A stretch of 64,000 nt of DNA from Streptomyces sp. NRRL F-5630 (GTDB lineage Bacteria > Actinomycetota > Actinomycetes > Streptomycetales > Streptomycetaceae), in contig NZ_JOGO01000018.1 of the NCBI RefSeq assembly GCF_000719475.1, forward strand, positions 1-64,000. The letters run 5' to 3'. Position numbers and translations under genes: made by a program. Below are positions 1 to 64,000 of this stretch, one piece after another (the stretch's first letter is position 1; each line of letters opens with the position of its first letter). Under the pieces are notes generated by a model. It did not search any database. It was not told where the DNA came from and was given only the letters and a program-made list of their open reading frames with translations.

Positions 1-233
1 GTGCGGCGAGGGGGCGCGGCGAGGGCGCGAACGGGGGCGCGCGAGAGGGCGCGGCGAGGGGATGGACGGGGGCGGGCCGGGGTGTGCGGGAGCGCGGGGC
101 GCGTGGGCGTACGCGCGGGGGGCGCGCGTGTGTGTACGGGCCCGGTGGGCCGGGTGCGCGGGGCCGCCACCCCGGGGCGCCGGGCCGTCTAGGCTGAGGG
201 GCGCTGTTCCGTACATCCGAGGAGAAACCGCCG

Positions 234-1700
234 ATGCCCGCACTTCCCCCCGCGCTGCCCCCGGCCCGCCTGGAGTCCGAGCCGCGGCTCGCCCGGGCCG
301 CGCTGGCCGCCCCGGTCCTCGCCCGCGCGGTCCGCCTGGCCCGCTGGGCGGGCCCGGACACCCGGGTCGGCGCGGGCGGTGAACTCGTCGAGGAGCAACT
401 GCCCGGGGCCGCCGAGGAGCTGGGCCTGTCCGGGCCCGACGCGGAGGCCGAGGCGAGCGAGGCGTGGCGGGTCGCCGTCGACACCGGTCTCGTCGAGGTC
501 AGCGACCCGGAGGAGGATGGCGAGGAGGAGGGGAGCGCCGCACCGGGCGAGGACCTCGCCCAGCTCACCTCCGGCAGCCCCCAGGACGCGCTGGGCCTGT
601 GGCTCGGCGCCCTGGACACACTCCTCGCCGACGCCAGCATTCCCGACATCGAGGACCTGGAGGAGCTGACCGGCGCCCTGGAGGGCGGCGGCACCGTCGA
701 CTTCGACGCGCTCGGCTGGGATCCCGAGGAGGAGGCCGAGTTCGTCGACCAGGCGCTCTTGAGCCTCTACCTCCTCACCGTCTCCGAGGGCGGCTCCACG
801 GACACCCCCGTGCCGCTGCCCGCGCTCGCCGCCGCGATGGTCGTGCCCGACGACATGCCGGAGCCGAGCGACGCGATCCTGGAGCAGGTCTCCGAGACGA
901 TGGTCCGCCTCGACGCCAAGTTCCGGCTCCTCGAACCCTCCGGGCTGCTCGTCTACGAGCCGCTCGACGAGGCGCTGCTCGTGGAGGCCGACGCGGGGGA
1001 GCCCGTCGAGATCGAGGAGGAGGACGTCTCGCGGTACGGGCTCGTGCACTACACGCCGCTCGGCCTGTACGGCATCCGCGAGCGCCTCGTCGAGGCCGGG
1101 CTCGAAGCCCCGGTCGTCGGGGATCTCGCCGAGGCGACGGCGGAAGTGCTGCTCGCCGGGGTCGCCGAGTACCCGGCGCCCTCCGCGCGCGCCGAACTGG
1201 AGGGCTGGCTCGCGCGCCGCGAGCCCGTCGCCGCGGCGGGGGAGCTGCTGGCGGCGGCGAAGGGCGAGGACGCGGAGGGCCCGGTGCGCAGGCTGCGCGC
1301 GCAGGAGGCGCTGGAACTGATCGGCGCGGGCGCCGAACCGGCCGTCCGGGCCGTGCTCGACGACCCCGAACTCGGCGGCCTCGCCCGCGTGTGGCTCTCC
1401 GAGCGGGGGCTGCCCGACGTCCCGCCGCCCCCGGCCGACCTCGTCTTCTGGCTCACCGTCGACACGGTCGCCGCGCAACTCGCCGTCGAGGGCGAGTCCG
1501 CGGAGCTCCAGGCCCTCGTGGCGGGCCTCGCCGCCCAGCACAGCGGCTTCTTCGAGGCGGCCTGGCGCGTCAAGCACCCCGCGACGGCGGAGGTCCTGGA
1601 GGCGATGGGCCGCCTCCACCCCGACAAGCGCACGGCGAAGGAGGCCCGCAAGGCGGCCTTCAAGGCGAGGTCGGCGGCGGGCCCGGACTCCGGCGAGTGA
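234..1700 (+). CDS. conserved protein of unknown function (paralogue of 44761-46182)
   Basis: A 488-residue soluble protein of unknown function. The ATG at 234 follows a clear ribosome-binding site (GAGGAG, 8 nt upstream). The first third is very acidic, with runs of Glu/Asp around residues 85-170. The middle contains a winged-helix-like stretch ending in LTPLG, and the last third is alpha-helical with Ala/Glu repeats resembling HEAT-type helices. No signal peptide or membrane segment is visible. The same plan, including LTPLG followed by helical repeats, recurs in the 473-residue protein at 44761-46182, so the two are paralogues. A -10-like TAGGCT lies at 190-195. No catalytic motif was recognised; a regulatory or scaffolding role is only a guess. 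Confidence 0.85.
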   Translation: MPALPPALPPARLESEPRLARAALAAPVLARAVRLARWAGPDTRVGAGGELVEEQLPGAAEELGLSGPDAEAEASEAWRVAVDTGLVEVSDPEEDGEEEGSAAPGEDLAQLTSGSPQDALGLWLGALDTLLADASIPDIEDLEELTGALEGGGTVDFDALGWDPEEEAEFVDQALLSLYLLTVSEGGSTDTPVPLPALAAAMVVPDDMPEPSDAILEQVSETMVRLDAKFRLLEPSGLLVYEPLDEALLVEADAGEPVEIEEEDVSRYGLVHYTPLGLYGIRERLVEAGLEAPVVGDLAEATAEVLLAGVAEYPAPSARAELEGWLARREPVAAAGELLAAAKGEDAEGPVRRLRAQEALELIGAGAEPAVRAVLDDPELGGLARVWLSERGLPDVPPPPADLVFWLTVDTVAAQLAVEGESAELQALVAGLAAQHSGFFEAAWRVKHPATAEVLEAMGRLHPDKRTAKEARKAAFKARSAAGPDSGE

Positions 1701-1873
1701 CCGGGGTCCCGTACGGGGGCGGCTGCCACGCGGTGGCGGCCCGTCCGCACCCGTAGGGGAGACCCCTCGGCCCCCCGGTCCGCGAGGCGCCCGGAGCGGT
1801 CTCGGGCGGGAGGCCCGGTGGCGCCGGGGCGGTGGACGAGGAGCGCCGGGGTGCCGAGCGGGGCACGGGGCCC

Positions 1874-1912
1874 CGGCCCGGCACGCGGGGAGCGGCCGCG
1901 CGTGCCGGGCCG
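1874..1912. terminator. bidirectional hairpin terminator
   Basis: Perfect 14-bp inverted repeat (1874-1887 and 1899-1912) with an 11-nt loop, lying between the convergent ends of the gene at 234-1700 and the GH3 gene ending at 1926. It sits 13 nt past the GH3 stop codon, so it mainly serves the minus-strand sugar operon. There is no U-tract, which is usual in Streptomyces. Confidence 0.7.
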
Positions 1913-1925
1913 CCGGCCTTCTCGC

Positions 1926-4325
1926 TCAGCCCACCGTCAGCCGCGCCCCCAGCGCCCTGTCGTACCCCACCTCCCGCACGGGCCCCGTCAGCCGGACGCC
2001 GTACCGCAGGCGGTGGTCCGTGCTCGACGCGGACAGGCGGAACTCCAGCGCGCCCGGCTCGACGACGCGGCGTCCCGCCAGACCCGTGAACGAGGCCGTG
2101 TCGGCGGGGATCTCGACGTGCACGCGGGCCGAGGCGCCGGGGGCGAGCGGGACGCGCGCCGCGCCGATCAGGCGCTGTTCGGGCTGCACGACGGAGGCGA
2201 CCGGGTCGTGGAGGTAGACCTGCACGACCTCCGTCCCGGCCCGCTCGCCCGTGTTCGTGACCGTCAAAGCGAGGCGGATCGTGCCGTCCGTGGACACCTC
2301 GTCGGGGGTCTGCGCGCTCAGGTCCGTCCAGGCGAAGGACGTGTACGCGAGGCCGTGCCCGAAGGGGTAGGCGGGGCTCGGGTCGAGCGCCGAGACGTCG
2401 CTCGGGCCCGCGAGGGGGGCGCGCAAGTACGTGCCGGGCTGGCCCTCGGGGGTGCGCGGCACGCTCACGGGGAGCCGCCCCGAGGGCGCCGCCCGTCCGC
2501 TGAGCAGCGCCGCGACGGCTCGCGTGCCCTCCTGCCCGGGGAAGAACGCCTGCACGAGCGCTCCCGCCTCGTCCACCGCCCGCCCCAGCGCGTAGGGACG
2601 GCCCGCGAGCAGCACACCGACCACCGGGGTTCCCGTGTCGAGCAGCGCGTCCAGCAACTCCTGCTGCACGCCGGGGAGCCGGAGCGAAGGGGCGTCGCAG
2701 CCCTCGCCGCTCGTGCCCCGGCCGAAGAGCCCGGCGCGGTCCCCGAGCGCGGCGATCACGACATCGGCCTCGCGCGCCGCGTCGAGCGCCGCGCCGAAGC
2801 CCTCCGTCCCGCCCGTGTCGATCCCGCACCCGGCCACGGCGACGACGTCGCTGTCCGAGAACTCCGCCGCCACCGCCTCGTGGAGCGTCGGAAGTTCGAT
2901 GCCGGGGGCGAGGTCCGGGTGCGCGCCGCCGACGTGGACGGGGAAGGCGTAGCAGCCGAGCACCGCGAGCGGCGCCACGGCCTGCGGCCCGATGACGGCG
3001 ATGCGGCGCGGCGCGGCGAGCGGCAGCACGGGGCTTCCGTCGGGTGCCGCGTTGCGCAGCAGGACCAGGGACTCGGCGGCGAGCCGCGCGGACAGCTCCC
3101 TGTGCTCCGGCGGATCGAGGTCCACCGTGCCCCGTACGGCCTCGGGGCTCAGCTCGGCGCGCTCGCGCAGCGACGGCGGTACGGGGTCGTAGTCCGCGTC
3201 GAGCAGGCCCAGTTCGGCCTTCTGCCGCAGCACCCTGCGCACCGCTTCGTCGACCGTGGCCTCGTCCACGAGCCCCGCGTCGAGCGCGGCGAGGAGCGGG
3301 CCCCCGTAGGCGTCCACGGTGGGCAGTTCGACGTCCACCCCGGCGCGCAGCGCGAGCGCGGCGGCCTCGGCGCGGTCGGCCGCGACGTGGTGGAGCGACT
3401 GGAGGAACGCGACGCCGAAGTAGTCGGCGACGACCGTGCCCTCGAAGCCCCACGTCTCGCGCAGCAGCCCGGTGAGCAGCGCCTGGTCGGCGGCGCTCGG
3501 CACGCCGTCGGTATCGGTGTACGCGTGCATGACGGAGCGGGCGCCGCCCTCGCGCAGCGCCGCCTCGAAAGGCGGCAGGACGACATCGGCGCGCTCGCGC
3601 GGGCCCATCGACACGGGGGCGAGGTTGCGCCCCGCGCGCGAGGCCGAGTAGCCGGCGAAGTGCTTGAGCGTCGCGACGATCCCGGCCGATTCGAGCCCGC
3701 GTACGTACGCGGCGCCGATCCGTCCCACGAGGCAGGGGTCCTCGCCGATCGTCTCCTCGACCCGCCCCCACCGCAGGTCCCGCACGACGTCGAGGACGGG
3801 CGCGAGCCCCTGGTGCACCCCGACCGCGCGCAGCGAGTCGCCGATCGCGGCCCCCACGTGTTCGACGAGTTCCGGGTCGAACGAGGCGCCCCACGCGAGC
3901 GGTACGGGGAAGGTCGTGGCGCGCCAGGCGGCGAAGCCCGCCAGGCACTCCTCGTGCGCGAGCGCGGGGATGCCGAAGCGGTTGCCCGCGATGACGCGGG
4001 CCTGCGTGCGCAGGAGCGAGAGCGCGCCGAGCCCGGGGTCGACCGGGGCGGTGCCGAAGGGGCGGGTGAGCTGGCCGAGGCCGTGCGGGAGCAGCTCGTC
4101 GAGCGCGGGCGGGGCCTGCATGTCGTGCTGGTGCGGGGCGACCTCGCCGCCTTCGGGCGAGGCTCCGACCCACAGGCCGTAGAGCTGTGCGGTCTTCTCC
4201 TCACGGGTCATCGCGGCGAGGAGCGACTCGACGCGCGCGGCGCGCTCGGGGGAGAGGCGCGGGGAGGTACGGGGGCCGTTCCCGGGCGCGGGGGCGGCGG
4301 TCTCGGGGATCACGCGGGTGGTCAC
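1926..4325 (-). CDS. glycoside hydrolase family 3 beta-glycosidase
   Basis: About 799 residues, cytoplasmic (no signal peptide), predicted to release monosaccharides from oligosaccharides imported by the adjacent ABC transporter. The N-terminal GH3 barrel carries the KHFAGY substrate-binding motif and the nucleophile region VVADYFG. The second alpha/beta domain and a C-terminal fibronectin-III-like domain (LTVTNTG, EVVQVYLHDP) follow. The GTG at 4325 was chosen because it overlaps the permease stop (GTGA) and follows GGGAGGAAA at ideal distance; an in-frame extension to 4532 would run into the permease gene. The order regulator, binding protein, permeases, GH3 resembles the bxl (xylobiose) loci of streptomycetes, so beta-xylosidase is as likely as beta-glucosidase. 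Confidence 0.92.
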   Translation of the reverse strand: MTTRVIPETAAPAPGNGPRTSPRLSPERAARVESLLAAMTREEKTAQLYGLWVGASPEGGEVAPHQHDMQAPPALDELLPHGLGQLTRPFGTAPVDPGLGALSLLRTQARVIAGNRFGIPALAHEECLAGFAAWRATTFPVPLAWGASFDPELVEHVGAAIGDSLRAVGVHQGLAPVLDVVRDLRWGRVEETIGEDPCLVGRIGAAYVRGLESAGIVATLKHFAGYSASRAGRNLAPVSMGPRERADVVLPPFEAALREGGARSVMHAYTDTDGVPSAADQALLTGLLRETWGFEGTVVADYFGVAFLQSLHHVAADRAEAAALALRAGVDVELPTVDAYGGPLLAALDAGLVDEATVDEAVRRVLRQKAELGLLDADYDPVPPSLRERAELSPEAVRGTVDLDPPEHRELSARLAAESLVLLRNAAPDGSPVLPLAAPRRIAVIGPQAVAPLAVLGCYAFPVHVGGAHPDLAPGIELPTLHEAVAAEFSDSDVVAVAGCGIDTGGTEGFGAALDAAREADVVIAALGDRAGLFGRGTSGEGCDAPSLRLPGVQQELLDALLDTGTPVVGVLLAGRPYALGRAVDEAGALVQAFFPGQEGTRAVAALLSGRAAPSGRLPVSVPRTPEGQPGTYLRAPLAGPSDVSALDPSPAYPFGHGLAYTSFAWTDLSAQTPDEVSTDGTIRLALTVTNTGERAGTEVVQVYLHDPVASVVQPEQRLIGAARVPLAPGASARVHVEIPADTASFTGLAGRRVVEPGALEFRLSASSTDHRLRYGVRLTGPVREVGYDRALGARLTVG

Positions 4326-5227
4326 TTTCCTCCCATGCCCATCAGCCCCTGGATGAGGGCCCGGCGGGCGAACAGGTACACGAGCAGGACGGGCAGGGTG
4401 GAGAGGACGACGGCGGCGAGCAGCCCGGGAATGTTCACGCCGTACTGGGTCTGGAAGTTGTAGAGGCCGAGCGTGACGACCTTCGTCTCCTCGGACTGGG
4501 TGAGCACGAGCGGGAAGAGGAAGCCGTTCCACGCCTGGAGCGCCGAGAACACCACGACGGTGGAGAGCCCGCTGCGCGAGAGCGGCAGGACGAGCCGCTG
4601 GAAGACGAGCCAGGTGCTCGCGCCGTCGAGCGTCATCGCCTCGTACAGCTCGTTGCCGATCTCGCGCATCGTGCCGGTCAGGATGAGCGTGCAGATCGGC
4701 AGGCAGAACGCGGCGGTCGGCAGGATCACCCCGATGAGGTTGTCGTACAGACCGGCCTTCGAGATCACGTAGAACATCGGGATGATGACGGCCTGCGCGG
4801 GCACGGCGAGCCCGAGGAGGAAGAGCCGGAAGACGCGCAGCGTCCCGGGGCGCGCGCCGCGCACGACCGCGAAGGCGAGCGGGGGCACGAGCAGCAGCAC
4901 GAGGGCGACGACGCAGACGGTGACGACGGCGGTGTTGAGGAAGTAGCGGCCGAAGCCGTTGTCGAAGACGTCGAGGTAGTTGTCGAGGGTGAGGTGACGG
5001 GGGAGGCCGAGCGGCCCGCTCTTCTGGTAGTCGGGGCGCGACTGGAGCGTGGCCGCGAGCAGCGCGTACAGCGGCAGGCCGACGAGGACGAGCCAGACGA
5101 GGGAACCCAGACCGGCGAGGACGTTGGGACGCTCTCCGGGGCGGCGGGTCCGGGCGCGGGCCTTGGTGGTGCGCGGAGGGCGCGGGGCCGGGGGCGCGGG
5201 GGCCTGCCGGGAGGCGGTGAGGCTCAT
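4322..5227 (-). CDS. carbohydrate ABC transporter permease (MalG type)
   Basis: 301-residue inner-membrane permease with about six transmembrane segments. The EAMTLDGAS stretch near residue 195 matches the EAA loop that contacts the ATPase. A basic, Pro-rich N-terminal tail of about 30 residues precedes the first membrane segment. The ATG at 5227 overlaps the upstream permease stop (ATGA) and has GGAGGGG upstream; the stop overlaps the GH3 start. Tight overlaps indicate translational coupling. As usual for Streptomyces sugar importers, no ATPase is encoded in the operon; a shared MsiK-type ATPase elsewhere is likely (family knowledge, not seen here). Confidence 0.93.
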   Translation of the reverse strand: MSLTASRQAPAPPAPRPPRTTKARARTRRPGERPNVLAGLGSLVWLVLVGLPLYALLAATLQSRPDYQKSGPLGLPRHLTLDNYLDVFDNGFGRYFLNTAVVTVCVVALVLLLVPPLAFAVVRGARPGTLRVFRLFLLGLAVPAQAVIIPMFYVISKAGLYDNLIGVILPTAAFCLPICTLILTGTMREIGNELYEAMTLDGASTWLVFQRLVLPLSRSGLSTVVVFSALQAWNGFLFPLVLTQSEETKVVTLGLYNFQTQYGVNIPGLLAAVVLSTLPVLLVYLFARRALIQGLMGMGGK

Positions 5228-6126
5228 ATCCCCTCCTGGGTGCCGGTCATCTTGTCGTAGCCCGAGAGGCGGACGACGGCGAGCGAGATGAGGGTCGCGA
5301 CGAGGACGAGGAGCAGGGCGACCGCCGAGCCCGTCCCGTAGTCGAAGCTCTTGAACGCCTTGTCGTACATGTAGTACGCGGTGATCGTCGTATCCGTGCC
5401 GGGGCCGCCCTGCGTCAGGATGAGCACCGTGTCGAAGGTCGTGAGGCCGCCGACGATCATGAGGATCACCGAGGTGATGACCGAGTTGCGCAGTTGCGGC
5501 AGCGTCACGTGGAAGAACTGCCGCCAGCGGCCCGCGCCGTCGATCGCCGCCGCCTGGTAGAGGACTTCGGGGATCGCGCGGGCCGCGCCCTGGTAGATGA
5601 GGGTGTGCAGGGGGGTGAACTGCCAGGCGGCGACGAAGACGAGCACGCCGATCGCCGTGGACTGCTTGCCGAAGAGGTTCCCGTCGCCGAAGAGCCACCC
5701 CAGCTCGGAGGGGATGCCGAAGTTCGGGTCGAGCAGCGCGCGCCACAGGACAGAGACGGCCGTCGCCGAGAGCAGCAGCGGTACGAAGAAGATGGCGGAC
5801 AGGACGGCCCGGTTGCGCTGTCTGCCCGCCGCCCACACGCCGAGCGCGATGCTGAGCGGGGTCTGCACGACGACGCCGAGCAGGGTGAGCAGGACGGAGA
5901 GCCAGACGCTGTGCAGGAGCACGGGGTCGTCGAAGAGCTTGTGCCAGTTGCTGAGCCCGTTGAAGTGCGGGGTGCCGAGCCCGCTCCAGTCGGTGAAGGC
6001 CAGGACGGCCACGAGCAGGAGCGGGACGAGCGCGAAGAGCGTGAAGAAGACGACGGCGGGGAGGGTCCAGGCGACGCCCGGGCGGGCGGTGGGCCTGCGG
6101 GGCCGGAGCGCGGATGACGAGGTCAC
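5224..6126 (-). CDS. carbohydrate ABC transporter permease (MalF type)
   Basis: 300-residue membrane permease of the CUT1 sugar-transporter family. Six hydrophobic segments are visible, beginning near residue 18 (TLPAVVFFTLFALVPLLL). The EAA loop reads QAAAIDGAGRWRQF around residue 200, followed by LPQLRNS. The start is GTG at 6126, 15 nt after the binding-protein stop, and the stop overlaps the next permease start (ATGA). It forms the heterodimeric channel with the product of 4322-5227. Confidence 0.93.
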   Translation of the reverse strand: MTSSSALRPRRPTARPGVAWTLPAVVFFTLFALVPLLLVAVLAFTDWSGLGTPHFNGLSNWHKLFDDPVLLHSVWLSVLLTLLGVVVQTPLSIALGVWAAGRQRNRAVLSAIFFVPLLLSATAVSVLWRALLDPNFGIPSELGWLFGDGNLFGKQSTAIGVLVFVAAWQFTPLHTLIYQGAARAIPEVLYQAAAIDGAGRWRQFFHVTLPQLRNSVITSVILMIVGGLTTFDTVLILTQGGPGTDTTITAYYMYDKAFKSFDYGTGSAVALLLVLVATLISLAVVRLSGYDKMTGTQEGI

Positions 6127-6141
6127 GGTGCCTGCCGCCGT

Positions 6142-7473
6142 TCAGGAGGTGGTGAGGGCCTGCATGGCCTTGATGAAGCCGTCCGCGTCGAGCTGCCCGT
6201 TGGTGAACTGCTGGACGGCGCGGTGGATCGGGGTGCTGTTGGCCGGCGAGTACGCCTGGTCCCACGAGAGCTGGAAGGAGGGGGCCTTGCCGACGAGGTC
6301 GAGCTGGTACTTCGCGTAGGCGGGGTCGTCGGTCGTGTCGAGGAACTTCTCGGTGTTCGTCGTGGTCGGCAGGTTGCCGATCGCGAGCTGCTGCTTCACG
6401 AAGCTGTCGGAGTACATGAGCTTCAGGAAGTCGGCGATGGCGTCCGGGTGCTGGGCCTTCTTCGTGACCGAGTAGAAGTTGTTCGTGTTCCCGACGATGG
6501 CCGCCGGGTCGCCCTTGCCGCCCGCGACGCTCGGGAAGTTGCTCCAGCCGATGTTCTCGAGCCCGTCCGGGTTGATCTCCTTGACGGTCGAGTACTCCCA
6601 GGAGCCCATCAGCTCGAAGGCCGCCTTGCCGCTCGCGAGGAGCTGCGCCGTGCCCTGGTCGGTCTGCTTCACCGAGTCGTAGTTGGTCCCGAAGGCGCCC
6701 GCGTCGACCAGCTCGCGCAGCAGGGCCAGCGCCTTCCTGCTGTCGGGGCTGTCCCACGCGCTCTTGTCCCCCGAGAGTGCCTTCTCGAAGAGCCCCGGGC
6801 CCGCGACGCGGTCGTAGAGGTACTCGAACCACATGAGCGTCGGCCACTGGTCGCCGCCGCCGAGCGCGAACGGCGTGACCTTCTTCGCCTTGAGCGCCTT
6901 CACGACGTCGAGGAGCTGGTCCCAGTTCTCCGGCGGCTTCACGCCCGCCTCGTCGAGCACCTTCTTGTTGTGGAAGAGCAGCACGGGCTGCGTGCCGCGC
7001 ATCGGGATGCCGTAGTGCTTCCCGTCCACCTTCGCGGTGTTGAGGACCGAGGGCAGGAAGTTGTCCTTGAGGCCCGCGTCCTTCGCCATCATGTCGTCGA
7101 GCGGGCGGAGCAGGCCGGCCTTCACGAAGGGCTGGATGCTGCCGCCGCCCCAGTTGAAGAAGACGTCGGGCGCCTGCTTGGTGTTGATGATGGTCTGGAG
7201 CTTCTGCTGGTAGTCGGCGCCGGGGATGGTGTCGAGCACCGCCTTGACCTTCGAGGTCTTGTTGAACTCGGCGACGATCTTCCTCTCGACCTTGTTGCCC
7301 GCGTCGCCGTAGACGAGCACGTGGAACTCCTGCTTCCCGCCCGAGGAACCGCTGTCCCCGCCACAGGCGGTCAGGCCCAGGCCGAGCGCGAGCACCGCGA
7401 TCCCGGCGACCGCGCGGGGGAATCTCGTCTGCTTCGTCTGCTTCGTCGCGTGCGCGTACTGCGTCACCCTCAT
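6142..7473 (-). CDS. extracellular sugar-binding lipoprotein of ABC transporter
   Basis: 443-residue family 1 solute-binding lipoprotein. The signal peptide ends in lipobox LTAC (cysteine near residue 38), followed by a Gly/Ser linker and a mature domain typical of CUT1 binding proteins. It captures oligosaccharide outside the membrane and delivers it to the two permeases downstream. The ATG at 7473 was chosen because it gives a normal signal peptide (positively charged start, hydrophobic core) and is preceded by GAAGGGG; a longer in-frame start at 7554 would place translation upstream of the likely promoter. First gene of a four-gene operon ending with the GH3 enzyme. Substrate unknown; xylo- or cello-oligosaccharide is the best guess from the GH3 partner. 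Confidence 0.93.
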   Translation of the reverse strand: MRVTQYAHATKQTKQTRFPRAVAGIAVLALGLGLTACGGDSGSSGGKQEFHVLVYGDAGNKVERKIVAEFNKTSKVKAVLDTIPGADYQQKLQTIINTKQAPDVFFNWGGGSIQPFVKAGLLRPLDDMMAKDAGLKDNFLPSVLNTAKVDGKHYGIPMRGTQPVLLFHNKKVLDEAGVKPPENWDQLLDVVKALKAKKVTPFALGGGDQWPTLMWFEYLYDRVAGPGLFEKALSGDKSAWDSPDSRKALALLRELVDAGAFGTNYDSVKQTDQGTAQLLASGKAAFELMGSWEYSTVKEINPDGLENIGWSNFPSVAGGKGDPAAIVGNTNNFYSVTKKAQHPDAIADFLKLMYSDSFVKQQLAIGNLPTTTNTEKFLDTTDDPAYAKYQLDLVGKAPSFQLSWDQAYSPANSTPIHRAVQQFTNGQLDADGFIKAMQALTTS

Positions 7474-7485
7474 CGACAGCCCCTT

Positions 7486-7513
7486 CGAAAGTGTCGGCGT
7501 CTTTGCCGAAAGT
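7486..7513. promoter_or_regulatory. candidate LacI-type operator (two CGAAAGT repeats)
   Basis: CGAAAGT occurs at 7486-7492 and 7507-7513, exactly 21 bp apart, i.e. on the same face of the helix; the first copy is part of the palindrome TTCGAA. Both lie between the predicted transcription start and the binding-protein start codon. A third copy lies inside the lacI-family gene (7738-7744) within the inverted repeat CTTTCG/CGAAAG. Assignment as the regulator's binding site is inference. Confidence 0.45.
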
Positions 7514-7525
7514 CTCTGCGGCAGG

Positions 7526-7554
7526 ACGGTAGAAGGGTGGGGGTGGGCGGTCAA
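7526..7554 (-). promoter_or_regulatory. candidate vegetative promoter of the sugar operon
   Basis: On the minus strand TTGACC (7554-7549) is separated by exactly 17 nt from TACCGT (7531-7526), a close match to the Streptomyces housekeeping-sigma consensus. Transcription would start near 7519, about 45 nt before the binding-protein ATG. Two operator-like CGAAAGT copies lie just downstream, consistent with repression by the divergent LacI protein. Confidence 0.6.
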
Positions 7555-7622
7555 TGGAGGGGTACGAGCGCGACCAAACCGTTATGCGCGGGCGAGATTC
7601 GCCGTGTTCTATCCTTCGTCCC

Positions 7623-8675
7623 ATGCGAGCTGAGAGCCCCGAGGGCACAGAGACCGCGCGCGCCGAGGAGCGCGGAGCGGGCCGGATCACGCTGGCCCAG
7701 GTGGGAGCGCAAGCGGGCGTCTCGCTTTCGACAGTTTCGAAAGTCCTCAACGGCCGCCCCGATGTGGCGGCCCCCACCCGGCGCAAGGTCGAGGAACTCC
7801 TGGAGGAGCACGGCTACCGCCGCCCCGCGCCGGCCCCGCCCGAGGCGCCGCTCCTGGAGATCGTCTTCCACGAACTCGACAGCACGTGGGCGATGGAGCT
7901 GATCAGGGGCGTGCAGAACGTCGCCAACGCGCACGGCATGAGCGTCGTGCTCACCGAGACGGGCACCCGTCACTCGCCGGGCGCGGACTGGGTCGAGGGT
8001 GTGCTGCGCCGCCGCCCGCTCGGCGTCGTCCTCGTCTTCTCGACGCTGCCCGCCGACCTCAAGAAGAAGCTGTGGTCGCGGGCGATCCCCTTCGTCATCG
8101 TCGACCCGGCCGGGGACCCCGAGCCCGACGTCCCCTCGGTCGGCTCGGCGAACTGGGCCGGAGGGCTCGCGGCCACCCGCCACCTGATCGAACTCGGCCA
8201 CCGCAGGACCGCCGTCATCACCGGGCCCGAGGACATGCTCTGCGCCCTCGCCCGCCTCGACGGCTTCCGCTCCGCGCACAACATGGCCCGCATCACGCCC
8301 GAGCCGGACCTCATCCGCTTCGGCGACTTCCACGTCTCCTCGGGCCACCGGCACGCCCTGGACCTGCTCGACCGCCCCGACCGCCCCACCGCGATCTTCG
8401 CCGGCTCGGACCTCCAGGCCCTCGGCGTCCTCGAAGCGGCCCGGGTCCTCGGCCTCCGCGTCCCGCACGACCTCTCCGTCGTCGGCTACGACAACATCCC
8501 CCTCGCCCAGTGGTCGAGCCCCGCGCTCACGACGGTCGACCAGCCCCTCGAACAGATGGCGGAGGAGGCGGCCCGCATGTTGCTGCGCCTGCGCCGCGAG
8601 GAGGAGGGCGAGACCCGCATCGAACTGGGCACCCGGCTCGTGGTGCGGGGGAGCACGGGGGCGCCGGTGGCGTAG
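7623..8675 (+). CDS. LacI-family transcriptional regulator of the sugar operon
   Basis: 350-residue repressor. The N-terminal helix-turn-helix is textbook LacI ([24 protein letters not shown], here residues about 22-45), followed by a periplasmic-binding-protein-like sugar sensor domain ending in the typical [20 protein letters not shown] segment. It is divergent from the sugar operon across a 149-bp region and almost certainly controls it. The ATG at 7623 lacks a Shine-Dalgarno sequence; TATCCT at 7610-7615 would place the transcription start at the ATG, so the mRNA may be leaderless. An earlier ATG at 7584 is possible but also has no ribosome-binding site. Confidence 0.92.
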
Positions 8676-8991
8676 GGGGCAGGGCGGCGGCGTGGAGGTG
8701 CGGGGCGGGGGCCCGGTTTCGGAGGTAGGGGGCGCGGGCCGGGTGGCGCGGGCGCGGGGCGGGCGCCGGCTTCGGGGTACGGGGCGGGGCTTCGGCTGCG
8801 GACGTACGAGCCGAGGGCCGGGTCGCGCGGGCGACGGTCCATGGGAGCGATCCGGCGGCGGGAGGTGCGGATCACGGCCCGGGGTGCGTGTCGCCCCCGC
8901 GTGAGCGCGCGTCCCGCGCCTGAGCGCCGCGCGGCGCGTCGGCGCGGGCTCTCGGCGGCTGCGGTTGCCTGGCGTGGTGGCGGGCGCGGGT
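8676..8991. other. 316-bp intergenic stretch, no gene seen
   Basis: Extremely G-rich spacer between the convergent lacI-family gene and the SDR gene. It contains degenerate repeats of GGCGCGGGC-like blocks and no start codon with a ribosome-binding site. It presumably contains the terminators of both genes, but I did not find a clean hairpin. Confidence 0.5.
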
Positions 8992-9786
8992 TCACGTCCG
9001 CAGGTACGAGGCCCCGTTCAGGTCCATGACCGTCCCGGAGGCCCACGTGGCGGCGGGGGAGGCGAGCCACAGCACCGCCTCGGCGATCTCCTCGGGCTCC
9101 GCGACCCGGCCGAAGGGGCTCTGGGCGCGGATCGCCTCGCCCTCCGCGCCGCTCAGCCGGTGCGCCACGCGGTCCGTCGCGAAGAAGCCGGGAGCGACGG
9201 AGGCGACCGCGATGCCGTGCGGGGCGAGCGCGACCGCGAGCGACTGGCCGAGCGCGTGCACGGCCGCCTTCGTGGCCCCGTACGCGGGATGGGCGGGCTC
9301 GCCCCGGAAGGCGCCGCGCGAGCCGATGTTCACGATCCGGCCGCCGCGCCCGCCCGCGACCATGTGCCGGGCCGCCCGGTGGCTCAGGTGCGCGGTGCCG
9401 AGCAGGTTGACGGAGACGTGCGCCTCCCAGGCGGCGACCCACTCCTCGTACGAGGTCTCCAGCGGGGGGTGCGGGGTGTTGACGGCGGCGTTGTTGACGA
9501 GCACGTCGAGTCCGCCGAGCCGGTCAGCCGCCGTGGCCACGACCGCCGCCGCGCCCTCGGGCGTCGCGAGGTCCCCCGGCACCACGATGTGCCCTTCCCC
9601 GGGCAGTCCGGCAGCCGTCGCCCGCGCCTCGCTCGCGTGCGTACGGCAGTGCAGTGCGACCGTGTCGCCCTGCCGGGCGAAGGCGCGGGCGAGCGCCGCG
9701 CCGAGACCGCTGCCCGCGCCGGTCACGAGGACGCGGCGGCCGGAGGCGGGAAAGGGAGGGGGGGTGGTACCCGGGTGTTCGCTCAT
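8992..9786 (-). CDS. short-chain dehydrogenase/reductase (SDR)
   Basis: 264-residue classical SDR. The Rossmann glycine motif TGAGSGLG is near residue 20, NNAAV near residue 94, and the catalytic YGATK near residue 162 with the preceding serine in IGSRG. The C-terminal segment (PEEIAEAVLWLAS) matches 3-oxoacyl-ACP reductase-like enzymes. Substrate unknown. The ATG at 9786 was preferred over an upstream in-frame ATG at 9849 because the extension lacks family similarity. It is divergent from the csbD-like gene with about 125 bp between starts. Confidence 0.9.
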   Translation of the reverse strand: MSEHPGTTPPPFPASGRRVLVTGAGSGLGAALARAFARQGDTVALHCRTHASEARATAAGLPGEGHIVVPGDLATPEGAAAVVATAADRLGGLDVLVNNAAVNTPHPPLETSYEEWVAAWEAHVSVNLLGTAHLSHRAARHMVAGGRGGRIVNIGSRGAFRGEPAHPAYGATKAAVHALGQSLAVALAPHGIAVASVAPGFFATDRVAHRLSGAEGEAIRAQSPFGRVAEPEEIAEAVLWLASPAATWASGTVMDLNGASYLRT

Positions 9787-9910
9787 CGCCCGACCGTACC
9801 GAGTCCCGGATGCGCGCTCGGCAAGGGCCCGAACGGACAAAAAGGGCATACGGGATTAGTCTGGATGTTCGTGTCGGCGAGAGCCGTCTCTGCGAAAGGA
9901 ACGAGGAGCG

Positions 9911-10120
9911 ATGAGCGACGAAAGCGCCATGGACAAGCTGAAGGGCAAGGCCAAGGAGGCCGTCGGCAAGCTCACCGGCGACCGGCGCAAGGAGACGGAG
10001 GGAAAGACCGACCAGGCCAAGGGCGGGGCCAAGGACACGATGGACCAGGTCAAGGGCCGGGCCCAGGGCGTCAGGGACTCGCTGAAGGGGGACGAGCGGG
10101 GCGGGGACGACAAGGGCTGA
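9911..10120 (+). CDS. CsbD-like general stress protein
   Basis: 69-residue, highly charged, hydrophilic protein rich in Lys, Gly and Asp and lacking Cys and Trp, with the CsbD signature (MDKLKGKAKEAVGKLTGD, then KGGAKDTMDQVKG). Members are stress-induced small proteins controlled by alternative sigma factors in Bacillus and Streptomyces; molecular function is unknown. A clear GAGGAG ribosome-binding site precedes the ATG. Proximity to the TerD-domain protein and to a strong convergent terminator suggests a small stress neighbourhood. Confidence 0.9.
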   Translation: MSDESAMDKLKGKAKEAVGKLTGDRRKETEGKTDQAKGGAKDTMDQVKGRAQGVRDSLKGDERGGDDKG

Positions 10121-10211
10121 GCCCCGCGCGGCGCCCCCCTCTCACCGGCGCCGCGTGACCCGCGTTCGGCGAGAGCGCCGCGCGACCCGTGCGGCCACAG
10201 TGCACTCCGCC

Positions 10212-10264
10212 CGCGCTCGCTCCCGTACGGAGGCTCACAAAGACCCCGTACGGGAGCGAGCGCG
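10212..10264. terminator. bidirectional terminator between csbD-like and TerD genes
   Basis: Perfect 19-bp inverted repeat (10212-10230 and 10246-10264) with a 15-nt loop, lying between the stops of two convergent genes at 10120 and 10269. One arm ends 5 nt from the TerD-gene stop. One of the strongest hairpins in the window. Confidence 0.85.
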
Positions 10265-10268
10265 CCGC

Positions 10269-11498
10269 TCACAGCGCCTTCGCGCCCGGCTTCACCATCT
10301 CGCGGACCGTGCGGCCCTTCACGAACTCGCCGATCGCCGTCATGTCCCACTCGCCGGAGAACTGGCGCACGAGCTTGGCCATCATGACGCCCGTGCGCGC
10401 CTCGGCGTTGGTGAGGTCGAAGCGGACGAGTTCCTCGTTCGTCGTGGCGTCCACGAGCCGGCAGTACGCCTTGGCGACCTCCGTGAACTTCTGGCCCGTG
10501 AACGAGTTGACCGTGAAGACCAGGCCCGTGACCTCCTGCGGGATGCGGCCGAGGTCCACGACGATCTCCTCGTCGTCCCCCGCGCCCTCGCCCGTCAGGT
10601 TGTCCCCGGAGTGGGTGACGGCGCCGCCGAGGATCGACAGCTTGCCGAAGTAGCAGGCGTCGACGAGGTCGCGCTGCGGCCCGTAGGCGATGACCGAGGC
10701 GTCCAGGTCGATGTCCCTGCCCCGGTAGGCGGGCTCCCAGCCGAGGCCCATCTTGACCTTGGCGAGCAGCGGGGCGCCCCCCTTGACGAGCGAGACCGTC
10801 TGGTTCTTCTGGAGGCTCACCCGGCCCTTGTCCAGGTTGATCTTCCCGGTGCCGGGGGCGGGCGGGGCCGGCGGCGCGGGCGGCGCGGCGGGGGCCGAAG
10901 GGGCCGGGGCCGCCACGGGGGCGGAAGGGGCGCTCGGCGCGGAAGGGGCGCTCGGCGGGGTGGGGGCCTGCGGCGCCGCCGGGGCCGCCTGCGGCTCCTC
11001 CTCCACGCTCACGCCGAAGTCCGTCGCGATCCCGGCCAGTCCGTCGGCGTAGCCCTGGCCCACGGCGCGGGCCTTCCACACACCGTTCCTGCGGTACACC
11101 TCGACGATGACGAGGGCCGTCTCGGCGCCGAGCCGGGGCGGCGTGAAGGTCGCGAGCACCGCGCCGCTGTCCGCGTCCCGCACGGTCGCGGTGGGCTCGA
11201 TGCCCTGGAAGGTCTGGCCCGCCGCGTCGGGGCTCGCGGTGACGACGATCTTCTCGATCGCGGCCGGGACGGCGGCCGTGTCCACGGTGACCGCGTCGGG
11301 CGCCGTGCCTCCGCCGGAGGTGTACGTCACACCGGGGCCCGAGGGCTGGTTGTAGAAGATGAAGTCGTCGTCGGAGCGCACTTTGCCGTCGGCGGTGAGG
11401 AGCAGGCCCGAGACGTCGAGCCGCACCGGAGCGGTCACGTCGACCGCCACACGGGCGGCGCTGAGGGGGATGTTCGAGCCAGGGGTCATTGCGGTCAT
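10269..11498 (-). CDS. double TerD-domain protein with Ala/Pro linker
   Basis: 409-residue cytoplasmic protein made of two TerD (tellurium resistance/stress) domains. Domain 1 spans residues about 1-175 (TPGSNIPLSAARVAV, DDDFIFYNQP). A roughly 55-residue linker of Ala, Pro and Ser repeats (APSAPSAPSAP, PPAPPAPPAP) follows. Domain 2 spans about 230-409 (INLDKGRVSLQK, VKMGLGWEP). TerD domains bind calcium through acidic residues (family knowledge); DDDF and DDEE clusters are present. Tellurite itself is not necessarily the substrate: streptomycetes use such proteins in development and stress. The ATG at 11498 has a strong GGGGGGAG ribosome-binding site. Confidence 0.9.
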   Translation of the reverse strand: MTAMTPGSNIPLSAARVAVDVTAPVRLDVSGLLLTADGKVRSDDDFIFYNQPSGPGVTYTSGGGTAPDAVTVDTAAVPAAIEKIVVTASPDAAGQTFQGIEPTATVRDADSGAVLATFTPPRLGAETALVIVEVYRRNGVWKARAVGQGYADGLAGIATDFGVSVEEEPQAAPAAPQAPTPPSAPSAPSAPSAPVAAPAPSAPAAPPAPPAPPAPGTGKINLDKGRVSLQKNQTVSLVKGGAPLLAKVKMGLGWEPAYRGRDIDLDASVIAYGPQRDLVDACYFGKLSILGGAVTHSGDNLTGEGAGDDEEIVVDLGRIPQEVTGLVFTVNSFTGQKFTEVAKAYCRLVDATTNEELVRFDLTNAEARTGVMMAKLVRQFSGEWDMTAIGEFVKGRTVREMVKPGAKAL

Positions 11499-11712
11499 GC
11501 TCCCCCCAACGAACGACCGCACTTTGCCGTTCCCTTACCCGCGAATTTCTCACCGGACGGCCCAGCCACGCGCGCCCGGCACAGCGCCCACCCCGGCCCG
11601 CGCGCCCTCTCCCGTCCCGCCCGCGCGCTCCCGTCCCGCGCGCAGGGCGCCGTACTCCCGGTCGCCGTCGTGGCGGTGACGCACCGCCGGGCGCACGCGA
11701 GGGCGGTACGAG

Positions 11713-11751
11713 GAGGGGCCCGGGACCGCGCGCGGCGGTCCCGGGCCCCTC
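11713..11751 (-). terminator. terminator of the polyol operon
   Basis: Perfect 17-bp inverted repeat (11713-11729 and 11735-11751) with a 5-nt loop, beginning 20 nt after the stop codon of the zinc dehydrogenase at 11771. Position and stability fit transcription termination of the five-gene minus-strand operon. Confidence 0.85.
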
Positions 11752-11770
11752 GTCCGTGCTCGCGGCCCGT

Positions 11771-12769
11771 TCAGCCGGCCGTCGGCTCCACCACGATCTT
11801 GCGGCCCACGCCCGAGGAGAACCGTTCCAGCGCCTGCGGGTACGCGCTCAGCGGGAGGCGGTCGCTGATGAAGACCTCCGGGTCGAGGATGCCTGTCGCG
11901 AAGAGTTCCGCCGCGCGCTCGTAGCTGTGCAGGACCGCCATCGAGCCGGTGATGGTGATCTCCTGGTTGTAGATGCGGTACGGCTCGATCGTCGCCGTCG
12001 TCGCGTAGTCGGCCACCCCGAACTGGAGGAAGGTGCCCGCCTTCGCGACGCGGCCCAGGCCGTCCTGGATCGCCGCCGCGTTGCCGGTCGCGTCGATCAC
12101 GAGCTCCCAGCCGCCGGGCCGCTCCAGGGCGTCGGGCGTGGTCGCCGTGGCCGAGCAGCCGAGGTGCGCGGCGGTCTTGAGGCGCTCCTCGTTGAGGTCG
12201 ACGACGTCCACCGAGACGGCCCCGGTCCGCTTGGCGAGTTCCAGCATCATCAGGCCCATCGTCCCCGAGCCGTAGATCAGGACGTGCGCGCCGAGCTGGG
12301 ACTTGAGGACGTCGTAGCCGCGCACCGCGCAGGACAGCGGCTCGATGAGCGCGGCGTCCTGCGTGCGGACGTGGTCGGGGAGCTTGACGCAGTTGGCGAC
12401 GGGCGCGACCGCGTACTGGGCGGCGCCGCCCGCGGTGGTGACGCCGAGCGCGGCCCAGCGCTCGCACATGTTGTTGTGGCCCGTACGGCAGTAGCGGCAC
12501 TCGTAGCAGTACAGGGACGGGTCGACGGCGACCCGGTCGCCCGTGCGCAGCTCCGTGACCTCGGAGCCGAGCGCCACGACCGTGCCCGCGAACTCGTGGC
12601 CCGGCACGACCGGCAGCGTCGGAGCGAACTCGCCCTGGAGGATGTGCAGATCCGTCCCGCACAGGCCGCAGGCGGCGACCTCCACGACGACCTGGCGCGG
12701 TCCGGGCGTGGGGTCGGGGACCTCCGTGACGACGGCGTTCCCGACGGACTCGATGACGGCTGCCTTCAC
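11771..12769 (-). CDS. zinc-dependent alcohol/polyol dehydrogenase
   Basis: 332-residue medium-chain dehydrogenase. Catalytic zinc ligands are visible in CGLCGTD (residues about 35-41) and GHEFAG (about 57-62). The structural zinc site has the spaced cysteines CYECRYCRTGHNNMC. A Rossmann domain follows (YGSGTMGLM; VDLNEERL). It oxidises a secondary alcohol, most likely a sugar alcohol such as sorbitol or mannitol given the upstream transporter, in the cytoplasm with NAD(P)+. The GTG at 12769 overlaps the permease stop (GTGA). Last gene of the operon before the hairpin at 11713-11751. Confidence 0.92.
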   Translation of the reverse strand: MKAAVIESVGNAVVTEVPDPTPGPRQVVVEVAACGLCGTDLHILQGEFAPTLPVVPGHEFAGTVVALGSEVTELRTGDRVAVDPSLYCYECRYCRTGHNNMCERWAALGVTTAGGAAQYAVAPVANCVKLPDHVRTQDAALIEPLSCAVRGYDVLKSQLGAHVLIYGSGTMGLMMLELAKRTGAVSVDVVDLNEERLKTAAHLGCSATATTPDALERPGGWELVIDATGNAAAIQDGLGRVAKAGTFLQFGVADYATTATIEPYRIYNQEITITGSMAVLHSYERAAELFATGILDPEVFISDRLPLSAYPQALERFSSGVGRKIVVEPTAG

Positions 12770-13656
12770 TTGACGGCTCCAAGCGACAGGCCCTGGACGA
12801 GTTTGTCCTGGGCGGCGAACCCCGCGGCGAGCACCGGCAGGGAGATGACGAGGGACGCGGCGCACACCTTCGCCAGGAACAGGCCCTGGCTCGTGATGAA
12901 GCCGGTCAGGAAGACGGGCGCGGTCTCGGCGACGACGCCGGAGAGCACCCGTGCGAAGAGGAGTTCGTTCCAGCTGAAGATGAAGCAGATGAGCGACGTC
13001 GCCGCGATCCCGGGGAGGGCGATCGGGGCGACGACGCGGCTCAGGATCGTCGGCAGGCGCGCTCCGTCGATCTGCGCGGCCTCGATGAGCGCGGGCGGGA
13101 CCTCGGCGAGGAAGGACTGCATCATCCACACCGCGATCGGCAGGTTCATCGACGTGTAGAGGAGGACGAGCAGCCAGATGTTGTCGAGGAAGCCGGTGTT
13201 CTTCGCGAAGAGGTAGATGGGGAGCAGGCCCGCCACGACGGGGAGCATCTTCGTCGACAGGAAGAAGAACAGCACGTCCGTCCACTTGCGCACGGGCCGC
13301 AGCGACAGCGCGTACGCGGCGGGCACGGCGAGGACGAGGACGAGCAGCGTCGAGGCGAGCGAGGCGACCGCCGAGTTGATCAGGGCGGGCCAGGGGCTCG
13401 CGCCGCCGCCGCTGCCGAAGAAGTCGCGGTAGGCGTCGAGGGTGAGCGAGGCGCCGAGCGCGGGCGGGTTCTTCGCCGCGTCGGGCTCGGAGTGGAAGGA
13501 GGTCAGGACCATCCAGGCGATCGGCAGGAAGGCGAGGATGCCGAGGACCCAGGCGAGCAGTCCGAGTGCGGTGCCGCGGCGGCGCGGGCCGCGCGGGGGG
13601 CGTACGGGCGCCGCGGCCGGGCGCGTACGGGGCAGGTCAGCGGTGGCGGTGCTCAT
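12766..13656 (-). CDS. polyol-type ABC transporter permease (MalG type)
   Basis: 296-residue CUT1 permease with about six membrane segments (first TALGLLAWVLGILAFLPIAW). The EAA-type loop is EAAQIDGARLPTIL near residue 195. The final segment QDKLVQGLSLGAVK is typical of the MalG-like subunit. Coupled by 4-nt overlaps at both ends. Together with 13653-14603 it forms the channel for a solute, probably a sugar alcohol. Confidence 0.92.
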   Translation of the reverse strand: MSTATADLPRTRPAAAPVRPPRGPRRRGTALGLLAWVLGILAFLPIAWMVLTSFHSEPDAAKNPPALGASLTLDAYRDFFGSGGGASPWPALINSAVASLASTLLVLVLAVPAAYALSLRPVRKWTDVLFFFLSTKMLPVVAGLLPIYLFAKNTGFLDNIWLLVLLYTSMNLPIAVWMMQSFLAEVPPALIEAAQIDGARLPTILSRVVAPIALPGIAATSLICFIFSWNELLFARVLSGVVAETAPVFLTGFITSQGLFLAKVCAASLVISLPVLAAGFAAQDKLVQGLSLGAVK

Positions 13657-14603
13657 GACCGGCCCACCTCCTCACGGAAGAGCGACGAGACGACCCGCAG
13701 GACGAAGGTCGCGAGGATGAGCGAACCGATGACGACGAGGACGCCGGCGGCCGAGGCGAGCCCGTTCTCGTGCGCCTGGTAGAAGGTCTGGTAGACGGTG
13801 TACGGCAGATTCGCGGTGCCGAGGCCGCCGGACGTGATCGTGAACACGGCGTCGAAGTTCTGCACGATGTAGATCGAGCCGAGCAGCGCGCCGAGTTCGA
13901 GGTAGCGGCGCAGGTGCGGCAGCGTCAGGTGCCGGAAGATCTGCCAGGCCCCCGCCCCGTCCATGCGCGCGGCCTCGATGAGTTCGGGCGAACGGCTCTG
14001 GAGCCCGGCGAGCAGGATGAGCATCATGAACGGCGTCCACTGCCACACGAGGCTCGCCTCGACGGCGAGGAGCGGCGTGTTGGAGACCCAGTCGGGCTGC
14101 GGGGCGCTGTCGCCGCCGATCCAGTGCAGCAGGCCGTTGAAGAGCCCGTACTCCGGGTTGTACAGCACGTGCTTCCACAGCAGCGCGGCGGCGACGGGCA
14201 CGAGCAGGAACGGCGCGATCAGGAGCGTGCGGACGAGACCGCGCCCCGGGAACTTCCGGTCCAGCAGCAGCGCGAGGCACATCCCGAGCACGAGGCTCAC
14301 GAGGACGACGGAGGCCGTCAGGAGGATCGTCGTCAGGACGGACTTGCGCAGGTCGGGATCGCTCAGCACATCGCCGTAGTTGCTGAACCACGTGAAGCTG
14401 CGGGCGTCCGGGTAGAGCGCGTTCCAGTCGAAGAGCGAGATCACGAGCGTGGCGACGAACGGGAGTTGCGTCACGACGATCATGAAGATCAGGGCGGGCA
14501 GGAGCGGGGCGCGGGTGGCCCAGGCGCGCAGGCGGGAGCTCGTGGCGGCGTCTTTGCTCCGCTCCGGCGCGACGGACGGGGGTGTCGCGGTGGCGGTCGT
14601 CAT
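13653..14603 (-). CDS. polyol-type ABC transporter permease (MalF type)
   Basis: 316-residue CUT1 permease with six predicted membrane segments starting at about residue 34. The EAA loop is EAARMDGAGAWQIFRHLTLP around residue 210, a good match to the ATPase-docking consensus. ATGA overlaps link it to both neighbours. No ATPase gene is in the operon, so a shared multiple-sugar ATPase is expected elsewhere. Confidence 0.92.
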   Translation of the reverse strand: MTTATATPPSVAPERSKDAATSSRLRAWATRAPLLPALIFMIVVTQLPFVATLVISLFDWNALYPDARSFTWFSNYGDVLSDPDLRKSVLTTILLTASVVLVSLVLGMCLALLLDRKFPGRGLVRTLLIAPFLLVPVAAALLWKHVLYNPEYGLFNGLLHWIGGDSAPQPDWVSNTPLLAVEASLVWQWTPFMMLILLAGLQSRSPELIEAARMDGAGAWQIFRHLTLPHLRRYLELGALLGSIYIVQNFDAVFTITSGGLGTANLPYTVYQTFYQAHENGLASAAGVLVVIGSLILATFVLRVVSSLFREEVGRS

Positions 14604-15985
14604 CGTCCCTCGTACTCCTTCGACACCTCGGCGGCGAGTTTCTGCGACGCGTCGAGCGCGGCGTCCACGGACTTGCGGCCCGCTATCGCGGAGCTGATCT
14701 CCTGCGAGACCTTCGTGCCGAGGTCCGTGAACTCGGGGATGCCGACGAACTGGATGCCGGGCGCGGGGCGCGGCTGGACGCCCGGGTCACGGGGCTTCGC
14801 CGCCGCGATCGCGTCGCGCGTGACGTCCGCGAAGGCGCCGGCCTCCTTGCGGTACGCGGGCAGGTCGTACGTGGACGCGCGCTTGCCCGCCGGGACGTTC
14901 GCCCAGCCGTAGGTCTTGCCGACGAGCGACTCGTACTCCTTGCCCGTCGCCCACTCCATGAACTTCCAGCCCTTTTCGGCGTTCCTCGACGCCTTCTGGA
15001 GGCCGAAGGCCCACGTGTAGAGCCAGCCCGAGGACTTCGTCTTCACGACCGGGGCGGGCGCGTAGCCGATCTTGCCCTTGACCGGGGACTTCGCGGCTTC
15101 GAGCGAGCCCGCCCCCGAGGTCGCGTCGTACCACATCGCCGTCTTGCCCTGCGTCAGGTTGTTGAGGCACTCGGCGAAACCGGACTGCGCCGCGCCCGAC
15201 TCACCGTGCTCGCGCACCAGGTCGACGTAGAACTTCGTCGCCTCGCGGAACTCCTTGTCGCCGAGCCGCGCCGACCAGTCCTTCGCGAACCACGTGCCGC
15301 CGAAGGTGTTGACGACCGTCGTCAGCGGAGCGGCCAGCTCGCCCCAGCCCGGGAGCCCGCGCAGGCAGATCCCGCGCATCCCCGGCTTCGCGCCGTCGAC
15401 CTTCGCCGCGATCTCCGCGACCTGCTGCCACGTCGGGTGCGCGGGCATCTTCAGGCCCTTCGCCGCGAGCACGTCCTTGCGGTACATGAGCATCGACGAC
15501 TCGCCGTAGAACGGCTCGCCGTACAGCTTCCCGTCGTCGCCCGTGAGCGAGTCGCGCATCGGCGCGAGGATGTCGTCCTGGTCGTACGAGGGCGACTTCG
15601 CGACGTAGTCGTCGAGGTCGTGGAGCCAGCCGTTGCGGGCGTAGATCGGTATCTCGTAGTTGGAGAGCGTCGCGACGTCGTACTGGCCCGCCTGGTTGGC
15701 GAAGTCCTGGCTGATCTTGTCGCGTACGTCGTTCTCCGGCAGCACGGTGAAGTTCACCTTGATGCCGGTCTCCTTGGTGAAGTGCGCCTTCGTGAGCTTC
15801 TGGAGCTCGACCATCTGCGGGTTGTTGACCATGAGGACGTTGATCGCGTCCCCGCCGGAACTCGCTCCGCCCGCGCCCGCCCAGCAACCGCTGAGGAGCA
15901 GGGTGCTCGTGGCGAGGAGGGCGAGGGCGCGGCGGGGGTGTTTCCCGGGGTTACCGGGTGGCCTGCGGCGGCTCGGAAGGCGCAT
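14600..15985 (-). CDS. extracellular solute-binding lipoprotein (polyol-type)
   Basis: 461-residue binding lipoprotein. The basic signal sequence is followed by ALALLATSTLLLSGC, with the lipobox LSGC at about residues 31-34. The mature part has the family 1 solute-binding pattern (NPQMVELQKLTKAHF, GEPFYGESSMLMYRKD, WGELAAPLTTVVNTFGGTWF) seen in sorbitol/mannitol-binding proteins. A GGAG ribosome-binding site precedes the ATG at 15985. The gene lies 66 nt after the DeoR-family regulator and starts the transporter part of the operon. Confidence 0.92.
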   Translation of the reverse strand: MRLPSRRRPPGNPGKHPRRALALLATSTLLLSGCWAGAGGASSGGDAINVLMVNNPQMVELQKLTKAHFTKETGIKVNFTVLPENDVRDKISQDFANQAGQYDVATLSNYEIPIYARNGWLHDLDDYVAKSPSYDQDDILAPMRDSLTGDDGKLYGEPFYGESSMLMYRKDVLAAKGLKMPAHPTWQQVAEIAAKVDGAKPGMRGICLRGLPGWGELAAPLTTVVNTFGGTWFAKDWSARLGDKEFREATKFYVDLVREHGESGAAQSGFAECLNNLTQGKTAMWYDATSGAGSLEAAKSPVKGKIGYAPAPVVKTKSSGWLYTWAFGLQKASRNAEKGWKFMEWATGKEYESLVGKTYGWANVPAGKRASTYDLPAYRKEAGAFADVTRDAIAAAKPRDPGVQPRPAPGIQFVGIPEFTDLGTKVSQEISSAIAGRKSVDAALDASQKLAAEVSKEYEGR

Positions 15986-16051
15986 GGCGACTCCGTACGT
16001 GGGTGGATGGGGATCGGGGACTTCGTTCAGGGACGTGGTGTGCGGGAGGTC

Positions 16052-16948
16052 TCAGACGCGGAGGACCTGGGGGCCGAGCTGGGCGTAGCGGTGGGCCTCG
16101 GCGGCGGGGAGGCGGGCGCCCGTGACGATCGTGTCGAGATCGGGGATCGCGGCGAAGCGGCAGAACCCGGCGGCGCCGAACTTCGTGTGCACGCCCGCGA
16201 AGACCCGCCGCCTGGCCGCCCGTACCGCCTGTCGCTTCACCTCGGCGACGGCCGGGTCCGGCGTCGTGAGGCCGTGCTCGCGCGAGATGCCGTTGGCGCC
16301 GATGAACGCGAGGTCGAGCACGAACCCGGAGAGCATCCGGGTCGCCCAGTGCTCCACCGTCGCCAGCGTCCCCGCGCGCACCCGGCCGCCGAGGAGCAGC
16401 ACGGTCATGTGCGGGTCGGCGGCGAGCGCCCCGGCGGTCGAGAGCGAGGCCGTGACGACGGTGAGGGGGCGGTCGCGGGGGAGTGCCTCGGCGATGAGCT
16501 GGGGGGTGAAGCCCTCGTCGACGAAGACCGTCTCGGCGTCGTGCAGCAGCCCGGCGGCGGCGCGGGCGATGGCGCGCTTCTCCGGGACGTGCATCGTGGT
16601 GCGGTAGGCGAGCGTCGTCTCGAACCCCGAGCTCTCCACGGGGTAGGCGCCGCCGTGCGTCCGGCGGACGAGGCCGTGGTCCTCCAGCGCCTGGAGGTCC
16701 CTGCGGACCGTCTCCTTGGCCACACCCAAGCGCGTCGCCAGCGCGTTCACCTCGACCGAGCCGCCCTCGCGGGCCGCGCGCACGATCTCGCGCTGCCGCT
16801 CGGGGGCCCCGAGCCGGCCAGGAGCCTCGGTTCCGGACCGGGGGGCGTCGGCTCGGGGAGCGTCGGGCTGCCGGGCGCCGGCTCGGGGAGTGCCGGGCCG
16901 GTGGGGGTCCGGCTGTGGGGTGTCGGCCCCTTGGTGGAGCGCCGTCAT
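16052..16948 (-). CDS. DeoR-family transcriptional regulator
   Basis: About 298 residues. After a Pro/Ala-rich leader of roughly 45 residues, a DeoR winged helix is seen (ERQREIVRAAREGGSVEVNALATRLGVAKETVRRDLQALEDHGLV; recognition helix KETVRRDL), followed by a ribose-5-phosphate-isomerase-like sensor (VFVDEGFTPQLIAEAL, GANGISREHGLTTPD). Such repressors respond to phosphorylated sugars. It is encoded 66 nt upstream of, and in line with, the polyol transport operon, so it probably regulates that operon and itself. The start is uncertain: ATG at 16948 has a modest ribosome-binding site, and an internal start nearer the helix-turn-helix is possible. Confidence 0.9.
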   Translation of the reverse strand: MTALHQGADTPQPDPHRPGTPRAGARQPDAPRADAPRSGTEAPGRLGAPERQREIVRAAREGGSVEVNALATRLGVAKETVRRDLQALEDHGLVRRTHGGAYPVESSGFETTLAYRTTMHVPEKRAIARAAAGLLHDAETVFVDEGFTPQLIAEALPRDRPLTVVTASLSTAGALAADPHMTVLLLGGRVRAGTLATVEHWATRMLSGFVLDLAFIGANGISREHGLTTPDPAVAEVKRQAVRAARRRVFAGVHTKFGAAGFCRFAAIPDLDTIVTGARLPAAEAHRYAQLGPQVLRV

Positions 16949-17494
16949 CGCCGCCTCGCCTTTCCATGGGTCACCGGCCTGACCGGGGCTCGCCGCGCTC
17001 GCGCGCCGCCGCCCGTTCGGGCCGTACGCAGAGTTGTAGTGGCCGTGCCGGTGCCCGAACAGGCACGGCACCAGGAGAATCCTGCCCGCTTGAGACCGTT
17101 CGAGACGTCCCCGCCCGCGAGGCGAGGGTGCGGGGTGACCTGGTCTTTGGCCGTCCTCCCGGCCCGAATCGGGCGCGCGCGCTTGCCCGTTCGGTGGTGG
17201 ACGGGGGCCCGGATCGTGCCCGTACGGTGTGACGGGTGGGACGGATGGGGGCTCTGCGCCCGGCGGTTTCGGTGCTCGGCACGCCGTGAGGGAGGCGTCC
17301 GGGCACTCCTCAACTCCCGGGCGGTCCGGTGCCCGAGGCGGCGGTGACGGCCGCTGTGGCCGCCGGCGGGAGACCTCGACCGGCCCGGCCCCGGCGGCCC
17401 CGCCGCCACAGCGCCTCACCGCCCGTTCAGGCGGCGCTCCTCCCGGCCCTCACCGCCCGTTCAGGCGGCGCTCCTCCCGGTCCTCACCGCCCGT
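16949..17494. other. 546-bp intergenic region with operator candidate and tandem hairpin repeat
   Basis: Non-coding region between the DeoR-family gene and the penicillin-binding-protein gene, both on the minus strand. It must contain the promoter of the polyol operon. An imperfect inverted repeat built from GTGCC blocks (17045-17055 and 17062-17071) is the best operator candidate for the DeoR protein. The left-over sequence to 17414 shows nothing recognisable. The right end holds the 34-bp tandem repeat described separately. Confidence 0.5.
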
Positions 17495-17506
17495 TCAGGC
17501 GGCGCC
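17415..17506. repeat. 34-bp tandem repeat (2.7 copies) with internal hairpins
   Basis: Units start at 17415, 17449 and 17483 (period 34 bp, nearly identical). Each unit contains the stem-loop CCGCC-CGTTCA-GGCGG. The third copy overlaps the stop codon and last codons of the penicillin-binding-protein gene, so the gene's end has been duplicated downstream. On the minus strand the array follows the stop codon and could act as serial terminators. There are no spacers, so it is not a CRISPR array. Confidence 0.85.
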
Positions 17507-18961
17507 GGCTCCCTTCCCCAGCGCCGCCCTCATCATCGCCTTCGCGACCGGCCCCGCCAGGCCGTTGCCGCTCACCTCCGCGCGCGCCGCGTCGGAGTCC
17601 TCGACCATGACGGCGACCGCGACCTGCTTGCCGTCCGCGCCCTTCGCGTAGGAGGTGAACCAGGCGTACGGCGTCGCGCTGTTGTTCTCGCCGTGCTGGG
17701 CCGTACCGGTCTTCGCGCCGACCGTTGCGCCGGGTATCGCCGCGTTGGTGCCCGTGCCCTTCGACACGACCGTCTCCATGGCCGAGCGCAACTGCCGCGC
17801 GGTGCCCTCGCTCACGACCCGGGTCGTCTTCGTGCCACCATGGGTGCTCAGCACGTCCCCGTCACCGTTGGTCGTGCGGTCGACGAGGTACGGCTTCGCG
17901 AGCACGCCGCCGTTGGCGAGCGCGGCCGAGACCTCCGCCATCTGGAGCGGCGTCGCGGTCACGTCGAACTGCCCGATCCCCGAGAGCGCCGTCTGCGCCT
18001 TGTCCATGTCCTTCGGATACACGCTGGGATACGCCCGTACGGGCACATCCTGGTCGTCCGTGTCGAAGCCGAACTTCTCGGCCATCGCGCGGACCTTGTC
18101 CTGCCCGAGGTCGACGGCCATCTTCCCGAAGACGGTGTTGCACGAGTACTGGAGCGCCACGCGTATCGAGGCGTTCTCGCAGGGTGCGGACGCCGACTCG
18201 TTGGTGAGGTCCTTCGTCGACAGCGGCAGGCGGTACGGATCGGGACTGTCCGTGCGCGCGTCCACCGAGTCGTACAGACCGTCCTCCAGGGCCGCCGCCG
18301 CGACGACGAGCTTGAACGTCGAGCCCGGTGGCAGCGGCTGGCGCAGCGCCCGGTTCACCTGCGGCTTGTCCGGGTCGGCGAGGAGCGCCTTCCACGCCGC
18401 GCCGTCGTCACTCCCGGTGATCTTCGACGGGTCGTACGAAGGCGTCGAGACCATGCCGAGGATCTTGCCCGTCCCGGGGTCGAGCGCGAGCGCGGCGCCC
18501 TTCTTGTTCCCGAGGGCCTCGTACCCGGCCTTCTGCACGGCGGGGTCGATCGTCGTGACGACGTCGCCGGGCTTGGCCCGGCTGCGCGTGAGCGCGTCCG
18601 CGGGGTTCTCGAGGCGCGTGTCGGAGCCGTCGAGCAGGTCCTTGTAGACCCCCTCCAGCATCGTCTGCCCGTAGACCTGCGAGGTGTAGCCCGTCACCGG
18701 CGCGTACAGCGGCCCGTCCTTGTACGTGCGCTCGTAGCGCAGGTCCCCGCCGCTGGTCTCGCGCGAGCCGGTCACGGCGCTCCCGCCCACGACGATGTCG
18801 CCGAGCGGACCGGCGTAGCGCGCCATGACCGTGCGGCGGTTGTCCTCGGAGGAGGAGAGCGCGGGAGCTTCGTAGAACTGCACCCACGTCGCCCGCGCGA
18901 GGAGGGCCAGCACGAGGAGCAGCACGAAGACCGAGGTGTTCCTGATCGTCCTGTTCATCAC
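17495..18961 (-). CDS. class B penicillin-binding protein (peptidoglycan transpeptidase)
   Basis: About 488 residues. A single N-terminal membrane anchor (VFVLLLVLALLARATW) is followed by a dimerisation-type domain and a transpeptidase domain with all three active-site motifs: STFK (nucleophile Ser at about 214), SCN (273-275) and KTGT (417-420). It cross-links peptidoglycan outside the membrane, by analogy to PbpA-type proteins of actinobacteria. GTG at 18961 and ATG at 18958 are adjacent possible starts, and neither has a good ribosome-binding site. It is monocistronic here, unlike pbpA genes that lie beside rodA-type flippases near dnaA, so it is probably an accessory PBP. The 3' end is tandemly duplicated. 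Confidence 0.93.
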   Translation of the reverse strand: MMNRTIRNTSVFVLLLVLALLARATWVQFYEAPALSSSEDNRRTVMARYAGPLGDIVVGGSAVTGSRETSGGDLRYERTYKDGPLYAPVTGYTSQVYGQTMLEGVYKDLLDGSDTRLENPADALTRSRAKPGDVVTTIDPAVQKAGYEALGNKKGAALALDPGTGKILGMVSTPSYDPSKITGSDDGAAWKALLADPDKPQVNRALRQPLPPGSTFKLVVAAAALEDGLYDSVDARTDSPDPYRLPLSTKDLTNESASAPCENASIRVALQYSCNTVFGKMAVDLGQDKVRAMAEKFGFDTDDQDVPVRAYPSVYPKDMDKAQTALSGIGQFDVTATPLQMAEVSAALANGGVLAKPYLVDRTTNGDGDVLSTHGGTKTTRVVSEGTARQLRSAMETVVSKGTGTNAAIPGATVGAKTGTAQHGENNSATPYAWFTSYAKGADGKQVAVAVMVEDSDAARAEVSGNGLAGPVAKAMMRAALGKGAGAA

Positions 18962-19104
18962 AGAGAGAGACGAACGACCGTGCGAGCCGGGTTCCGCCCC
19001 GCGCCGATTCTCAGCCGACTCTCATTCGATCGTGTGTACGGGGCGCGCGGTGTTGACCTGCGGGGATCGCCGCGCCCGGAAGGGCACGCCGTCGCGCCCC
19101 GCCC

Positions 19105-19199
19105 GGACGTCCCCGCAGGCCCCGCCCGGACGCCACCCCGCGCCCCGCCCGGACACCAGCCCACGCCGCGCACCCGGACGCCACCGAGGGCGCCCGCCC
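19105..19199. repeat. degenerate 23-25-bp tandem repeat
   Basis: Four successive units beginning with GGAC(G/A) and ending in CGCCC or similar, at 19105, 19128, 19151 and 19176. They lie between the PBP start and the end of the small zinc-ribbon-like gene. Copies 1 and 2 are closest; 3 and 4 have diverged. Function unknown. Confidence 0.6.
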
Positions 19200-19205
19200 G
19201 GCGGC

Positions 19206-19421
19206 TCACGCGTAGTCGTCGAGCGCCCCGCCGTGCTCGTCCACCCACCACGCGACGCGGCAGTCCAGGCACGTGTACCGCCAGCGCAGCACCTCGCCGC
19301 CGCCCGGCGTGCCGGTCTTGGTGAGGATGACGTGGGTGTCCGCGCACTTCACACAGCGCACCGGAAGCCGGCGTCCGGTGCTCCCGGAGCCGTACGCGTC
19401 GGACCACCCCTGTCGGCTCAT
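19206..19421 (-). CDS. small zinc-ribbon-like protein
   Basis: 71-residue protein with two CxxC pairs (CVKC at residues 23-26 and CLDC at 51-54) separated by a 24-residue beta-rich stretch, the pattern of a zinc ribbon. No signal peptide. The ATG at 19421 was chosen because the cysteine core is complete from there; upstream in-frame extension to 19505 is low-complexity. Function unknown; a nucleic-acid-binding or regulatory role is possible. Confidence 0.75.
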   Translation of the reverse strand: MSRQGWSDAYGSGSTGRRLPVRCVKCADTHVILTKTGTPGGGEVLRWRYTCLDCRVAWWVDEHGGALDDYA

Positions 19422-19528
19422 GTCGGCAATTGTGCCAGCGTCCTGACGGGGCCTCGCCCGGCTTCGGCGCGCGGGCCCGGCCCGGCTGTGCTGCCATGGG
19501 ACCACACCTCACAGGACAGGGAGCAGCG

Positions 19529-19756
19529 ATGGAGCACCACATGCGCGCCGAGTACGCCGAGGGCGACACGCCCGGCGACCCCGAGGCCCCCGTGCGCAAG
19601 TGGCACATGGTGCGCGGGGCCGAGGAGCCGCGCACGCTGTGCGGCCTCCTGCTCGACCCGGCCGCGGCGACCCAGCCGGCCGACGCCTGGGGCACTTCGG
19701 CCGCCCGGCCCTTCTGCAAGACGTGCGGCGCCCTGTACCTGCGGGAGGTGCCCTGA
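19529..19756 (+). CDS. small Cys/His-containing protein
   Basis: 75-residue acidic protein with three cysteines near the C-terminus (TLCG, then FCKTCGALY) and a central KWHMV motif. The CxxC plus a distant Cys/His suggests a single metal site. GGGAG precedes the ATG at 19529 with ideal spacing. It is divergent from the zinc-ribbon-like gene, 107 bp away. No function assigned. Confidence 0.75.
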   Translation: MEHHMRAEYAEGDTPGDPEAPVRKWHMVRGAEEPRTLCGLLLDPAAATQPADAWGTSAARPFCKTCGALYLREVP

Positions 19757-19911
19757 GCCGGTCCGCAGAGGAGTGCCGGTCCGCCGGGGGCTGCCGGTCC
19801 GCCGGGGAATGAACGGCGGACCGGGCGCGTTCGGGCGTGCGAAGGGGTCCCCCGTGCCAGGGGCGGCCCGTTCTCCTGCCCGTACGCATGACACGAAGAG
19901 AGCAGAAGCCG

Positions 19912-20682
19912 ATGGCGACACCTCTGGCGGACCCGGCCCCCTCCCCCCTGCGCGTGGAGATCTGGACGGACATCGCCTGTCCCTGGTGCTACGTCGGGAA
20001 GGCCCGCTTCGAGCGCGCGCTCGACGGGTTCGCGCACCGCGAGCAGGTCGAGGTCGTGCACCGCTCCTTCGAGCTGGACCCCTCCTTCCCGAAGGGCGAG
20101 ACCGTGCAGGTCCTGTCCATGCTCGCCAAGAAGTACGGCATGAGCGAGGAGCAGGCCAGGCAGGGGGAGGCGCGGCTCAAGGAGAACGCGGACGGCGAGG
20201 GCCTCGGCTACGTGACCGAGGGCCGCGACTCCGGCAACACCTTCGACATGCACCGCCTGCTCCATCTCGCCAAGGACAGGGGCCGCCAGGACGCGCTGAT
20301 CGACGGCCTCTACCGGGGCAACTTCGCCGAGGAGGAGAGTCTCTTCGGCGACGTCGAGCGCCTCGTCGCGATCGCGGTGGCCGCCGGGCTCGACGAGGCC
20401 GAGACGCGTGCCGTGCTCGCCGACCCGGAAAAGTACGCGGACGAGGTGCGCGCCGACGAGCGCGAGGCCGCCGCCCTGGGCGCCAACGGCGTGCCCTTCT
20501 TCGTCCTCGACCGCCGCTACGGCGTCTCGGGCGCCCAGCCCGTCGAGGTCTTCGCCCAGGCGCTCCAGCAGGCGTGGGACGCGCAGCCCCGGCTGACCCC
20601 CGTCGCCTCGGTGGCCGGTGCCGACGAGGCCGGGGTGTGCGGCCCCGACGGCTGCGCGGTCCCGCCGCGCGAGGCGGGCTGA
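19912..20682 (+). CDS. DsbA-family oxidoreductase, FrnE-like
   Basis: 256-residue thioredoxin-fold protein with active site CPWC (Cys23, Cys26) in IACPWCYVGKARFE, and the FrnE pattern FDMHRLLHLA and GVPFFVLDRRYGVSGAQP with its cis-Pro loop. No signal peptide, so it probably acts in the cytoplasm as a disulfide isomerase or polyketide-associated oxidoreductase; FrnE was named from frenolicin biosynthesis but homologues are widespread. An additional CGPDGC near the C-terminus is a second redox-active candidate. The start at 19912 fits family length; an ATG at 19888 lacks a ribosome-binding site. Confidence 0.9.
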   Translation: MATPLADPAPSPLRVEIWTDIACPWCYVGKARFERALDGFAHREQVEVVHRSFELDPSFPKGETVQVLSMLAKKYGMSEEQARQGEARLKENADGEGLGYVTEGRDSGNTFDMHRLLHLAKDRGRQDALIDGLYRGNFAEEESLFGDVERLVAIAVAAGLDEAETRAVLADPEKYADEVRADEREAAALGANGVPFFVLDRRYGVSGAQPVEVFAQALQQAWDAQPRLTPVASVAGADEAGVCGPDGCAVPPREAG

Positions 20683-20742
20683 TCCCGCCGGGGCCCGCGT
20701 CCGGCCATGGACGCGGGCCCCGCGGCCGACCACCATGGGGCC

Positions 20743-21780
20743 ATGGAGAATCTCGCACCCGAGGAGTACCGCCCCCGCCGTGTCCACCTGAACACCGCGA
20801 GCCACGGACTGCTCGCCCGCTCCGCGGCCGACGCGATCCGGGCCGCCGTCGAGCGCCGCGAGCACGGGGCCGGGGCCGATGTCTTCCCCGCCGTGGCCGC
20901 CGCGCGCGCCGCCTTCGCCCGCCTCGCGGGCGTCCCCGTGAGCCGTGTCGCCGCCGGCAACTCCGTCGCCACCTACGCGGGACTCGTCGCCGCCGCCCTC
21001 CCCGAGGGCGCTGAAGTCCTCACCGTCGAGGGCGAGTTCGCCTCCGTCGTCAACCCCTTCCACGTCCGCCGGGGGCTCAAGGTCCGCACCGTCCCGCTCG
21101 ACGGTCTCGCCGAGGAGGTGCGCCCCGGCACGGCCCTCGTCGCTCTCTCCTCGGTGCAGTCCGCCGACGGCAGGCTCGCCGACCTGCCCGCGATCCGCGC
21201 CGCCGCGCGCGCCCACGGCGCCCGTACCTTCGTCGACGTGTCGCAGGCGGCGGGCTGGCTGCCGCTCGACGCGGCCGAGGACGACTTCACCGCGACCGTC
21301 GGCTACAAGTGGCTCGGCGCCGCGCACGGCACCGGCTTCCTCGTCGTCCCCGAGGACCTCGGCGGCCTGAGCCCGGTGCTCGGCGGCAGCCTGAGCGCCG
21401 CGGACCCGTCGGCGAGCATGTACGGCCCGGTCCGCGAACCGGCCCCCGACGCCCGCCGCTTCGACACCGCGCAACCCCTCTTCTCCTACGAGGGCGCGGC
21501 CGAGGCGATGGGGATCATCGAACGCCTCGGTGTCGCGACCGTCCACGCGCACGACCTCGCGCTCGCCGAGCGCTTCACCGCGGGGCTGCGCGCCCTGGGC
21601 CACGAGGCGCTGCCCGCGCCCGGGTCCGCGATCGTCTCCGTCCCCGGGCTCGGCGGGCGGCGGGAGGACCTCGCGCGGGCGGGCATCGAGGTCTCCGACC
21701 GCGCGGGCAACCTGCGCGCCTCCTTCCACTTCTACAACTCGGCGGCGGACGTCGACGCGCTGCTCGCGGCGCTGGGCTGA
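20743..21780 (+). CDS. class V aminotransferase / cysteine desulfurase-like PLP enzyme
   Basis: 345-residue PLP-dependent fold-type I protein. The N-terminus has HLNTASHGLLARS (substrate loop), then VDVSQAAGWLPLD with the cofactor Asp and Gln, and TVGYKWLGAAHGTGFL where Lys (about 187) should bind PLP. It resembles selenocysteine lyase/isopenicillin-N-epimerase-like members; substrate unknown. The ATG at 20743 is selected as family-like. It ends at the bidirectional terminator facing ectD. Confidence 0.88.
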   Translation: MENLAPEEYRPRRVHLNTASHGLLARSAADAIRAAVERREHGAGADVFPAVAAARAAFARLAGVPVSRVAAGNSVATYAGLVAAALPEGAEVLTVEGEFASVVNPFHVRRGLKVRTVPLDGLAEEVRPGTALVALSSVQSADGRLADLPAIRAAARAHGARTFVDVSQAAGWLPLDAAEDDFTATVGYKWLGAAHGTGFLVVPEDLGGLSPVLGGSLSAADPSASMYGPVREPAPDARRFDTAQPLFSYEGAAEAMGIIERLGVATVHAHDLALAERFTAGLRALGHEALPAPGSAIVSVPGLGGRREDLARAGIEVSDRAGNLRASFHFYNSAADVDALLAALG

Positions 21781-21832
21781 GCGGGCGGGGGATGGGCGAA
21801 GGGGCGGCCGGGCGGGGGTGAGGACCGGCACG

Positions 21833-21876
21833 CGAGGGCGGGGCCGCGCACCCCGTGGTGCGCGGCCCCGCCCTCG
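21833..21876. terminator. bidirectional terminator between aminotransferase and ectD
   Basis: Perfect 20-bp inverted repeat (21833-21852, 21857-21876) closed by the tetraloop CCGT. It lies midway between two convergent stops (21780 and 21886), ten nt beyond ectD. This closes the ectoine operon. Confidence 0.9.
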
Positions 21877-21885
21877 TACCGGCCC

Positions 21886-22785
21886 TCAGCGGATCGGCGT
21901 GAAGTCCCTGGCCCCGATGAACTCGGGCCGCCGGATCGGCGCGGCGAAGGGCTCGACCGCGGCGTTCTCGACGCTGTTGAAGACGAGGAACACGTTGCTG
22001 CGCGGGAACGGCGTGATGTTGTCGCCCGAGCCGTGCATCGCGTTGCAGTCGAACCAGGTCGCCGAGCCCGCCTTGCCGGTGAAGAGCTTGATGCCCCACT
22101 TCCCGGCCATCTCGGTGAGCGCCTCGTCCGAGGGCGTGCCCGCGTCCTGCATCTGGAGCGACTTCTTGTAGTTGTCCTTCGGCGTCTCGCCCGCACAGCC
22201 GAGGAAGGTCTTGTGCGAGCCGGGCATGATCATGAGCCCGCCGTTGGTGTCGTAGTTCTCGGTGAGCGCGATCGAGACGGAGACGGCGCGCATGTTCGGC
22301 ATGCCGTCCTCGGCGTGCCACGTCTCGAAGTCCGAGTGCCAGTAGAAGCCGGAGGCGCCGAAGCCCGGCTTGACGTTGATCCGCGACTGGTGGATGTAGA
22401 CGTCCGAGCCGAGGATCTGCCGGGCGCGGTCCAGCAGCCGCTCGTCGCGCACGAGGTTCGCGAAGACCTCGCTGATCTTGTGGATCTCGAAGACCGAGCG
22501 GATCTCCTGCGACCGCGGCTCCACGATGGAGCGCTCGTCGGCGCGGATCGCGGGGTCGGTGACGAGCCGGTCCAGCTCGGCGCGGTAGAGGGAGACCTCG
22601 TCCGGGGTGAGCAGCTCGGGGATCGCGTGGAAGCCGTTGTCCTCGAAGGAGGCGAGCTCACCGGCGCTGAACGGCCCCTGGGTGCCGGGCGCGGACCACA
22701 CCACCGGGTCCTGGCGCGGCGTGGACACCTCGGTCTTCCCGCGGGTCGGGTAGAGGTCTGTGATCCTCTCGTGGGTGACGGTCAT
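21886..22785 (-). CDS. ectD: ectoine hydroxylase EctD
   Basis: 299 residues, the usual EctD length. Non-heme Fe(II)/2-oxoglutarate dioxygenase converting ectoine to 5-hydroxyectoine. Iron ligands H150 and D152 (FYWHSDFETWHAEDGMP, the family signature) and H251 (CNAMHGSGDN) are present, and R262 in PRSN fits the 2-oxoglutarate ligand. The gene starts 5 nt after ectC and ends the ectABCD operon. Cells therefore make both ectoine and hydroxyectoine for osmotic and heat protection. Confidence 0.97.
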   Translation of the reverse strand: MTVTHERITDLYPTRGKTEVSTPRQDPVVWSAPGTQGPFSAGELASFEDNGFHAIPELLTPDEVSLYRAELDRLVTDPAIRADERSIVEPRSQEIRSVFEIHKISEVFANLVRDERLLDRARQILGSDVYIHQSRINVKPGFGASGFYWHSDFETWHAEDGMPNMRAVSVSIALTENYDTNGGLMIMPGSHKTFLGCAGETPKDNYKKSLQMQDAGTPSDEALTEMAGKWGIKLFTGKAGSATWFDCNAMHGSGDNITPFPRSNVFLVFNSVENAAVEPFAAPIRRPEFIGARDFTPIR

Positions 22786-22790
22786 ATCGC

Positions 22791-23189
22791 TCAGTCCTCC
22801 TCGGTCAGCAGCGGGTAGACCCCGTTCTCGTCGTGCTCCTCCCGCCCGGTGACGGGCGGGTTGAAGACGCAGATGCAGCGGAAGTCGGTCTTGGGCCGCA
22901 TCGTGTGCAGGTCGTGGTTGTCGAGCAGGTACATCGTGCCGGGGGTGATCCAGTGCTTCTCCCCCGTGGTCTCGTCGGTCAGCTCCGCCTCGCCCTCGAC
23001 ACAGAGCACCGCCTCGATGTGGTTGGCGTAGTGCATCGTCGTCTCGGTGCCGGCGTACATGATCGTTTCGTGCAGCGAGAAGCCGACCTTCTCCTTGGCG
23101 AGCACGATGCGCTTGCTCTCCCAGGTGCCCGACTCGGCGACGATGTGCCGGTCGGTGCCCTCGATGTCCTTGAACGAGCGAATGAGCAC
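22791..23189 (-). CDS. ectC: L-ectoine synthase EctC
   Basis: 132-residue cupin that cyclises N-gamma-acetyl-diaminobutyrate to ectoine. Family motifs seen: [16 protein letters not shown], the cupin motif [28 protein letters not shown], and [17 protein letters not shown]. The start is GTG at 23189 with GGGAC upstream. A 115-bp gap containing a hairpin separates it from ectB, whereas ectD follows after only 5 nt. Confidence 0.97.
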
Positions 23190-23233
23190 GGTGTCCCTGT
23201 GCCTCTCTTTCGTGGTGCGGTGGTGTCTCTACG

Positions 23234-23278
23234 GGTACGGGGCGGGCCGCGTCGCTTCGGGCGGCCCGGCCCCGTACC
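23234..23278 (-). promoter_or_regulatory. intercistronic hairpin between ectB and ectC
   Basis: Arms at 23234-23250 and 23261-23278 pair over 17 bp with one bulged C and a 10-nt loop, 26 nt after the ectB stop codon. It could be a partial terminator, an mRNA stability element or a processing site; the sequence alone cannot decide. Confidence 0.55.
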
Positions 23279-23304
23279 GGTCCTCTGCCGGTCCCGCGGG
23301 GGCT

Positions 23305-24573
23305 CTAGGCGGTCTCGCGGACCGAGCGGGCGAGGATGCGCAGCCCCTCGTCCAGTTCCTCGGGGGTCGTGGTGAGCGCGGGCAGCAGCTTGACGACCTC
23401 GCTGCGCGGCCCCGAGGTCTCCAGGAGCAGCCCGTGCTCGAAGGCGCGGCGGCACACCTTCGTCGCCTGCCCGGGGTCCTCGAACTCCATGCCCCACACG
23501 AGACCGCGGCCCCGGTAGGAGGCGCCGAGCTGGTCGTGTTCGAGGCAGATCGCGCGCAGCGCCGCCTCGACCTGCTCGCCGCGGGCGAGGGTCTGCTTCT
23601 CCATCTGGCCGTCGGCCCAGTACGCCTCCAGGGCCGCCGCCGCCGTGACGAAGGCGGGGTTGTTGCCGCGGAAGGTGCCGTTGTGCTCGCCCGGCTCCCA
23701 CACGTCCAGCTCGGGGCGGAACAGGCACAGCGACATCGGCAGCCCGTAGCCGCCGATGGACTTCGACAGCGTGACGATGTCCGGGGTGATGCCCGCTTCC
23801 TCGAAGGAGAAGAAGGCACCGGTCCGGCCGCAGCCCATCTGGATGTCGTCGACGATGAGCAGCATGTCCTGCCGCTTGCACAGCTCGGCGAGCGCGCGCA
23901 GCCACTCGGGCCGCGCGACGTTGATGCCGCCCTCGCCCTGCACGGTCTCGACGATGACCGCGGCGGGCTTGTTGAGCCCGGAGCCCTGGTCGTCGAGGAG
24001 CCGCTCGAACCAGATGAAGTCGGGGGTCTGCCCGTCGAGGTAGTTGTCGAAGGGCATCGGCGTGCCGTGCACGAGGGGGACCCCGGCGCCCGCGCGCTTG
24101 AAGGCGTTCCCCGTGACGGCGAGGGAGCCGAGCGACATGCCGTGGAAGGCGTTGGTGAAGGAGACGATCGACTCGCGGCCCTTGACCTTGCGGGCCAGCT
24201 TGAGCGCGGCCTCGACCGCGTTGGTCCCCGTCGGGCCGGGGAACATGACCTTGTAGGGCAGGTCGCGGGGGCGCAGGACGACGTTCTGGAAGGTTTCGAG
24301 GAAGGCGCGCTTGGCCGTGGTGCCCATGTCGAGGCCGTGCGTGATGCCGTCGCGCTCGATGTAGTCGATCAGTGCGCGTTTCAGGACCGGGTTGTTGTGG
24401 CCGTAGTTGAGGGCGCCGGCCCCGGCGAAGAAGTCCAGGTAGGCGTGGCCGTCCTCGTCGTAGAGGCGGCTGCCCTGGGCGCGGTCGAACACGGCGGGCC
24501 AGCTTCGGCAGTAACTGCGCACCTCCGACTCAAGGGTCTCGAAGACGCTCAGGGCGGGCGGGGCGATGGTCAC
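23305..24573 (-). CDS. ectB: diaminobutyrate-2-oxoglutarate aminotransferase EctB
   Basis: 422 residues, class III aminotransferase making L-2,4-diaminobutyrate from aspartate semialdehyde with glutamate as donor. Visible are FPGPTGTNAVEAALKLARK, IVDDIQMGCGRTG (PLP-binding D242), and TLSKSIGG with Schiff-base Lys271. The GTG at 24573 is preceded by AGGAGA. A 157-bp gap with a hairpin separates it from ectA, which is larger than in most ect operons. Confidence 0.97.
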   Translation of the reverse strand: MTIAPPALSVFETLESEVRSYCRSWPAVFDRAQGSRLYDEDGHAYLDFFAGAGALNYGHNNPVLKRALIDYIERDGITHGLDMGTTAKRAFLETFQNVVLRPRDLPYKVMFPGPTGTNAVEAALKLARKVKGRESIVSFTNAFHGMSLGSLAVTGNAFKRAGAGVPLVHGTPMPFDNYLDGQTPDFIWFERLLDDQGSGLNKPAAVIVETVQGEGGINVARPEWLRALAELCKRQDMLLIVDDIQMGCGRTGAFFSFEEAGITPDIVTLSKSIGGYGLPMSLCLFRPELDVWEPGEHNGTFRGNNPAFVTAAAALEAYWADGQMEKQTLARGEQVEAALRAICLEHDQLGASYRGRGLVWGMEFEDPGQATKVCRRAFEHGLLLETSGPRSEVVKLLPALTTTPEELDEGLRILARSVRETA

Positions 24574-24693
24574 AGCTGTCTCCTGGGAGGAAGAGGGTGG
24601 AGCGGAGCAGGGAGTGTGGACTGCGGTACGGGTACGGATGCGGGGCCGTGGTGCCGGTGGGCGGTACGGGCCCGGGGGTGCCGTCCGGTGTAC

Positions 24694-24719
24694 GGGCCGC
24701 TCCCGGGTGGGGGCGGCCC
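24694..24719 (-). promoter_or_regulatory. intercistronic hairpin between ectA and ectB
   Basis: An 11-bp stem (24694-24704 with 24709-24719, one G-U pair) and a GGGT loop begin 11 nt after the ectA stop codon. Terminator-like, but located inside the operon; with the 157-bp spacer it could set the ectA to ectB ratio or precede an internal promoter. Confidence 0.55.
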
Positions 24720-24730
24720 GACCGCTCGGC

Positions 24731-25312
24731 TCAGGCCGCTTCGGCCCGGGCCGCCGCGAGGGCGAGCGGGCCGATGCGGTACAGCACTTCGGGCTCGTGT
24801 CCGGCCTCGTCGTCGGCCGGGAACAGCGTCGCGTCGAAGAGCACCTCGCGCTCAAGACCCGCGCCGTGCCGGGCGGCGAAGGAGGTGAACAGGCGCTCGG
24901 AGGGCACGTTGCCGGGCGTGATGGTGGTCTCCAGGCCGTGCAGTTCCGTGTGCGCGGCGACGCGCGCGGCGAGCCCGTCGAGCAGCGCGGCGGCCAAGCC
25001 CCTGCCCTGCTGCGAGGCGGCCACGGCGACCTGCCAGACGACGAGGACGCCGGGGCGTTCGGGCCGGATGTAGCCGGTGACGAAACCGACCGGGTCCCCT
25101 GCGGCGTCCCGCGCCACCACGGAGGTCGCGGCGAAGTCGCGACACCACAGCAGGTAGCTGTACGAGGAGTTCAGGTCGAGCTTTCCCGAGTCGCGGGCGA
25201 GGCGCCACAGCGCGGCGCCGTCCTGCACGCGTGGGCCGTCAAGACGTAGTCCCTCCGGCATTTCCCGGAACGTGGCACGGGGTGCGGTGAGGTCTGCTTG
25301 TGCGGCGGTCAT
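24731..25312 (-). CDS. ectA: L-2,4-diaminobutyrate N-gamma-acetyltransferase EctA
   Basis: 193-residue GNAT acetyltransferase. The acetyl-CoA motif QVAVAASQQGRGLAAALL is near residue 100, and SSYSYLLWCRDFA plus TITPGNVPSERLF are EctA signatures. It acetylates diaminobutyrate, the middle step of ectoine synthesis. First gene of the operon; the ATG at 25312 has only a weak ribosome-binding site. Its upstream region (25313-25766) is long, unusually AT-rich in part, and likely holds the osmotically regulated promoter. Confidence 0.96.
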   Translation of the reverse strand: MTAAQADLTAPRATFREMPEGLRLDGPRVQDGAALWRLARDSGKLDLNSSYSYLLWCRDFAATSVVARDAAGDPVGFVTGYIRPERPGVLVVWQVAVAASQQGRGLAAALLDGLAARVAAHTELHGLETTITPGNVPSERLFTSFAARHGAGLEREVLFDATLFPADDEAGHEPEVLYRIGPLALAAARAEAA

Positions 25313-25498
25313 GGGATTTGAACTTACCCAGCAGGCGCAGAAAATTCATCGGGTGCCTGGGTTGGGTGGAAGGGTGTTCTGTGTTATCGCGCGTAGGGGC
25401 GCTCGGGCGCGAAAGCCCTTGCGAAATGCCCGTTATGCGGTAGGCATTCCGGACGAACGGGACTCCGCTGTGGGGTCGGTCACAAAGGAGTAACATCC

Positions 25499-25552
25499 AT
25501 GGAATCTGTCCGAATTACGGAAAATGTGCGAGGGGTAAAACTTTTTGTTTAG
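25499..25552 (+). CDS. 17-residue micro-ORF with ideal ribosome-binding site
   Basis: ATG at 25499 follows AAAGGAG with exactly 8 nt spacing, one of the best ribosome-binding sites in the window. The peptide is MESVRITENVRGVKLFV, ending in TAG. Upstream, TTGCGA (about 25419) and TAGGCA (about 25441) are 16 nt apart, a plausible promoter. The stop codon lies inside a hairpin. It could be a real small peptide, a leader/attenuator, or chance. No homologue recognised. Confidence 0.4.
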   Translation: MESVRITENVRGVKLFV

Positions 25553-25558
25553 CCCTCG
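25529..25558. terminator. imperfect inverted repeat in AT-rich island
   Basis: CGAGGGGTAAAAC pairs with GTTTAGCCCTCG across a TTTTT loop (one mismatch, one bulge). It overlaps the end of the micro-ORF on the plus strand and also lies downstream of the minus-strand aminotransferase (stop at 25767). It may terminate that gene or attenuate the micro-ORF transcript. Confidence 0.5.
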
Positions 25559-25766
25559 GGAAAGCGGGCAGAAGAAAATGGGAAGCTGCGCGAAAGAATG
25601 CACCGGGAATTAATCCGGAGTTTATGTCGTGCAAAATATGTGGAGAGCATTTCCGCCGTGCGGCGGAACGGGCGCCGCGCGTGGCACCGGGTGCCGGGAG
25701 TGGCACGAGCGCCACGGGGGCGGGAGCCCCCCGGCCGCCCGGCCCCGCTCCCGGCACCCGCGCGGC

Positions 25767-26909
25767 TCACGCCTGTCCGGCCGCCCAGGCCTCGGCCACC
25801 GCGCGGTCGGCCGCGCGCGTGTCGGCCCGCTCGCCCGTCGCCTCGGACCACGCGGTGGCGAGCGCCCGCAGGCTGTCGCGCACGACGTTCTCCGCCGCCA
25901 GCGGTCCGTAGTGGTTGACCCGGATCATCTCGGCCGCGAGCGCGCCGCCGCCCGCGGCGAGCGGGAGCGAGGGGTGCGCGGCGAGCGCCTTCGCGACGAG
26001 CGTGCCCGCGTCCGGGCCCGTCCCCGTCACGGGCACCCGGACCGTCGTCGCGACCGGCGCGGCGTCGCGTGCCTCGGTCACGTACGGGGTCAGCGGCGTC
26101 CCGAGCGCGGCGAGCCCCGCCCGGACCGCAGCCGCCGCGCGCGCGTGCCGCCCGCGCACGGCGTCGGGACCCTCGGCGGCGAACCGCTCCAGGCACGCTT
26201 CGAGCGCGAGCATCTCCAACTGGGCCGGGGCGTGCGGGAGCACCTTGCGGCCCGCGTCGATCCACCGGTGCTTCCAGTCGAGCAGCGAGAGGTACGAGCC
26301 GCGCGGGCCCGCCGGGTTCGCCTCCAGGCGCTCCCACGCGCGCGGGCTCAGCGCGGCCACCGAGACCCCGGCGGGGCCGCCGAGCGCCTTCTGCGCCCCG
26401 ATCACGCACAGGTCCACGCCCCACTCGGCGGGCAGCAGCGGCTCCGCGCCCACCGAGGCGACGGCGTCCAGCATGAGCAGCGCGCCGTGCTCCCGGACCA
26501 CCTCGCCGATCTCGGCGACCGGGTTCGTGTTGCCCGTCGCGGCCTCCGCGTGCACGAGCGACACGAAGTCCGTCTCCGGGTGCTCGCGCAGCGCCTCGCG
26601 CACCCGCGCCGCGCTCACCGCCGTGTCGAAGGGCACCGCGAGGTCGTGCACGGTGGCGCCGCAGTCGCGCAGCCAGTCGCCGAAGGTCTGCCCGTACGGG
26701 CCCGTCACGATGTTCAGCGCGACCGTCCCCGGACCGGCGGCGCCCCGGATGCACCCTTCGAGGGGCAGCAGCGCCTCGCCCTGCGTGACGACGAGTTCGT
26801 GCCCGCCGCTCCCGGGCGCGTCGAGCCCGAGCAGGGCGGCGACCTTGCGTTCGATCGCGGCGAAGTGGTGGGCGGTCAGGGGAGTGAGGTCAAGCAGGGG
26901 ATGTGTCAC
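25767..26909 (-). CDS. class V aminotransferase (serine-pyruvate/alanine-glyoxylate type)
   Basis: 380-residue PLP enzyme. GEALLPLEGCIRG near residue 45 fits the substrate-side loop, SLVHAEAATGNTNPV and LMLDAVASVG give the PLP Asp, and VIGAQKALGGPAG places the Schiff-base Lys at about 191. It probably interconverts small amino and oxo acids in the cytoplasm. The start is GTG at 26909, with AGAAAGAG upstream. It lies head-to-head with the amidohydrolase gene and immediately upstream of the ectoine operon on the same strand, though with its own likely terminator. Confidence 0.88.
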   Translation of the reverse strand: MTHPLLDLTPLTAHHFAAIERKVAALLGLDAPGSGGHELVVTQGEALLPLEGCIRGAAGPGTVALNIVTGPYGQTFGDWLRDCGATVHDLAVPFDTAVSAARVREALREHPETDFVSLVHAEAATGNTNPVAEIGEVVREHGALLMLDAVASVGAEPLLPAEWGVDLCVIGAQKALGGPAGVSVAALSPRAWERLEANPAGPRGSYLSLLDWKHRWIDAGRKVLPHAPAQLEMLALEACLERFAAEGPDAVRGRHARAAAAVRAGLAALGTPLTPYVTEARDAAPVATTVRVPVTGTGPDAGTLVAKALAAHPSLPLAAGGGALAAEMIRVNHYGPLAAENVVRDSLRALATAWSEATGERADTRAADRAVAEAWAAGQA

Positions 26910-27217
26910 GAGGTGGCTCTTTCTGCGTGTGCCGCGGGTGGTGCTCCAACGGGAGTGCGCGGCCTGCGGTGTTCCGCGGGTGGTTTCGGCGTGCGGCCGG
27001 CGTGGTGCGGGGACGGGTGGCCGTGCGCGCCGGTTGTGAGGGTACTCAGCGGGGCGCGGGGGAGCGGGCGGGGCAGGCCGCTCGCGGGGCGGTACCGCGA
27101 AGTCCCCCGCTCCCCGGGCGCGGCGCACACCCCTCCGGACGGACTCCGGGCCTGTCCGCCCCTCCCCGTCGTCGCCCGGCGGACGGGCGTTGACAGGCAG
27201 ACCCTAGGGTGCCGGTC
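26910..27217. other. 308-bp divergent promoter region
   Basis: Between the minus-strand aminotransferase and the plus-strand amidohydrolase. TAGGGT at 27205-27210 is 7 nt before the amidohydrolase ATG, suggesting a leaderless transcript. TTGACA at 27190-27195 is too close to it to be the -35 box of that promoter. No further feature recognised. Confidence 0.45.
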
Positions 27218-28321
27218 ATGAGTGACGTGAGCGAAGCGAAGCCGGTGCTGCGGGTGAAGGGGGCCGTGCTCGTCGGGCCCGAGGACGTGCGCGACGAGGT
27301 GTGGGTGGTCGGCGGGCGGGTCACCTTCACCGCCCCGGCCGGGGCGCGGGACGTGCGGACCGTCACGGGGTGGGCGCTGCCCGGGCTCGTGGACGCGCAC
27401 TGCCACGTCGGGCTCGACGCGCACGGCGCCGTGCCCGCCGAGGAAGCCGAGAAGCAGGCGCTCATCGAGCGGGACGCGGGCGCGCTGCTGCTCCGCGACG
27501 CGGGCTCGCCCTCCGACACGCGCTGGACGGACGCGCGCGAGGACCTGCCCCGCATCATCCGCGCCGGGCGCCACATCGCCCGTACCCGCCGCTACATCCG
27601 GAACTTCGCGCACGAGATCGAGCCCGAGGACCTCGTCGCCTTCGTGGCGCGCGAGGCACGGCGCGGCGACGGCTGGGTCAAGCTCGTCGGCGACTGGATC
27701 GACCGCGAGGAGGGCGACCTGGCGGCCTGCTGGCCGCGCGGCGCCGTCGAGGCGGCGATCGCCGAGGCGCACCGGCTCGGCGCCCGCGTCACCGCGCACT
27801 GCTTCGCCGAGGACTCGCTCGCCGACCTCGTCGAGGCGGGCATCGACTGCGTCGAGCACGCGACGGGGCTCACCGAGGACACCATCCCGCTCTTCGCCGG
27901 GCGCGGCGTCGCGATCGTCCCGACCCTCGTCAACATCGCGACGTTCCCGCGCCTCGCGGACGGCGGCGAGGCCCGGTTCCCCCGCTGGTCGGCCCACATG
28001 CGCCGCCTCCACGCCCGCCGCTACGAGACGGTGCGCGCCGCCTACGACGCGGGCGTCCCGGTCTTCACCGGCACCGACGCGGGCGGCAGCCTCCCGCACG
28101 GCCTCATCGGCGCGGAGGTGGCCGAGCTGGTCCGGGCGGGCCTGCCGCCGCTCGCGGCCCTCTCCGCCGCCGTCTGGAACGCCCGCGCCTGGCTCGGCAG
28201 GCCCGGCCTGGAGGAGGGCGCCCCGGCGGACCTCGTGGTCTACGAGAGCGACCCGCGCGCCGACGTACGGGTCCTGACGGCGCCTCGGCGCGTGGTCATG
28301 TCGGGCCGTGTGGTCGCGTAG
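27218..28321 (+). CDS. amidohydrolase-family metal-dependent hydrolase
   Basis: 367 residues with the amidohydrolase superfamily metal ligands: HCH in GLVDAHCHVGLD (residues about 60-70), a lysine in GWVKLVGDW that could be the bridging residue, histidines in VTAHCF and CVEHATG, and Asp in TGTDAGGS. The C-terminal beta segment (GAPADLVVYESDPRADVRVL) is the usual imidazolonepropionase/prolidase-like cap. Cytoplasmic. The substrate could be a cyclic amide or an N-acyl compound; not assignable. ATG at 27218 preferred; GTG at 27209 is in frame. No ribosome-binding site is visible, so the transcript may be leaderless. Confidence 0.9.
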   Translation: MSDVSEAKPVLRVKGAVLVGPEDVRDEVWVVGGRVTFTAPAGARDVRTVTGWALPGLVDAHCHVGLDAHGAVPAEEAEKQALIERDAGALLLRDAGSPSDTRWTDAREDLPRIIRAGRHIARTRRYIRNFAHEIEPEDLVAFVAREARRGDGWVKLVGDWIDREEGDLAACWPRGAVEAAIAEAHRLGARVTAHCFAEDSLADLVEAGIDCVEHATGLTEDTIPLFAGRGVAIVPTLVNIATFPRLADGGEARFPRWSAHMRRLHARRYETVRAAYDAGVPVFTGTDAGGSLPHGLIGAEVAELVRAGLPPLAALSAAVWNARAWLGRPGLEEGAPADLVVYESDPRADVRVLTAPRRVVMSGRVVA

Positions 28322-28614
28322 CGGACGGCGCTCCCCGCATCTCAGGGGCGCGTGAGGAGCCGTCGAGGGCGCGCGAGGAGCGGCCGAGCGCCCCTCCTCG
28401 CGGGGGAGGCACCGCTGTGACGTGGGCGAACGCGTGCGCAGCAGAGCGATTCCTTTTTCGAACACCATGCCGGAAACCACCCTTTGGGGTGAACGTGCTG
28501 CGGTAAGCGGTTCTTTCACCCTCGTTCCGCGAGGATTCCCGCATCGAGGCCGCCGGCCCCCGTGTCCCCGGGACGCGCCGGCGGCTCCATGTCTCTTGTG
28601 GGGGTAACACCGCT

Positions 28615-29595
28615 GTGAACAGCACCACCTTCGGCCTGCCCGTGCGCCGTCTCGCCGCCGCCACCACGGCCGCGCTCCTCGTCGGCGCGCCCGCCGTGCT
28701 CACCGCCGCGGGCACCGCGCACGCCACCGAGGGCCACGGGGGGAAGTCCGGCGCCGTCGTCCTGCGCACCGGGCTCGACGTCTCCCTGCTGAAGAAGACC
28801 GTCGACGTGCCGCTCAACGTCTCGCTCAACGAGGTGAGCGCCCCCGGCGACGCCGACAAGACCGCGCTCACCGCCACACTCGACGGTGTGGACCAGGGCC
28901 GCCCCTTCCGCGTCCTCGACGCCCGCGTCGCCCAGGCGAAGGCCACCGCCGACGGGCACAGGGCCGAGGGCTCCACCACCCTCGTGGGCGCCCGCGTCCA
29001 CGTCCCCGGGCTCCCGCTCCTCTCGCTCATCGAAGTCGAGAAGGTCACCTCGAAGGCCGTGTGCGAGGCCGGGCGGCACCCCGTGGCCGAGGCGAACGTC
29101 CTCGGCGACGTCAAGGTGCTCGGCAAGACCGTGAGCCTGTCCGCGGGCGGCACCACGCGGGTCGAGGTCCCCGGCGTCGGCGAGGTCACCCTCGACCTCT
29201 CCCGGCGCACCACCAGCGCCACCACGGCCGCCGCCGCGGCACTGGAGCTGAAGGTCTCGGTCGACCCGCTCAAGCTCGGCGTCGCCCAGGTCGAGGGCAC
29301 CGTCACGCTCGCCGGAGCCACCTGCGAGACCCCGAAGACGGAGGACACCCCCGCCTCCGAGCCGCCCGCCGCGAGCCCCTCCCCGGCCGCGCACGGCGAC
29401 ACGGGCACGAAGAGCAACGGCGGCAAGGGCGGCGAGGTGACCACCGCCGCGGGCTCCGACGACGGCGAGAACCTCGCCGAGACCGGCGGCAGCTCGGCGA
29501 CCCCCTACCTCGCGGGCGGCGCCGCCGTCCTCCTCGTGGGCGGCGCGGGCGCCGTCTGGTTCGCGCGCACCCGCCGCGCCGCACGCGGTCACTGA
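28615..29595 (+). CDS. secreted LAETG-anchored surface protein
   Basis: 326-residue cell-surface protein. A signal peptide (RRLAAATTAALLVGAPAVLTAAGTAHA) ends near residue 37. The mature beta-rich domain has two cysteines (about 145 and 239) that may form a disulfide. A Pro/Ser/Gly-rich spacer follows, then the sorting motif LAETG, a hydrophobic segment (AAVLLVGGAGAVWFA) and the basic tail RTRRAARGH. LAxTG is the motif used by class E sortases of Streptomyces, so it should be covalently attached to peptidoglycan. Start GTG at 28615 after GGGGG. Role in the envelope unknown. Confidence 0.92.
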   Translation: MNSTTFGLPVRRLAAATTAALLVGAPAVLTAAGTAHATEGHGGKSGAVVLRTGLDVSLLKKTVDVPLNVSLNEVSAPGDADKTALTATLDGVDQGRPFRVLDARVAQAKATADGHRAEGSTTLVGARVHVPGLPLLSLIEVEKVTSKAVCEAGRHPVAEANVLGDVKVLGKTVSLSAGGTTRVEVPGVGEVTLDLSRRTTSATTAAAAALELKVSVDPLKLGVAQVEGTVTLAGATCETPKTEDTPASEPPAASPSPAAHGDTGTKSNGGKGGEVTTAAGSDDGENLAETGGSSATPYLAGGAAVLLVGGAGAVWFARTRRAARGH

Positions 29596-29692
29596 CACCG
29601 CGCGGGAGCGGGGCGGGCCGGCCCACCGGCCCCTCCCGCTCCCGCGCCACCGCACCCGCGGGCCACCGGGGACCGGGCTCGCTCGCGGCACC

Positions 29693-31102
29693 TCAGCCCG
29701 CCAGAACCCCCCGCGCCGCGGCCAGGAACCGCTCGCTCGTGCCCCGGTCCCGCACCGCTACGCGCAGCCACTCGTCGCCGAGCCCGGGGAACGTGTCCCC
29801 GCGCCGCACCGCCCACCCCGCGGCCCGCAGCCGCTCCCGTACCCGTGCGGCCTCCGGCAGCCGCACCAGCAGGAACGACGCCGCCGCCGGGCCCACCACA
29901 CGCGCCCCCGGCAGCTCCGCGAGTCCCGCCGCGAGGAAGTCCCTGTCGGCCGCGAGGGCCCGCGCCACCGCCTCCGCCTCCGCGAGCGCGGCGGGCGCCG
30001 AGCACGCCTCGGCCGCCACGAGCGCGGGCGTCGAGACCGGCCACAGGGGCTGCGCCCGCGCGAGCGGGGCGAGCGCCTGGGGCGCGCCGAGCACGTAGCC
30101 GATCCGCAGCCCCGCGAGTCCCCACGTCTTCGTGAGGCTCCGCAGCACGAGGAGCCCGGGGACGTCCGTGCGCGAGGCGAGCGATTCGCGCTCGCCCGGC
30201 ACCGTGTCGACGAACGCCTCGTCCACGACGAGCGTCCGCCCCGGCCGCGCGAGCGAGGCGATCACGTCCGCCGGGTGCAGCACCGACGTCGGGTTCGTCG
30301 GGTTCCCGAGCACCACCAGATCGGCGTCCTCGGGCACGAGCGCCGGATCGAGCCGGAAGCCGTCCTCCTCGCGCAACACCACCCGCTCCACCACGTGCCC
30401 CGCCGCGCGCAGCGCCGCCTCCGGCTCCGTGAACTGCGGGTGCACGACGACGGGGCGCCGCACCGGAAGCGTGCGCGCCAGCAGCACGAAGGCCTCCGCC
30501 GCCCCCGCCGTGAGCAGCACCCGCTCCGGCGGCAGCCCGTGCCGGGCAGCGACCGCCGCGCGCGCCGCCCGGTCGTCCGGGTACGCGGCGAGAGAGCCGA
30601 GCGCGTCCGCGAGCCGCTCCCGCAGCCACGCGGGCGGGGTCCCCGCGCGCACGTTCACCGCGAGATCCGTGAGCCCCGCCCCGCGCACCTCCGCGTCCCC
30701 GTGGTGGCGCAGCTCGTACGGCATGACACCTTCCTCCCGTGGGTCCTCCGCCACGGCGCACGTCGCCCGCGCGGACTTCTGTTTCGCCACGAGCAGCCGC
30801 CCCCGGGCCCCCGCCTCCGCGAGCGCCGCCGCCTCGGCGACCGACGCGGTGCCGAGCGCGGCGCGCGCCGGGCCCGAGGGGCTGGGCACACGGACCGAGG
30901 CCAGCTCGTCCGGCGCGTACGCCCGTACCGGCACGCCGAGCCGCGCCGCGAGCGCCAGGACGGCGGGCTCGCCCGCGCGCCGGTCGACGGTCGCCACCGC
31001 CCGTACGCGCGCGAGCGGCAACCCGGCGGCGCCGAGCGCCCCCCGCACCAGTGCCTCGATCTCCGTGCCCGTCGCGCCCGAGGCCGCGCCGACCCCCACC
31101 AC
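29693..31102 (-). CDS. cobC: CobE/CbiG-C domain fused to CobC-type PLP aminotransferase
   Basis: One uninterrupted frame encodes two cobalamin functions. Residues about 1-125 match CobE/CbiG C-terminal domains (VVGVGAASGATGTEIEALV, then ALAARLGVPVRAY). From MPYELRHHGDAE onward follows a class I/II aminotransferase of the CobC/CobD (threonine-phosphate decarboxylase) type, with VLGNPTNPTSVLHP, VVDEAFVD and SLTKTWGLAGLRIGY (Schiff-base Lys). The internal ATG at 30724 has a strong ribosome-binding site (GGGAGGAAGG), so a separate CobC of about 343 residues could also be made. The GTG at 31102 or 31099 was taken as the outer start; no good ribosome-binding site precedes it. Last gene of the minus-strand cobalamin block. 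Confidence 0.82.
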   Translation of the reverse strand: MVGVGAASGATGTEIEALVRGALGAAGLPLARVRAVATVDRRAGEPAVLALAARLGVPVRAYAPDELASVRVPSPSGPARAALGTASVAEAAALAEAGARGRLLVAKQKSARATCAVAEDPREEGVMPYELRHHGDAEVRGAGLTDLAVNVRAGTPPAWLRERLADALGSLAAYPDDRAARAAVAARHGLPPERVLLTAGAAEAFVLLARTLPVRRPVVVHPQFTEPEAALRAAGHVVERVVLREEDGFRLDPALVPEDADLVVLGNPTNPTSVLHPADVIASLARPGRTLVVDEAFVDTVPGERESLASRTDVPGLLVLRSLTKTWGLAGLRIGYVLGAPQALAPLARAQPLWPVSTPALVAAEACSAPAALAEAEAVARALAADRDFLAAGLAELPGARVVGPAAASFLLVRLPEAARVRERLRAAGWAVRRGDTFPGLGDEWLRVAVRDRGTSERFLAAARGVLAG

Positions 31103-31147
31103 GAGCGACGAGGTGCGGCGCGGGGCCCGGTCCGCTAGCAAAGAGGC

Positions 31148-31876
31148 ATGGTCGTGCTCGTGGCCCTCGGCTCCTTCGTGATGACGCTGGTCGGCGGCTG
31201 GGCCGCGCACCACGTCACCGACCGGCGCCACCTCGTCCTCGGCTTCGCGGGCGGGCTCATGCTCGGCGTCGTCGGGCTCGACCTGCTCCCCGAGGCCATC
31301 GAGGGCGCGGGGCGGCACGTGTGGGGCGTGCCCGCCGCGCTGCTCCTCTTCGTCGCGGGCTTCCTCACGGCGCACGTCGTCGAACGCCTCCTCGCGCTGC
31401 GCCGCGCCGCCCACGGCGCGAAGAACCCCGAGCAGGTCCCGCAGGTCGGCATCGGCGCCGCCGCGGCGATGGTCGGGCACAGCGTCGCCGACGGCATCGC
31501 GATCGGCGCCTCGTTCCAGGTCGGCGAGGCGATCGGCTTCGCCGTCGCGCTCGCGGTCGTCAGCCACGACTTCGCGGACGGCTTCAACACGTACACGCTC
31601 ACGCGTGCCACGGGAAACGCCCGCCGCAAGGCGTTCGCGATGCTCGGCGCCGACGCCGTCGCCCCCGTGGCGGGCGCCGCGTCCACGCTCCTGTTCACCA
31701 TTCCGGGCGAAGCCCTCGCCTGTTACCTCGGCTTCTTCGGAGGCGTCCTGCTCTACATCGCCGCCGCCGAGATCCTCCCCGAGGCCAGCCACAGCCACCC
31801 GGCCCGCTCCACCCTGCTGTGCACGGTCGCGGGCGTCGCGCTGATGTGGCTCGTCATCGGCCTGGCGGGGGAGTAG
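31148..31876 (+). CDS. ZIP-family metal transporter
   Basis: 242-residue membrane protein with about eight hydrophobic segments and the ZIP metal-binding helices MVGHSVADGIAIGASF and VSHDFADGFNTYTL. It is embedded, in opposite orientation, among cobalamin genes, so cobalt or zinc import is a reasonable inference, though ZIP substrates cannot be told from this sequence. The ATG at 31148 is close to AAAGAGG (1 nt spacing); GTG at 31154 has better spacing. Its promoter would overlap the start of the CobE domain on the other strand. Confidence 0.88.
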   Translation: MVVLVALGSFVMTLVGGWAAHHVTDRRHLVLGFAGGLMLGVVGLDLLPEAIEGAGRHVWGVPAALLLFVAGFLTAHVVERLLALRRAAHGAKNPEQVPQVGIGAAAAMVGHSVADGIAIGASFQVGEAIGFAVALAVVSHDFADGFNTYTLTRATGNARRKAFAMLGADAVAPVAGAASTLLFTIPGEALACYLGFFGGVLLYIAAAEILPEASHSHPARSTLLCTVAGVALMWLVIGLAGE

Positions 31877-32043
31877 CGGGGACGACGCCGGGCCCGGGCG
31901 CGCTGGGACGGGCGCGGGGCGCTCCACGCTCCGGGGGCGCCCCTCCTCCCGTACGGGACGTCCCTCCGCGTGGACGGGATGCCCCTCCGCGCGGACGGGA
32001 CGCTCGCCGGGTACCGCTCCCTCGCTCCCCGCCCGGCCCGCGC

Positions 32044-33438
32044 TCATCCCGCCCCCCGTCCCGCCTCCGCGGCCCGCCGCACGAACCGTGCCGCGGCCTC
32101 GGGGAGGCCCGCCGGGTGGGTGTGCAGGTAGCTCGCGTGCACCGCGTCCCGGACGAAGCCCTCCACGCGGGCGCGCGGCTGCCGCAGCCCCCACGCCGGG
32201 GCCGGGCCCGCGCCCGGCTCGATCGCCGTGCGGTGGAACTCGTGCCCCCGCGTCCGCGTCCCCGCCGCCGCCACCGCGCTGTCGCCCACCGCGACCGCCT
32301 CGCGGTAACCGAGCGTCAGACGGTCCGTCATGCGCGCGTCCGCGTCGAGTACCCCGCACATCGGTGCCCCGTCGAGCGAGCGCGCCAGATACAGCAGCCC
32401 CGCGCACTCCGCCCACACGGGGCCGCCCGCCCGCGCGAGGCCCGCGACGGCCGCGCGCAGCGGCGCGTTCGCTGCCAGCTCGGGCGCGTACACCTCGGGG
32501 AAGCCCCCGCCGACGACGAAGGCGCGCGTCCCCTCGGGCAGCTCCTCGGCCCGCAGCGGGTCGAGGGTCACGACCTCCGCGCCCGCCGCCGTCAGCGCCT
32601 CGGCCTGCTCCGCGTACGAGAACGTGAACGCGGGCCCGCCCGCGACCGCCACGACGGGCCGCCCGCCGGGCGGTACCGGGGCGGGCGGCGGCTGCCACGG
32701 CACCGCGCTCCGCGTCGCGGCGGAGTGGGCGAGGCGGAGCAGCGCGGGCAGGTCGCAACCGGCCCGTACGTGCTCCGCGAGCGCGGCGACCGCGTCGAGC
32801 GCCTCCGTACGCCGCTCGGCCGCCGGGACGAGCCCGAGGTGCCGCGAGGGCGTGGACAGCTCCTTCGCCCGGCGCAGCACGCCGAGCACCGGCACACCCG
32901 CCTCGTCGAGCGCGGCCCGCAGCAACTCCTCGTGCCGGTCCGAACCGACCTTGTTGAGGATCACCCCGCCGATCCGCACCTCCGGGTCGAAGGAGGCGAA
33001 GCCGTGCACGAGCGCCGCGACGGAGCGCGACTGCGCCGAGGCGTCCACGACGAGCACGACGGGCGCCCCGAGCACCTTCGCGACCTGCGCGGTCGACGCC
33101 AGCTCACCCTGCCCCGCGGCACCGTCGTACAGCCCCATGACGCCCTCGACCACGGCGAGGTCCGCTCCGCGCGAGCCGTGCGCGAAGAGCGGCGGGAGCG
33201 CGTCGGTGCCGCACAGGTACGCGTCGAGATTGCGGCCGGGCCGCCCCGTCGCGAGCGCGTGGTACCCCGGGTCGATGTAGTCGGGCCCCACCTTGTGCGG
33301 CGACACGGAGAGCCCGGCGGCGCGGAAGGCCGCCATGAGCCCGGTCGCGACGGTCGTCTTGCCGCTGCTGGAGGAGGGCGCGGCGACGACGAGCCGGGGC
33401 GGGAGGGGGAGCGGGGCGGAGCTGGACGGCGGGGTCAT
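32044..33438 (-). CDS. cobB: cobyrinate a,c-diamide synthase CobB
   Basis: 464 residues. ATP- and glutamine-dependent amidation of cobyrinic acid (or hydrogenobyrinate) at the a and c carboxylates. N-terminal P-loop APSSSSGKTT (residues 20-29), KVGPDYIDPGYH substrate motif, and C-terminal class I glutamine amidotransferase-like domain with nucleophile Cys in VWAECAGLLYL and His in YLHTHPAG. It lies 175 bp downstream of cobO; the spacer holds a hairpin. Confidence 0.95.
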   Translation of the reverse strand: MTPPSSSAPLPLPPRLVVAAPSSSSGKTTVATGLMAAFRAAGLSVSPHKVGPDYIDPGYHALATGRPGRNLDAYLCGTDALPPLFAHGSRGADLAVVEGVMGLYDGAAGQGELASTAQVAKVLGAPVVLVVDASAQSRSVAALVHGFASFDPEVRIGGVILNKVGSDRHEELLRAALDEAGVPVLGVLRRAKELSTPSRHLGLVPAAERRTEALDAVAALAEHVRAGCDLPALLRLAHSAATRSAVPWQPPPAPVPPGGRPVVAVAGGPAFTFSYAEQAEALTAAGAEVVTLDPLRAEELPEGTRAFVVGGGFPEVYAPELAANAPLRAAVAGLARAGGPVWAECAGLLYLARSLDGAPMCGVLDADARMTDRLTLGYREAVAVGDSAVAAAGTRTRGHEFHRTAIEPGAGPAPAWGLRQPRARVEGFVRDAVHASYLHTHPAGLPEAAARFVRRAAEAGRGAG

Positions 33439-33552
33439 CGTGTGCTGCTTTCAAGGCCCGGTGCCTGGGGCCCGGGAGGGCGGACGGGTGGTACGGAACG
33501 GGGGCGCCTCACGGCCTTACGGCGGCGGGCGGGGGCGCGGGGGCGACGGGGC

Positions 33553-33574
33553 GAGGCCGGGCACCCGGCCCCTC
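33553..33574 (-). promoter_or_regulatory. intercistronic hairpin between cobO and cobB
   Basis: GAGGCCGGG pairs with CCCGGCCCCTC (one bulge) around a 2-nt loop, about 40 nt after the cobO stop. It may reduce read-through into cobB or protect the upstream mRNA. Confidence 0.45.
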
Positions 33575-33613
33575 CTCAGCCCGCGCGGCCCCCGCCCCGT
33601 CCCGGTAGGAACG

Positions 33614-34213
33614 TCACCACTCGATGCCCCGCTGCCCCTTCTGCCCCGCGTCCATCGGGTGCTTGACCTTCGTCATCTCGGTCACGAGGTCCGCCGCGTC
33701 GATCAGCTCCGGCGGCGCGTTGCGCCCGGTGACGACGACGTGCTGGTTGCCGGGGCGGGTCCGCAGGGTCTCGACGACCTCGGCGGTGTCGATCCAGCCC
33801 CAGTGCAGCGGGTACGCGAACTCGTCGAGCACGTACAGCTTGTACGTCTCGGCGGCGAGATCCCGTTTGACCTGCTCCCAGCCCTCGCGGGCCTTGTCCT
33901 CGTTGGAGTCCTGGCCGTCGCGCTGCACCCAGGACCAGCCTTCGCCCATCTTGTGCCAGGCGACCGTGCCGCCCTCGCCCGAGGCCCCGAGCACGCGCAG
34001 CGCGTTCTCCTCGCCGACCTTCCACTTCGCCGACTTGACGAACTGGAACACCCCGATCGGCCACCCCTGGTTCCAGGCCCGCAGCGCGAGCCCGAAGGCG
34101 GCCGTCGACTTGCCCTTGCCCGGGCCCGTGTGGACCGCGAGGAGCGGCCTGTTGCGGCGCTGCCGCGTCGTCATCCCGTCGTCCGGCACGACGGCCGGCT
34201 GTCCCTGCGGCAT
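33614..34213 (-). CDS. cobO: cob(I)yrinic acid a,c-diamide adenosyltransferase CobO
   Basis: 199 residues, CobA/CobO family. P-loop GPGKGKST (30-37) near the start, then FQFVKSAKWKVGEENAL and the conserved VVVTGRNAPPELIDAADLVTEM, and the C-terminal HPMDAGQKGQRGIEW that is diagnostic of the family. It transfers the adenosyl group from ATP to Co(I) corrinoid. The ATG overlaps the chelatase stop by one base (TAATG) with GGAGGGC upstream. Confidence 0.96.
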   Translation of the reverse strand: MPQGQPAVVPDDGMTTRQRRNRPLLAVHTGPGKGKSTAAFGLALRAWNQGWPIGVFQFVKSAKWKVGEENALRVLGASGEGGTVAWHKMGEGWSWVQRDGQDSNEDKAREGWEQVKRDLAAETYKLYVLDEFAYPLHWGWIDTAEVVETLRTRPGNQHVVVTGRNAPPELIDAADLVTEMTKVKHPMDAGQKGQRGIEW

Positions 34214-36312
34214 TACGCTGCCCTCCTGTCTCCGCGCACGTCGCGTACGCCCCGTGCCCCGTCACCGCCCCGTACGTCCTTCACGAGCCCCGCGAGCGCG
34301 TCCGCGCGCAGGGCGTCCAGCGTCACCGCGCTCCCGCCGAGCCGCCCCGCGAGATCACCCGCGAGCCCGAGCCGTACGGGCCCCGCCTCGCAGTCCACGA
34401 CCACCGAGGCCGTCCCGTCCGCCGCGAGCAGCCCGGCCGCGCGCCGCGCGAGCGGCAGCGGCTCGGGGCCGCCCGTCGCCCGCCCGTCTGTCACCACGAC
34501 GAGCAGCGCGCGCCGGGCCGGATCGCGCAGCCGCTCGATCCGCAGCACGTCACGCGCCTTCAGCAGGCCCGCCGCGAGCGGTGTGCGGCCCCCGGTCGGC
34601 AGGGACGCGAGCCGGGCCGCCGCCGTGTCCACGGACGAGGTCGGCGGCAGCGCGAGACGCGCCTCGCGCCCCCGGAACGTCACGAGCCCCACCTTGTCGC
34701 GCCGCTGGTAGGCGTCGAGAAGCAGCGAGAGCACCGCGCCCTTCACCGCGCCCATCCGCTGCCGCGCCGCCATCGACCCCGAGGCGTCCACGACGAACAG
34801 CACGAGGTTTCCCTCGCGCCCCTCCCTGCTCGCGAGCCGCAGGTCGTCCCCCCGCACCACGAGCCCCGCGCCCGTGCGCCCGCGCGCCTTCTGGTGCGGG
34901 GCGGCGGCGCGGACCGTCGCCGCGAGGTGCAGCGAGCCGAGCGCGCCGCCGCGCGGGCGGTACGAGCCCGTCGTCCTGCCGTGCGCGGTCCGCGCCCGCG
35001 AACGGCGCCCGGCGGCACCCTCACCGAGCCCGGGAACGGTCAGCTTCTTCGTGCGGAACGGGGCGGTGGCGGAGGCGGCGGGCTGCTCAGCGGCGCCCGC
35101 GGGACCTTTTCCCTCGGCGTCCGAGGGGGCCGCGGGGGCGGGGGACGTATCGCCCGGCCCGCCGTCCTGGTCGCCGCGGTCCTGGCCCGTCCGGTCCTCG
35201 GGGCCCCCGCCCTGGGGCGGGACACCGCCCCCGCCGCCGGGCCCGTCCGGGCCGTCACCGTCGTCGGGGGCCTCCGGCTCCTCCCCGGGCCCGGCGTTCT
35301 CGTCGAGCACCTCGTCGAGCTTGTCCTCGTCGAGGCCGGGCGCGTCGAAGGGGTTGCGGCGCCCGCGGTGCGGCAGGGCGAGGAGCGCGGCCTGCCGCAC
35401 GTCCTCGGCGAGCACGCTGTCGCGCCCGGCCCAGGCGGCGAGGGCCGTCGCGGTGCGGGCCATGACGAGGTCGGCGCGCATCCCGTCGACCTCGAAGGCG
35501 GCGCACGTCGCGGCGATCTGACGCAGCGCGGTGTCCCCGAGGGCCACGCGGGGCAGCAGTTCCCTGGCCTCCGCTATCCGGGTGCGCAGGGCGGCCTCGT
35601 CCCCGGCGAAGCGCGCGGCGAAGGCGGCCGGGTCGTCCTCGTACGCCATCCGGCGCCGTACGACCTCGACGCGCTCGTCGGTCTCGCGCGAGGCGGCGAC
35701 CTCGACGGTCAGGCCGAAGCGGTCCAGGAGCTGGGGGCGCAGCTCGCCCTCCTCGGGGTTCATCGTCCCGACGAGCAGGAACCGCGCGGCGTGCCGCACG
35801 GAGACGCCCTCGCGCTCGACGGAGGAGACCCCCATGGCGGCGGCGTCGAGCAGCAGGTCCACGAGATGGTCGCCGAGGAGATTGACCTCGTCGACGTAGA
35901 GGATGCCGCGGTGCGCGGCGGCGAGCAGCCCCGGCTCGAACGCCTTGACGCCCTCGGCGAGCGCCCGCTCGATGTCGAGCGCGCCGACGAGCCGGTCCTC
36001 GGAGGCCCCCACGGGCAGCTCGACCATCCGCGCGGGCCGCCGCGCCTCCGCCTGGGCCGGAGCGTGCGGGCCGTCCGGGCAGCGCGGGTCGGGAGCCGCC
36101 GGATCGCAGGAGAAGCGGCAGCCCGCCACGACATCGACCTCGGGCAGCAGCGCGGTGAGCGCCCGCACGGCGGTGGACTTGGCCGTCCCCTTCTCGCCGC
36201 GCACGAGCACTCCGCCGACGCGGGCGGACACGGCGTTGAGGAGCAGCGCGAGCCGCAGATCGTCCTGTCCGACGAGGGCGGTGAAGGGATAGGGATGGTC
36301 GAGGGTGGTCAT
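34213..36312 (-). CDS. ChlI/ChlD-fused magnesium-chelatase-type protein, probable cobaltochelatase subunit
   Basis: 699 residues. The AAA+ (ChlI) domain has Walker A GEKGTAKST (39-47), Walker B ILYVDEVNLL and the sensor region GTMNPEEGELRPQLLDRFGL. An acidic/Gly-Pro linker of roughly 110 residues follows, then a von Willebrand A domain with the MIDAS motif DASGSM. In streptomycetes this fused BchI/BchD-like protein works with CobN to insert cobalt in the aerobic-type pathway; its location between cobQ and cobO supports cobalt rather than magnesium. cobN is not in this window. Confidence 0.93.
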   Translation of the reverse strand: MTTLDHPYPFTALVGQDDLRLALLLNAVSARVGGVLVRGEKGTAKSTAVRALTALLPEVDVVAGCRFSCDPAAPDPRCPDGPHAPAQAEARRPARMVELPVGASEDRLVGALDIERALAEGVKAFEPGLLAAAHRGILYVDEVNLLGDHLVDLLLDAAAMGVSSVEREGVSVRHAARFLLVGTMNPEEGELRPQLLDRFGLTVEVAASRETDERVEVVRRRMAYEDDPAAFAARFAGDEAALRTRIAEARELLPRVALGDTALRQIAATCAAFEVDGMRADLVMARTATALAAWAGRDSVLAEDVRQAALLALPHRGRRNPFDAPGLDEDKLDEVLDENAGPGEEPEAPDDGDGPDGPGGGGGVPPQGGGPEDRTGQDRGDQDGGPGDTSPAPAAPSDAEGKGPAGAAEQPAASATAPFRTKKLTVPGLGEGAAGRRSRARTAHGRTTGSYRPRGGALGSLHLAATVRAAAPHQKARGRTGAGLVVRGDDLRLASREGREGNLVLFVVDASGSMAARQRMGAVKGAVLSLLLDAYQRRDKVGLVTFRGREARLALPPTSSVDTAAARLASLPTGGRTPLAAGLLKARDVLRIERLRDPARRALLVVVTDGRATGGPEPLPLARRAAGLLAADGTASVVVDCEAGPVRLGLAGDLAGRLGGSAVTLDALRADALAGLVKDVRGGDGARGVRDVRGDRRAA

Positions 36313-36418
36313 ACGGGGACTTCCTTTCGTGAGAGTGGCGACAAGGCCGGGGCGGCTTGGTCACGCCCCGCGGCCGGGGGAGGGGGCCCGGGGCGCGGCA
36401 CCCGCGAGGGCATCCCCG

Positions 36419-37933
36419 TCACTCCGGAGCCCCGGGCGGCACGAAGGGCAGTCCCGGCGGAGCCCCCCGCTCGATCAGCCGCAGCAGCGCCCCCGTGTCG
36501 GCGTGCTCCTCGACGAGGTCGGCGAGCGCCTCCAGTTGCTCCTCCCGCAAGGCCCCGAACTCCGTGTCGGGCGCCGGTACGAACCTCCGCCCGGCCTGCG
36601 CGGCGATCCGCCGCAGGAAGGCCCGCCGGAACCCGTCGCTCTCCAGGGACCCGTGCCAGTGCGTCCCCCACACCGCGCCCACCCGGCACCCGTCGAGGAA
36701 CGGCTCGTCGCCGCCCCGCACCTCCGCGACCCCGTGGTGGATCTCGTACCCGTCGACGGCCTCCCCGAGCGCGGTCCCCGAGGGCCGGGCGAGCGTCTTC
36801 TCGCGCGCGAACCGGACCCGCACCGGCAGCAGCCCGAGCCCCGGCACGGTCCCCGCCCGCGACTCCACCTCGTCCTCGATGACCTCCCCCAGCAACTGGA
36901 ACCCGCCGCAGACGCCCAGCACGGGCCGCCCCTCGGCCGCCCGCAGGGCGAGCGCGTCGGCGAGCCCCCGCTCCCGCAGCCACGCGAGCGCCCGCACCGT
37001 GCCGCGCGTACCGGGCACCACGACGAGGTCCGCGTCCACGAGGTCCTGCGCCCGGTCCACGAACCGCACGACGACGCCCGGTTCGGCGGCGAGCGCGTCG
37101 ACGTCGGTGAAGTTCGACAGGAGCGGCACGGCGCACACGGCGACCCGCAGCACCTCGTCCCCGTGCGGCTCCGCGAGCCGCGACTCGCGCACCGCGCCGC
37201 GCAGCGAGACGGCCATGCCGTCCTCCTCGTCGATGCCGAGCCCCGGCCGGAACGGCAGCACCCCGAAGGTGTCGCGCCCCGTCAGGTCCCGCAGCATCCG
37301 CAGGCCCGGGGCGAGCAGCGAGACGTCCCCCCGGAACTTGTTGACGAGGTACCCGGCGACGAGCGCCTGGTCCTCGGCCGAGAGCAGCGCCGTCGTCCCG
37401 AAGAACGACGCGAAGACACCGCCCCGGTCGATGTCGCCGACGACCACGACGGGCAGCCGGGCCGCCCGCGCGATCCCCATGTTGACGAGATCGGTGCGGC
37501 GCAGATTGATCTCCGCCGGACTCCCCGCCCCCTCGCAGATCACCGCGTCGTACGTGCGCCGCAGCTCGGCCAGGCAGTCCACGACCGTCCCGAACAGCTC
37601 CGCCTGCTTCCCCCCGTGGTACCCGCGCGCGCTCAGCTCGCCGAGCGGCTTCCCGAGCAGCACGACCTGGCTCGACCGCTCCCCGCCCGGCTTGAGCAGC
37701 ACCGGGTTCATGAGCGCGCTCGGCTCGACGCGCGCGGCCCGCGCCTGCATCGCCTGCGCGCGGCCGATCTCGGCGCCGTCGCGCGTGACGAAGGAGTTGA
37801 GGGACATGTTCTGCCCCTTGAACGGCGCGACGCTCACCCCCCGCCGCGCGAGCCACCGGCAGATCCCGGCCGTGACGACACTCTTCCCGGCGTCGGACGT
37901 CGTCCCGGCGACGAGCAGCCCGCCCCCGGTCAC
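36419..37933 (-). CDS. cobQ: cobyric acid synthase CobQ
   Basis: 504 residues. Amidates b, d, e and g carboxylates of adenosylcobyrinic diamide. N-terminal dethiobiotin-synthetase-like domain ([32 protein letters not shown]) and C-terminal glutamine amidotransferase domain with [14 protein letters not shown] (Cys) and THWHGSLE (His). The GTG at 37933 overlaps the cbiB stop (GTGA), so translation is coupled to cbiB; an in-frame extension further upstream would lie wholly within cbiB. Confidence 0.95.
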
Positions 37934-38877
37934 CGCGCACGCCCCGGGACCGCGAGCCGCACCGCGACGCACACCCCGAGCGCCGCCCACGTCACGCGCC
38001 GCGAAAGCCGCACGGCCCGCTCCACGTCGGTCACGGCGACGGACCGCCCGCGCCGCGCGTTGAGCACGGGCCGGTGCTCGACGCGGCCCGCGTACGACAG
38101 CGTCCCGCCGAGCCGTACGCCGAGCGCGCCCGCGAAGGCCGCCTCGACCGGTCCCGCGTTGGGACTCGGGTGCCGGTGCGCGTCCTCGCGCACCGCGGCG
38201 CGCGCGCGACGGGGCGCGCCGCCCACGAGCGCGGCGAGCGCGGCGGTGAGGCGGGCGCCGGGGAAGCCCATGACGTCGTCGAGCCGCGCGGCGGACCAGC
38301 CGAACCGCAGGTAGCGCTCCGATCTGTGGCCCACCATCGCGTCGAGCGTGTTGACGGCCCGGAAGGCGACGAGCCCGGGCACCCCGCCGAGCGCGCCCCA
38401 CACGAGCGCCCCGACGACCGCGTCCGAGGTGTTCTCGGCGACGGACTCGACGACGGCGCGCGCGATCCCGTCCGCGTCCAGGTGGCGCGGATCGCGCCCG
38501 CACAGGTGCGGCAGGCGCTCGCGCGCGGCGGCCACGTCGCCCGCTTCGAGCGCGGCGGCGAGCACGCGCCCCTCGCGCGCGAGCGAGGTGCCGCCCACGA
38601 CGGTCCAGGTCACGAGCGCGGTGAGCGCGGCGGACGCGGCGGGGGAGCGGCGCGCGGCGGTACGGGAGACGGCGGCGGCGAGGGCGGTGGCGCCACCCGC
38701 GCACAGCAGGGTGTGGAGGGCGCCCGCGCCCCGGTGGTCGCGCCACAGCGCCTTCTCGGCGAGGCCCGCGAGGCGCCCGAACACCGCCACGGGGTGGCCA
38801 CGGCGCGGGTCGCCGAAGAGGGAGTCGCCGAGCAGGCCGGCGGTGGCGCCGACCGCGAGAACACGTCCGGCGGCCAT
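37930..38877 (-). CDS. cbiB: adenosylcobinamide-phosphate synthase CbiB/CobD
   Basis: 315-residue integral membrane protein attaching aminopropanol (phosphate) to cobyric acid. Family motifs: [20 protein letters not shown] at the N-terminus, [36 protein letters not shown] and [20 protein letters not shown]. First structural gene after the cobalamin riboswitch. The ATG at 38877 lacks its own ribosome-binding site and starts 4 nt after a short leader ORF, suggesting translational coupling. Confidence 0.94.
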
Positions 38878-38881
38878 GACG

Positions 38882-38953
38882 TCAGTCCGCCGTCACGCCT
38901 CGCCGGGGGAGCGGGCGGGCTGGCGGGTGCGCACTGCGGCGGATGCCGGGCAT
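38882..38953 (-). CDS. 23-residue leader ORF between riboswitch and cbiB
   Basis: ATG at 38953 is preceded by GAGTAGGA with 7 nt spacing, the only good ribosome-binding site between the aptamer and cbiB. The peptide starts MPGIRRSAHPPARPLPRR and is Arg/Pro-rich. TGA (38884-38882) is 4 nt before the cbiB ATG in a different frame. Ribosomes terminating here could re-initiate on cbiB, so the riboswitch may act by hiding this leader's ribosome-binding site. The peptide sequence itself may be irrelevant. Confidence 0.55.
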   Translation of the reverse strand: MPGIRRSAHPPARPLPRRGVTAD

Positions 38954-38974
38954 GGGGGTGTCCTACTCTCAGGG

Positions 38975-39110
38975 TCCGCGCCCTGGTACGACGTGGTTCG
39001 GCGCCGGGAGTTCCTGACTCACGGGGATCACTCCCCGCTCACAGTGGCGGGACCGCGCCGGATTCGCACCGGTACTTCCTCCACAGCCGCCGAAATGGCC
39101 CCGGCAGTGC
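38975..39110 (-). promoter_or_regulatory. cobalamin riboswitch
   Basis: On the minus strand the conserved cobalamin aptamer core is clear: GGTGCGAATCCGGCGCGGTC, then CCCGCCACTGTGA containing the B12 box, a GGGGA-GTGA-TCCCC hairpin, and GAGTCAGGAACTC. The order and spacing match known adenosylcobalamin aptamers. It lies about 100 nt upstream of cbiB and should repress the cbiB-cobQ-chelatase-cobO block when cobalamin is plentiful. Ends are approximate. Confidence 0.95.
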
Positions 39111-39329
39111 ATCACGCTGCGAGACCGGGCGTCAACTCGCACTTGACGCAAGAGGGGCGAATCGGTCGGGCCCGGGCTCCCGGCTCCCGCGCCCCCTTCG
39201 CCCCTCCCACCTCGTACGAAGCCCGTCGCCCCCGCCGAAGCCGCACGCCGCCCACGCGCAAGCGCCCCCATGCGAAAGCCCCGCGCCGCCCCCCTCGGGG
39301 GCCTCGCGGGGCTCGTGGCGCCGGTCCGC

Positions 39330-39605
39330 TCAGGCCACGATCACGTAGATCCCGAACGCCACCGCGGCGAGGCACACCCCGAAGCAGGTGTACGCGCCGA
39401 GCCGGTGGAGCAGCGCCCGCCCGCTCGTCGCCGCGTCGCCGCCGGTACCGGCAGCGGTGACCGTACCGGTGCCGCCGTCCCGCGCCGTCGCGGCCGAGGC
39501 GCGCGAGAGGCCCGCGATGCCGAGGGCGAAGGCGCCGACGAGGCCCACGGTGACGAGCAGGCTCACGCCGAAGACGGAGCCGAGTGCCGCCCAGCCGATG
39601 TTCAT
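39330..39605 (-). CDS. small membrane protein of the pit operon
   Basis: 91 residues, with two transmembrane helices (SVFGVSLLVTVGLVGAFALGI and YTCFGVCLAAVAFGIYVIVA) around a Gly/Thr/Ala-rich loop. AAAGGA precedes the ATG at 39605, 11 nt after the phosphate transporter stop. Similar small proteins commonly follow pit genes in streptomycetes; an accessory role in the transporter is inferred. Confidence 0.85.
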   Translation of the reverse strand: MNIGWAALGSVFGVSLLVTVGLVGAFALGIAGLSRASAATARDGGTGTVTAAGTGGDAATSGRALLHRLGAYTCFGVCLAAVAFGIYVIVA

Positions 39606-39616
39606 GCCGGTTCCTT

Positions 39617-40909
39617 TCAGGCCGCGGTGCCGGAGCCCGCCGGGTGGCGCGGGGTCTCGGTCGCCTGCGGGGCGGGGAGTTCCGCCGTGAGCGGGGGGTG
39701 GAGCGCGTCCGGCGCCTCGGCCGCCGTCGGCTGGACCGGCACCGAGAGCGTCCCTGCGGGCGGCGGCGCGACCGAGGCGAGGGCCTGGGTGATCACCCCT
39801 GCGGGCTCGCCGGCCCCGGCCACGTCGTGGTGGCTCACCGGCTTGCGCCGCGACAGCGCGTAGATGAGCGTGGCGCCCGCGACGAGCAGCACCCCGGTGA
39901 GTACGACGCCCCAGGTGCCCTGCCGGGTGAGGAACTCGGCGCCCGCGCCCACGAGCGCGGCGGCGGGGAGGGTGAGCAGCCACGCGATCGCCATCCGCCC
40001 GGCCGTCGACCAGCGCACCGTGCCGCCCTTGCGCCCGAGGCCCGCGCCCATCACCGAGCCGGAGCACGCCTGCGTCGTGGAGAGCGAGAAGCCGAGGTGC
40101 GAGGAGGCGAGGATGACCGTCGCCGCGCCGGTCTGCGAGGCGAAGCCCTGCGGCGGCGCGAGGTCGGTGAGGCCGGTGCCCATCGTGCGGATGATGCGCC
40201 AGCCGCCGAGGTACGTGCCGAGCGCGATCGCGCACCCGGCCGAGAGGATCACCCACGCCGGCGGGTTGGACCCCGGCTTGAGCGCGTCGCCCGTGACGAG
40301 GGCGAGCGTGATGATGCCCATCGTCTTCTGCGCGTCATTGGTCCCGTGCGCGAGCGAGACGAGCCCGGCGGAGGCGATCTGCCCCACCTTGTAGCCCTTC
40401 GCCCCGGTCTTCTCGTCGACACCGCGGGTCAGCCGGTACGTCAGCCGGGTCGCGACGAAGGCCGCGAGCCCCGCGACGACGGGCGCCGCCACGGCCGGGA
40501 TCACGATCTTCGTGACGATCGTGCCGCCGTTGACGCTGGAGAAGCCCGCCGACATCACGGCGGCCCCGATGAGGCCTCCGAAGAGGGCGTGCGAGGAACT
40601 GGAGGGCAGGCCGAGCAGCCAGGTGACGAGGTTCCACAGGATGGCGCCGACGAGCGCCGCGAAGATCACTTCCGTCCTGAGCCCGGATTCGTCGACGATT
40701 CCCCCCGAGATCGTCTTGGCGACCTCCACCGAGAGGAAAGCACCCACGAGGTTGAGCGCCGCGGACATCGCCACGGCTGTCTTGGGCTTGAGGGCGCCGG
40801 TGGAGATGGTGGTGGCCATCGCGTTGGCGGTGTCGTGGAAACCGTTCGTGAAGTCGAACACGAGAGCGGTGACGATCACGATCCCGAGGAGAAGCGTGAT
40901 GTGTTCCAT
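39617..40909 (-). CDS. pit: low-affinity inorganic phosphate transporter (Pit family)
   Basis: 430 residues, about ten membrane segments. The two inverted family signatures are present (FDFTNGFHDTANAMATTIS at the start; LVSLAHGTNDAQKTMGII in the middle), plus PSSSSHALFGGLIGA. It is a metal-phosphate:H+ symporter. The last ~70 residues form a Pro/Ala-rich cytoplasmic tail not typical of short bacterial Pit proteins. A PHO box 48 bp upstream indicates PhoP control. Confidence 0.95.
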   Translation of the reverse strand: MEHITLLLGIVIVTALVFDFTNGFHDTANAMATTISTGALKPKTAVAMSAALNLVGAFLSVEVAKTISGGIVDESGLRTEVIFAALVGAILWNLVTWLLGLPSSSSHALFGGLIGAAVMSAGFSSVNGGTIVTKIVIPAVAAPVVAGLAAFVATRLTYRLTRGVDEKTGAKGYKVGQIASAGLVSLAHGTNDAQKTMGIITLALVTGDALKPGSNPPAWVILSAGCAIALGTYLGGWRIIRTMGTGLTDLAPPQGFASQTGAATVILASSHLGFSLSTTQACSGSVMGAGLGRKGGTVRWSTAGRMAIAWLLTLPAAALVGAGAEFLTRQGTWGVVLTGVLLVAGATLIYALSRRKPVSHHDVAGAGEPAGVITQALASVAPPPAGTLSVPVQPTAAEAPDALHPPLTAELPAPQATETPRHPAGSGTAA

Positions 40910-40956
40910 TTACCCAGGCTTCTGTTGGACGTCAATGTCACGCCGAACGTAAGCAC

Positions 40957-40978
40957 TCCGAGTGAACGGAAGATGAAC
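40957..40978 (-). promoter_or_regulatory. PHO box (PhoP operator) upstream of pit
   Basis: On the minus strand two adjacent 11-bp units, GTTCATCTTCC and GTTCACTCGGA (40978-40968, 40967-40957), match the Streptomyces PhoP direct-repeat unit with its conserved GTTCA. The pit start codon is 48 bp downstream. A third, weak unit may follow. Confidence 0.75.
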
Positions 40979-41190
40979 TGGGGCGGGCGCTGTGGTGACC
41001 CGAACCGGAGCGAGCCGGCCCGAGTGCCCCGCGCGGGGCGCGCACGGGGCCGGGCGGCACGCCGCGGCGGGTTCCGCTTGTGCCCGGTTTCCGCGGGCGG
41101 CGGCGCCCCGCGCCCCGTGCGCCGCCGCCCCGTCCCCGTGTCGCGCCGCCCCTGCCGGCGCCCGCCCGCGCCCCGCCCGTGACAGCCGCC

Positions 41191-41919
41191 TCAGCCGTCC
41201 GTGAAGCGCTCCAGATCCCCGGCCGACCCGTTGAACACGTTCTGGTCACCGGGCAGCGGCCCCTTCACCGCGTACTGCCACACCGTCCAGTACGTCCATC
41301 CCGCGGGCAGTTCACCCGGGCTGTCCGCCCAGTTCGCGAGCCACAGCGGGTGCGTGTCGGCGAAGGCCGTGCTGCGCCCGGTGCACGTGTTCCACCAGTG
41401 CGCGGTCGTGTAGATCATCGGCCGGCGCCCGGTCAGCCGCAGCGTCTCGTCGCTGAAGTCGCTGATCCAGTCGCGCATCTTCCCCTTGCTGAGCCCGTAG
41501 CACTTGTGCTGGGCGTTGTACGGGTTCGTCTCCAGGTCGAGCGCGGGCGGCAGCGTCCGCCCGTCGGGCCGCCAGTCGCCCCCGTTGCGCACGAAGAAGG
41601 CGGCCTGCTCGGTGCCCGAGGAGCGGTCGGGCAGTGCGAAGTGGTAGGCGCCGCGCAGCAGCCCCGCCTTCGCGGCCCCTTCGTACTGCTGCGAGAAGTG
41701 GGGACTGCGGTACGTCGTCGACTCGGTCGCCTTCACGTACGTGAACCGCGCGCCCCTGTCGCGCGCCTGGGCGAAGTCCACCGTCTCCTGGTGCGCGGAG
41801 ACATCGTGCCCCCGCGGCCCCCCGGGCCCGGCGGGGAAGGCCGGGGTCGCGGACAGCGCCAGGGCGGCGAGTGCCACCGGGCCGAGCAGGAAGGAACGGG
41901 TGCGGCGAAGACGGCTCAT
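41191..41919 (-). CDS. secreted GH25 lysozyme (N-acetylmuramidase)
   Basis: 242 residues. Signal peptide (RRTRSFLLGPVALAALALSATPAFPA, cleavage near residue 30) followed by a complete GH25 domain: GHDVSAHQ (catalytic-side Asp39), FTYVKATEST, GAYHFALP and PALDLETN (D128 and the proton donor E130), WLANWAD near the end. It cleaves peptidoglycan outside the cell. The gene is divergent from the aldolase; the shared region has a TACATATGTA palindrome. Confidence 0.94.
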   Translation of the reverse strand: MSRLRRTRSFLLGPVALAALALSATPAFPAGPGGPRGHDVSAHQETVDFAQARDRGARFTYVKATESTTYRSPHFSQQYEGAAKAGLLRGAYHFALPDRSSGTEQAAFFVRNGGDWRPDGRTLPPALDLETNPYNAQHKCYGLSKGKMRDWISDFSDETLRLTGRRPMIYTTAHWWNTCTGRSTAFADTHPLWLANWADSPGELPAGWTYWTVWQYAVKGPLPGDQNVFNGSAGDLERFTDG

Positions 41920-41973
41920 GAGGCCCCCGACGGGAAGAGGACGGACGGAAATCCCGCCGAGCGTAACGGCCTA

Positions 41974-41983
41974 TACATATGTA
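41974..41983. promoter_or_regulatory. TACATATGTA palindrome in divergent promoter region
   Basis: A perfect 10-bp AT-rich palindrome within the 139-bp region between the GH25 and aldolase genes, which are transcribed in opposite directions. It stands out in this G+C-rich context; it could be an operator for a regulator encoded elsewhere or supply -10 elements on both strands. Confidence 0.4.
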
Positions 41984-42058
41984 AAGCGGGAAATAAGTCT
42001 GCGATTCGCCGCGCTCATCCGTCCGCGCCCCCACCGGAGCGCCTGCGAGGATGCGGGC

Positions 42059-42739
42059 ATGACACCGACCCCGGGACCCGGCACCCGCGCCGCGTGGACG
42101 GAACTGCTCGCCACGGCGCGCCGCAGCGTCGCCGACGGACTCGTCACCGGCACCTCGGGCAATGTCTCGGTACGGGTCGACGACCCGGCGCTCGGCACCC
42201 TGATCCTCGTGACGCCGACGGGCGTCCCCTACGGGGACCTCGGCGCGGACGACCTCGTGGCCGTCGATCCTTCGGGCCGGCAGGTCCTCGGCACCCTGCG
42301 CCCGACGAGCGAACTCCCGCTCCACCTGGCCGTCCACCGGGACCGCCCGGAGGCGCGGGCCGTGGTCCACACGCACGCGGTGCACGCGACGGCGGCCTCG
42401 CTCCTGGTCGACGAGATCCCGCCGGTCCACTACGTCTCCGCCCTCTTCGGCGGCCCGGTCCGCGTCGCCCCGTACGCCCTCTACGGCACCGAGGCCCTGG
42501 CCGAGGCGGTCCGCGCCGCCCTGGCCGACCGCACCGCCTGCCTCCTCGCCCACCACGGCACCCTGGCCCTCGCCCCCGATCTCCCCACGGCCTACGACCG
42601 CACCGCCCAGCTCGAATGGCTCTGCCACGTCTGGCTCACGGCCGCCGCCCTCCCGGCCCGCGCGCCCCGCGTCCTCTCTCCGGAGCAACTGGCCGAGGCC
42701 GCCCGCAAACTGAGCGGCTACGGCCAGCCGCGGGACTGA
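42059..42739 (+). CDS. class II aldolase (L-fuculose-phosphate aldolase-like)
   Basis: 226 residues. Zinc-dependent AraD/FucA family: GTSGNVSVRV, catalytic Glu85 in TSELPLHLAVHRD, zinc ligands H104 and H106 in HTHAVH, third ligand in LLAHHGTLA (about residue 165). It probably cleaves a sugar phosphate to DHAP and lactaldehyde or glycolaldehyde. GAGG lies 10 nt before the ATG. Monocistronic, followed by a palindromic repeat element (42803-42845). Confidence 0.92.
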   Translation: MTPTPGPGTRAAWTELLATARRSVADGLVTGTSGNVSVRVDDPALGTLILVTPTGVPYGDLGADDLVAVDPSGRQVLGTLRPTSELPLHLAVHRDRPEARAVVHTHAVHATAASLLVDEIPPVHYVSALFGGPVRVAPYALYGTEALAEAVRAALADRTACLLAHHGTLALAPDLPTAYDRTAQLEWLCHVWLTAAALPARAPRVLSPEQLAEAARKLSGYGQPRD

Positions 42740-43391
42740 CGCCTGCGCGCGCCCGGCCGACGCGGCCCCGGCTCCGGGCGTCCGGGCCCCGTTCCCCTTC
42801 TCTCCGGCGCTTGAGGAGCGGGCCCGGGGCGGAGCCCCGCGGCCTCCCCCGGTCCGGCCCTGGCGCGGTCGCCGCTGCGCCGCACGGGCGCACTGCCGGG
42901 CCGGGGCGGGAGGAGCGGCCGAGAAGGGGAAGACGCCTGGAAGGCGCTCCACATCCCGCAGGTGCCCGGAGAGGAATCGTCCCGTGCCGAAACCGAGCCG
43001 TACCGCCCTGCCCCGCATCCCCGCCCCGCACCACCTCGGCCGTCGTCTCGGCCGCCGCCTCCCCGCCCGCTTCCGCGTGCTCCTCGTCGCCCGTCGCCTC
43101 CCCGTCGTCGGCCCGGCCCTCACCGCCCGCCGCCTGCTGCGGCTCGCCCGTCTGGCGCGCCGCCACCGCCAGGGCCGCCGCCGCCCCGCCAAGGGCTGGC
43201 ACCGTCCGGAGGTTCCGCGCCGCCCCGATGCCCCGCCCCGCCCCGATGCCCCGCAGCGCCCGGCGGGGACGCCCGTCGCGCGCGGCCCCCTGCCTCCCCC
43301 GGCCCCGTCCCCGGGCCTCGCTCCCGCACCGTCCTCACCCCCGCGCGGCCGTCCGGTGGCCGGGGCACGGGGGCGGGCGGAGACTGACGGG
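42740..43391 (+). other. 652-bp region: repeat element plus possible N-terminal extension
   Basis: The first part holds one copy of the dispersed palindromic element. From 42984 a GTG with GGAGAGG upstream opens a frame that runs without stop into the hydrolase gene at 43392. That stretch encodes an Arg/Pro-rich sequence and has strongly G/C-biased third positions, so it may be translated either as a 136-residue extension of the hydrolase or as a lost separate gene. Confidence 0.5.
42803..42845. repeat. dispersed palindromic element, copy A
   Basis: Begins CTCCGGCG and contains CCCGGGGCGGAGCCCCG, whose CGGGGC/GCCCCG arms (42825-42830, 42834-42839) form a hairpin. It starts 63 nt after the aldolase stop. 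Copies B and C lie at 44613 and 46223. Confidence 0.8.
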
Positions 43392-44531
43392 GTGCGCACC
43401 GTGAAGACAACCGCCCAAGCGACCGCGGCGGCGCTGACCGCCCTCCTCGGCGCCGGAGCCGCCGCCATCGCCGCCGGGCGCCTCGCGGGCGAGGCGGGAC
43501 TGCGGCCCCGCCCGGGCCGCCCCCTCCCCACCGAGCCGAAACTCACCGTGCACACGGCGACCGCCGACCGCATCACGCTGACCCGCGCCCTCGCCTCGCT
43601 CCGCCCCGGCGTCTACGGCCTGGCGAGCGAGGACGGCAGGCACGCGGCCGTGGGGCGGGTGCTCGACGCGGAGGCGCACCGCGCGGACACGGTGGTACGC
43701 GAACTCCTGGGCGGGGCGGACGAGTTCAAACCCGGGACGCAGGCGCAGCTCACCCCGCAGGTGTACACGGGCACTCCGCGCACGGCACGGGGACTCGACT
43801 ACGAGGACGTGGAGATCACGGGCCTGCCGGGCGCGCTGCCCGCGTGGTTCGTCCCGGCGGCGCGCGCGACATGGGTGATCGCCGCGCACGGACTCGGCAC
43901 GACACGGGAACACGCCCTCGTGCTCATGGACTTCCTGCACCGGCAGCAGTTCCCCGTGCTCGCCCTGTCCTACCGGGGCGACCCGGGCGCCCCTGCGGCC
44001 GAGGGCGCGCTCTCGCGCTTCGGCGCGGACGAGTGGCAGGACCTCGAAGCGGCGGTGCGGTGGGCGGTGGGGCACGGGGCCCGGCGGCTCGTCCTGCTCG
44101 GCTGGTCCACCGGGGCGTCGATGGCGTTGCGCGTCGCCGCGCGCTCGGAGCACCGCGACCGCATCGCCGGTCTGGTCCTCGACTCGCCGGTCCTGAGCTG
44201 GCAGTACGCGCTCGAAGGGCTCGCCAGGGCCCGCCGCGCCCCCGGCTTCGTGCTGCCGCTCGCGGTACGGGCGGCGGAGGGGCGCGCGGGGCTGCCGAAG
44301 GAGCGGGTCGACAGGGCGGCCGACCCGCACGCCCTGCGCGTCCCGGTCTTCCTCGCCCAGAGCGAGGACGACGCCCTCGCCCCCGCCCCTCTGGCCCGCG
44401 CCTTCGCCCGCTCGCGCCCCGACCTGGTCGTCACCCACACGGTGGACAAGGCCCAGCACAGCGCCGTCTGGAACCGCGATCCGGTCTCCTACGAGGAAGC
44501 CCTCCGCCGCTTCCTGACCCCTTTGATGTAG
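43392..44531 (+). CDS. alpha/beta hydrolase with N-terminal membrane anchor
   Basis: 379 residues. An N-terminal hydrophobic segment (TAAALTALLGAGAAAIAAGRLA) probably anchors or exports it. The alpha/beta-hydrolase core has the oxyanion region IAAHGLGTTREH, nucleophile elbow GWSTGAS, Asp in AQSEDDALAP and His in DKAQHSAVW. Substrate unknown; esterase or peptidase-like. GTG at 43392 with GGAG upstream chosen because the membrane segment then sits at the N-terminus. The frame is open back to 42984 with another plausible start, giving 515 residues. Confidence 0.85.
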   Translation: MRTVKTTAQATAAALTALLGAGAAAIAAGRLAGEAGLRPRPGRPLPTEPKLTVHTATADRITLTRALASLRPGVYGLASEDGRHAAVGRVLDAEAHRADTVVRELLGGADEFKPGTQAQLTPQVYTGTPRTARGLDYEDVEITGLPGALPAWFVPAARATWVIAAHGLGTTREHALVLMDFLHRQQFPVLALSYRGDPGAPAAEGALSRFGADEWQDLEAAVRWAVGHGARRLVLLGWSTGASMALRVAARSEHRDRIAGLVLDSPVLSWQYALEGLARARRAPGFVLPLAVRAAEGRAGLPKERVDRAADPHALRVPVFLAQSEDDALAPAPLARAFARSRPDLVVTHTVDKAQHSAVWNRDPVSYEEALRRFLTPLM

Positions 44532-44612
44532 CCCCCGCTGCCACCGCGCCCGGCCTGCCGCCTCCCCGGCGGGGGCGGCGCGGCGGCCCCGCCCCAGTGC
44601 CCGGCCCGCCCT

Positions 44613-44655
44613 CTCCGGCGTCCGGGGAACGGAGCCCGGGGCGGAGCCCCGAGTC
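44613..44655. repeat. dispersed palindromic element, copy B
   Basis: Same element as copy A (CTCCGGCG start, CCCGGGGCGGAGCCCCG core), 81 nt after the hydrolase stop and in the same orientation. About 80% identical to copy A over 43 bp by eye. Confidence 0.8.
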
Positions 44656-44760
44656 CGCGCACGGCACGGGCCCTCACCGACAGGGCCCGAAGGCCCCTTT
44701 CGTACCGGTCTCGCGCATTCCGTTTGGGCTTTCGGGCCGTCAACGGGGACACTGCCTTGC

Positions 44761-46182
44761 GTGACGTCCCGTATCCCGCGCGACTCCAGGCTCCGACTCG
44801 TCGGCCGCGCCCCGCTCGCGGCTCCCATCCGTACGGTCGCGGAAGGGCGGCCACGCCGTCCCGCTCCCCGCCCGCCGGAGGGCACCCCGCCACCCGCCGA
44901 ACTGGCTCGCGCGGCCCGCGCCGTCCTCGCGGGCGCCGCCGCGCTCGCCCGCTGGAGCGCCGAAGCCCTCCGCCCCGCCGCCACCGGCCCCCTGCGCACC
45001 GCGCCCGCGGCCCCCCGCGGCCACGAGGCCACGCTCAGCCCCGCCCAGACCGGCGAGGCCGCGGCGGCGCTCGGGCTGCGCCCCGCCGAGGTGCGCGCCC
45101 ACTGGGACGCCGCCCGGCTCGCCGGTCTCGTCGAGACCCACGGCGGCCACGCCCGCCCCGGCTGGCGGTTGCGCGCCTGGGACCGCGACGACATGGCGGT
45201 CCTGCGCGGCTGGGTCGCGCTCTTCGACGCCTGGTCGCTCTTCCACCCCGCGCACGCCGAGTCCGCCACCCCCATCGACCCCACCGCCGTCGCCGAGGTC
45301 GTCGAGGCGATGCCGCAACTCCTCTCGGTGCTCCAGCTCTCGGCCGGTACGGCATCCCGCGAAGAGCTGCTCGACCTCCTCGAACAGCGGATCACCGAGC
45401 TGCGTGACGCGCGTTGCGAACTGCCCGCGCCCGGCCTCACGACGCCCTCACCGGCCCCGCTGCCCGAGTTGTTCGACTGGGCGCTCGACCGGCTCGCCGG
45501 CGTCGGCGCCCTCACGCTGCCCGAGGGGGACAGCGGGGAGATCGCGCTCACCCCGCTCGGCAGCTGGGCGGTGTGGGTCAAGCTCGAACAGATCTGCGTC
45601 GCCGCGCAGTCCCCGGCCGGGAACATCGAGCAGTCCGCCGAGGACATGCTGCGCGGCTGCGTCCGGCTGCGCCCCGGCGAGGCCCGCGCCGAGTACCGCG
45701 CCTGGATCGCGGCCCGCACCGTGGGCACCGCCGTGCAGGAACTCCTCGACGCCGCGCGCGGCGACGACGCGCTGCTGCGCCAGCTCGCTTTCGAAGCCCT
45801 GCGCGCGGTCGGCGCCCCCGCCGAGCCGGGCGTGCGCGAGGTCAGCGACGAGCTGCCGCTGCGCCCCTACGCGCTGCTCTGGCTCGCCGAGCAGGAGGGC
45901 GGCGACGCCGAGGACGCGCACGCGCTCCTCACCCGCGAGGAGTCGACCTGGCTGTGGATCGACACGGCGGCGGCCCTCAACGACCACGGCGACACCGAAC
46001 TCCTCGTGCGGCACATCGAGGCCGCGCACCAGCCCACGATCCCGGCCCTGCTCGACGAGGTGCGCGCGGCGGGCCACCCGCTCACCGTCCAGGTCCTCCT
46101 GGCCCTGGCGGCGGCCCACCCCGATCCGGCGCTCGCCAAAGCGGTCCGCAGAGCGGCTTTCCAGGTCCACACAGGAGGCTGA
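44761..46182 (+). CDS. conserved protein of unknown function (paralogue of 234-1700)
   Basis: 473 residues, soluble. The order is basic/Pro-rich leader, helical segment (ARAARAVLAGAAALARWSAEAL), possible winged-helix region (LGLRPAEVRAHWDAARLAGLVE), a middle part ending GEIALTPLGSWAVWVKLEQ, then helical repeats with paired ALNDHGDTELLVRHIEAAHQ-like units. The gene at 234-1700 has the same plan. LTPLG and the helical tail are the clearest shared parts. GTG at 44761 used; its ribosome-binding site is poor. Function unknown; a DNA- or protein-binding scaffold is a guess. Confidence 0.85.
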   Translation: MTSRIPRDSRLRLVGRAPLAAPIRTVAEGRPRRPAPRPPEGTPPPAELARAARAVLAGAAALARWSAEALRPAATGPLRTAPAAPRGHEATLSPAQTGEAAAALGLRPAEVRAHWDAARLAGLVETHGGHARPGWRLRAWDRDDMAVLRGWVALFDAWSLFHPAHAESATPIDPTAVAEVVEAMPQLLSVLQLSAGTASREELLDLLEQRITELRDARCELPAPGLTTPSPAPLPELFDWALDRLAGVGALTLPEGDSGEIALTPLGSWAVWVKLEQICVAAQSPAGNIEQSAEDMLRGCVRLRPGEARAEYRAWIAARTVGTAVQELLDAARGDDALLRQLAFEALRAVGAPAEPGVREVSDELPLRPYALLWLAEQEGGDAEDAHALLTREESTWLWIDTAAALNDHGDTELLVRHIEAAHQPTIPALLDEVRAAGHPLTVQVLLALAAAHPDPALAKAVRRAAFQVHTGG

Positions 46183-46222
46183 GCGACGCGCGGTCGCCGT
46201 CCCGGAAGGCCGGTTCCCGGCC

Positions 46223-46265
46223 CCTCCGGCGGCCGGTGAGCGGGGCCCGGGGCGGGGCCCCGCGC
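46223..46265. repeat. dispersed palindromic element, copy C
   Basis: Third copy (CTCCGGCG start, CCCGGGGCGGGGCCCCG core), 40 nt after the stop of the preceding gene, same orientation as A and B. Probably a REP-like extragenic palindrome that can also terminate transcription. Confidence 0.8.
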
Positions 46266-46314
46266 GGTCGGCCGCGGCAAGGGCATGCTTCGGGCCCCGG
46301 TTAGACTGGAGGGC

Positions 46315-46338
46315 ATGGCCCTCCTCCTTGCGCATTAG
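46315..46338 (+). CDS. 7-residue upstream ORF before ABC-F gene
   Basis: ATG GCC CTC CTC CTT GCG CAT TAG encodes MALLLAH, 60 nt before the ABC-F start. TAGACT at 46302-46307 would serve as -10 box and start transcription at or very near this ATG, giving a leaderless uORF. Leucine-rich leader peptides control some antibiotic-resistance ABC-F genes through ribosome stalling; here that is only an analogy. Confidence 0.4.
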   Translation: MALLLAH

Positions 46339-46398
46339 CGCGGCGGCGTTCCGCCTCACCTCGCCCGACCGCCGTCCCACACGCCCAGGAGTACGTCC

Positions 46399-47997
46399 AT
46401 GATCACCGCCACCGGCATCGAGCTGCGCGCCGGCGCCCGCATCCTCATCGAGAACGCCAGCTTCCGCGTCGCCAAGGGCGACCGCATCGGCCTCGTCGGC
46501 CGCAACGGAGCGGGCAAGACCACGCTCACCAAGTGCCTCGCGGGCGAGGGCCAGCCCGCCGGGGGCACCATCACGAGCTCGGGCGAGGTCGGCTACCTCC
46601 CGCAGGACCCCCGCACCGGCGACCTCGACGTCCTCGCCCGCGACCGCATCCTCTCCGCGCGCGGCCTCGACGTGACGCTGCGCAAGATGCGCGAGAACGA
46701 GGAACGCATGGCGAACGGGCAGGGCGCCACGCGCGAGAAGGCGATGAAGCGGTACGAGCGCCTGGAGACCGAGTTCCTCACCAAGGGCGGGTACGCGGCC
46801 GAGGCCGAGGCCGCCACGATCGCCGCCGCGCTGAGCCTGCCCGACCGTGTGCTCGGGCAGCCGCTGCACACTCTCTCCGGTGGTCAGCGCCGCCGCATCG
46901 AACTCGCCCGCATCCTCTTCTCCGACGCGGACGTCCTCCTCCTCGACGAGCCGACCAACCACCTCGACGCCGACTCGATCGTGTGGCTCCGCGACTACCT
47001 GCGGACCTACCGCGGCGGCTTCATCGTGATCTCCCACGACGTCGAACTGGTCGAGACGGTCGTCAACAAGGTCTTCTACCTCGACGCGAACCGCTCCCAG
47101 ATCGACATCTACAACATGGGCTGGAGGCTCTACCAGCAGCAGCGCGAGGCCGACGAGAAGCGCCGCAAGCGCGAGCGGCAGAACGCCGAGAAGAAGGCGT
47201 CGGCGCTCAACGCGCAGGCCGACAAGATGCGCGCCAAGGCGACCAAGACCGTCGCCGCGCAGAACATGGCCCGCCGCGCCGAACGCCTGCTCGCCGGGCT
47301 GGAGGACGTGCGCCAGTCCGACAAGGTCGCCAAGCTCCGCTTCCCCGACCCCGCGCCCTGCGGCAAGACCCCGCTCACCGCCGAGGGCCTGTCGAAGTCG
47401 TACGGGTCCCTGGAGATCTTCACGGACGTGGACCTCGCGATCGACAAGGGCTCCCGCGTCGTCATCCTCGGTCTCAACGGCGCCGGGAAGACGACGCTCC
47501 TGCGCCTCCTCGCGGGCGTCGAGAAGCCCGACACCGGCCAGGTCGTCGAGGGCCACGGCCTCAAGCTCGGCTACTACGCGCAGGAGCACGAGACGCTCGA
47601 CCCCGAGCGCACGGTCCTGGAGAACATGCGCTCCTCGGCGCCCGACCTCGACCTCGTCGAGGTGCGCAAGGTGCTCGGCTCCTTCCTCTTCTCGGGCGAC
47701 GACGTCGACAAGCCCGCCGCGGTCCTCTCCGGAGGCGAGAAGACCCGTCTCGCGCTCGCGACGCTCGTCGTCTCGGCCGCCAACGTCCTCCTCCTCGACG
47801 AGCCGACGAACAACCTCGACCCGGCCAGCCGCGAGGAGATCCTCGGCGCCCTGCGCACGTACAAGGGCGCCGTCGTCCTCGTGACCCACGACGAGGGCGC
47901 CGTCGAGGCGCTCTCGCCCGAGCGGATCATCATGCTCCCCGACGGCATCGAGGACCTGTGGGGCGCGGACTACCGCGACCTCGTCGCCCTCGCCTGA
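46399..47997 (+). CDS. ABC-F family ATPase
   Basis: 532 residues with two ABC domains and no membrane segments. Walker A motifs GRNGAGKTT (about 34-42) and GLNGAGKTT (about 357), signatures LSGGQRRRIELARI and LSGGEKTRLALATL, Walker B LLLDEPTNHLD and LLLDEPTNNLD. The linker (residues about 240-300) is Lys/Arg/Glu-rich coiled coil, the ribosome-interacting P-site tRNA motif region. Members act on ribosomes as translation factors or protect them from antibiotics; location among core genes suggests a housekeeping factor. AGGAG lies 8 nt before the ATG. Confidence 0.94.
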   Translation: MITATGIELRAGARILIENASFRVAKGDRIGLVGRNGAGKTTLTKCLAGEGQPAGGTITSSGEVGYLPQDPRTGDLDVLARDRILSARGLDVTLRKMRENEERMANGQGATREKAMKRYERLETEFLTKGGYAAEAEAATIAAALSLPDRVLGQPLHTLSGGQRRRIELARILFSDADVLLLDEPTNHLDADSIVWLRDYLRTYRGGFIVISHDVELVETVVNKVFYLDANRSQIDIYNMGWRLYQQQREADEKRRKRERQNAEKKASALNAQADKMRAKATKTVAAQNMARRAERLLAGLEDVRQSDKVAKLRFPDPAPCGKTPLTAEGLSKSYGSLEIFTDVDLAIDKGSRVVILGLNGAGKTTLLRLLAGVEKPDTGQVVEGHGLKLGYYAQEHETLDPERTVLENMRSSAPDLDLVEVRKVLGSFLFSGDDVDKPAAVLSGGEKTRLALATLVVSAANVLLLDEPTNNLDPASREEILGALRTYKGAVVLVTHDEGAVEALSPERIIMLPDGIEDLWGADYRDLVALA

Positions 47998-48405
47998 GCC
48001 GCCCCGCCCCGCTCCCGCCCGTCCCACCCGCGCGATTCCGTCCCCTGGGGCGCACGGGATCACTCCCGGCACGGCCGCATGATCGATAAGTGCTCGATCA
48101 TTCGGCCGTGCCGGAACTCCATCATCTGGGTGAGAACACCTCGTATCGGGGAGTGTCGGCGCGTGATGCCCCCGTTCCCCCGACGCACTGCGGCCTTCTC
48201 CGCCCGCACCGCTCCCACCAGCGGTTTCCCTGGTCGGCGCGGTGCGGGTACGCGATGGCGCCCGGGCGGAACCACGCCTTCCGCCCCTGCGGAGCGCAGT
48301 GCTTTGCCCAGAGCTGCTCCGCTGGACCTTGCCGAATGGGTGGCCAGGATTGCCGACAGGGGTGATCATGAGAGTCCAGAGCGCACTTCCCACGAGGAGG
48401 CACGG
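47998..48405. other. 408-bp region upstream of gbn
   Basis: Contains a large inverted repeat (48066-48114) and four GATC sites (48058, 48081, 48096, 48364). G+C is slightly lower than in neighbouring genes. Open frames here lack ribosome-binding sites. It should include the ABC-F terminator and the gbn promoter, leaving a long 5' untranslated region if gbn starts near the inverted repeat. Confidence 0.6.
48066..48114. repeat. 21-bp-arm inverted repeat with GATC in each arm
   Basis: Arms 48066-48086 and 48094-48114 pair with one mismatch around a 7-nt loop (TAAGTGC). Each arm contains ATGATCGA/TCGATCAT, so GATC occurs twice symmetrically. It is 69 nt after the ABC-F stop and 292 nt before gbn. 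It may terminate the ABC-F transcript or be a protein-binding site. Confidence 0.75.
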
Positions 48406-48630
48406 GTGGCCGAGACTCTGAAGAAGGGCAGCCGGGTGACCGGCGCCGCGCGCGACACGCTCGCGGCAGACCTGAAGAAGAAGTACGACGGCGGAGCGAG
48501 TATCCGCGCACTGGCCGAGGAGACGGGCCGGAGCTACGGATTCGTCCACCGCATGCTCAAGGAATCGGGCGTGACGCTGCGCGGACGCGGCGGAGCGACC
48601 CGGGGCAAGAAGACGAGCGGCGCGAGCTGA
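48406..48630 (+). CDS. gbn: nucleoid-associated protein Gbn
   Basis: 74 residues, very basic, one helix-turn-helix (GGASIRALAEETGRSYGFVHRMLKESGVTLRGRGG) like the C-terminal DNA-binding domain of Lsr2. The sequence and its place between an ABC-F gene and an enoyl-CoA hydratase agree with Gbn of Streptomyces, a small nucleoid protein reported to bind GATC sites and affect sporulation and antibiotic production. GTG at 48406 follows GAGGAGG. An in-frame upstream extension to 48079 has no coding character. Confidence 0.88.
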   Translation: MAETLKKGSRVTGAARDTLAADLKKKYDGGASIRALAEETGRSYGFVHRMLKESGVTLRGRGGATRGKKTSGAS

Positions 48631-48769
48631 GCAGTCGCCGCACGTCCCGACCCCTCGCGGCACCTCGCGAGGAGCGGGCCCCACGCGGTGGCCACCCGGG
48701 TGTCCGGACCCCCGGCCGGGTGGTTACTGTGCAGTCACTTACGACGGCACAGGCACCCGGAGGCCCGCG

Positions 48770-49588
48770 ATGACCACCCCTTCCCAGGACACTGCACGCC
48801 CCGCACCCGGCGACACCGTCTTCGAGGAGGACGGCGTACGCCTCGCGGTGCGGGACGACATCGCCGCCGTCACGCTGACCAACCCGGCCAAGCGGAACGC
48901 CCAGACCCCCGCGCTGTGGCGGGCGCTCGCGCGGGCCGGACGGGAACTCCCCGGCAGCGTGCGCGTCGTGGTGCTGCGCGGCGAGGGCCAGTCCTTCTCC
49001 GCGGGACTCGACCGGCGCGCCTTCACCCCCGAGGGCTTCCCGGGCGACATCTCCTTCTTCACCCTCGCCAAGGCCCCCGAGGCCGTACTCGACGAGACGA
49101 TCGCCTCCTACCAGGAGGCGTTCACCTGGTGGCGGCGCCCCGACCTCGTCTCGGTCGCCGTCGTCCAGGGCCATGCCATCGGCGCGGGCTTCCAGCTCGC
49201 GCTCGCCTGCGACCTGCGCGTCTGCGCCGAGGACGCGCGCTTCGCGATGCGCGAGACCAGCCTCGGCCTCGTCCCCGACCTCACGGGCACGAGCCCCCTC
49301 GTCGGCCTCGTCGGCTACGGGCGCGCGCTGGAGATCTGCGCCACGGGACGGTACGTCGAGGCGCCCGAGGCTGCCCGTATCGGCCTCGCCAACCTCGTCG
49401 TGCCCGCCGAAGGGCTCGACGCGGCCGTCACCGAGTTCACGGCCGCCCTCCTCGCGGCGCCCCGGAACGCGGTCAACGAGACGAAGGCGCTCCTCCAGGG
49501 CGCGGTCCACCGCTCCTTCGACGAGCAGCGTGCCGCGGAGCGCCAGGCCCAGGCCCGCCGCCTGCGCGAGCTGATGGGCGGGGAGTAG
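48770..49588 (+). CDS. enoyl-CoA hydratase/isomerase family protein
   Basis: 272-residue crotonase-fold protein. The oxyanion-hole segments are LRGEGQSFSAGLDRRAF and QGHAIGAGFQLALACDLRV, and the active-site region reads FAMRETSLGLVPDLTGTSPL. The usual second catalytic Glu of hydratases is not obvious (Asp-Leu-Thr instead of a clear Glu), so isomerase or hydrolase activity is equally possible. GGAGG precedes the ATG. Confidence 0.9.
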   Translation: MTTPSQDTARPAPGDTVFEEDGVRLAVRDDIAAVTLTNPAKRNAQTPALWRALARAGRELPGSVRVVVLRGEGQSFSAGLDRRAFTPEGFPGDISFFTLAKAPEAVLDETIASYQEAFTWWRRPDLVSVAVVQGHAIGAGFQLALACDLRVCAEDARFAMRETSLGLVPDLTGTSPLVGLVGYGRALEICATGRYVEAPEAARIGLANLVVPAEGLDAAVTEFTAALLAAPRNAVNETKALLQGAVHRSFDEQRAAERQAQARRLRELMGGE

Positions 49589-49667
49589 CGGCCGGACGGG
49601 GAGGAGCCGAGGCCCCTCGGGCCCCCGTGCGGCCCGCGCCCCGTACGGCCTCACCCCGTGGGGCTCC

Positions 49668-50393
49668 TCACCCCCGCCAGCCCGTGACCAGCACCGCCAC
49701 CTCCGCGTCCGCGCCGAGCACCCCGGCCACCGCCCCGCGCACCGCGGCGACCGTCGCGGGCAGCGCGTGCGCCCCCGAAGCGGTCAGCTCGATCCGTGCC
49801 GCCCGCCTCCCGTCCGCCGCCGTCCCGAGGCGCACGGCGCGCCCGCCGGGGCCGAAGCGCCGCGCGAGCCCCGCGACACCGGGCACGGCGAGCACCGCGC
49901 GCCCCACCGCCGCCTCCTCCCCGTCCCCGCCCGGCACCTCGTCCCCGGCGTCCCCGCCGGAGGACTCCTCCTCGCGCGGCGAGGGCTCCGGCGCCTCGTC
50001 GAGCAACTCGGCGACCCGCAGGTCCACGGCCACCACATCGAGCCCGAGAACGCCGCGGGCCGCCTCCGCGAGCACCGGGCGCAGTGCCTCCGTCACCTCG
50101 CCGATCGACCCCTGGGCGTGCACCCCGCACGTCGCCGTGAGCACCAGCGGCCCCGGAGGGGGAGCGGTCGCGGGGGCGGGGAAACCCGCGCCGAGGGCAG
50201 GGCGCCCCCCCTCGGCCGCCGTGAAGGACACCTTCCCGAGCCGGGCCCCCGACACGCCCTCACCCGTCCGGCGCAATGCCGCCGAAGCGGCCGATTCCGT
50301 GAGCCAGGCCCCGCCGGCCGCCCCCGCCAGCGGCAACAGCCTGCCCAGCGCCAGCTGATCACGTACTGTCCGGTCCCATCGCCGTTCCGTCAT
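49668..50393 (-). CDS. conserved hypothetical protein beside the Asp23 locus
   Basis: 241 residues, Ala/Gly/Val-rich, no signal peptide or membrane segment. The N-terminus MTERRWDRTVRDQLALGRLLPL is followed by an alpha/beta segment (LVLTATCGVHAQGSIGEVTEALRPVL...VVAVDLRVAELLDE) and a similar second half (VAGLARRFG...ARIELTASGAHALPATVAAVRGAVAGVL...EVAVLVTG). Both halves resemble the beta-alpha Asp23 fold, suggesting a duplicated, diverged relative. An acidic linker (PREEESSGGDAGDEVPGG) separates them. Divergent from the asp23 operon. Confidence 0.8.
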   Translation of the reverse strand: MTERRWDRTVRDQLALGRLLPLAGAAGGAWLTESAASAALRRTGEGVSGARLGKVSFTAAEGGRPALGAGFPAPATAPPPGPLVLTATCGVHAQGSIGEVTEALRPVLAEAARGVLGLDVVAVDLRVAELLDEAPEPSPREEESSGGDAGDEVPGGDGEEAAVGRAVLAVPGVAGLARRFGPGGRAVRLGTAADGRRAARIELTASGAHALPATVAAVRGAVAGVLGADAEVAVLVTGWRG

Positions 50394-50433
50394 GGGCCCA
50401 GGGTGCCGTACGGGGCGCCGCGCCCGGCGCGCG

Positions 50434-50452
50434 AAGCGGCGTGTGGCCGCTT
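50434..50452. promoter_or_regulatory. inverted repeat in asp23 promoter region
   Basis: AAGCGGC (50434-50440) and GCCGCTT (50446-50452) form a perfect 7-bp inverted repeat with 5 nt between, about 45 bp before the first asp23 gene. TTAATGT directly overlaps its right end and could be the -10 region; an operator or hairpin is possible. Confidence 0.4.
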
Positions 50453-50496
50453 AATGTGCTCGAAGGAGTGCCCCTTTCGAGGAAGGCAGGAGCCCC

Positions 50497-50934
50497 ATGA
50501 GCGAGAACACGCAGAGCCAGAGCGGTGGCGAGGCCGCGGTGCGCGGCAAGACCACCATCGACGACGGCGTCGTCGAGAAGATCGCCGGGCTCGCGGCCCG
50601 CGACGTCTACGGTGTGCACGCGATGGGCAGCGGCGCGGCCCGCACCTTCGGCGCGATGCGCGACCGTGTCCCCGGCGCGAGCAACACGAAGTCCGTGACG
50701 CGCGGCGTCAAGGCCGAGGTCGGCGAGAAGCAGGCCGCGATCGATCTGGAGATCGTCGTCGAGTACGGCGAGCGGATCGCCGAGGTGGCGCGCAACGTCC
50801 GCGAGAACGTCGTCACGGCGGTCGAGCGGATGACGGGCCTGGAGGTCGTCGAGGTCAACATCCTCGTCAGCGACGTCAAGCTGCCCGACGAGAGCGACGA
50901 CGAGGACGACAACTCCGGCTCGCGCGTCCAGTGA
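50497..50934 (+). CDS. Asp23/Gls24 family envelope stress protein
   Basis: 145 residues. Asp23 core: GKTTIDDGVVEKIAGLAARDVYGVHAM, then AAIDLEIVVEYGERIAEVARNVRENVVTAVERMTGLEVVEVNILVSDVKLP, ending in an acidic tail. In firmicutes Asp23 is tethered to the membrane by AmaP and relates to cell-wall stress. GGAG with good spacing precedes the ATG. First gene of a five-gene operon that includes a second Asp23 and an AmaP. Confidence 0.93.
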   Translation: MSENTQSQSGGEAAVRGKTTIDDGVVEKIAGLAARDVYGVHAMGSGAARTFGAMRDRVPGASNTKSVTRGVKAEVGEKQAAIDLEIVVEYGERIAEVARNVRENVVTAVERMTGLEVVEVNILVSDVKLPDESDDEDDNSGSRVQ

Positions 50935-50965
50935 CGCGGGGCCGGGTCGAACGGGAGAGGACACC

Positions 50966-51154
50966 ATGAACTGGGCCGCGCTCGGACTGATCGTCGGCAT
51001 GGCGCTGGGCTTCGCCGGGTATTTCGGCGGCTTCGGCGCGTTCGTGCTGGTCGCGGCGCTGGGCGCCGTCGGCTACGTCGTGGGCCGGTTCCTGGAAGGG
51101 GACCTGGAGCCCGGGGAGTTCTTCCGGCCGCGCGATCGCGGCGACCGGCGGTGA
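50966..51154 (+). CDS. small membrane protein of the Asp23 operon
   Basis: 62 residues with a hydrophobic, Gly-rich helix-turn-helix membrane hairpin (ALGLIVGMALGFAGYFGGFGAFVLVAALGAVGYVVGRFLEG) and a charged C-terminus (RPRDRGDRR). It resembles DUF2273-type proteins found next to asp23 genes. GGGAGAGGA precedes the ATG. Confidence 0.85.
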   Translation: MNWAALGLIVGMALGFAGYFGGFGAFVLVAALGAVGYVVGRFLEGDLEPGEFFRPRDRGDRR

Positions 51155-51160
51155 GGGGGA

Positions 51161-51556
51161 GTGCAGGGTCAGGACGCCGTCGAGCCCGCTGAGCGCGGCT
51201 CGACCCGTATCGCCGACCGCGTCGTCGCCAAGATCGCCGCACAGGCGGCCCGCGAGGCGATCGCTCCCCCGCCACGGGGAGCCCGTGCCCCGCGCACGGC
51301 CGTCTCCGTGAACGGCGACAGGGCCCGCGTGCGGGTCAGCGTCGAACTCGCCTACCCGGGCCACCTCGGCGCCCAGTGCGGCGCGGTCCGGCACCGCGTC
51401 GCCGCACGGGTCGGCGACCTCGCGGGGATGCGGGTCCCCGAGGTCGCCGTGCAGGTCGAACGGCTGCACCTCACCCCGCGGCCGTTCCCCGCATCCGTAC
51501 CACCGGCCGGGCCCCCGCCGGAGGTTGAGACACCGTCCCCGGAGGCAGCCCCGTGA
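51161..51556 (+). CDS. second Asp23/Gls24 family protein
   Basis: 131 residues. The core STRIADRVVAKIAAQAAREAI...RVRVSVELAYPGHLGAQCGAVRHRVAARVGDLAGMRVPEVAVQVERLHL matches the Asp23 pattern. Basic, with a Pro-rich tail instead of the acidic one of the first copy. GTG at 51161 directly follows GAGGGGG. Its stop overlaps the next gene (GTGA). Confidence 0.88.
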   Translation: MQGQDAVEPAERGSTRIADRVVAKIAAQAAREAIAPPPRGARAPRTAVSVNGDRARVRVSVELAYPGHLGAQCGAVRHRVAARVGDLAGMRVPEVAVQVERLHLTPRPFPASVPPAGPPPEVETPSPEAAP

Positions 51557-52191
51557 GCACCGCGGACAGCCCGCGCCCGCCGGTCCTGGAGAAGACGGGC
51601 TCCCACGCGGCGCCCCGGCCCCTGCCCGACCCGGACGCACCCCCCGTGACGCGGGCCGGGCGCTTCTGGTCGGCACGCCGCGTCCCCGCCGTACTCCTCG
51701 CCCTCGTCCTCACCGGCGCCTCGGGTCTCTTCCTCTACGACGTCGTGGCCGTGCGCGCCGGGCACTCGGCGATGAGCTGGCGCAAGGACCTCGCCCAGGG
51801 GCTCGCGGAGCACCGCCTGGACAACACCTGGGTCCTCGTCGGCGCGGGCATCGCCGCCGCGCTCGGCCTGTGGCTCCTGTTCCTCGCCCTCACCCCCGGG
51901 CGCCGCCGGCTCCTGCCGATGCGCAGGCCCTACGAAGGGGTGCGCGGCGGACTCGACCGGGAGGCCGCCGCGATGGTCGTACGGGACCGGGCCACGCAGG
52001 TCTCCGGGGTCCGCTCGGCCCATGTCAGCGTGCGCCGCCGCAAGGTCAAGGTGCGCGCGCTCGCGCACTTCCGCGATCTCGACCAGGTACGGGCCGAACT
52101 CTCCCAGGCCCTCGGCTCCACCCTCACGGAACTCGGCCTCGCCCGCACCCCGCGCCTCGTCGTGCGGGTGCGGCGCCCGGGGAAGGACTGA
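51553..52191 (+). CDS. membrane protein of Asp23 operon (DUF6286-like)
   Basis: 212 residues. Cytoplasmic Pro-rich N-terminus, two transmembrane helices (VPAVLLALVLTGASGLFLYDVV; TWVLVGAGIAAALGLWLLFLAL), then a basic Asp23-like cytoplasmic domain (AAAMVVRDRATQVSGVRSAHVSVRRRKVKVRALAHF). Likely membrane scaffold for Asp23 proteins. Translationally coupled by a GTGA overlap. Confidence 0.87.
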   Translation: MSTADSPRPPVLEKTGSHAAPRPLPDPDAPPVTRAGRFWSARRVPAVLLALVLTGASGLFLYDVVAVRAGHSAMSWRKDLAQGLAEHRLDNTWVLVGAGIAAALGLWLLFLALTPGRRRLLPMRRPYEGVRGGLDREAAAMVVRDRATQVSGVRSAHVSVRRRKVKVRALAHFRDLDQVRAELSQALGSTLTELGLARTPRLVVRVRRPGKD

Positions 52192-52196
52192 GCGGC

Positions 52197-52778
52197 ATGT
52201 TGCGCACCCTCAACCGCGTTCTGCTCGCCCTCGCGGGCCTGGTCCTCATCGCGCTGGGCGGCTCCGTCCTCGCCGTGGGCTACGGCGTGCGCCCGCCGCA
52301 CTGGTGGGTGCACCAGGGCGCGCACGACGTCCTGTTCACGGCGGGGGAGCGGACCCGCTGGCGCCAGGAGGGCTGGTGGTGGCCCGTCGTCATCGCCGCG
52401 CTCGCCGTGCTCCTGCTGCTCTCCCTGTGGTGGCTCGCGGCCGGGCTGCGCCGCAGGCACCTGTCCGTGCTCCCGCTCGACACCGGCGACGACGAGGACA
52501 GCGCGCAGCTGCGCGGCTCGGCACTCGAACAGGCCCTCGGCGCCCACACCGAGCGCCTCGACGGCGTCGAACGCGCCCGTGTCCGCCTCCGCGGCCGTCC
52601 GGGCTCCCCGGTCGCCCACCTCCACCTGACGCTCGCCCCCGACGCGGCCCCGCTGCTCGTCCAGCACCACGCCGTGACGGAGACGCTGAAGGCGGCGAAG
52701 GAGGCGACGGGCCAGGAGAACATGCGGGCGGAGGTCCGGATGAAAGGCGTCCCGCACGGGGCGGAACGGGTGCGGTAG
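52197..52778 (+). CDS. amaP: AmaP-like alkaline shock membrane anchor protein
   Basis: 193 residues, two transmembrane helices (NRVLLALAGLVLIALGGSVLAV; WWPVVIAALAVLLLLSLWWLAAGL) and a cytoplasmic domain with the AmaP-like pattern (GSALEQALGAHTERLDGVERARVRLRG...HHAVTETLKAAKEATGQ). It is the predicted membrane anchor of Asp23. ATG at 52197 lies 5 nt after the preceding stop. Last gene of the operon. Confidence 0.85.
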   Translation: MLRTLNRVLLALAGLVLIALGGSVLAVGYGVRPPHWWVHQGAHDVLFTAGERTRWRQEGWWWPVVIAALAVLLLLSLWWLAAGLRRRHLSVLPLDTGDDEDSAQLRGSALEQALGAHTERLDGVERARVRLRGRPGSPVAHLHLTLAPDAAPLLVQHHAVTETLKAAKEATGQENMRAEVRMKGVPHGAERVR

Positions 52779-52874
52779 CGGGCGGTGCCCTCCTCGCCCC
52801 GCGCAGTGCTCGCGGACACCGGCCGTCGTGGACCACGGTCCTCGTGGACCACGGCCCTCGCGGTCGCCGGGCCG

Positions 52875-53606
52875 TCAGAAGCCGTGCCGCGCCCCGCCGT
52901 CGACGGGCAGCATCACCCCGGTCACGTAGGACGCGGCCGGAGAGAGCAGGAACGCCGTCGTGCGCCCGAACTCCTCGGGTGTCCCCAGCCGCCCCAGCGG
53001 AATCCCCGACGGATCGGCGGGCCCTCCGTGCAGCTCACGGATACGAGCGGTGTCGATCTTGCCCGGCAGGACGCCGAAGACGCGGATGCCCCGGGGGCCG
53101 AGTTCGCTCGCGAGGGACTTCGCGACACCCGCGAGGGCGGGGCGCAGGCCGTTGGAGAGGGTGAGCCCGGGAATCGGCTCGTGCACCGAGGACGAGAGCA
53201 CGAAGCCGATCGCGCCGCCCTCGCCCAGCTCGGCCGCCGCCGTGCGCGCGAGCCGCACCGCGCCGAGGAACACGGACTCGAAGGAGGCGCGCCACCCCTC
53301 GTCGTCCAGGTCGCCGAAGAAGCCGGGCGGCGGGCCGCCCACGCTCACGAGGACTCCGTCGAAGCGCCCGAACCGCTCCCGCGCGGTCGCGACGAGCCGG
53401 CCGGGCAGCACGGGGTCCGCGTTGTCCCCGCCGACCCCGACCGCACCGGCCCCCAGCCGCGCCGCAGCGGCGTCCGCGCTCTCCTGCTTCCTGCCCGTCA
53501 CGACGACCTTCGCGCCCTCGGCGACGAGCGCCTCGGCGGTCGCGTACCCGAGACCCCGCGTCGCACCGGTGACCGCGAACACGCGGTCCTTCAGTCCAAG
53601 ATCCAT
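52875..53606 (-). CDS. SDR-family protein lacking the catalytic YxxxK
   Basis: 243 residues with the NAD(P) glycine motif TGATRGLGYATAEAL (residues about 14-28) and overall SDR length. The SSSVHEP serine is present, but the usual YxxxK is replaced by NGLRPALAGVAK: Asn instead of Tyr and Arg-Pro in place of the Ser-Lys. It may be a divergent or non-catalytic SDR. ATG at 53606 chosen (MDLGLKDR, typical); an in-frame start at 53621 is possible. Confidence 0.87.
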   Translation of the reverse strand: MDLGLKDRVFAVTGATRGLGYATAEALVAEGAKVVVTGRKQESADAAAARLGAGAVGVGGDNADPVLPGRLVATARERFGRFDGVLVSVGGPPPGFFGDLDDEGWRASFESVFLGAVRLARTAAAELGEGGAIGFVLSSSVHEPIPGLTLSNGLRPALAGVAKSLASELGPRGIRVFGVLPGKIDTARIRELHGGPADPSGIPLGRLGTPEEFGRTTAFLLSPAASYVTGVMLPVDGGARHGF

Positions 53607-53648
53607 GGGGCCATTCTTCACCGGCCCCGCCCCCGGACCGCCCCGGGG

Positions 53649-55472
53649 TCAGCCCGCGGCGAGGGGGCCCGCGCTCCCGCCGTGCCCCGAGAGCCCGAGC
53701 GCCGTGCCGACGAGACCGATGTGGCTGAACGCCTGCGGGAAGTTGCCGAGCTGCCGGCCCGTGCGCACGTCGTACTCCTCCGCGAGCAGTCCCACGTCGT
53801 TCGTGTACGAGAGCAGTTGCTCGAAGAGCGCCTTCGCCTCCTCGGTGCGTCCCGCGAGATGCAGGGCGTCGGCGAGCCAGAAAGAGCACACGAGGAAGGC
53901 GCCCTCCTCGCCCGGCAGCCCGTCCACCTCGCCCTGGCCCGGGCTGTACCGCAGCAACAGGCCGCCCTCCGCGCCGAGTTCGTTCCGCACCGCCTCGATC
54001 GTGCCGAGCACGCGGGGGTCGTCGGGCGGCAGGAACCCGGCGCGCGGGATGAGGAGGAGGGCCGCGTCGAGCCCCTGCGAGCCGTACGACTGCGTGAAGG
54101 TGTTCCGCACCGGGTCGTAGCCCTTCTCGCACACCTCCGCGTGGATCGCGTCCCGCATCCGCCGCCAGCGTGCGACGTCCCCGCCGAGCTTCGGTTCGGC
54201 CTCCAACGCCCGTACGGTGCGGTCGGCGGCGACCCAGGCCATGACCTTGGAGTGCACGAACTGACGGCGCGGACCCCGTACCTCCCACAGGCCCTCGTCC
54301 GGTTCCCGCCACGCCTTCTCCAGGTACTCCATGAGTTTGAGCTGGAGCTGCCAGGCGTGGTGCTTGGCGGGCAGGCCCGCGCGATCGGCGAGGTAGAGCG
54401 AGTCGATGACCTCGCCGTAGACGTCGAGCTGGAGCTGGTGGGCGGCGTCGTTGCCGACACGCACGGGCGCGGCGCCCTGGTAGCCGCTGAGCCAGGGCAC
54501 CTCGAACTCGGGGATGCGCCGCTCGCCCCCGAGCCCGTACATGATCTGCAGCGTCGAGGGATCGCCCGCGACGGCGCGCAGCAGCCAGTCGCGCCAGGCG
54601 CGCGCCTCGTCGAGGTACCCGGCGGCGATCATCGCGCCGAGCGTGAGCGTCGAGTCGCGCAGCCAGCAGTAGCGGTAGTCCCAGTTGCGCACGCCGCCCG
54701 GCGTCTCGGGCAGCGAGGTCGTGGGCGCGGCGACGATCCCGCCGGTGGGCGCGTAGATGAGGGCCTTGAGGGTGATGAGGGACCGGACCACGACCTCGCG
54801 GTAGGGGCCCTCGTAGGCGCACTGCCCGACCCACGCGCGCCAGTCGGCGAGGCTCTCCTCCAGCGCCTTGTACGGGTCGATGAGACGCGGGTGCTTCTTG
54901 TGCGAGGGGTACCAGGTGAGGACGAAGGCGACCTTCTCGCCCGCCGTGAGCGAGAACTCCGCGTGGGTGCTGAACTTCTCACCCCAGCTCGGCACTTCGG
55001 GCTCGCTGCGCAGCCACACCGCGTCGGGACCGGCGACGGCGACCCGGTGCCCGTCCACCTTGCGCATCCACGGCACGATCGAGCCGTAGTCGAAGCGCAG
55101 CCGCAGCGTCGAGTGCATCGTCACCTCGCCGTCCAGGCATTCCACGATCCGTACGACGTCGGGTGCCTTGTCGCGCTGCGGCATGAAGTCGGTGACGCGG
55201 ACCGTGCCGCCGGGCGTCTCCCACACGGAGTCGAGGACGAGCGAGTCGGTCCGGTAGGAGCGGCGGGTGCAGTCGCCCTCGCCCTTCGGGGCGAGGAGCC
55301 AGTGCCCGTTCTCGTGCGAGCCGACGAGCGCGGCGAAGCAGGCCGCCGAGTCGAAGCGGGGCAGGCACAGCCAGTCCATCGAGCCGTCGCGCCCGACGAG
55401 GGCGGCGGTCTGGTGGTCGCCGATCAGGGCGTAGTTCTCGATGGGCTGGGTGCTCTCGGTACGTGTGGCCAC
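53649..55472 (-). CDS. glycoside hydrolase family 15 protein (trehalase/glucoamylase type)
   Basis: 607 residues, cytoplasmic. The N-terminal beta domain begins ENYALIGDHQTAALVGRDGSMDWLCLPRFDS, a hallmark of GH15 trehalases and glucoamylases of actinobacteria, followed by the (alpha/alpha)6 barrel with NWDYRYCWLRDSTLTLGAM and LYLADRAG. It hydrolyses alpha-glucosidic bonds, most likely in trehalose. The GTG at 55472 was preferred; an upstream in-frame ATG at 55553 adds an atypical 27 residues. A 15-bp palindrome abuts the start codon. Confidence 0.9.
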   Translation of the reverse strand: MATRTESTQPIENYALIGDHQTAALVGRDGSMDWLCLPRFDSAACFAALVGSHENGHWLLAPKGEGDCTRRSYRTDSLVLDSVWETPGGTVRVTDFMPQRDKAPDVVRIVECLDGEVTMHSTLRLRFDYGSIVPWMRKVDGHRVAVAGPDAVWLRSEPEVPSWGEKFSTHAEFSLTAGEKVAFVLTWYPSHKKHPRLIDPYKALEESLADWRAWVGQCAYEGPYREVVVRSLITLKALIYAPTGGIVAAPTTSLPETPGGVRNWDYRYCWLRDSTLTLGAMIAAGYLDEARAWRDWLLRAVAGDPSTLQIMYGLGGERRIPEFEVPWLSGYQGAAPVRVGNDAAHQLQLDVYGEVIDSLYLADRAGLPAKHHAWQLQLKLMEYLEKAWREPDEGLWEVRGPRRQFVHSKVMAWVAADRTVRALEAEPKLGGDVARWRRMRDAIHAEVCEKGYDPVRNTFTQSYGSQGLDAALLLIPRAGFLPPDDPRVLGTIEAVRNELGAEGGLLLRYSPGQGEVDGLPGEEGAFLVCSFWLADALHLAGRTEEAKALFEQLLSYTNDVGLLAEEYDVRTGRQLGNFPQAFSHIGLVGTALGLSGHGGSAGPLAAG

Positions 55473-55487
55473 GGGAAGCGGCTTCCC
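55473..55487. promoter_or_regulatory. palindrome abutting the GH15 start codon
   Basis: GGGAAGCGGCTTCCC, a perfect 7-bp inverted repeat with one central base, lies immediately before the GTG at 55472. It could be an operator that blocks transcription or a hairpin hiding the ribosome-binding site. If the true start is 55553, it would be inside the gene and probably meaningless. Confidence 0.35.
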
Positions 55488-55696
55488 CGCCGCCCACGCG
55501 CCCAACCGAACGCACGCCCAAAAGGCCGCACCTCGCGCCGGACGTCGCGGCACGCGCCCCGGCGGGCGGGGTCCTGGGGGGCGGACCCTGGCGTGCGCGG
55601 GCCTCGGAGGTGGCGCGTCCCGGTGGGGGTGGGCCCTCGGCGGGCCGGGATCTTAGCGGCCCGGGCTCTTAGCGGGCCCGGACGCGTGGGCCGGGC

Positions 55697-56497
55697 TCAG
55701 ACCCCGGCGGGCTCCGGCTCCGCCGCGTCCGCGTCGGCCGCCTCGCGCGCCGCCGCCTCGCGGTCGCGCCGCTCGCGCCGCACGAGGATCCACCAGCCGA
55801 CGGGAACGGCCGCCGCGAACATCCACCACTGCACCGCGTACGCCATGTGCGGGCCGATACCGCTGTGGTCGGGCTCGGCGAGGAGCTGCGGCGTGTGGCC
55901 CGAGGGCTTCGGGTCGATCTGCTCGATGTAACCGCCGAGGACCTGCCGGTGCAGGCGCGCGCTCTCCTCGGCGCTGTCGATCAGCATGATCTGGCGCGGG
56001 GGCAGGTCCTTGAGGTTCTTGATCCCGCTCGCCGCGCTCGTCTCGTCCGCCTTGAGCCGCCCGGTGACGGTGACCTCCCCGGCGGGCGGCGCGGGGATCT
56101 TCGGGAACTCGGTCTGCGCGCCGTCCGCCGGGATCCAGCCCCGGTTGACGAGCAGCACCTTCCCGTCGCGGAGCTCGAGCGGGGTGAGGACGTGGAAGCC
56201 GATCGAGCCGTCGTTGTTGGTACGGCGGCGGACGACGACCTCGTGCGCGGTGTCGAAGCGGCCCGTCCCCGTGACGCGACGCCACACCTCGGGCGTCGGC
56301 ACCGCGTGCCCGGGGGAGGTCAGCTCCTCGACGGGCACCGGCGGGGCCTCGACCGCCGCCGTGATCCGTTCGTTCTGCGCGACCTTGTGCTCGTGACGGT
56401 GGAGCTGCCAGAAGCCCAGCTCGATCATCACGGGGATCAGGACGAGACCGACCAGGGTGATGATCAGCCACTGCCACGACAACAGGAAGCGGTACAC
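55697..56497 (-). CDS. SURF1-family cytochrome oxidase assembly protein
   Basis: 266 residues. N-terminal membrane helix (WLIITLVGLVLIPVMIELGFWQLHRHEHK, with the SURF1 GFWQL.R motif), extracytoplasmic domain (VVVRRRTNNDGSIGFHVLTPLEL, VNRGWIP), and C-terminal helix MAYAVQWWMFAAAVPVGWWI. SURF1 aids heme insertion into cytochrome c oxidase. The GTG at 56497 (VYRFLLSW) gives the family start; a longer frame to 56575 adds a low-complexity segment. Confidence 0.92.
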   Translation of the reverse strand: MYRFLLSWQWLIITLVGLVLIPVMIELGFWQLHRHEHKVAQNERITAAVEAPPVPVEELTSPGHAVPTPEVWRRVTGTGRFDTAHEVVVRRRTNNDGSIGFHVLTPLELRDGKVLLVNRGWIPADGAQTEFPKIPAPPAGEVTVTGRLKADETSAASGIKNLKDLPPRQIMLIDSAEESARLHRQVLGGYIEQIDPKPSGHTPQLLAEPDHSGIGPHMAYAVQWWMFAAAVPVGWWILVRRERRDREAAAREAADADAAEPEPAGV

Positions 56498-56561
56498 CCC
56501 ATGACGGTACAACTCGCCCGTCCCGTCCCCGGCGGGAGGGGGTGGGTCCTGCTCCGCGCGC

Positions 56562-57563
56562 TCAGCCCTCCACACGCTCCGCCGGTGCCACGTCCCGCAG
56601 GAGCTGCCCGAAGGCGGCCTCGTCGATCACGGGGGTGCCGTACTGCCGGGCGCGGACCGTCTTCGACGTGCCCGAGTCGGGGTCGTTGGTGACGAGCAGG
56701 CTCGTGAGCCGCGAGATGCTGCCCGCGACGTGCAGCCCCGCCTCCGTCGCCCGGTCCTCCAGGAGCTCGCGCTCCGTCGACGTGTCGCCCGAGAAGGCGA
56801 CCCGCATCCCCTGCACGAGCGGCTTCCCGTCCTGCCAGCGGCCCGGATTCGGGTACGGGCACGCGGGGCGCTTGCGCGAGGGCCGCCAGTTCCCCGCCGC
56901 CGGGCGGGACCCGTACGGGCTCCCGTACTGGCGGCCGATGACCGGCCGGGCCGGGCTGTCGGACCACTCGGTGAGCGGCCGGCACTCCAGGAGCGGCAGC
57001 CGTACGCCCCCCAGCGCGGCGGCCCGCAGGCTCGGCCGGAACGCCTCGGCGAGGACCCGCGCGTCGTCGAGCGCGTGGTGCGCGCGGCGCTGCTCCACAC
57101 CGAAGTGCGCGGCGAGCGTCTCCAGCTTGTGGTTCGGCAGCGGGAGCGCCAGCTCCTTGGCGAGCGCGATCGTGCACAGCCTGCGCCGCACCGGGGCCGT
57201 GATCCCCGCCCGCGCGTACTCGCGCGCGAGCATCGACCAGTCGAAGACCGCGTTGTGCGCGACGAGGACCCTGCCGTCGAGCCGCCGGGACAGCTCCTCG
57301 GCGACCTCGGGGAAGAGCGGCGCGCCCTCCAGGACCTCGCTCGTCAGACCGTGTATCCACACCGGGCCCGGATCGCGCTCGGGATTGACCAGCGTGTACC
57401 AGTGGTCCTCGACCTCGCCGCGCGCGTCCACGCGGTACACGGCGGCGGAGACGATCCGGTCGTCGCGGGCCAGACCGGTCGTCTCCACGTCGACCACCGC
57501 GTATCCCTCGGGATAGGCGGACGGCCAGGAGGTGTCGGTCGTACGGTCTTCGAGCATGGTCAC
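56562..57563 (-). CDS. DEDDh 3'-5' exonuclease with BRCT-like C-terminus
   Basis: 333 residues. DnaQ-like exonuclease with Exo I AVVDVETTGL (D-E), Exo II HNAVFDWSML, and Exo III HHALDDARVLAEAF. The last ~90 residues (GMRVAFSGDTSTERELLEDRATEAGLHVAGSISRLTSLLVTNDPDSGTSKTVRARQYGTPVIDEAAF) match a BRCT domain as in DNA polymerase III epsilon-like proteins. Probably in DNA repair or proofreading. GTG 57563 or ATG 57557; TATCCT upstream suggests a leaderless start at the latter. Confidence 0.9.
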   Translation of the reverse strand: MTMLEDRTTDTSWPSAYPEGYAVVDVETTGLARDDRIVSAAVYRVDARGEVEDHWYTLVNPERDPGPVWIHGLTSEVLEGAPLFPEVAEELSRRLDGRVLVAHNAVFDWSMLAREYARAGITAPVRRRLCTIALAKELALPLPNHKLETLAAHFGVEQRRAHHALDDARVLAEAFRPSLRAAALGGVRLPLLECRPLTEWSDSPARPVIGRQYGSPYGSRPAAGNWRPSRKRPACPYPNPGRWQDGKPLVQGMRVAFSGDTSTERELLEDRATEAGLHVAGSISRLTSLLVTNDPDSGTSKTVRARQYGTPVIDEAAFGQLLRDVAPAERVEG

Positions 57564-57844
57564 TGAGGATACGGGGCCGGTCCGACACCGCCCGCGACCG
57601 CGCCCCGGACCCGTACCGAATCAGGCGTGATGTCCTGATTGCGCGCCGCACCGCGCTGGACGCCCGTTCGCCGCGCGGTCGTAGGGGAACTGGCGTGCGG
57701 TCAGCGGGGGCGCATGCAACCGCCCCTGGGTGTGTGCGGTCGGGCGACCGCCGTCGGGGCGCGGCCGGACGGGGTCGCGCCACCGGGACACGGGGCCCCG
57801 CCGAAAAGCCCGCTGCGCGCCCCGTGGGATGTGAAGATCGCGCA

Positions 57845-58567
57845 ATGACTGACGGAGAGCGGGAAGGGCGCCACGAGGAGAGCCACGGCGGGGCGCTCGG
57901 CACCAGGCTCAACTGGCTGCGTGCCGCCGTGCTCGGCGCCAACGACGGCGTCGTCTCCACCGCCGGGCTCGTCGTCGGCGTCGCGGGCGCCAGCGCGGGC
58001 CGGGGCACGCTCCTGACGGCGGGCCTCGCGGGGCTCCTCGCTGGGTCCATGTCGATGGCGGCGGGCGAGTACGTCTCGGTGAACACCCAGCGCGACGCCG
58101 AGAAGGCGGCACTCGCCGTCGAACGGCGCGAACTGCGCGAGGACCCGGAGGCCGAACTCGACGAACTCACCCGCCTCCTCGCCGAGCGCGGCCTGAGCCA
58201 CGACGTCGCGCGCGAGGCCGCCGAACAGCTCACCGCGCGCGACGCGCTGCGCGCCCACGCCGACGTCGAACTCGGCATCGACCCGGACGCGCTCACCAAC
58301 CCCTGGCACGCCGCCTGGGCCAGCTTCCTCGCCTTCACCGCCGGCGCCCTGCTCCCGCTCCTCGCCATCGTGCTGCCCCCCGCGAGCGCCCGCCTCCCCG
58401 TCACCGTCTGCTCCGTCCTCGCGGCCCTCGTCCTCACCGGCTGGGCCAGCGCCCGCCTCGGCGGCGCCCCGCCCGGCCGCGCGGTCGTGCGCAACGTGGC
58501 GGGCGGCGCGGCGGCGATGGCGATCACGTACGCGGTGGGGGTGCTGCTGGGGGCGACGGGGGCGTGA
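57845..58567 (+). CDS. VIT1/CCC1-family iron/manganese transporter
   Basis: 240-residue membrane protein with five hydrophobic segments. Signature of the family: NWLRAAVLGANDGVVSTAGLVVGVAGA in the first helix, SMSMAAGEYVSVNTQRDAEKAAL in the second-third loop, and an acidic cytosolic helical domain (ELREDPEAELDELTRLLAERGLS). It exports or stores Fe2+/Mn2+. Start ATG 57845 with GGGATG upstream. Divergent from the exonuclease; 281-bp region between. Confidence 0.92.
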   Translation: MTDGEREGRHEESHGGALGTRLNWLRAAVLGANDGVVSTAGLVVGVAGASAGRGTLLTAGLAGLLAGSMSMAAGEYVSVNTQRDAEKAALAVERRELREDPEAELDELTRLLAERGLSHDVAREAAEQLTARDALRAHADVELGIDPDALTNPWHAAWASFLAFTAGALLPLLAIVLPPASARLPVTVCSVLAALVLTGWASARLGGAPPGRAVVRNVAGGAAAMAITYAVGVLLGATGA

Positions 58568-58661
58568 GCGGGGCAGAGCGTACGGGCGCGGAGGGCCGAG
58601 AGCGCGCGGGGTCGGGGGAGTGGATCCCCGCCTCCCTCGACTCCCCTGCGACCACGGCGAC

Positions 58662-58687
58662 TTACCGCAAGTAATACTCGTCGGTAA
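58662..58687. promoter_or_regulatory. candidate operator before the fatty acid hydroxylase gene
   Basis: TTACCG (58662-58667) and CGGTAA (58682-58687) are perfect inverted repeats, and between them lie TTAC-N5-GTAA (58662-58674) and ACTCGTCGGTAA. TTAC/GTAA palindromes are typical of TetR-type regulators of lipid metabolism. TACCTT at about 58719-58724 is 6 nt from the ATG, suggesting a leaderless transcript. Regulator unknown. Confidence 0.45.
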
Positions 58688-58730
58688 CGACCCCTGTCCA
58701 AGCACCGCGCGGCGGCCTTACCTTGCCCGT

Positions 58731-59651
<921 letters not shown>

Positions 59652-59841
59652 CGCGTCCCGCGCCGTCCCCCTCTCGACACGTCCCGCCCCCTGACACGCC
59701 GCGCTCGCCCAAGAGGCGGCGCGCGGCGACGGGTCCGAACGCGGGCATGAAGCGGTGTCACCCGGACGTCCGGGCGCCGGATCAGGAGATCTGGAGGACT
59801 CGTGGTGCCGGTGAGCGCCCTTCGGCGAGGAGCGCACCCAA

Positions 59842-60036
59842 GTGTCCGCGACCGCCGCGGCGGCCTGGACAGGCAGCGGCTTCGTCTCCGGTACGGAGGA
59901 CAGGACCGGACTGACGCAGCTGGGGGCCCGCGCCTACGGCGGCGGTGTGGCGGCCGGGGCCTTCGGCAAGGCAGTCGGGGGCGGCACGTTTCGCGGCGCC
60001 CTGAAGGCGAGCCCCGTCACGGTCAGCATCCGATAG
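59842..60036 (+). pseudogene. Rhs core fragment (C-terminal remnant)
   Basis: The 64-codon frame begins with a stretch (WTGSGFVSGTEDRTGLTQLGARAY) that matches the end of Rhs repeat-associated cores (GF.GT.D.TGLT.LGAR.YDP). It then diverges from the expected DPxxGRF and runs through a Gly/Ala-rich tail to TAG. All upstream YD repeats are missing. It is a residue of a polymorphic toxin or Rhs gene; the tail may derive from the toxin region. Confidence 0.65.
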
Positions 60037-60140
60037 ACGTTGGGTAACGGAGCCCTGAACTTCGGGATGTCGTGGGCCGGCTGCGGAACGGGTAGCCTCG
60101 GGAAGGCCGCATACTGTTGAGCAGGGGAAACGAGAGAAAA

Positions 60141-60695
60141 GTGAAGCCTCGCGCACTGCGGAGGAAGAGCCTGTGGATCCTCTCGACGCTCGGCTGCTGC
60201 GGCCTGCTGGCACTGATCCCGGTCATCTGGGTGGCCGGGGCGGATCAGGGCGACTCCACGGGTGACTCACTCATGGTGTGCTCGGTACTGCTGGGGATCT
60301 GCTGGGCCCTGATTCGCATCGGCAGGAGCCGGGTGGAGGTGCGCGAGGGCGGGCTGGTCCTGATCGACTGGTGGCGGCGCGAGTGGGTGCCGTGGGGCGC
60401 CTACACGCGGGTCGACATCCGCGAGGGATTCGTCATCGTCAGCCGCGGCGAGCGGGAACACACGCTCGCGGGCCTCGGTTCCTCCCTCGTCGAGGAGTCT
60501 TTCGAACGACGCGGCAAGGGCGTCCTCAGCAGGATGAAGCGGGAGATCCGCGAAGCGAGGGCGACGGCGTCCCCTGAAGCCCTGCGAGACCGGGACGTGC
60601 TGGTGCGGAGCTGGGAGTGCATCCCCGCCGATCTGCTCCTGGCGCAGGTGCTGGTGTGTCTGGTGCTCACGCAGACCGGCGTCGTCCCCATGTGA
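60141..60695 (+). CDS. membrane PH-like protein, possible immunity protein
   Basis: 184 residues. Two N-terminal membrane helices (SLWILSTLGCCGLLALIPVIWVAG; SLMVCSVLLGICWALIRIG) are followed by a PH-like beta domain (SRVEVREGGLVLIDWWRREWVPWGAYTRVDIREGFVIVSRGEREHTL). A C-terminal hydrophobic segment ends the protein. GTG at 60141 has GAGAG upstream; TTG at 60117 is in frame. Because it directly follows an Rhs remnant, it may be an orphan immunity gene, but small PH-domain membrane proteins also occur alone. Confidence 0.7.
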   Translation: MKPRALRRKSLWILSTLGCCGLLALIPVIWVAGADQGDSTGDSLMVCSVLLGICWALIRIGRSRVEVREGGLVLIDWWRREWVPWGAYTRVDIREGFVIVSRGEREHTLAGLGSSLVEESFERRGKGVLSRMKREIREARATASPEALRDRDVLVRSWECIPADLLLAQVLVCLVLTQTGVVPM

Positions 60696-60736
60696 GGCGA
60701 CCGTTCTGTGTGACACCTCAGGCGGTCTGATCCCTC

Positions 60737-60777
60737 CGAAGGTCCTCTTCCCTGCCCGGCAGGGAAGAGGACCTTCG
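60737..60777. terminator. 20-bp perfect inverted repeat (terminator)
   Basis: Arms 60737-60756 and 60758-60777 are perfectly complementary with one central base (a 3-nt loop would leave a 19-bp stem). It starts 42 nt after the stop of the PH-like gene. The truncated DNRLRE/FG-GAP frame begins right after it, so the terminator marks the junction of a deletion or insertion. Confidence 0.85.
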
Positions 60778-60828
60778 TGCGCCGGGATTTCGCTCTCGCA
60801 CCCGCGCGCTGCGTGCCGTCTGGGCACG

Positions 60829-62625
60829 GTGACCGACGCCAAGGGCTGGTCCGGCTCCTGCCCGGCCGGCAACCTCGAATTCGACGTGAAGGCCAACACC
60901 GTCAAGGCGGCCGCGGGCAAGTGGGCCACCATGACCTTGGGCCTGCGGGCGAGCGAGTCGGACACCTACGGCTGGAAGAAGTTCGACGCGAAGACGGCAG
61001 TGCTGTCCACGGAGTACAACTCGCCTCCGGCCGTGCCCTCCGGTCTCGACACCGTCCCGAGCACCAAGAACCAGGCGGGTTGCGGAAACACCGCGCCCTA
61101 TGGGCTGATCGGTGACACCGACATCCAGCTCACCGCGAAGGGCAGCGACCCCGACGGCGGTGCGGTGCAGGTCAAGTTCCATCTCTGGGCCACCGGCCAC
61201 CACCCCAACGACGACCCGAAGGGCGTGCTGATCGTCAACCAGACGGTGACCGTCACCTCGGGAACGGTCGCCAAGCTGACTGTCGCCAAATCCAGACTGA
61301 CGCCCTATCTCGCGGTGGCCAAGGGCAACTTCTCCTGGAAGGCCCAGGCGTCCGACGGCTCCCTGACCAGCGATTGGAACCCGACCACGGGCGCCCCCGG
61401 CTGCCGTTTCGTCTTCGACCCCGAGCGTCCCAGCACCCCGCCGTCGGTCGTCTCGGCGCAGTTCCCCTCCGGTGACAGCGGCTGGCCGACGCAGACCGGC
61501 ACCGTCCGCACCAAAGGCGCCTTCGTCGTCGGCCCCGGCGGCGCGGGCGACATCGACTCCTACGAGTACTGGTCCACGGTGGACCCGGCCGTGCGGAAGG
61601 CGAGCCCCGCCGCGGTCAACGGTCCGGTGACTGTGGAATTGACGCCCACGAAGGCCGGCCCGCATCACCTTTACGCCCGCAGCCTGGACAAGGCCGGCAA
61701 CCGCTCCGACACCCGCGCCTACCTGTTCTACGCCAACGGCTCGCAGGTGGACGACAAGGACGGAGATCTCAACGGTGACGGTCACCCCGACCTGTGGGCT
61801 GTCGACGGCTCCGGGACGCTGAGGCGCTACTTCGGCGACGGTACCGGCAACGCCATCGGCGCCAGCGCGCCCGCCTCCGCATCCGGCTACCTGACGGACA
61901 CCCTCGTCACCCGGCGCGGGGACTGGACCGGCGACGGCTACGAGGACCTCATCACCCTCGCGCGCGACCCCGCGACGGGGAGGGACCGGCTGTGGGTACG
62001 GCCCAACGACGGAGCGGGCGGGCTCGACATCGGTGACAGCCGTGAGCTGCGCGCCTGGGAGAGCGTCAACGACCACTGGCAGGGCGCGGACCAGATCCTT
62101 GCCGTCGGGGACGTCGACGGACCGCTCGACATCGACGGTGACGGCGCCATCGGCCCTGACGACCGGCCGGGTTACCCCGACCTGCTGGTCAAGAAGGGCG
62201 ACGAGTTGTGGCTCTGCTTCGGCTCTGCCTCCGGCTACCTGGACGAGCACATCGACCAGCCGCCGGTCCTGCTCGGCAGCGGAGGATGGGCAGGACTCGA
62301 CCTCGCCGCGCCCGGCAAGGTCAGCGAGGGCGCCGGGGGCACCGGAATCGTCGCGAGGGACCGCAGCGGCGGCCAGCTCTACCTGTACGCGCCCACCGGG
62401 CCCTCGGGCGAAGGGCTCGGCACGGAGGCCGGCCGCACGCAGATCGGCACGGGCTGGACAGCGACGGCGCGACCGCTGTACACCGTGGTGCCCGACATCC
62501 GGGGGGACGAGAAGGCCGGCGGCTGGTCCGTCGCGAGCACCGGAGAGTTGCTGACATACCCCGTCATGAGCGGACCGGGCACGCCCATCGCCACCGGCTT
62601 CGGCGCCTTCACGTCCCTGACCTGA
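60829..62625 (+). CDS. N-terminally truncated secreted DNRLRE/FG-GAP repeat protein
   Basis: 598 codons that begin in mid-domain: TDAKGWSGSCPAGNLEFDV and YGWKKF belong to the C-terminal part of a DNRLRE-type domain, normally preceded by a signal peptide and several hundred residues. Two Ig-like linkers (SGLDTVPSTKN...; RPSTPPSVVSAQFP) follow, then several FG-GAP/VCBS-type units (DLNGDGHPDLWAVDGSG, DWTGDGYEDLITLA, DGDGAIGPDDRPGYPDLLV). No signal peptide or ribosome-binding site at GTG 60829, so the fragment is probably not expressed or is a pseudogene of an Rhs-type secreted protein. Confidence 0.7.
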   Translation: MTDAKGWSGSCPAGNLEFDVKANTVKAAAGKWATMTLGLRASESDTYGWKKFDAKTAVLSTEYNSPPAVPSGLDTVPSTKNQAGCGNTAPYGLIGDTDIQLTAKGSDPDGGAVQVKFHLWATGHHPNDDPKGVLIVNQTVTVTSGTVAKLTVAKSRLTPYLAVAKGNFSWKAQASDGSLTSDWNPTTGAPGCRFVFDPERPSTPPSVVSAQFPSGDSGWPTQTGTVRTKGAFVVGPGGAGDIDSYEYWSTVDPAVRKASPAAVNGPVTVELTPTKAGPHHLYARSLDKAGNRSDTRAYLFYANGSQVDDKDGDLNGDGHPDLWAVDGSGTLRRYFGDGTGNAIGASAPASASGYLTDTLVTRRGDWTGDGYEDLITLARDPATGRDRLWVRPNDGAGGLDIGDSRELRAWESVNDHWQGADQILAVGDVDGPLDIDGDGAIGPDDRPGYPDLLVKKGDELWLCFGSASGYLDEHIDQPPVLLGSGGWAGLDLAAPGKVSEGAGGTGIVARDRSGGQLYLYAPTGPSGEGLGTEAGRTQIGTGWTATARPLYTVVPDIRGDEKAGGWSVASTGELLTYPVMSGPGTPIATGFGAFTSLT

Positions 62626-62768
62626 CCCGGTACCGAGCCGGACCGGTCACCGGCTCGGGCTCTGCTTCACAGGGACCCACCGCGCGAGACGCGCGCGCCT
62701 CGCGCGGTGGTGTCCTCGTTCTGGCCGTCGTACTCGTGCCGCGGCCCGGGCTCCCGGCGGCGCACCGT

Positions 62769-63719
62769 TCACCACCGGATCGGCAGCGGCAGCGCGGTGA
62801 GCAGCGCCGACACGAGCACGACGAGGGCGAGGAAGAGCAGCTCGGCGCGCGCGGGTGTCGCCGCGTCCCGGCCCGCGCGCAGGTGCCGCCGCGCCCGCCA
62901 GGCGAGCGCGGCGATCCCCGCGACGAGCACGGTCTTCGCGAGGAGGACCCGGCCGTAGCCGGTGCCGGTGAGCTGATCGGCGACCGTGCCGGGCGGCATC
63001 CGGCGCAGGGTGCTCGCGACGCCCGTCGCGGTGAGCGCGGCGAGCAGGTACGCGGCCGTCCGCGCGTACCGCCCGAGCAGCCGTGCCCCCTCGGGGGCGG
63101 GCAGCCGGGGCACCGTCCGCAGCACGGCGAGCAGCCCGCCCGCCCACAGGGCGGCGCAGCTCAGGTGGACGAAGGTGAGGAGGGAGCCGAGCCACGGCGT
63201 GGACGGCTCGGGGTGAGCGCGTACGGCCTCGGCGAGGACGACGAGCGCGAGCGGCACGGCGGCGAGGCGGGGCCGTCGCCCGAGCGCGCAGAGCCAGGCG
63301 GCCCCGAAGGCGTTCACTTCGAGCAGCGCGAGCCGCCCGTCCCCGCTCTGCGCGAGCGCCCCCGGATCGACCGCGCCGGGGGAGTGGGGCAGGAGGTTCC
63401 CGGCGGCGACGACGACGGCGAGCCCGGCAGCCGCGAGCGTCCCGCACAGGGCGGCGGCGGGAGCGAGGGAGCGGGGAGGAGTGGGCCCGCGCCTCAGCCA
63501 CACCTCCCCGGCCTGCACGCACAGGGCCGCGAGCATGACCCCGCGCAGCCATCCCACCTCCCGGACAGCGGGCGCGGCGGCCTCCCCGGTTCCGCGCAGG
63601 GCGAGGTCCGGCCCGAGCAGGGGCACGAGGAACGCCCCGACGACGAGCAACCCGAGGAACACCCCGGCCCGCCGCACCTCCCGCACCCGCGCCCCGCCGT
63701 ACGCGGCCCCCGACCCCAT
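62769..63719 (-). CDS. CopD-like copper resistance membrane protein
   Basis: 316 residues with about eight to nine transmembrane segments. The CopD-domain pattern is clear: LTFVHLSCAALWAGGLLAVLRT (His in the helix), then RYARTAAYLLAALTATGVASTL, GTGYGRVLLAKTVLVAGIAALAWRARRHL. The family is thought to import or move copper across the membrane, usually with a CopC partner, which is not next to it here. Start ATG 63719 with GAGGGAG upstream; GTG 63737 is in frame. Confidence 0.88.
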   Translation of the reverse strand: MGSGAAYGGARVREVRRAGVFLGLLVVGAFLVPLLGPDLALRGTGEAAAPAVREVGWLRGVMLAALCVQAGEVWLRRGPTPPRSLAPAAALCGTLAAAGLAVVVAAGNLLPHSPGAVDPGALAQSGDGRLALLEVNAFGAAWLCALGRRPRLAAVPLALVVLAEAVRAHPEPSTPWLGSLLTFVHLSCAALWAGGLLAVLRTVPRLPAPEGARLLGRYARTAAYLLAALTATGVASTLRRMPPGTVADQLTGTGYGRVLLAKTVLVAGIAALAWRARRHLRAGRDAATPARAELLFLALVVLVSALLTALPLPIRW

Positions 63720-64000
63720 GTCCGCTCCCTCAGCCACGGAAAGGATCGTTCCGGGCGAAGGGGGCGCACCGCAAGCGATTCGTCCGAAGTGCGCGATACC
63801 GGGGCGGAGGCAGGGGCGGGAGGGGAGAGCGCGGACACGGGACCGAAGAGCGCCGGGCCATACGGGAGTTCAGCGTGTCGGGGGTTCAGCATGCGGGGCG
63901 GGGTGGGGCGGGTCGCGCCGTGGCGCCGCCGGGTGCCACGTCCCGGGCCGTGGCGGCCCGCCGCGTCACGCCAGGCTCGACGAGCGGACGCGGCCCCGGC
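63720..64000. other. window end, no gene seen
   Basis: G+C-rich 281 bp upstream of the CopD-like gene. It should contain that gene's promoter. The short open frames have no ribosome-binding site and no recognisable similarity. Confidence 0.4.

Follow-up and report, generated by a model that had tools for sequence, protein, structure and literature searches.

When a cobalamin riboswitch is separated from a biosynthetic gene by a short open reading frame (ORF), which start codon does the switch control, and how does the gene behind the ORF come to be expressed? This question is raised by the minus strand of a 64,000-nucleotide stretch of DNA from Streptomyces sp. NRRL F-5630 (hereafter, the window), on which a TTGACG element, a cobalamin aptamer, a hairpin (P13), an AGGA motif, a 23-codon ORF, four bases, cbiB, and cobQ follow one another in this order. 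The leader ORF (positions 38882 to 38953; 23 codons plus UGA) encodes MPGIRRSAHPPARPLPRRGVTAD and is followed by CGTC and then by the cbiB ATG at 38877. The products of cbiB (cobD; adenosylcobinamide-phosphate synthase; 37930 to 38877) and cobQ (cobyric acid synthase; 36419 to 37933) were identified by scores exceeding the NCBIfam cut-offs (TIGR00380 and NF002276 for CbiB, in addition to 294.8 bits against PF03186; 577.7 bits against NF001989, with a cut-off of 273, for CobQ), and the GTG of cobQ overlaps the TGA of cbiB as GTGA. The first-pass annotation had described the leader ORF, with its UGA four bases ahead of the cbiB AUG, as well as the GTGA overlap; the former was confirmed, and the latter was verified by reading the sequence. 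Farther along, there are genes for a putative cobaltochelatase and a cobO-type adenosyltransferase, each also above its NCBIfam cut-off. The nearest best segments came from Streptomyces sp. SPB074 (94%; residues 88 to 315) and SID11385 (92%; residues 1 to 64), which places the genome with Streptomyces.

A switch that acts through a short ORF has been described for ppe2 of Mycobacterium tuberculosis. According to the available portions of that report (Kipkorir et al. 2024, PMC11260477), a B12 switch controls the upstream ORF uPPE2, on which the main gene depends. The relay was demonstrated with reporters and operates mainly by termination-reinitiation; a tight overlap was of importance there, and expression fell when the stop came early. 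The account is repeated in a 2025 review (PMC12713380, likewise available in part).

Leader data set

CbiB was present in 85 of 100 genomes, including that of the window, at an E value of 1e-20, and a pattern combining P13 with the ribosome site occurred in 370 of the 392 genomes of the genus. The leader sample is non-random, in that it comprises relatives of the window and listed matches of the motif pattern, with the 22 of 392 genus genomes that do not carry the pattern lying outside it. From 168 loci (L007 to L174), we removed L044 (no gene start), L040 and L084 (masked), 18 loci with no motif near the cbiB match (L039, L041, L043, and L069 to L083; L083, i.e., G047, is of the same genus), and 4 copies among the remaining 147, which left 143 distinct leaders with cbiB. 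Additional pattern matches (L175, L176, L180, L183, L202, and L203) were judged by reading to be non-B12 leaders and were rejected.

A compact cobalamin riboswitch upstream of the leader ORF

The aptamer (38989 to 39120, minus strand) was assigned to the cobalamin riboswitch family by its covariance-model score (RF00174; cmscan, 44.3 bits; gathering score, 31.5; E = 6.6e-9). It had been called a canonical B12 aptamer on the minus strand; the family and strand hold, but the aptamer is canonical only in part, because 9 bases replace 60 model positions and the P8-P12 arm is therefore missing. With its GGAAG and without this arm, it matches the compact ppe2-type form carrying a GGAA motif. By analogy with its riboswitch family, the window aptamer is assumed to bind cobalamin and to act as an OFF switch. 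An Rfam hit was obtained in each of the 9 leaders that were run out of the 143 (other loci were run besides). Orthologous leaders differ in the P8-P12 arm, which is long in L021, L029, L061, L085, and L163 and missing in the window and in L007, L008, L046, and L051. Since some relatives keep the long arm, its loss does not define the whole leader set, and the two forms, as far as their sequences tell, represent a natural series of aptamer shrinkage.

Hairpin P13 (38970 to 38985; CAGGG paired with CCCUG) has the loop CGCGGA, whose GGA(C) matches GGUCC of loop L5 (39050 to 39054), the presumed other half of a kissing-loop contact. L5 is >95% conserved in the alignment of the 143 leaders and identical in the 103 leaders in which its pattern was found; being invariant wherever it was extracted, it gives no information on covariation with L13. 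The second stem pair of P13 is A-U in 141 and G-U in 2 of the 143 cbiB leaders, and it is G-C in 26 of 26 leaders of cobN and cobI, although the C was demanded by the search pattern in every one of the 26 and the G in 13 of them, which leaves only 13 of these G's as free observations. This A-U/G-U/G-C series between cbiB and cobN/cobI leaders supports the predicted P13. Under free folding, P13 was within the minimum-energy structure in only 58 of 120 leaders, and whole-leader folding is uninformative in such GC-rich RNA. We also considered and rejected a candidate pairing of the conserved first codons of the leader ORF with the 5' side of the aptamer (mean of -17.94 for own pairs and -18.25 for randomly re-paired ones).

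Ahead of the aptamer lies a promoter-like element (39106 to 39135, minus strand) consisting of TTGACG (39135 to 39130), an 18-base spacer, and TGCACT (39111 to 39106). TTGAC was found in 141 of the 141 leaders with a detectable GGAAG mark (of 143), against a background of 4.7% per 90 bases, and its distance to the aptamer GGAAG is 54 to 58 bases. In 134 of these 141 leaders, TNGACT follows 17 to 18 bases after TTGAC; the window sequence, TGCACT, deviates from it. We regard the element as a likely promoter, which extends into the 5' edge of the aptamer as matched by Rfam; a standard sigma-70 scan of 38800 to 39400 returned no promoter. A cobalamin riboswitch ahead of cobD-cobQ-cobN in S. lividans, with the same first two genes and of the same Rfam family, is listed in a table of cis elements validated by transcriptome sequencing (RNA-seq) (PMC8079986, available in part). 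It is therefore transcribed, which speaks against a transcription start downstream of the aptamer in that species; a leader ORF is not mentioned in the available part of that paper.

Placement of the leader stop codon at the cbiB start

The 143 leaders were of two kinds: a separate leader ORF is present in 123, and in the other 20, cbiB itself begins at the riboswitch start codon, which identifies this start codon as the output of the switch. In 120 of the 123 leader-ORF loci (119 in the first tally plus L150), including every one with an assigned start, the script placed the leader stop -11 to +7 bases from the cbiB start. In the other two frames, the first stop fell inside this interval in 0 and 5 of 120 loci, and the proportion for shuffled sequence was 5.1%. 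The stop is thus placed at the cbiB start more often than by chance. Among the 119 loci tallied, the stop codon was always TGA, and the gap to cbiB was 4 bases in 76, 3 in 27, and 5 in 11; a stop-start overlap of any kind occurred in 3 of 120 loci (L059, L094, and L150). Of the three loci that failed by script, L095 shows a 3-base gap on visual inspection, and L171 would fit were its second ATG the start; the frame of L143 is broken, and this locus clusters with the direct forms, although it was scripted into the leader-ORF class. In contrast to the stop, the ORF itself varies, with 20 lengths between 17 and 50 codons in 120 leaders and 34 start-to-start distances covering all three residues modulo 3. 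Because length, middle sequence, and frame vary, it is the geometry that is kept rather than the peptide. This agrees with the prediction, made from the window alone, that start, stop, and spacing would be conserved across leaders while the peptide would not.

These observations are probably best explained by riboswitch-gated initiation at the leader ORF followed by termination-reinitiation at cbiB. The element would sense B12 and act as an OFF riboswitch, with the start codon immediately 3' of P13 as its output. With cobalamin bound, an L5-L13 kissing contact would fix P13 beside the AGGA and keep 30S subunits from loading on the leader ORF. In the absence of cobalamin, ribosomes would translate the 23-codon ORF, stop at the UGA four bases ahead of the cbiB AUG, and reinitiate on cbiB, with cobQ following via the GTGA overlap. 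The leader peptide would be a coupling device and not a product.

The frame relationships also bear on whether readthrough or frameshifting at the leader stop might yield a leader-CbiB fusion as the main product. Natural in-frame fusions (L029, L051, L055, L056, L062, L063, and others) indicate that an extended N terminus is tolerated, and a fusion was observed for ppe2, but only as a minor product, according to the available text (PMC11260477). Only 28 of the 120 leader ORFs share the cbiB frame, and the window ORF, which does not, would need a frameshift. We consider a fusion as the main product very improbable.

Ribosome sites at the two start codons

Termination-reinitiation would rely on ribosomes loaded at the leader start. 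The leader ATG is preceded by a 4-base match of the AGGA or GAGG type in 120 of 120 leaders; in the window, the AGGA (38961 to 38964, minus strand; sequence reading and 16S pairing) follows P13 and lies 7 bases ahead of the ATG. Pairing was computed with an assumed core 16S tail sequence, and start-like triplets inside cbiB served as the null. By this core measure, 119 of 120 leaders pair more strongly at the leader start than at the cbiB start, with medians of -7.3 and -2.8, respectively, the latter being equal to the null. By a wider measure (longer tail and wider region), the leader start was stronger in 108 of 120 leaders and equal in 4 (medians of -7.7 for the leader, -4.9 for cbiB, and -4.7 for the null). 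In the window, the two starts tie, both by the core measure (-5.1 for the leader, with AGGA; -5.0 for cbiB, with GGA) and by the wider one (-5.1 and -5.2). The initial claims that the leader carries the only good ribosome-binding site and that cbiB has none of its own are therefore borne out by the cross-species comparison and not by the window alone.

The tie in the window is what would be expected if cbiB initiated alone and the leader ORF served to keep ribosomes on the leader (e.g., excluding Rho), such that the link to the switch ran via the RNA level and not via reinitiation. Across species, however, pairing at cbiB does not exceed the null by the core measure. A leader ORF that served for protection from Rho would not have to end as close to cbiB as it does in 120 of 123 loci, and in the available portions of the ppe2 report, a stop-codon series argued against Rho as the cause (PMC11260477). 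A precedent for an RNA-level link is the cobalamin riboswitch of S. griseus with premature termination ahead of another gene, SGR_RS05925 (PMC8914203, available in part), but no intrinsic terminator was found in 38800 to 39400. This alternative is thus unlikely in our estimation.

In the window, a hairpin (38867 to 38906, minus strand; -26.1 kcal/mol; z of -2.1 against base shuffles) was predicted whose loop contains the leader stop and whose 3' arm contains the cbiB AUG (unpaired probability of the AUG, 0.0), and a ribosome arriving at the leader stop would open it. A similar hairpin was predicted in the near relative L042 (-26.8; unpaired probability of the AUG, 0.0). Such a hairpin at the cbiB start does not characterize the set as a whole (median z of 0.03 over 120 leaders). 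In local folds of the 120 leaders, the median freeness of the AUG was 0.54 for cbiB versus 0.44 for the leader, which counts against the proposed relay, though the stretch ahead of the AUG was less free at cbiB (0.43) than at the leader (0.54).

Leader peptide

A different role for the ORF would be that its peptide itself acts, through stalling or as a regulator. Its first codons are conserved (G at codon 3 in 102 and C at codon 4 in 80 of 120 leaders), and its last residues are mostly T-A-G (T in 69, A in 76, and G in 89 of 120). Over 34 disjoint close pairs, point estimates of pN/pS were 0.74 for the leader frame itself, 1.08 and 1.20 for the two alternative frames, and 0.26 for cbiB. The last four codons, however, have a pN/pS of 1.05 and are thus conserved as nucleotides and not as amino acids. 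An acting peptide is also difficult to reconcile with lengths of 17 to 50 codons, a variable middle, frame changes, and the 20 leaders that do without the ORF. No TTA codon occurs in the 120 leader ORFs, and no single-amino-acid run was seen by reading the window peptide. The leader ORF does not exhibit the GC pattern by codon position seen in cbiB. An acting peptide is therefore improbable. The sequence comparison fits a coupling device whose peptide has a weak function or none, while the conserved first codons and the pN/pS point estimate below 1 leave room for a mild peptide role.

Comparison with known systems

Like the ppe2 switch as described in the available portions of its report (PMC11260477), the window switch is compact, has no P8-P12 arm, carries GGAA at J3/4, and has a predicted L5-L13 pairing. 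In both systems, the ribosome site lies on the short upstream ORF; there is no obvious site at the main gene of ppe2, whereas the two sites tie in the window. Both have a UGA stop at the main start, with termination-reinitiation demonstrated for ppe2 and proposed here. Unlike the AUGA overlap of ppe2, the gap is 3 to 5 bases in 114 of 119 cbiB leaders and 4 bases in the window, without overlap; given the importance of a tight overlap in ppe2, this difference weighs against the proposed relay. The ribosome site of ppe2 is partly masked in the L13 hairpin, and here it is just 3' of the hairpin. The controlled gene also differs (cbiB versus ppe2), and here the relay is found in most of the leaders examined, with some relatives lacking it. 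Since the cbiB system would work in the same way but differs in the overlap, we regard it as a variant of the ppe2 relay. The available parts of four Streptomyces transcriptome papers (PMC8079986, PMC8914203, PMC8780764, and PMC8269248) do not mention a relay, and among the matches listed in a search covering titles and the beginnings of abstracts, with most subscription journals outside its scope, there was no paper on such a Streptomyces relay.

Relay and direct forms at cbiB, cobN, and cobI

Relay and direct forms coexist among the cbiB leaders. In some direct forms, the usual cbiB start is at the ribosome site (L046, L047, L049, L050, L053, L054, L064, L109, and L110); in others, MPGR-like first codons are fused in frame (L055, L056, L062, L063, L151, L152, and L159) or the make is different (L012, L029, L051, and L158). 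On a quick CbiB tree (FastTree) of 4 outgroups and 136 of the 143 leaders, there were at least 58 changes of start-to-start distance and at least 19 of frame, yet the leader stop remained next to the start of cbiB. The relay/direct class changed 7 times, of which the starred (well-supported) branches force only 3. All 7 members of the earliest-branching group and 14 of the 15 members of the next group have a leader ORF; the direct form therefore looks derived within the genus, more than once. In other genera of the family, the relay is found in L193, L195, and L196 and the direct form in L194 and L197 (none of the five is on the tree).

A second compact cobalamin switch in the same genome (G000:C72:25354-25473; L005 and L182) shares the compact aptamer, P13, and start-codon position with the window switch and leads straight into a cobN-like gene without a relay. 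We read 24 cobN-type leaders, 22 of the same genus and 2 of other genera in the family. Of these, 21 are direct; the remaining 3, namely, L200 (another genus) and L205 and L206 (same genus, identical letters), carry a leader ORF that overlaps the gene as GTGA or ATGA. CobN is the best NCBIfam match of L200 and L205, with scores below the cut-offs, since the available sequences cover just the first 328 and 350 residues; the other 22 leaders were assigned to cobN by the first residues that they share. A leader ORF behind the switch overlaps the start of cobI in two genomes of another genus in the family (L198 and L199; TIGR01467 above cut-off). The window genome also has a sub-threshold cobalamin match (26.5 bits; G000:C14:78044-78198; L006) ahead of a gene for a short membrane protein, which we take to be CbtB-like.

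Biological implications

The class changes on the tree and the relays at some cobN and cobI switches, with stop-start overlaps of their own, raise the possibility, which we put forward tentatively, that, in the family to which this genome belongs, the start codon of the riboswitch serves as a modular output port, plugged either straight into a gene or into a disposable relay ORF, with lineages swapping the two repeatedly. If so, the relay would free the start region for shaping by the RNA switch and allow the N terminus of the enzyme to evolve freely. In the literature surveyed, which was available in part, one riboswitch had previously been shown to act via a relay ORF; such relays could then be a general, overlooked mode of translational riboswitches. 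For genome annotation, this means that a translational riboswitch may be followed first by a start codon that belongs to an ORF other than the annotated gene. Given that most of the Streptomyces leaders examined keep the relay and that some species are naturally without it, the question is directly testable in these harmless soil bacteria.
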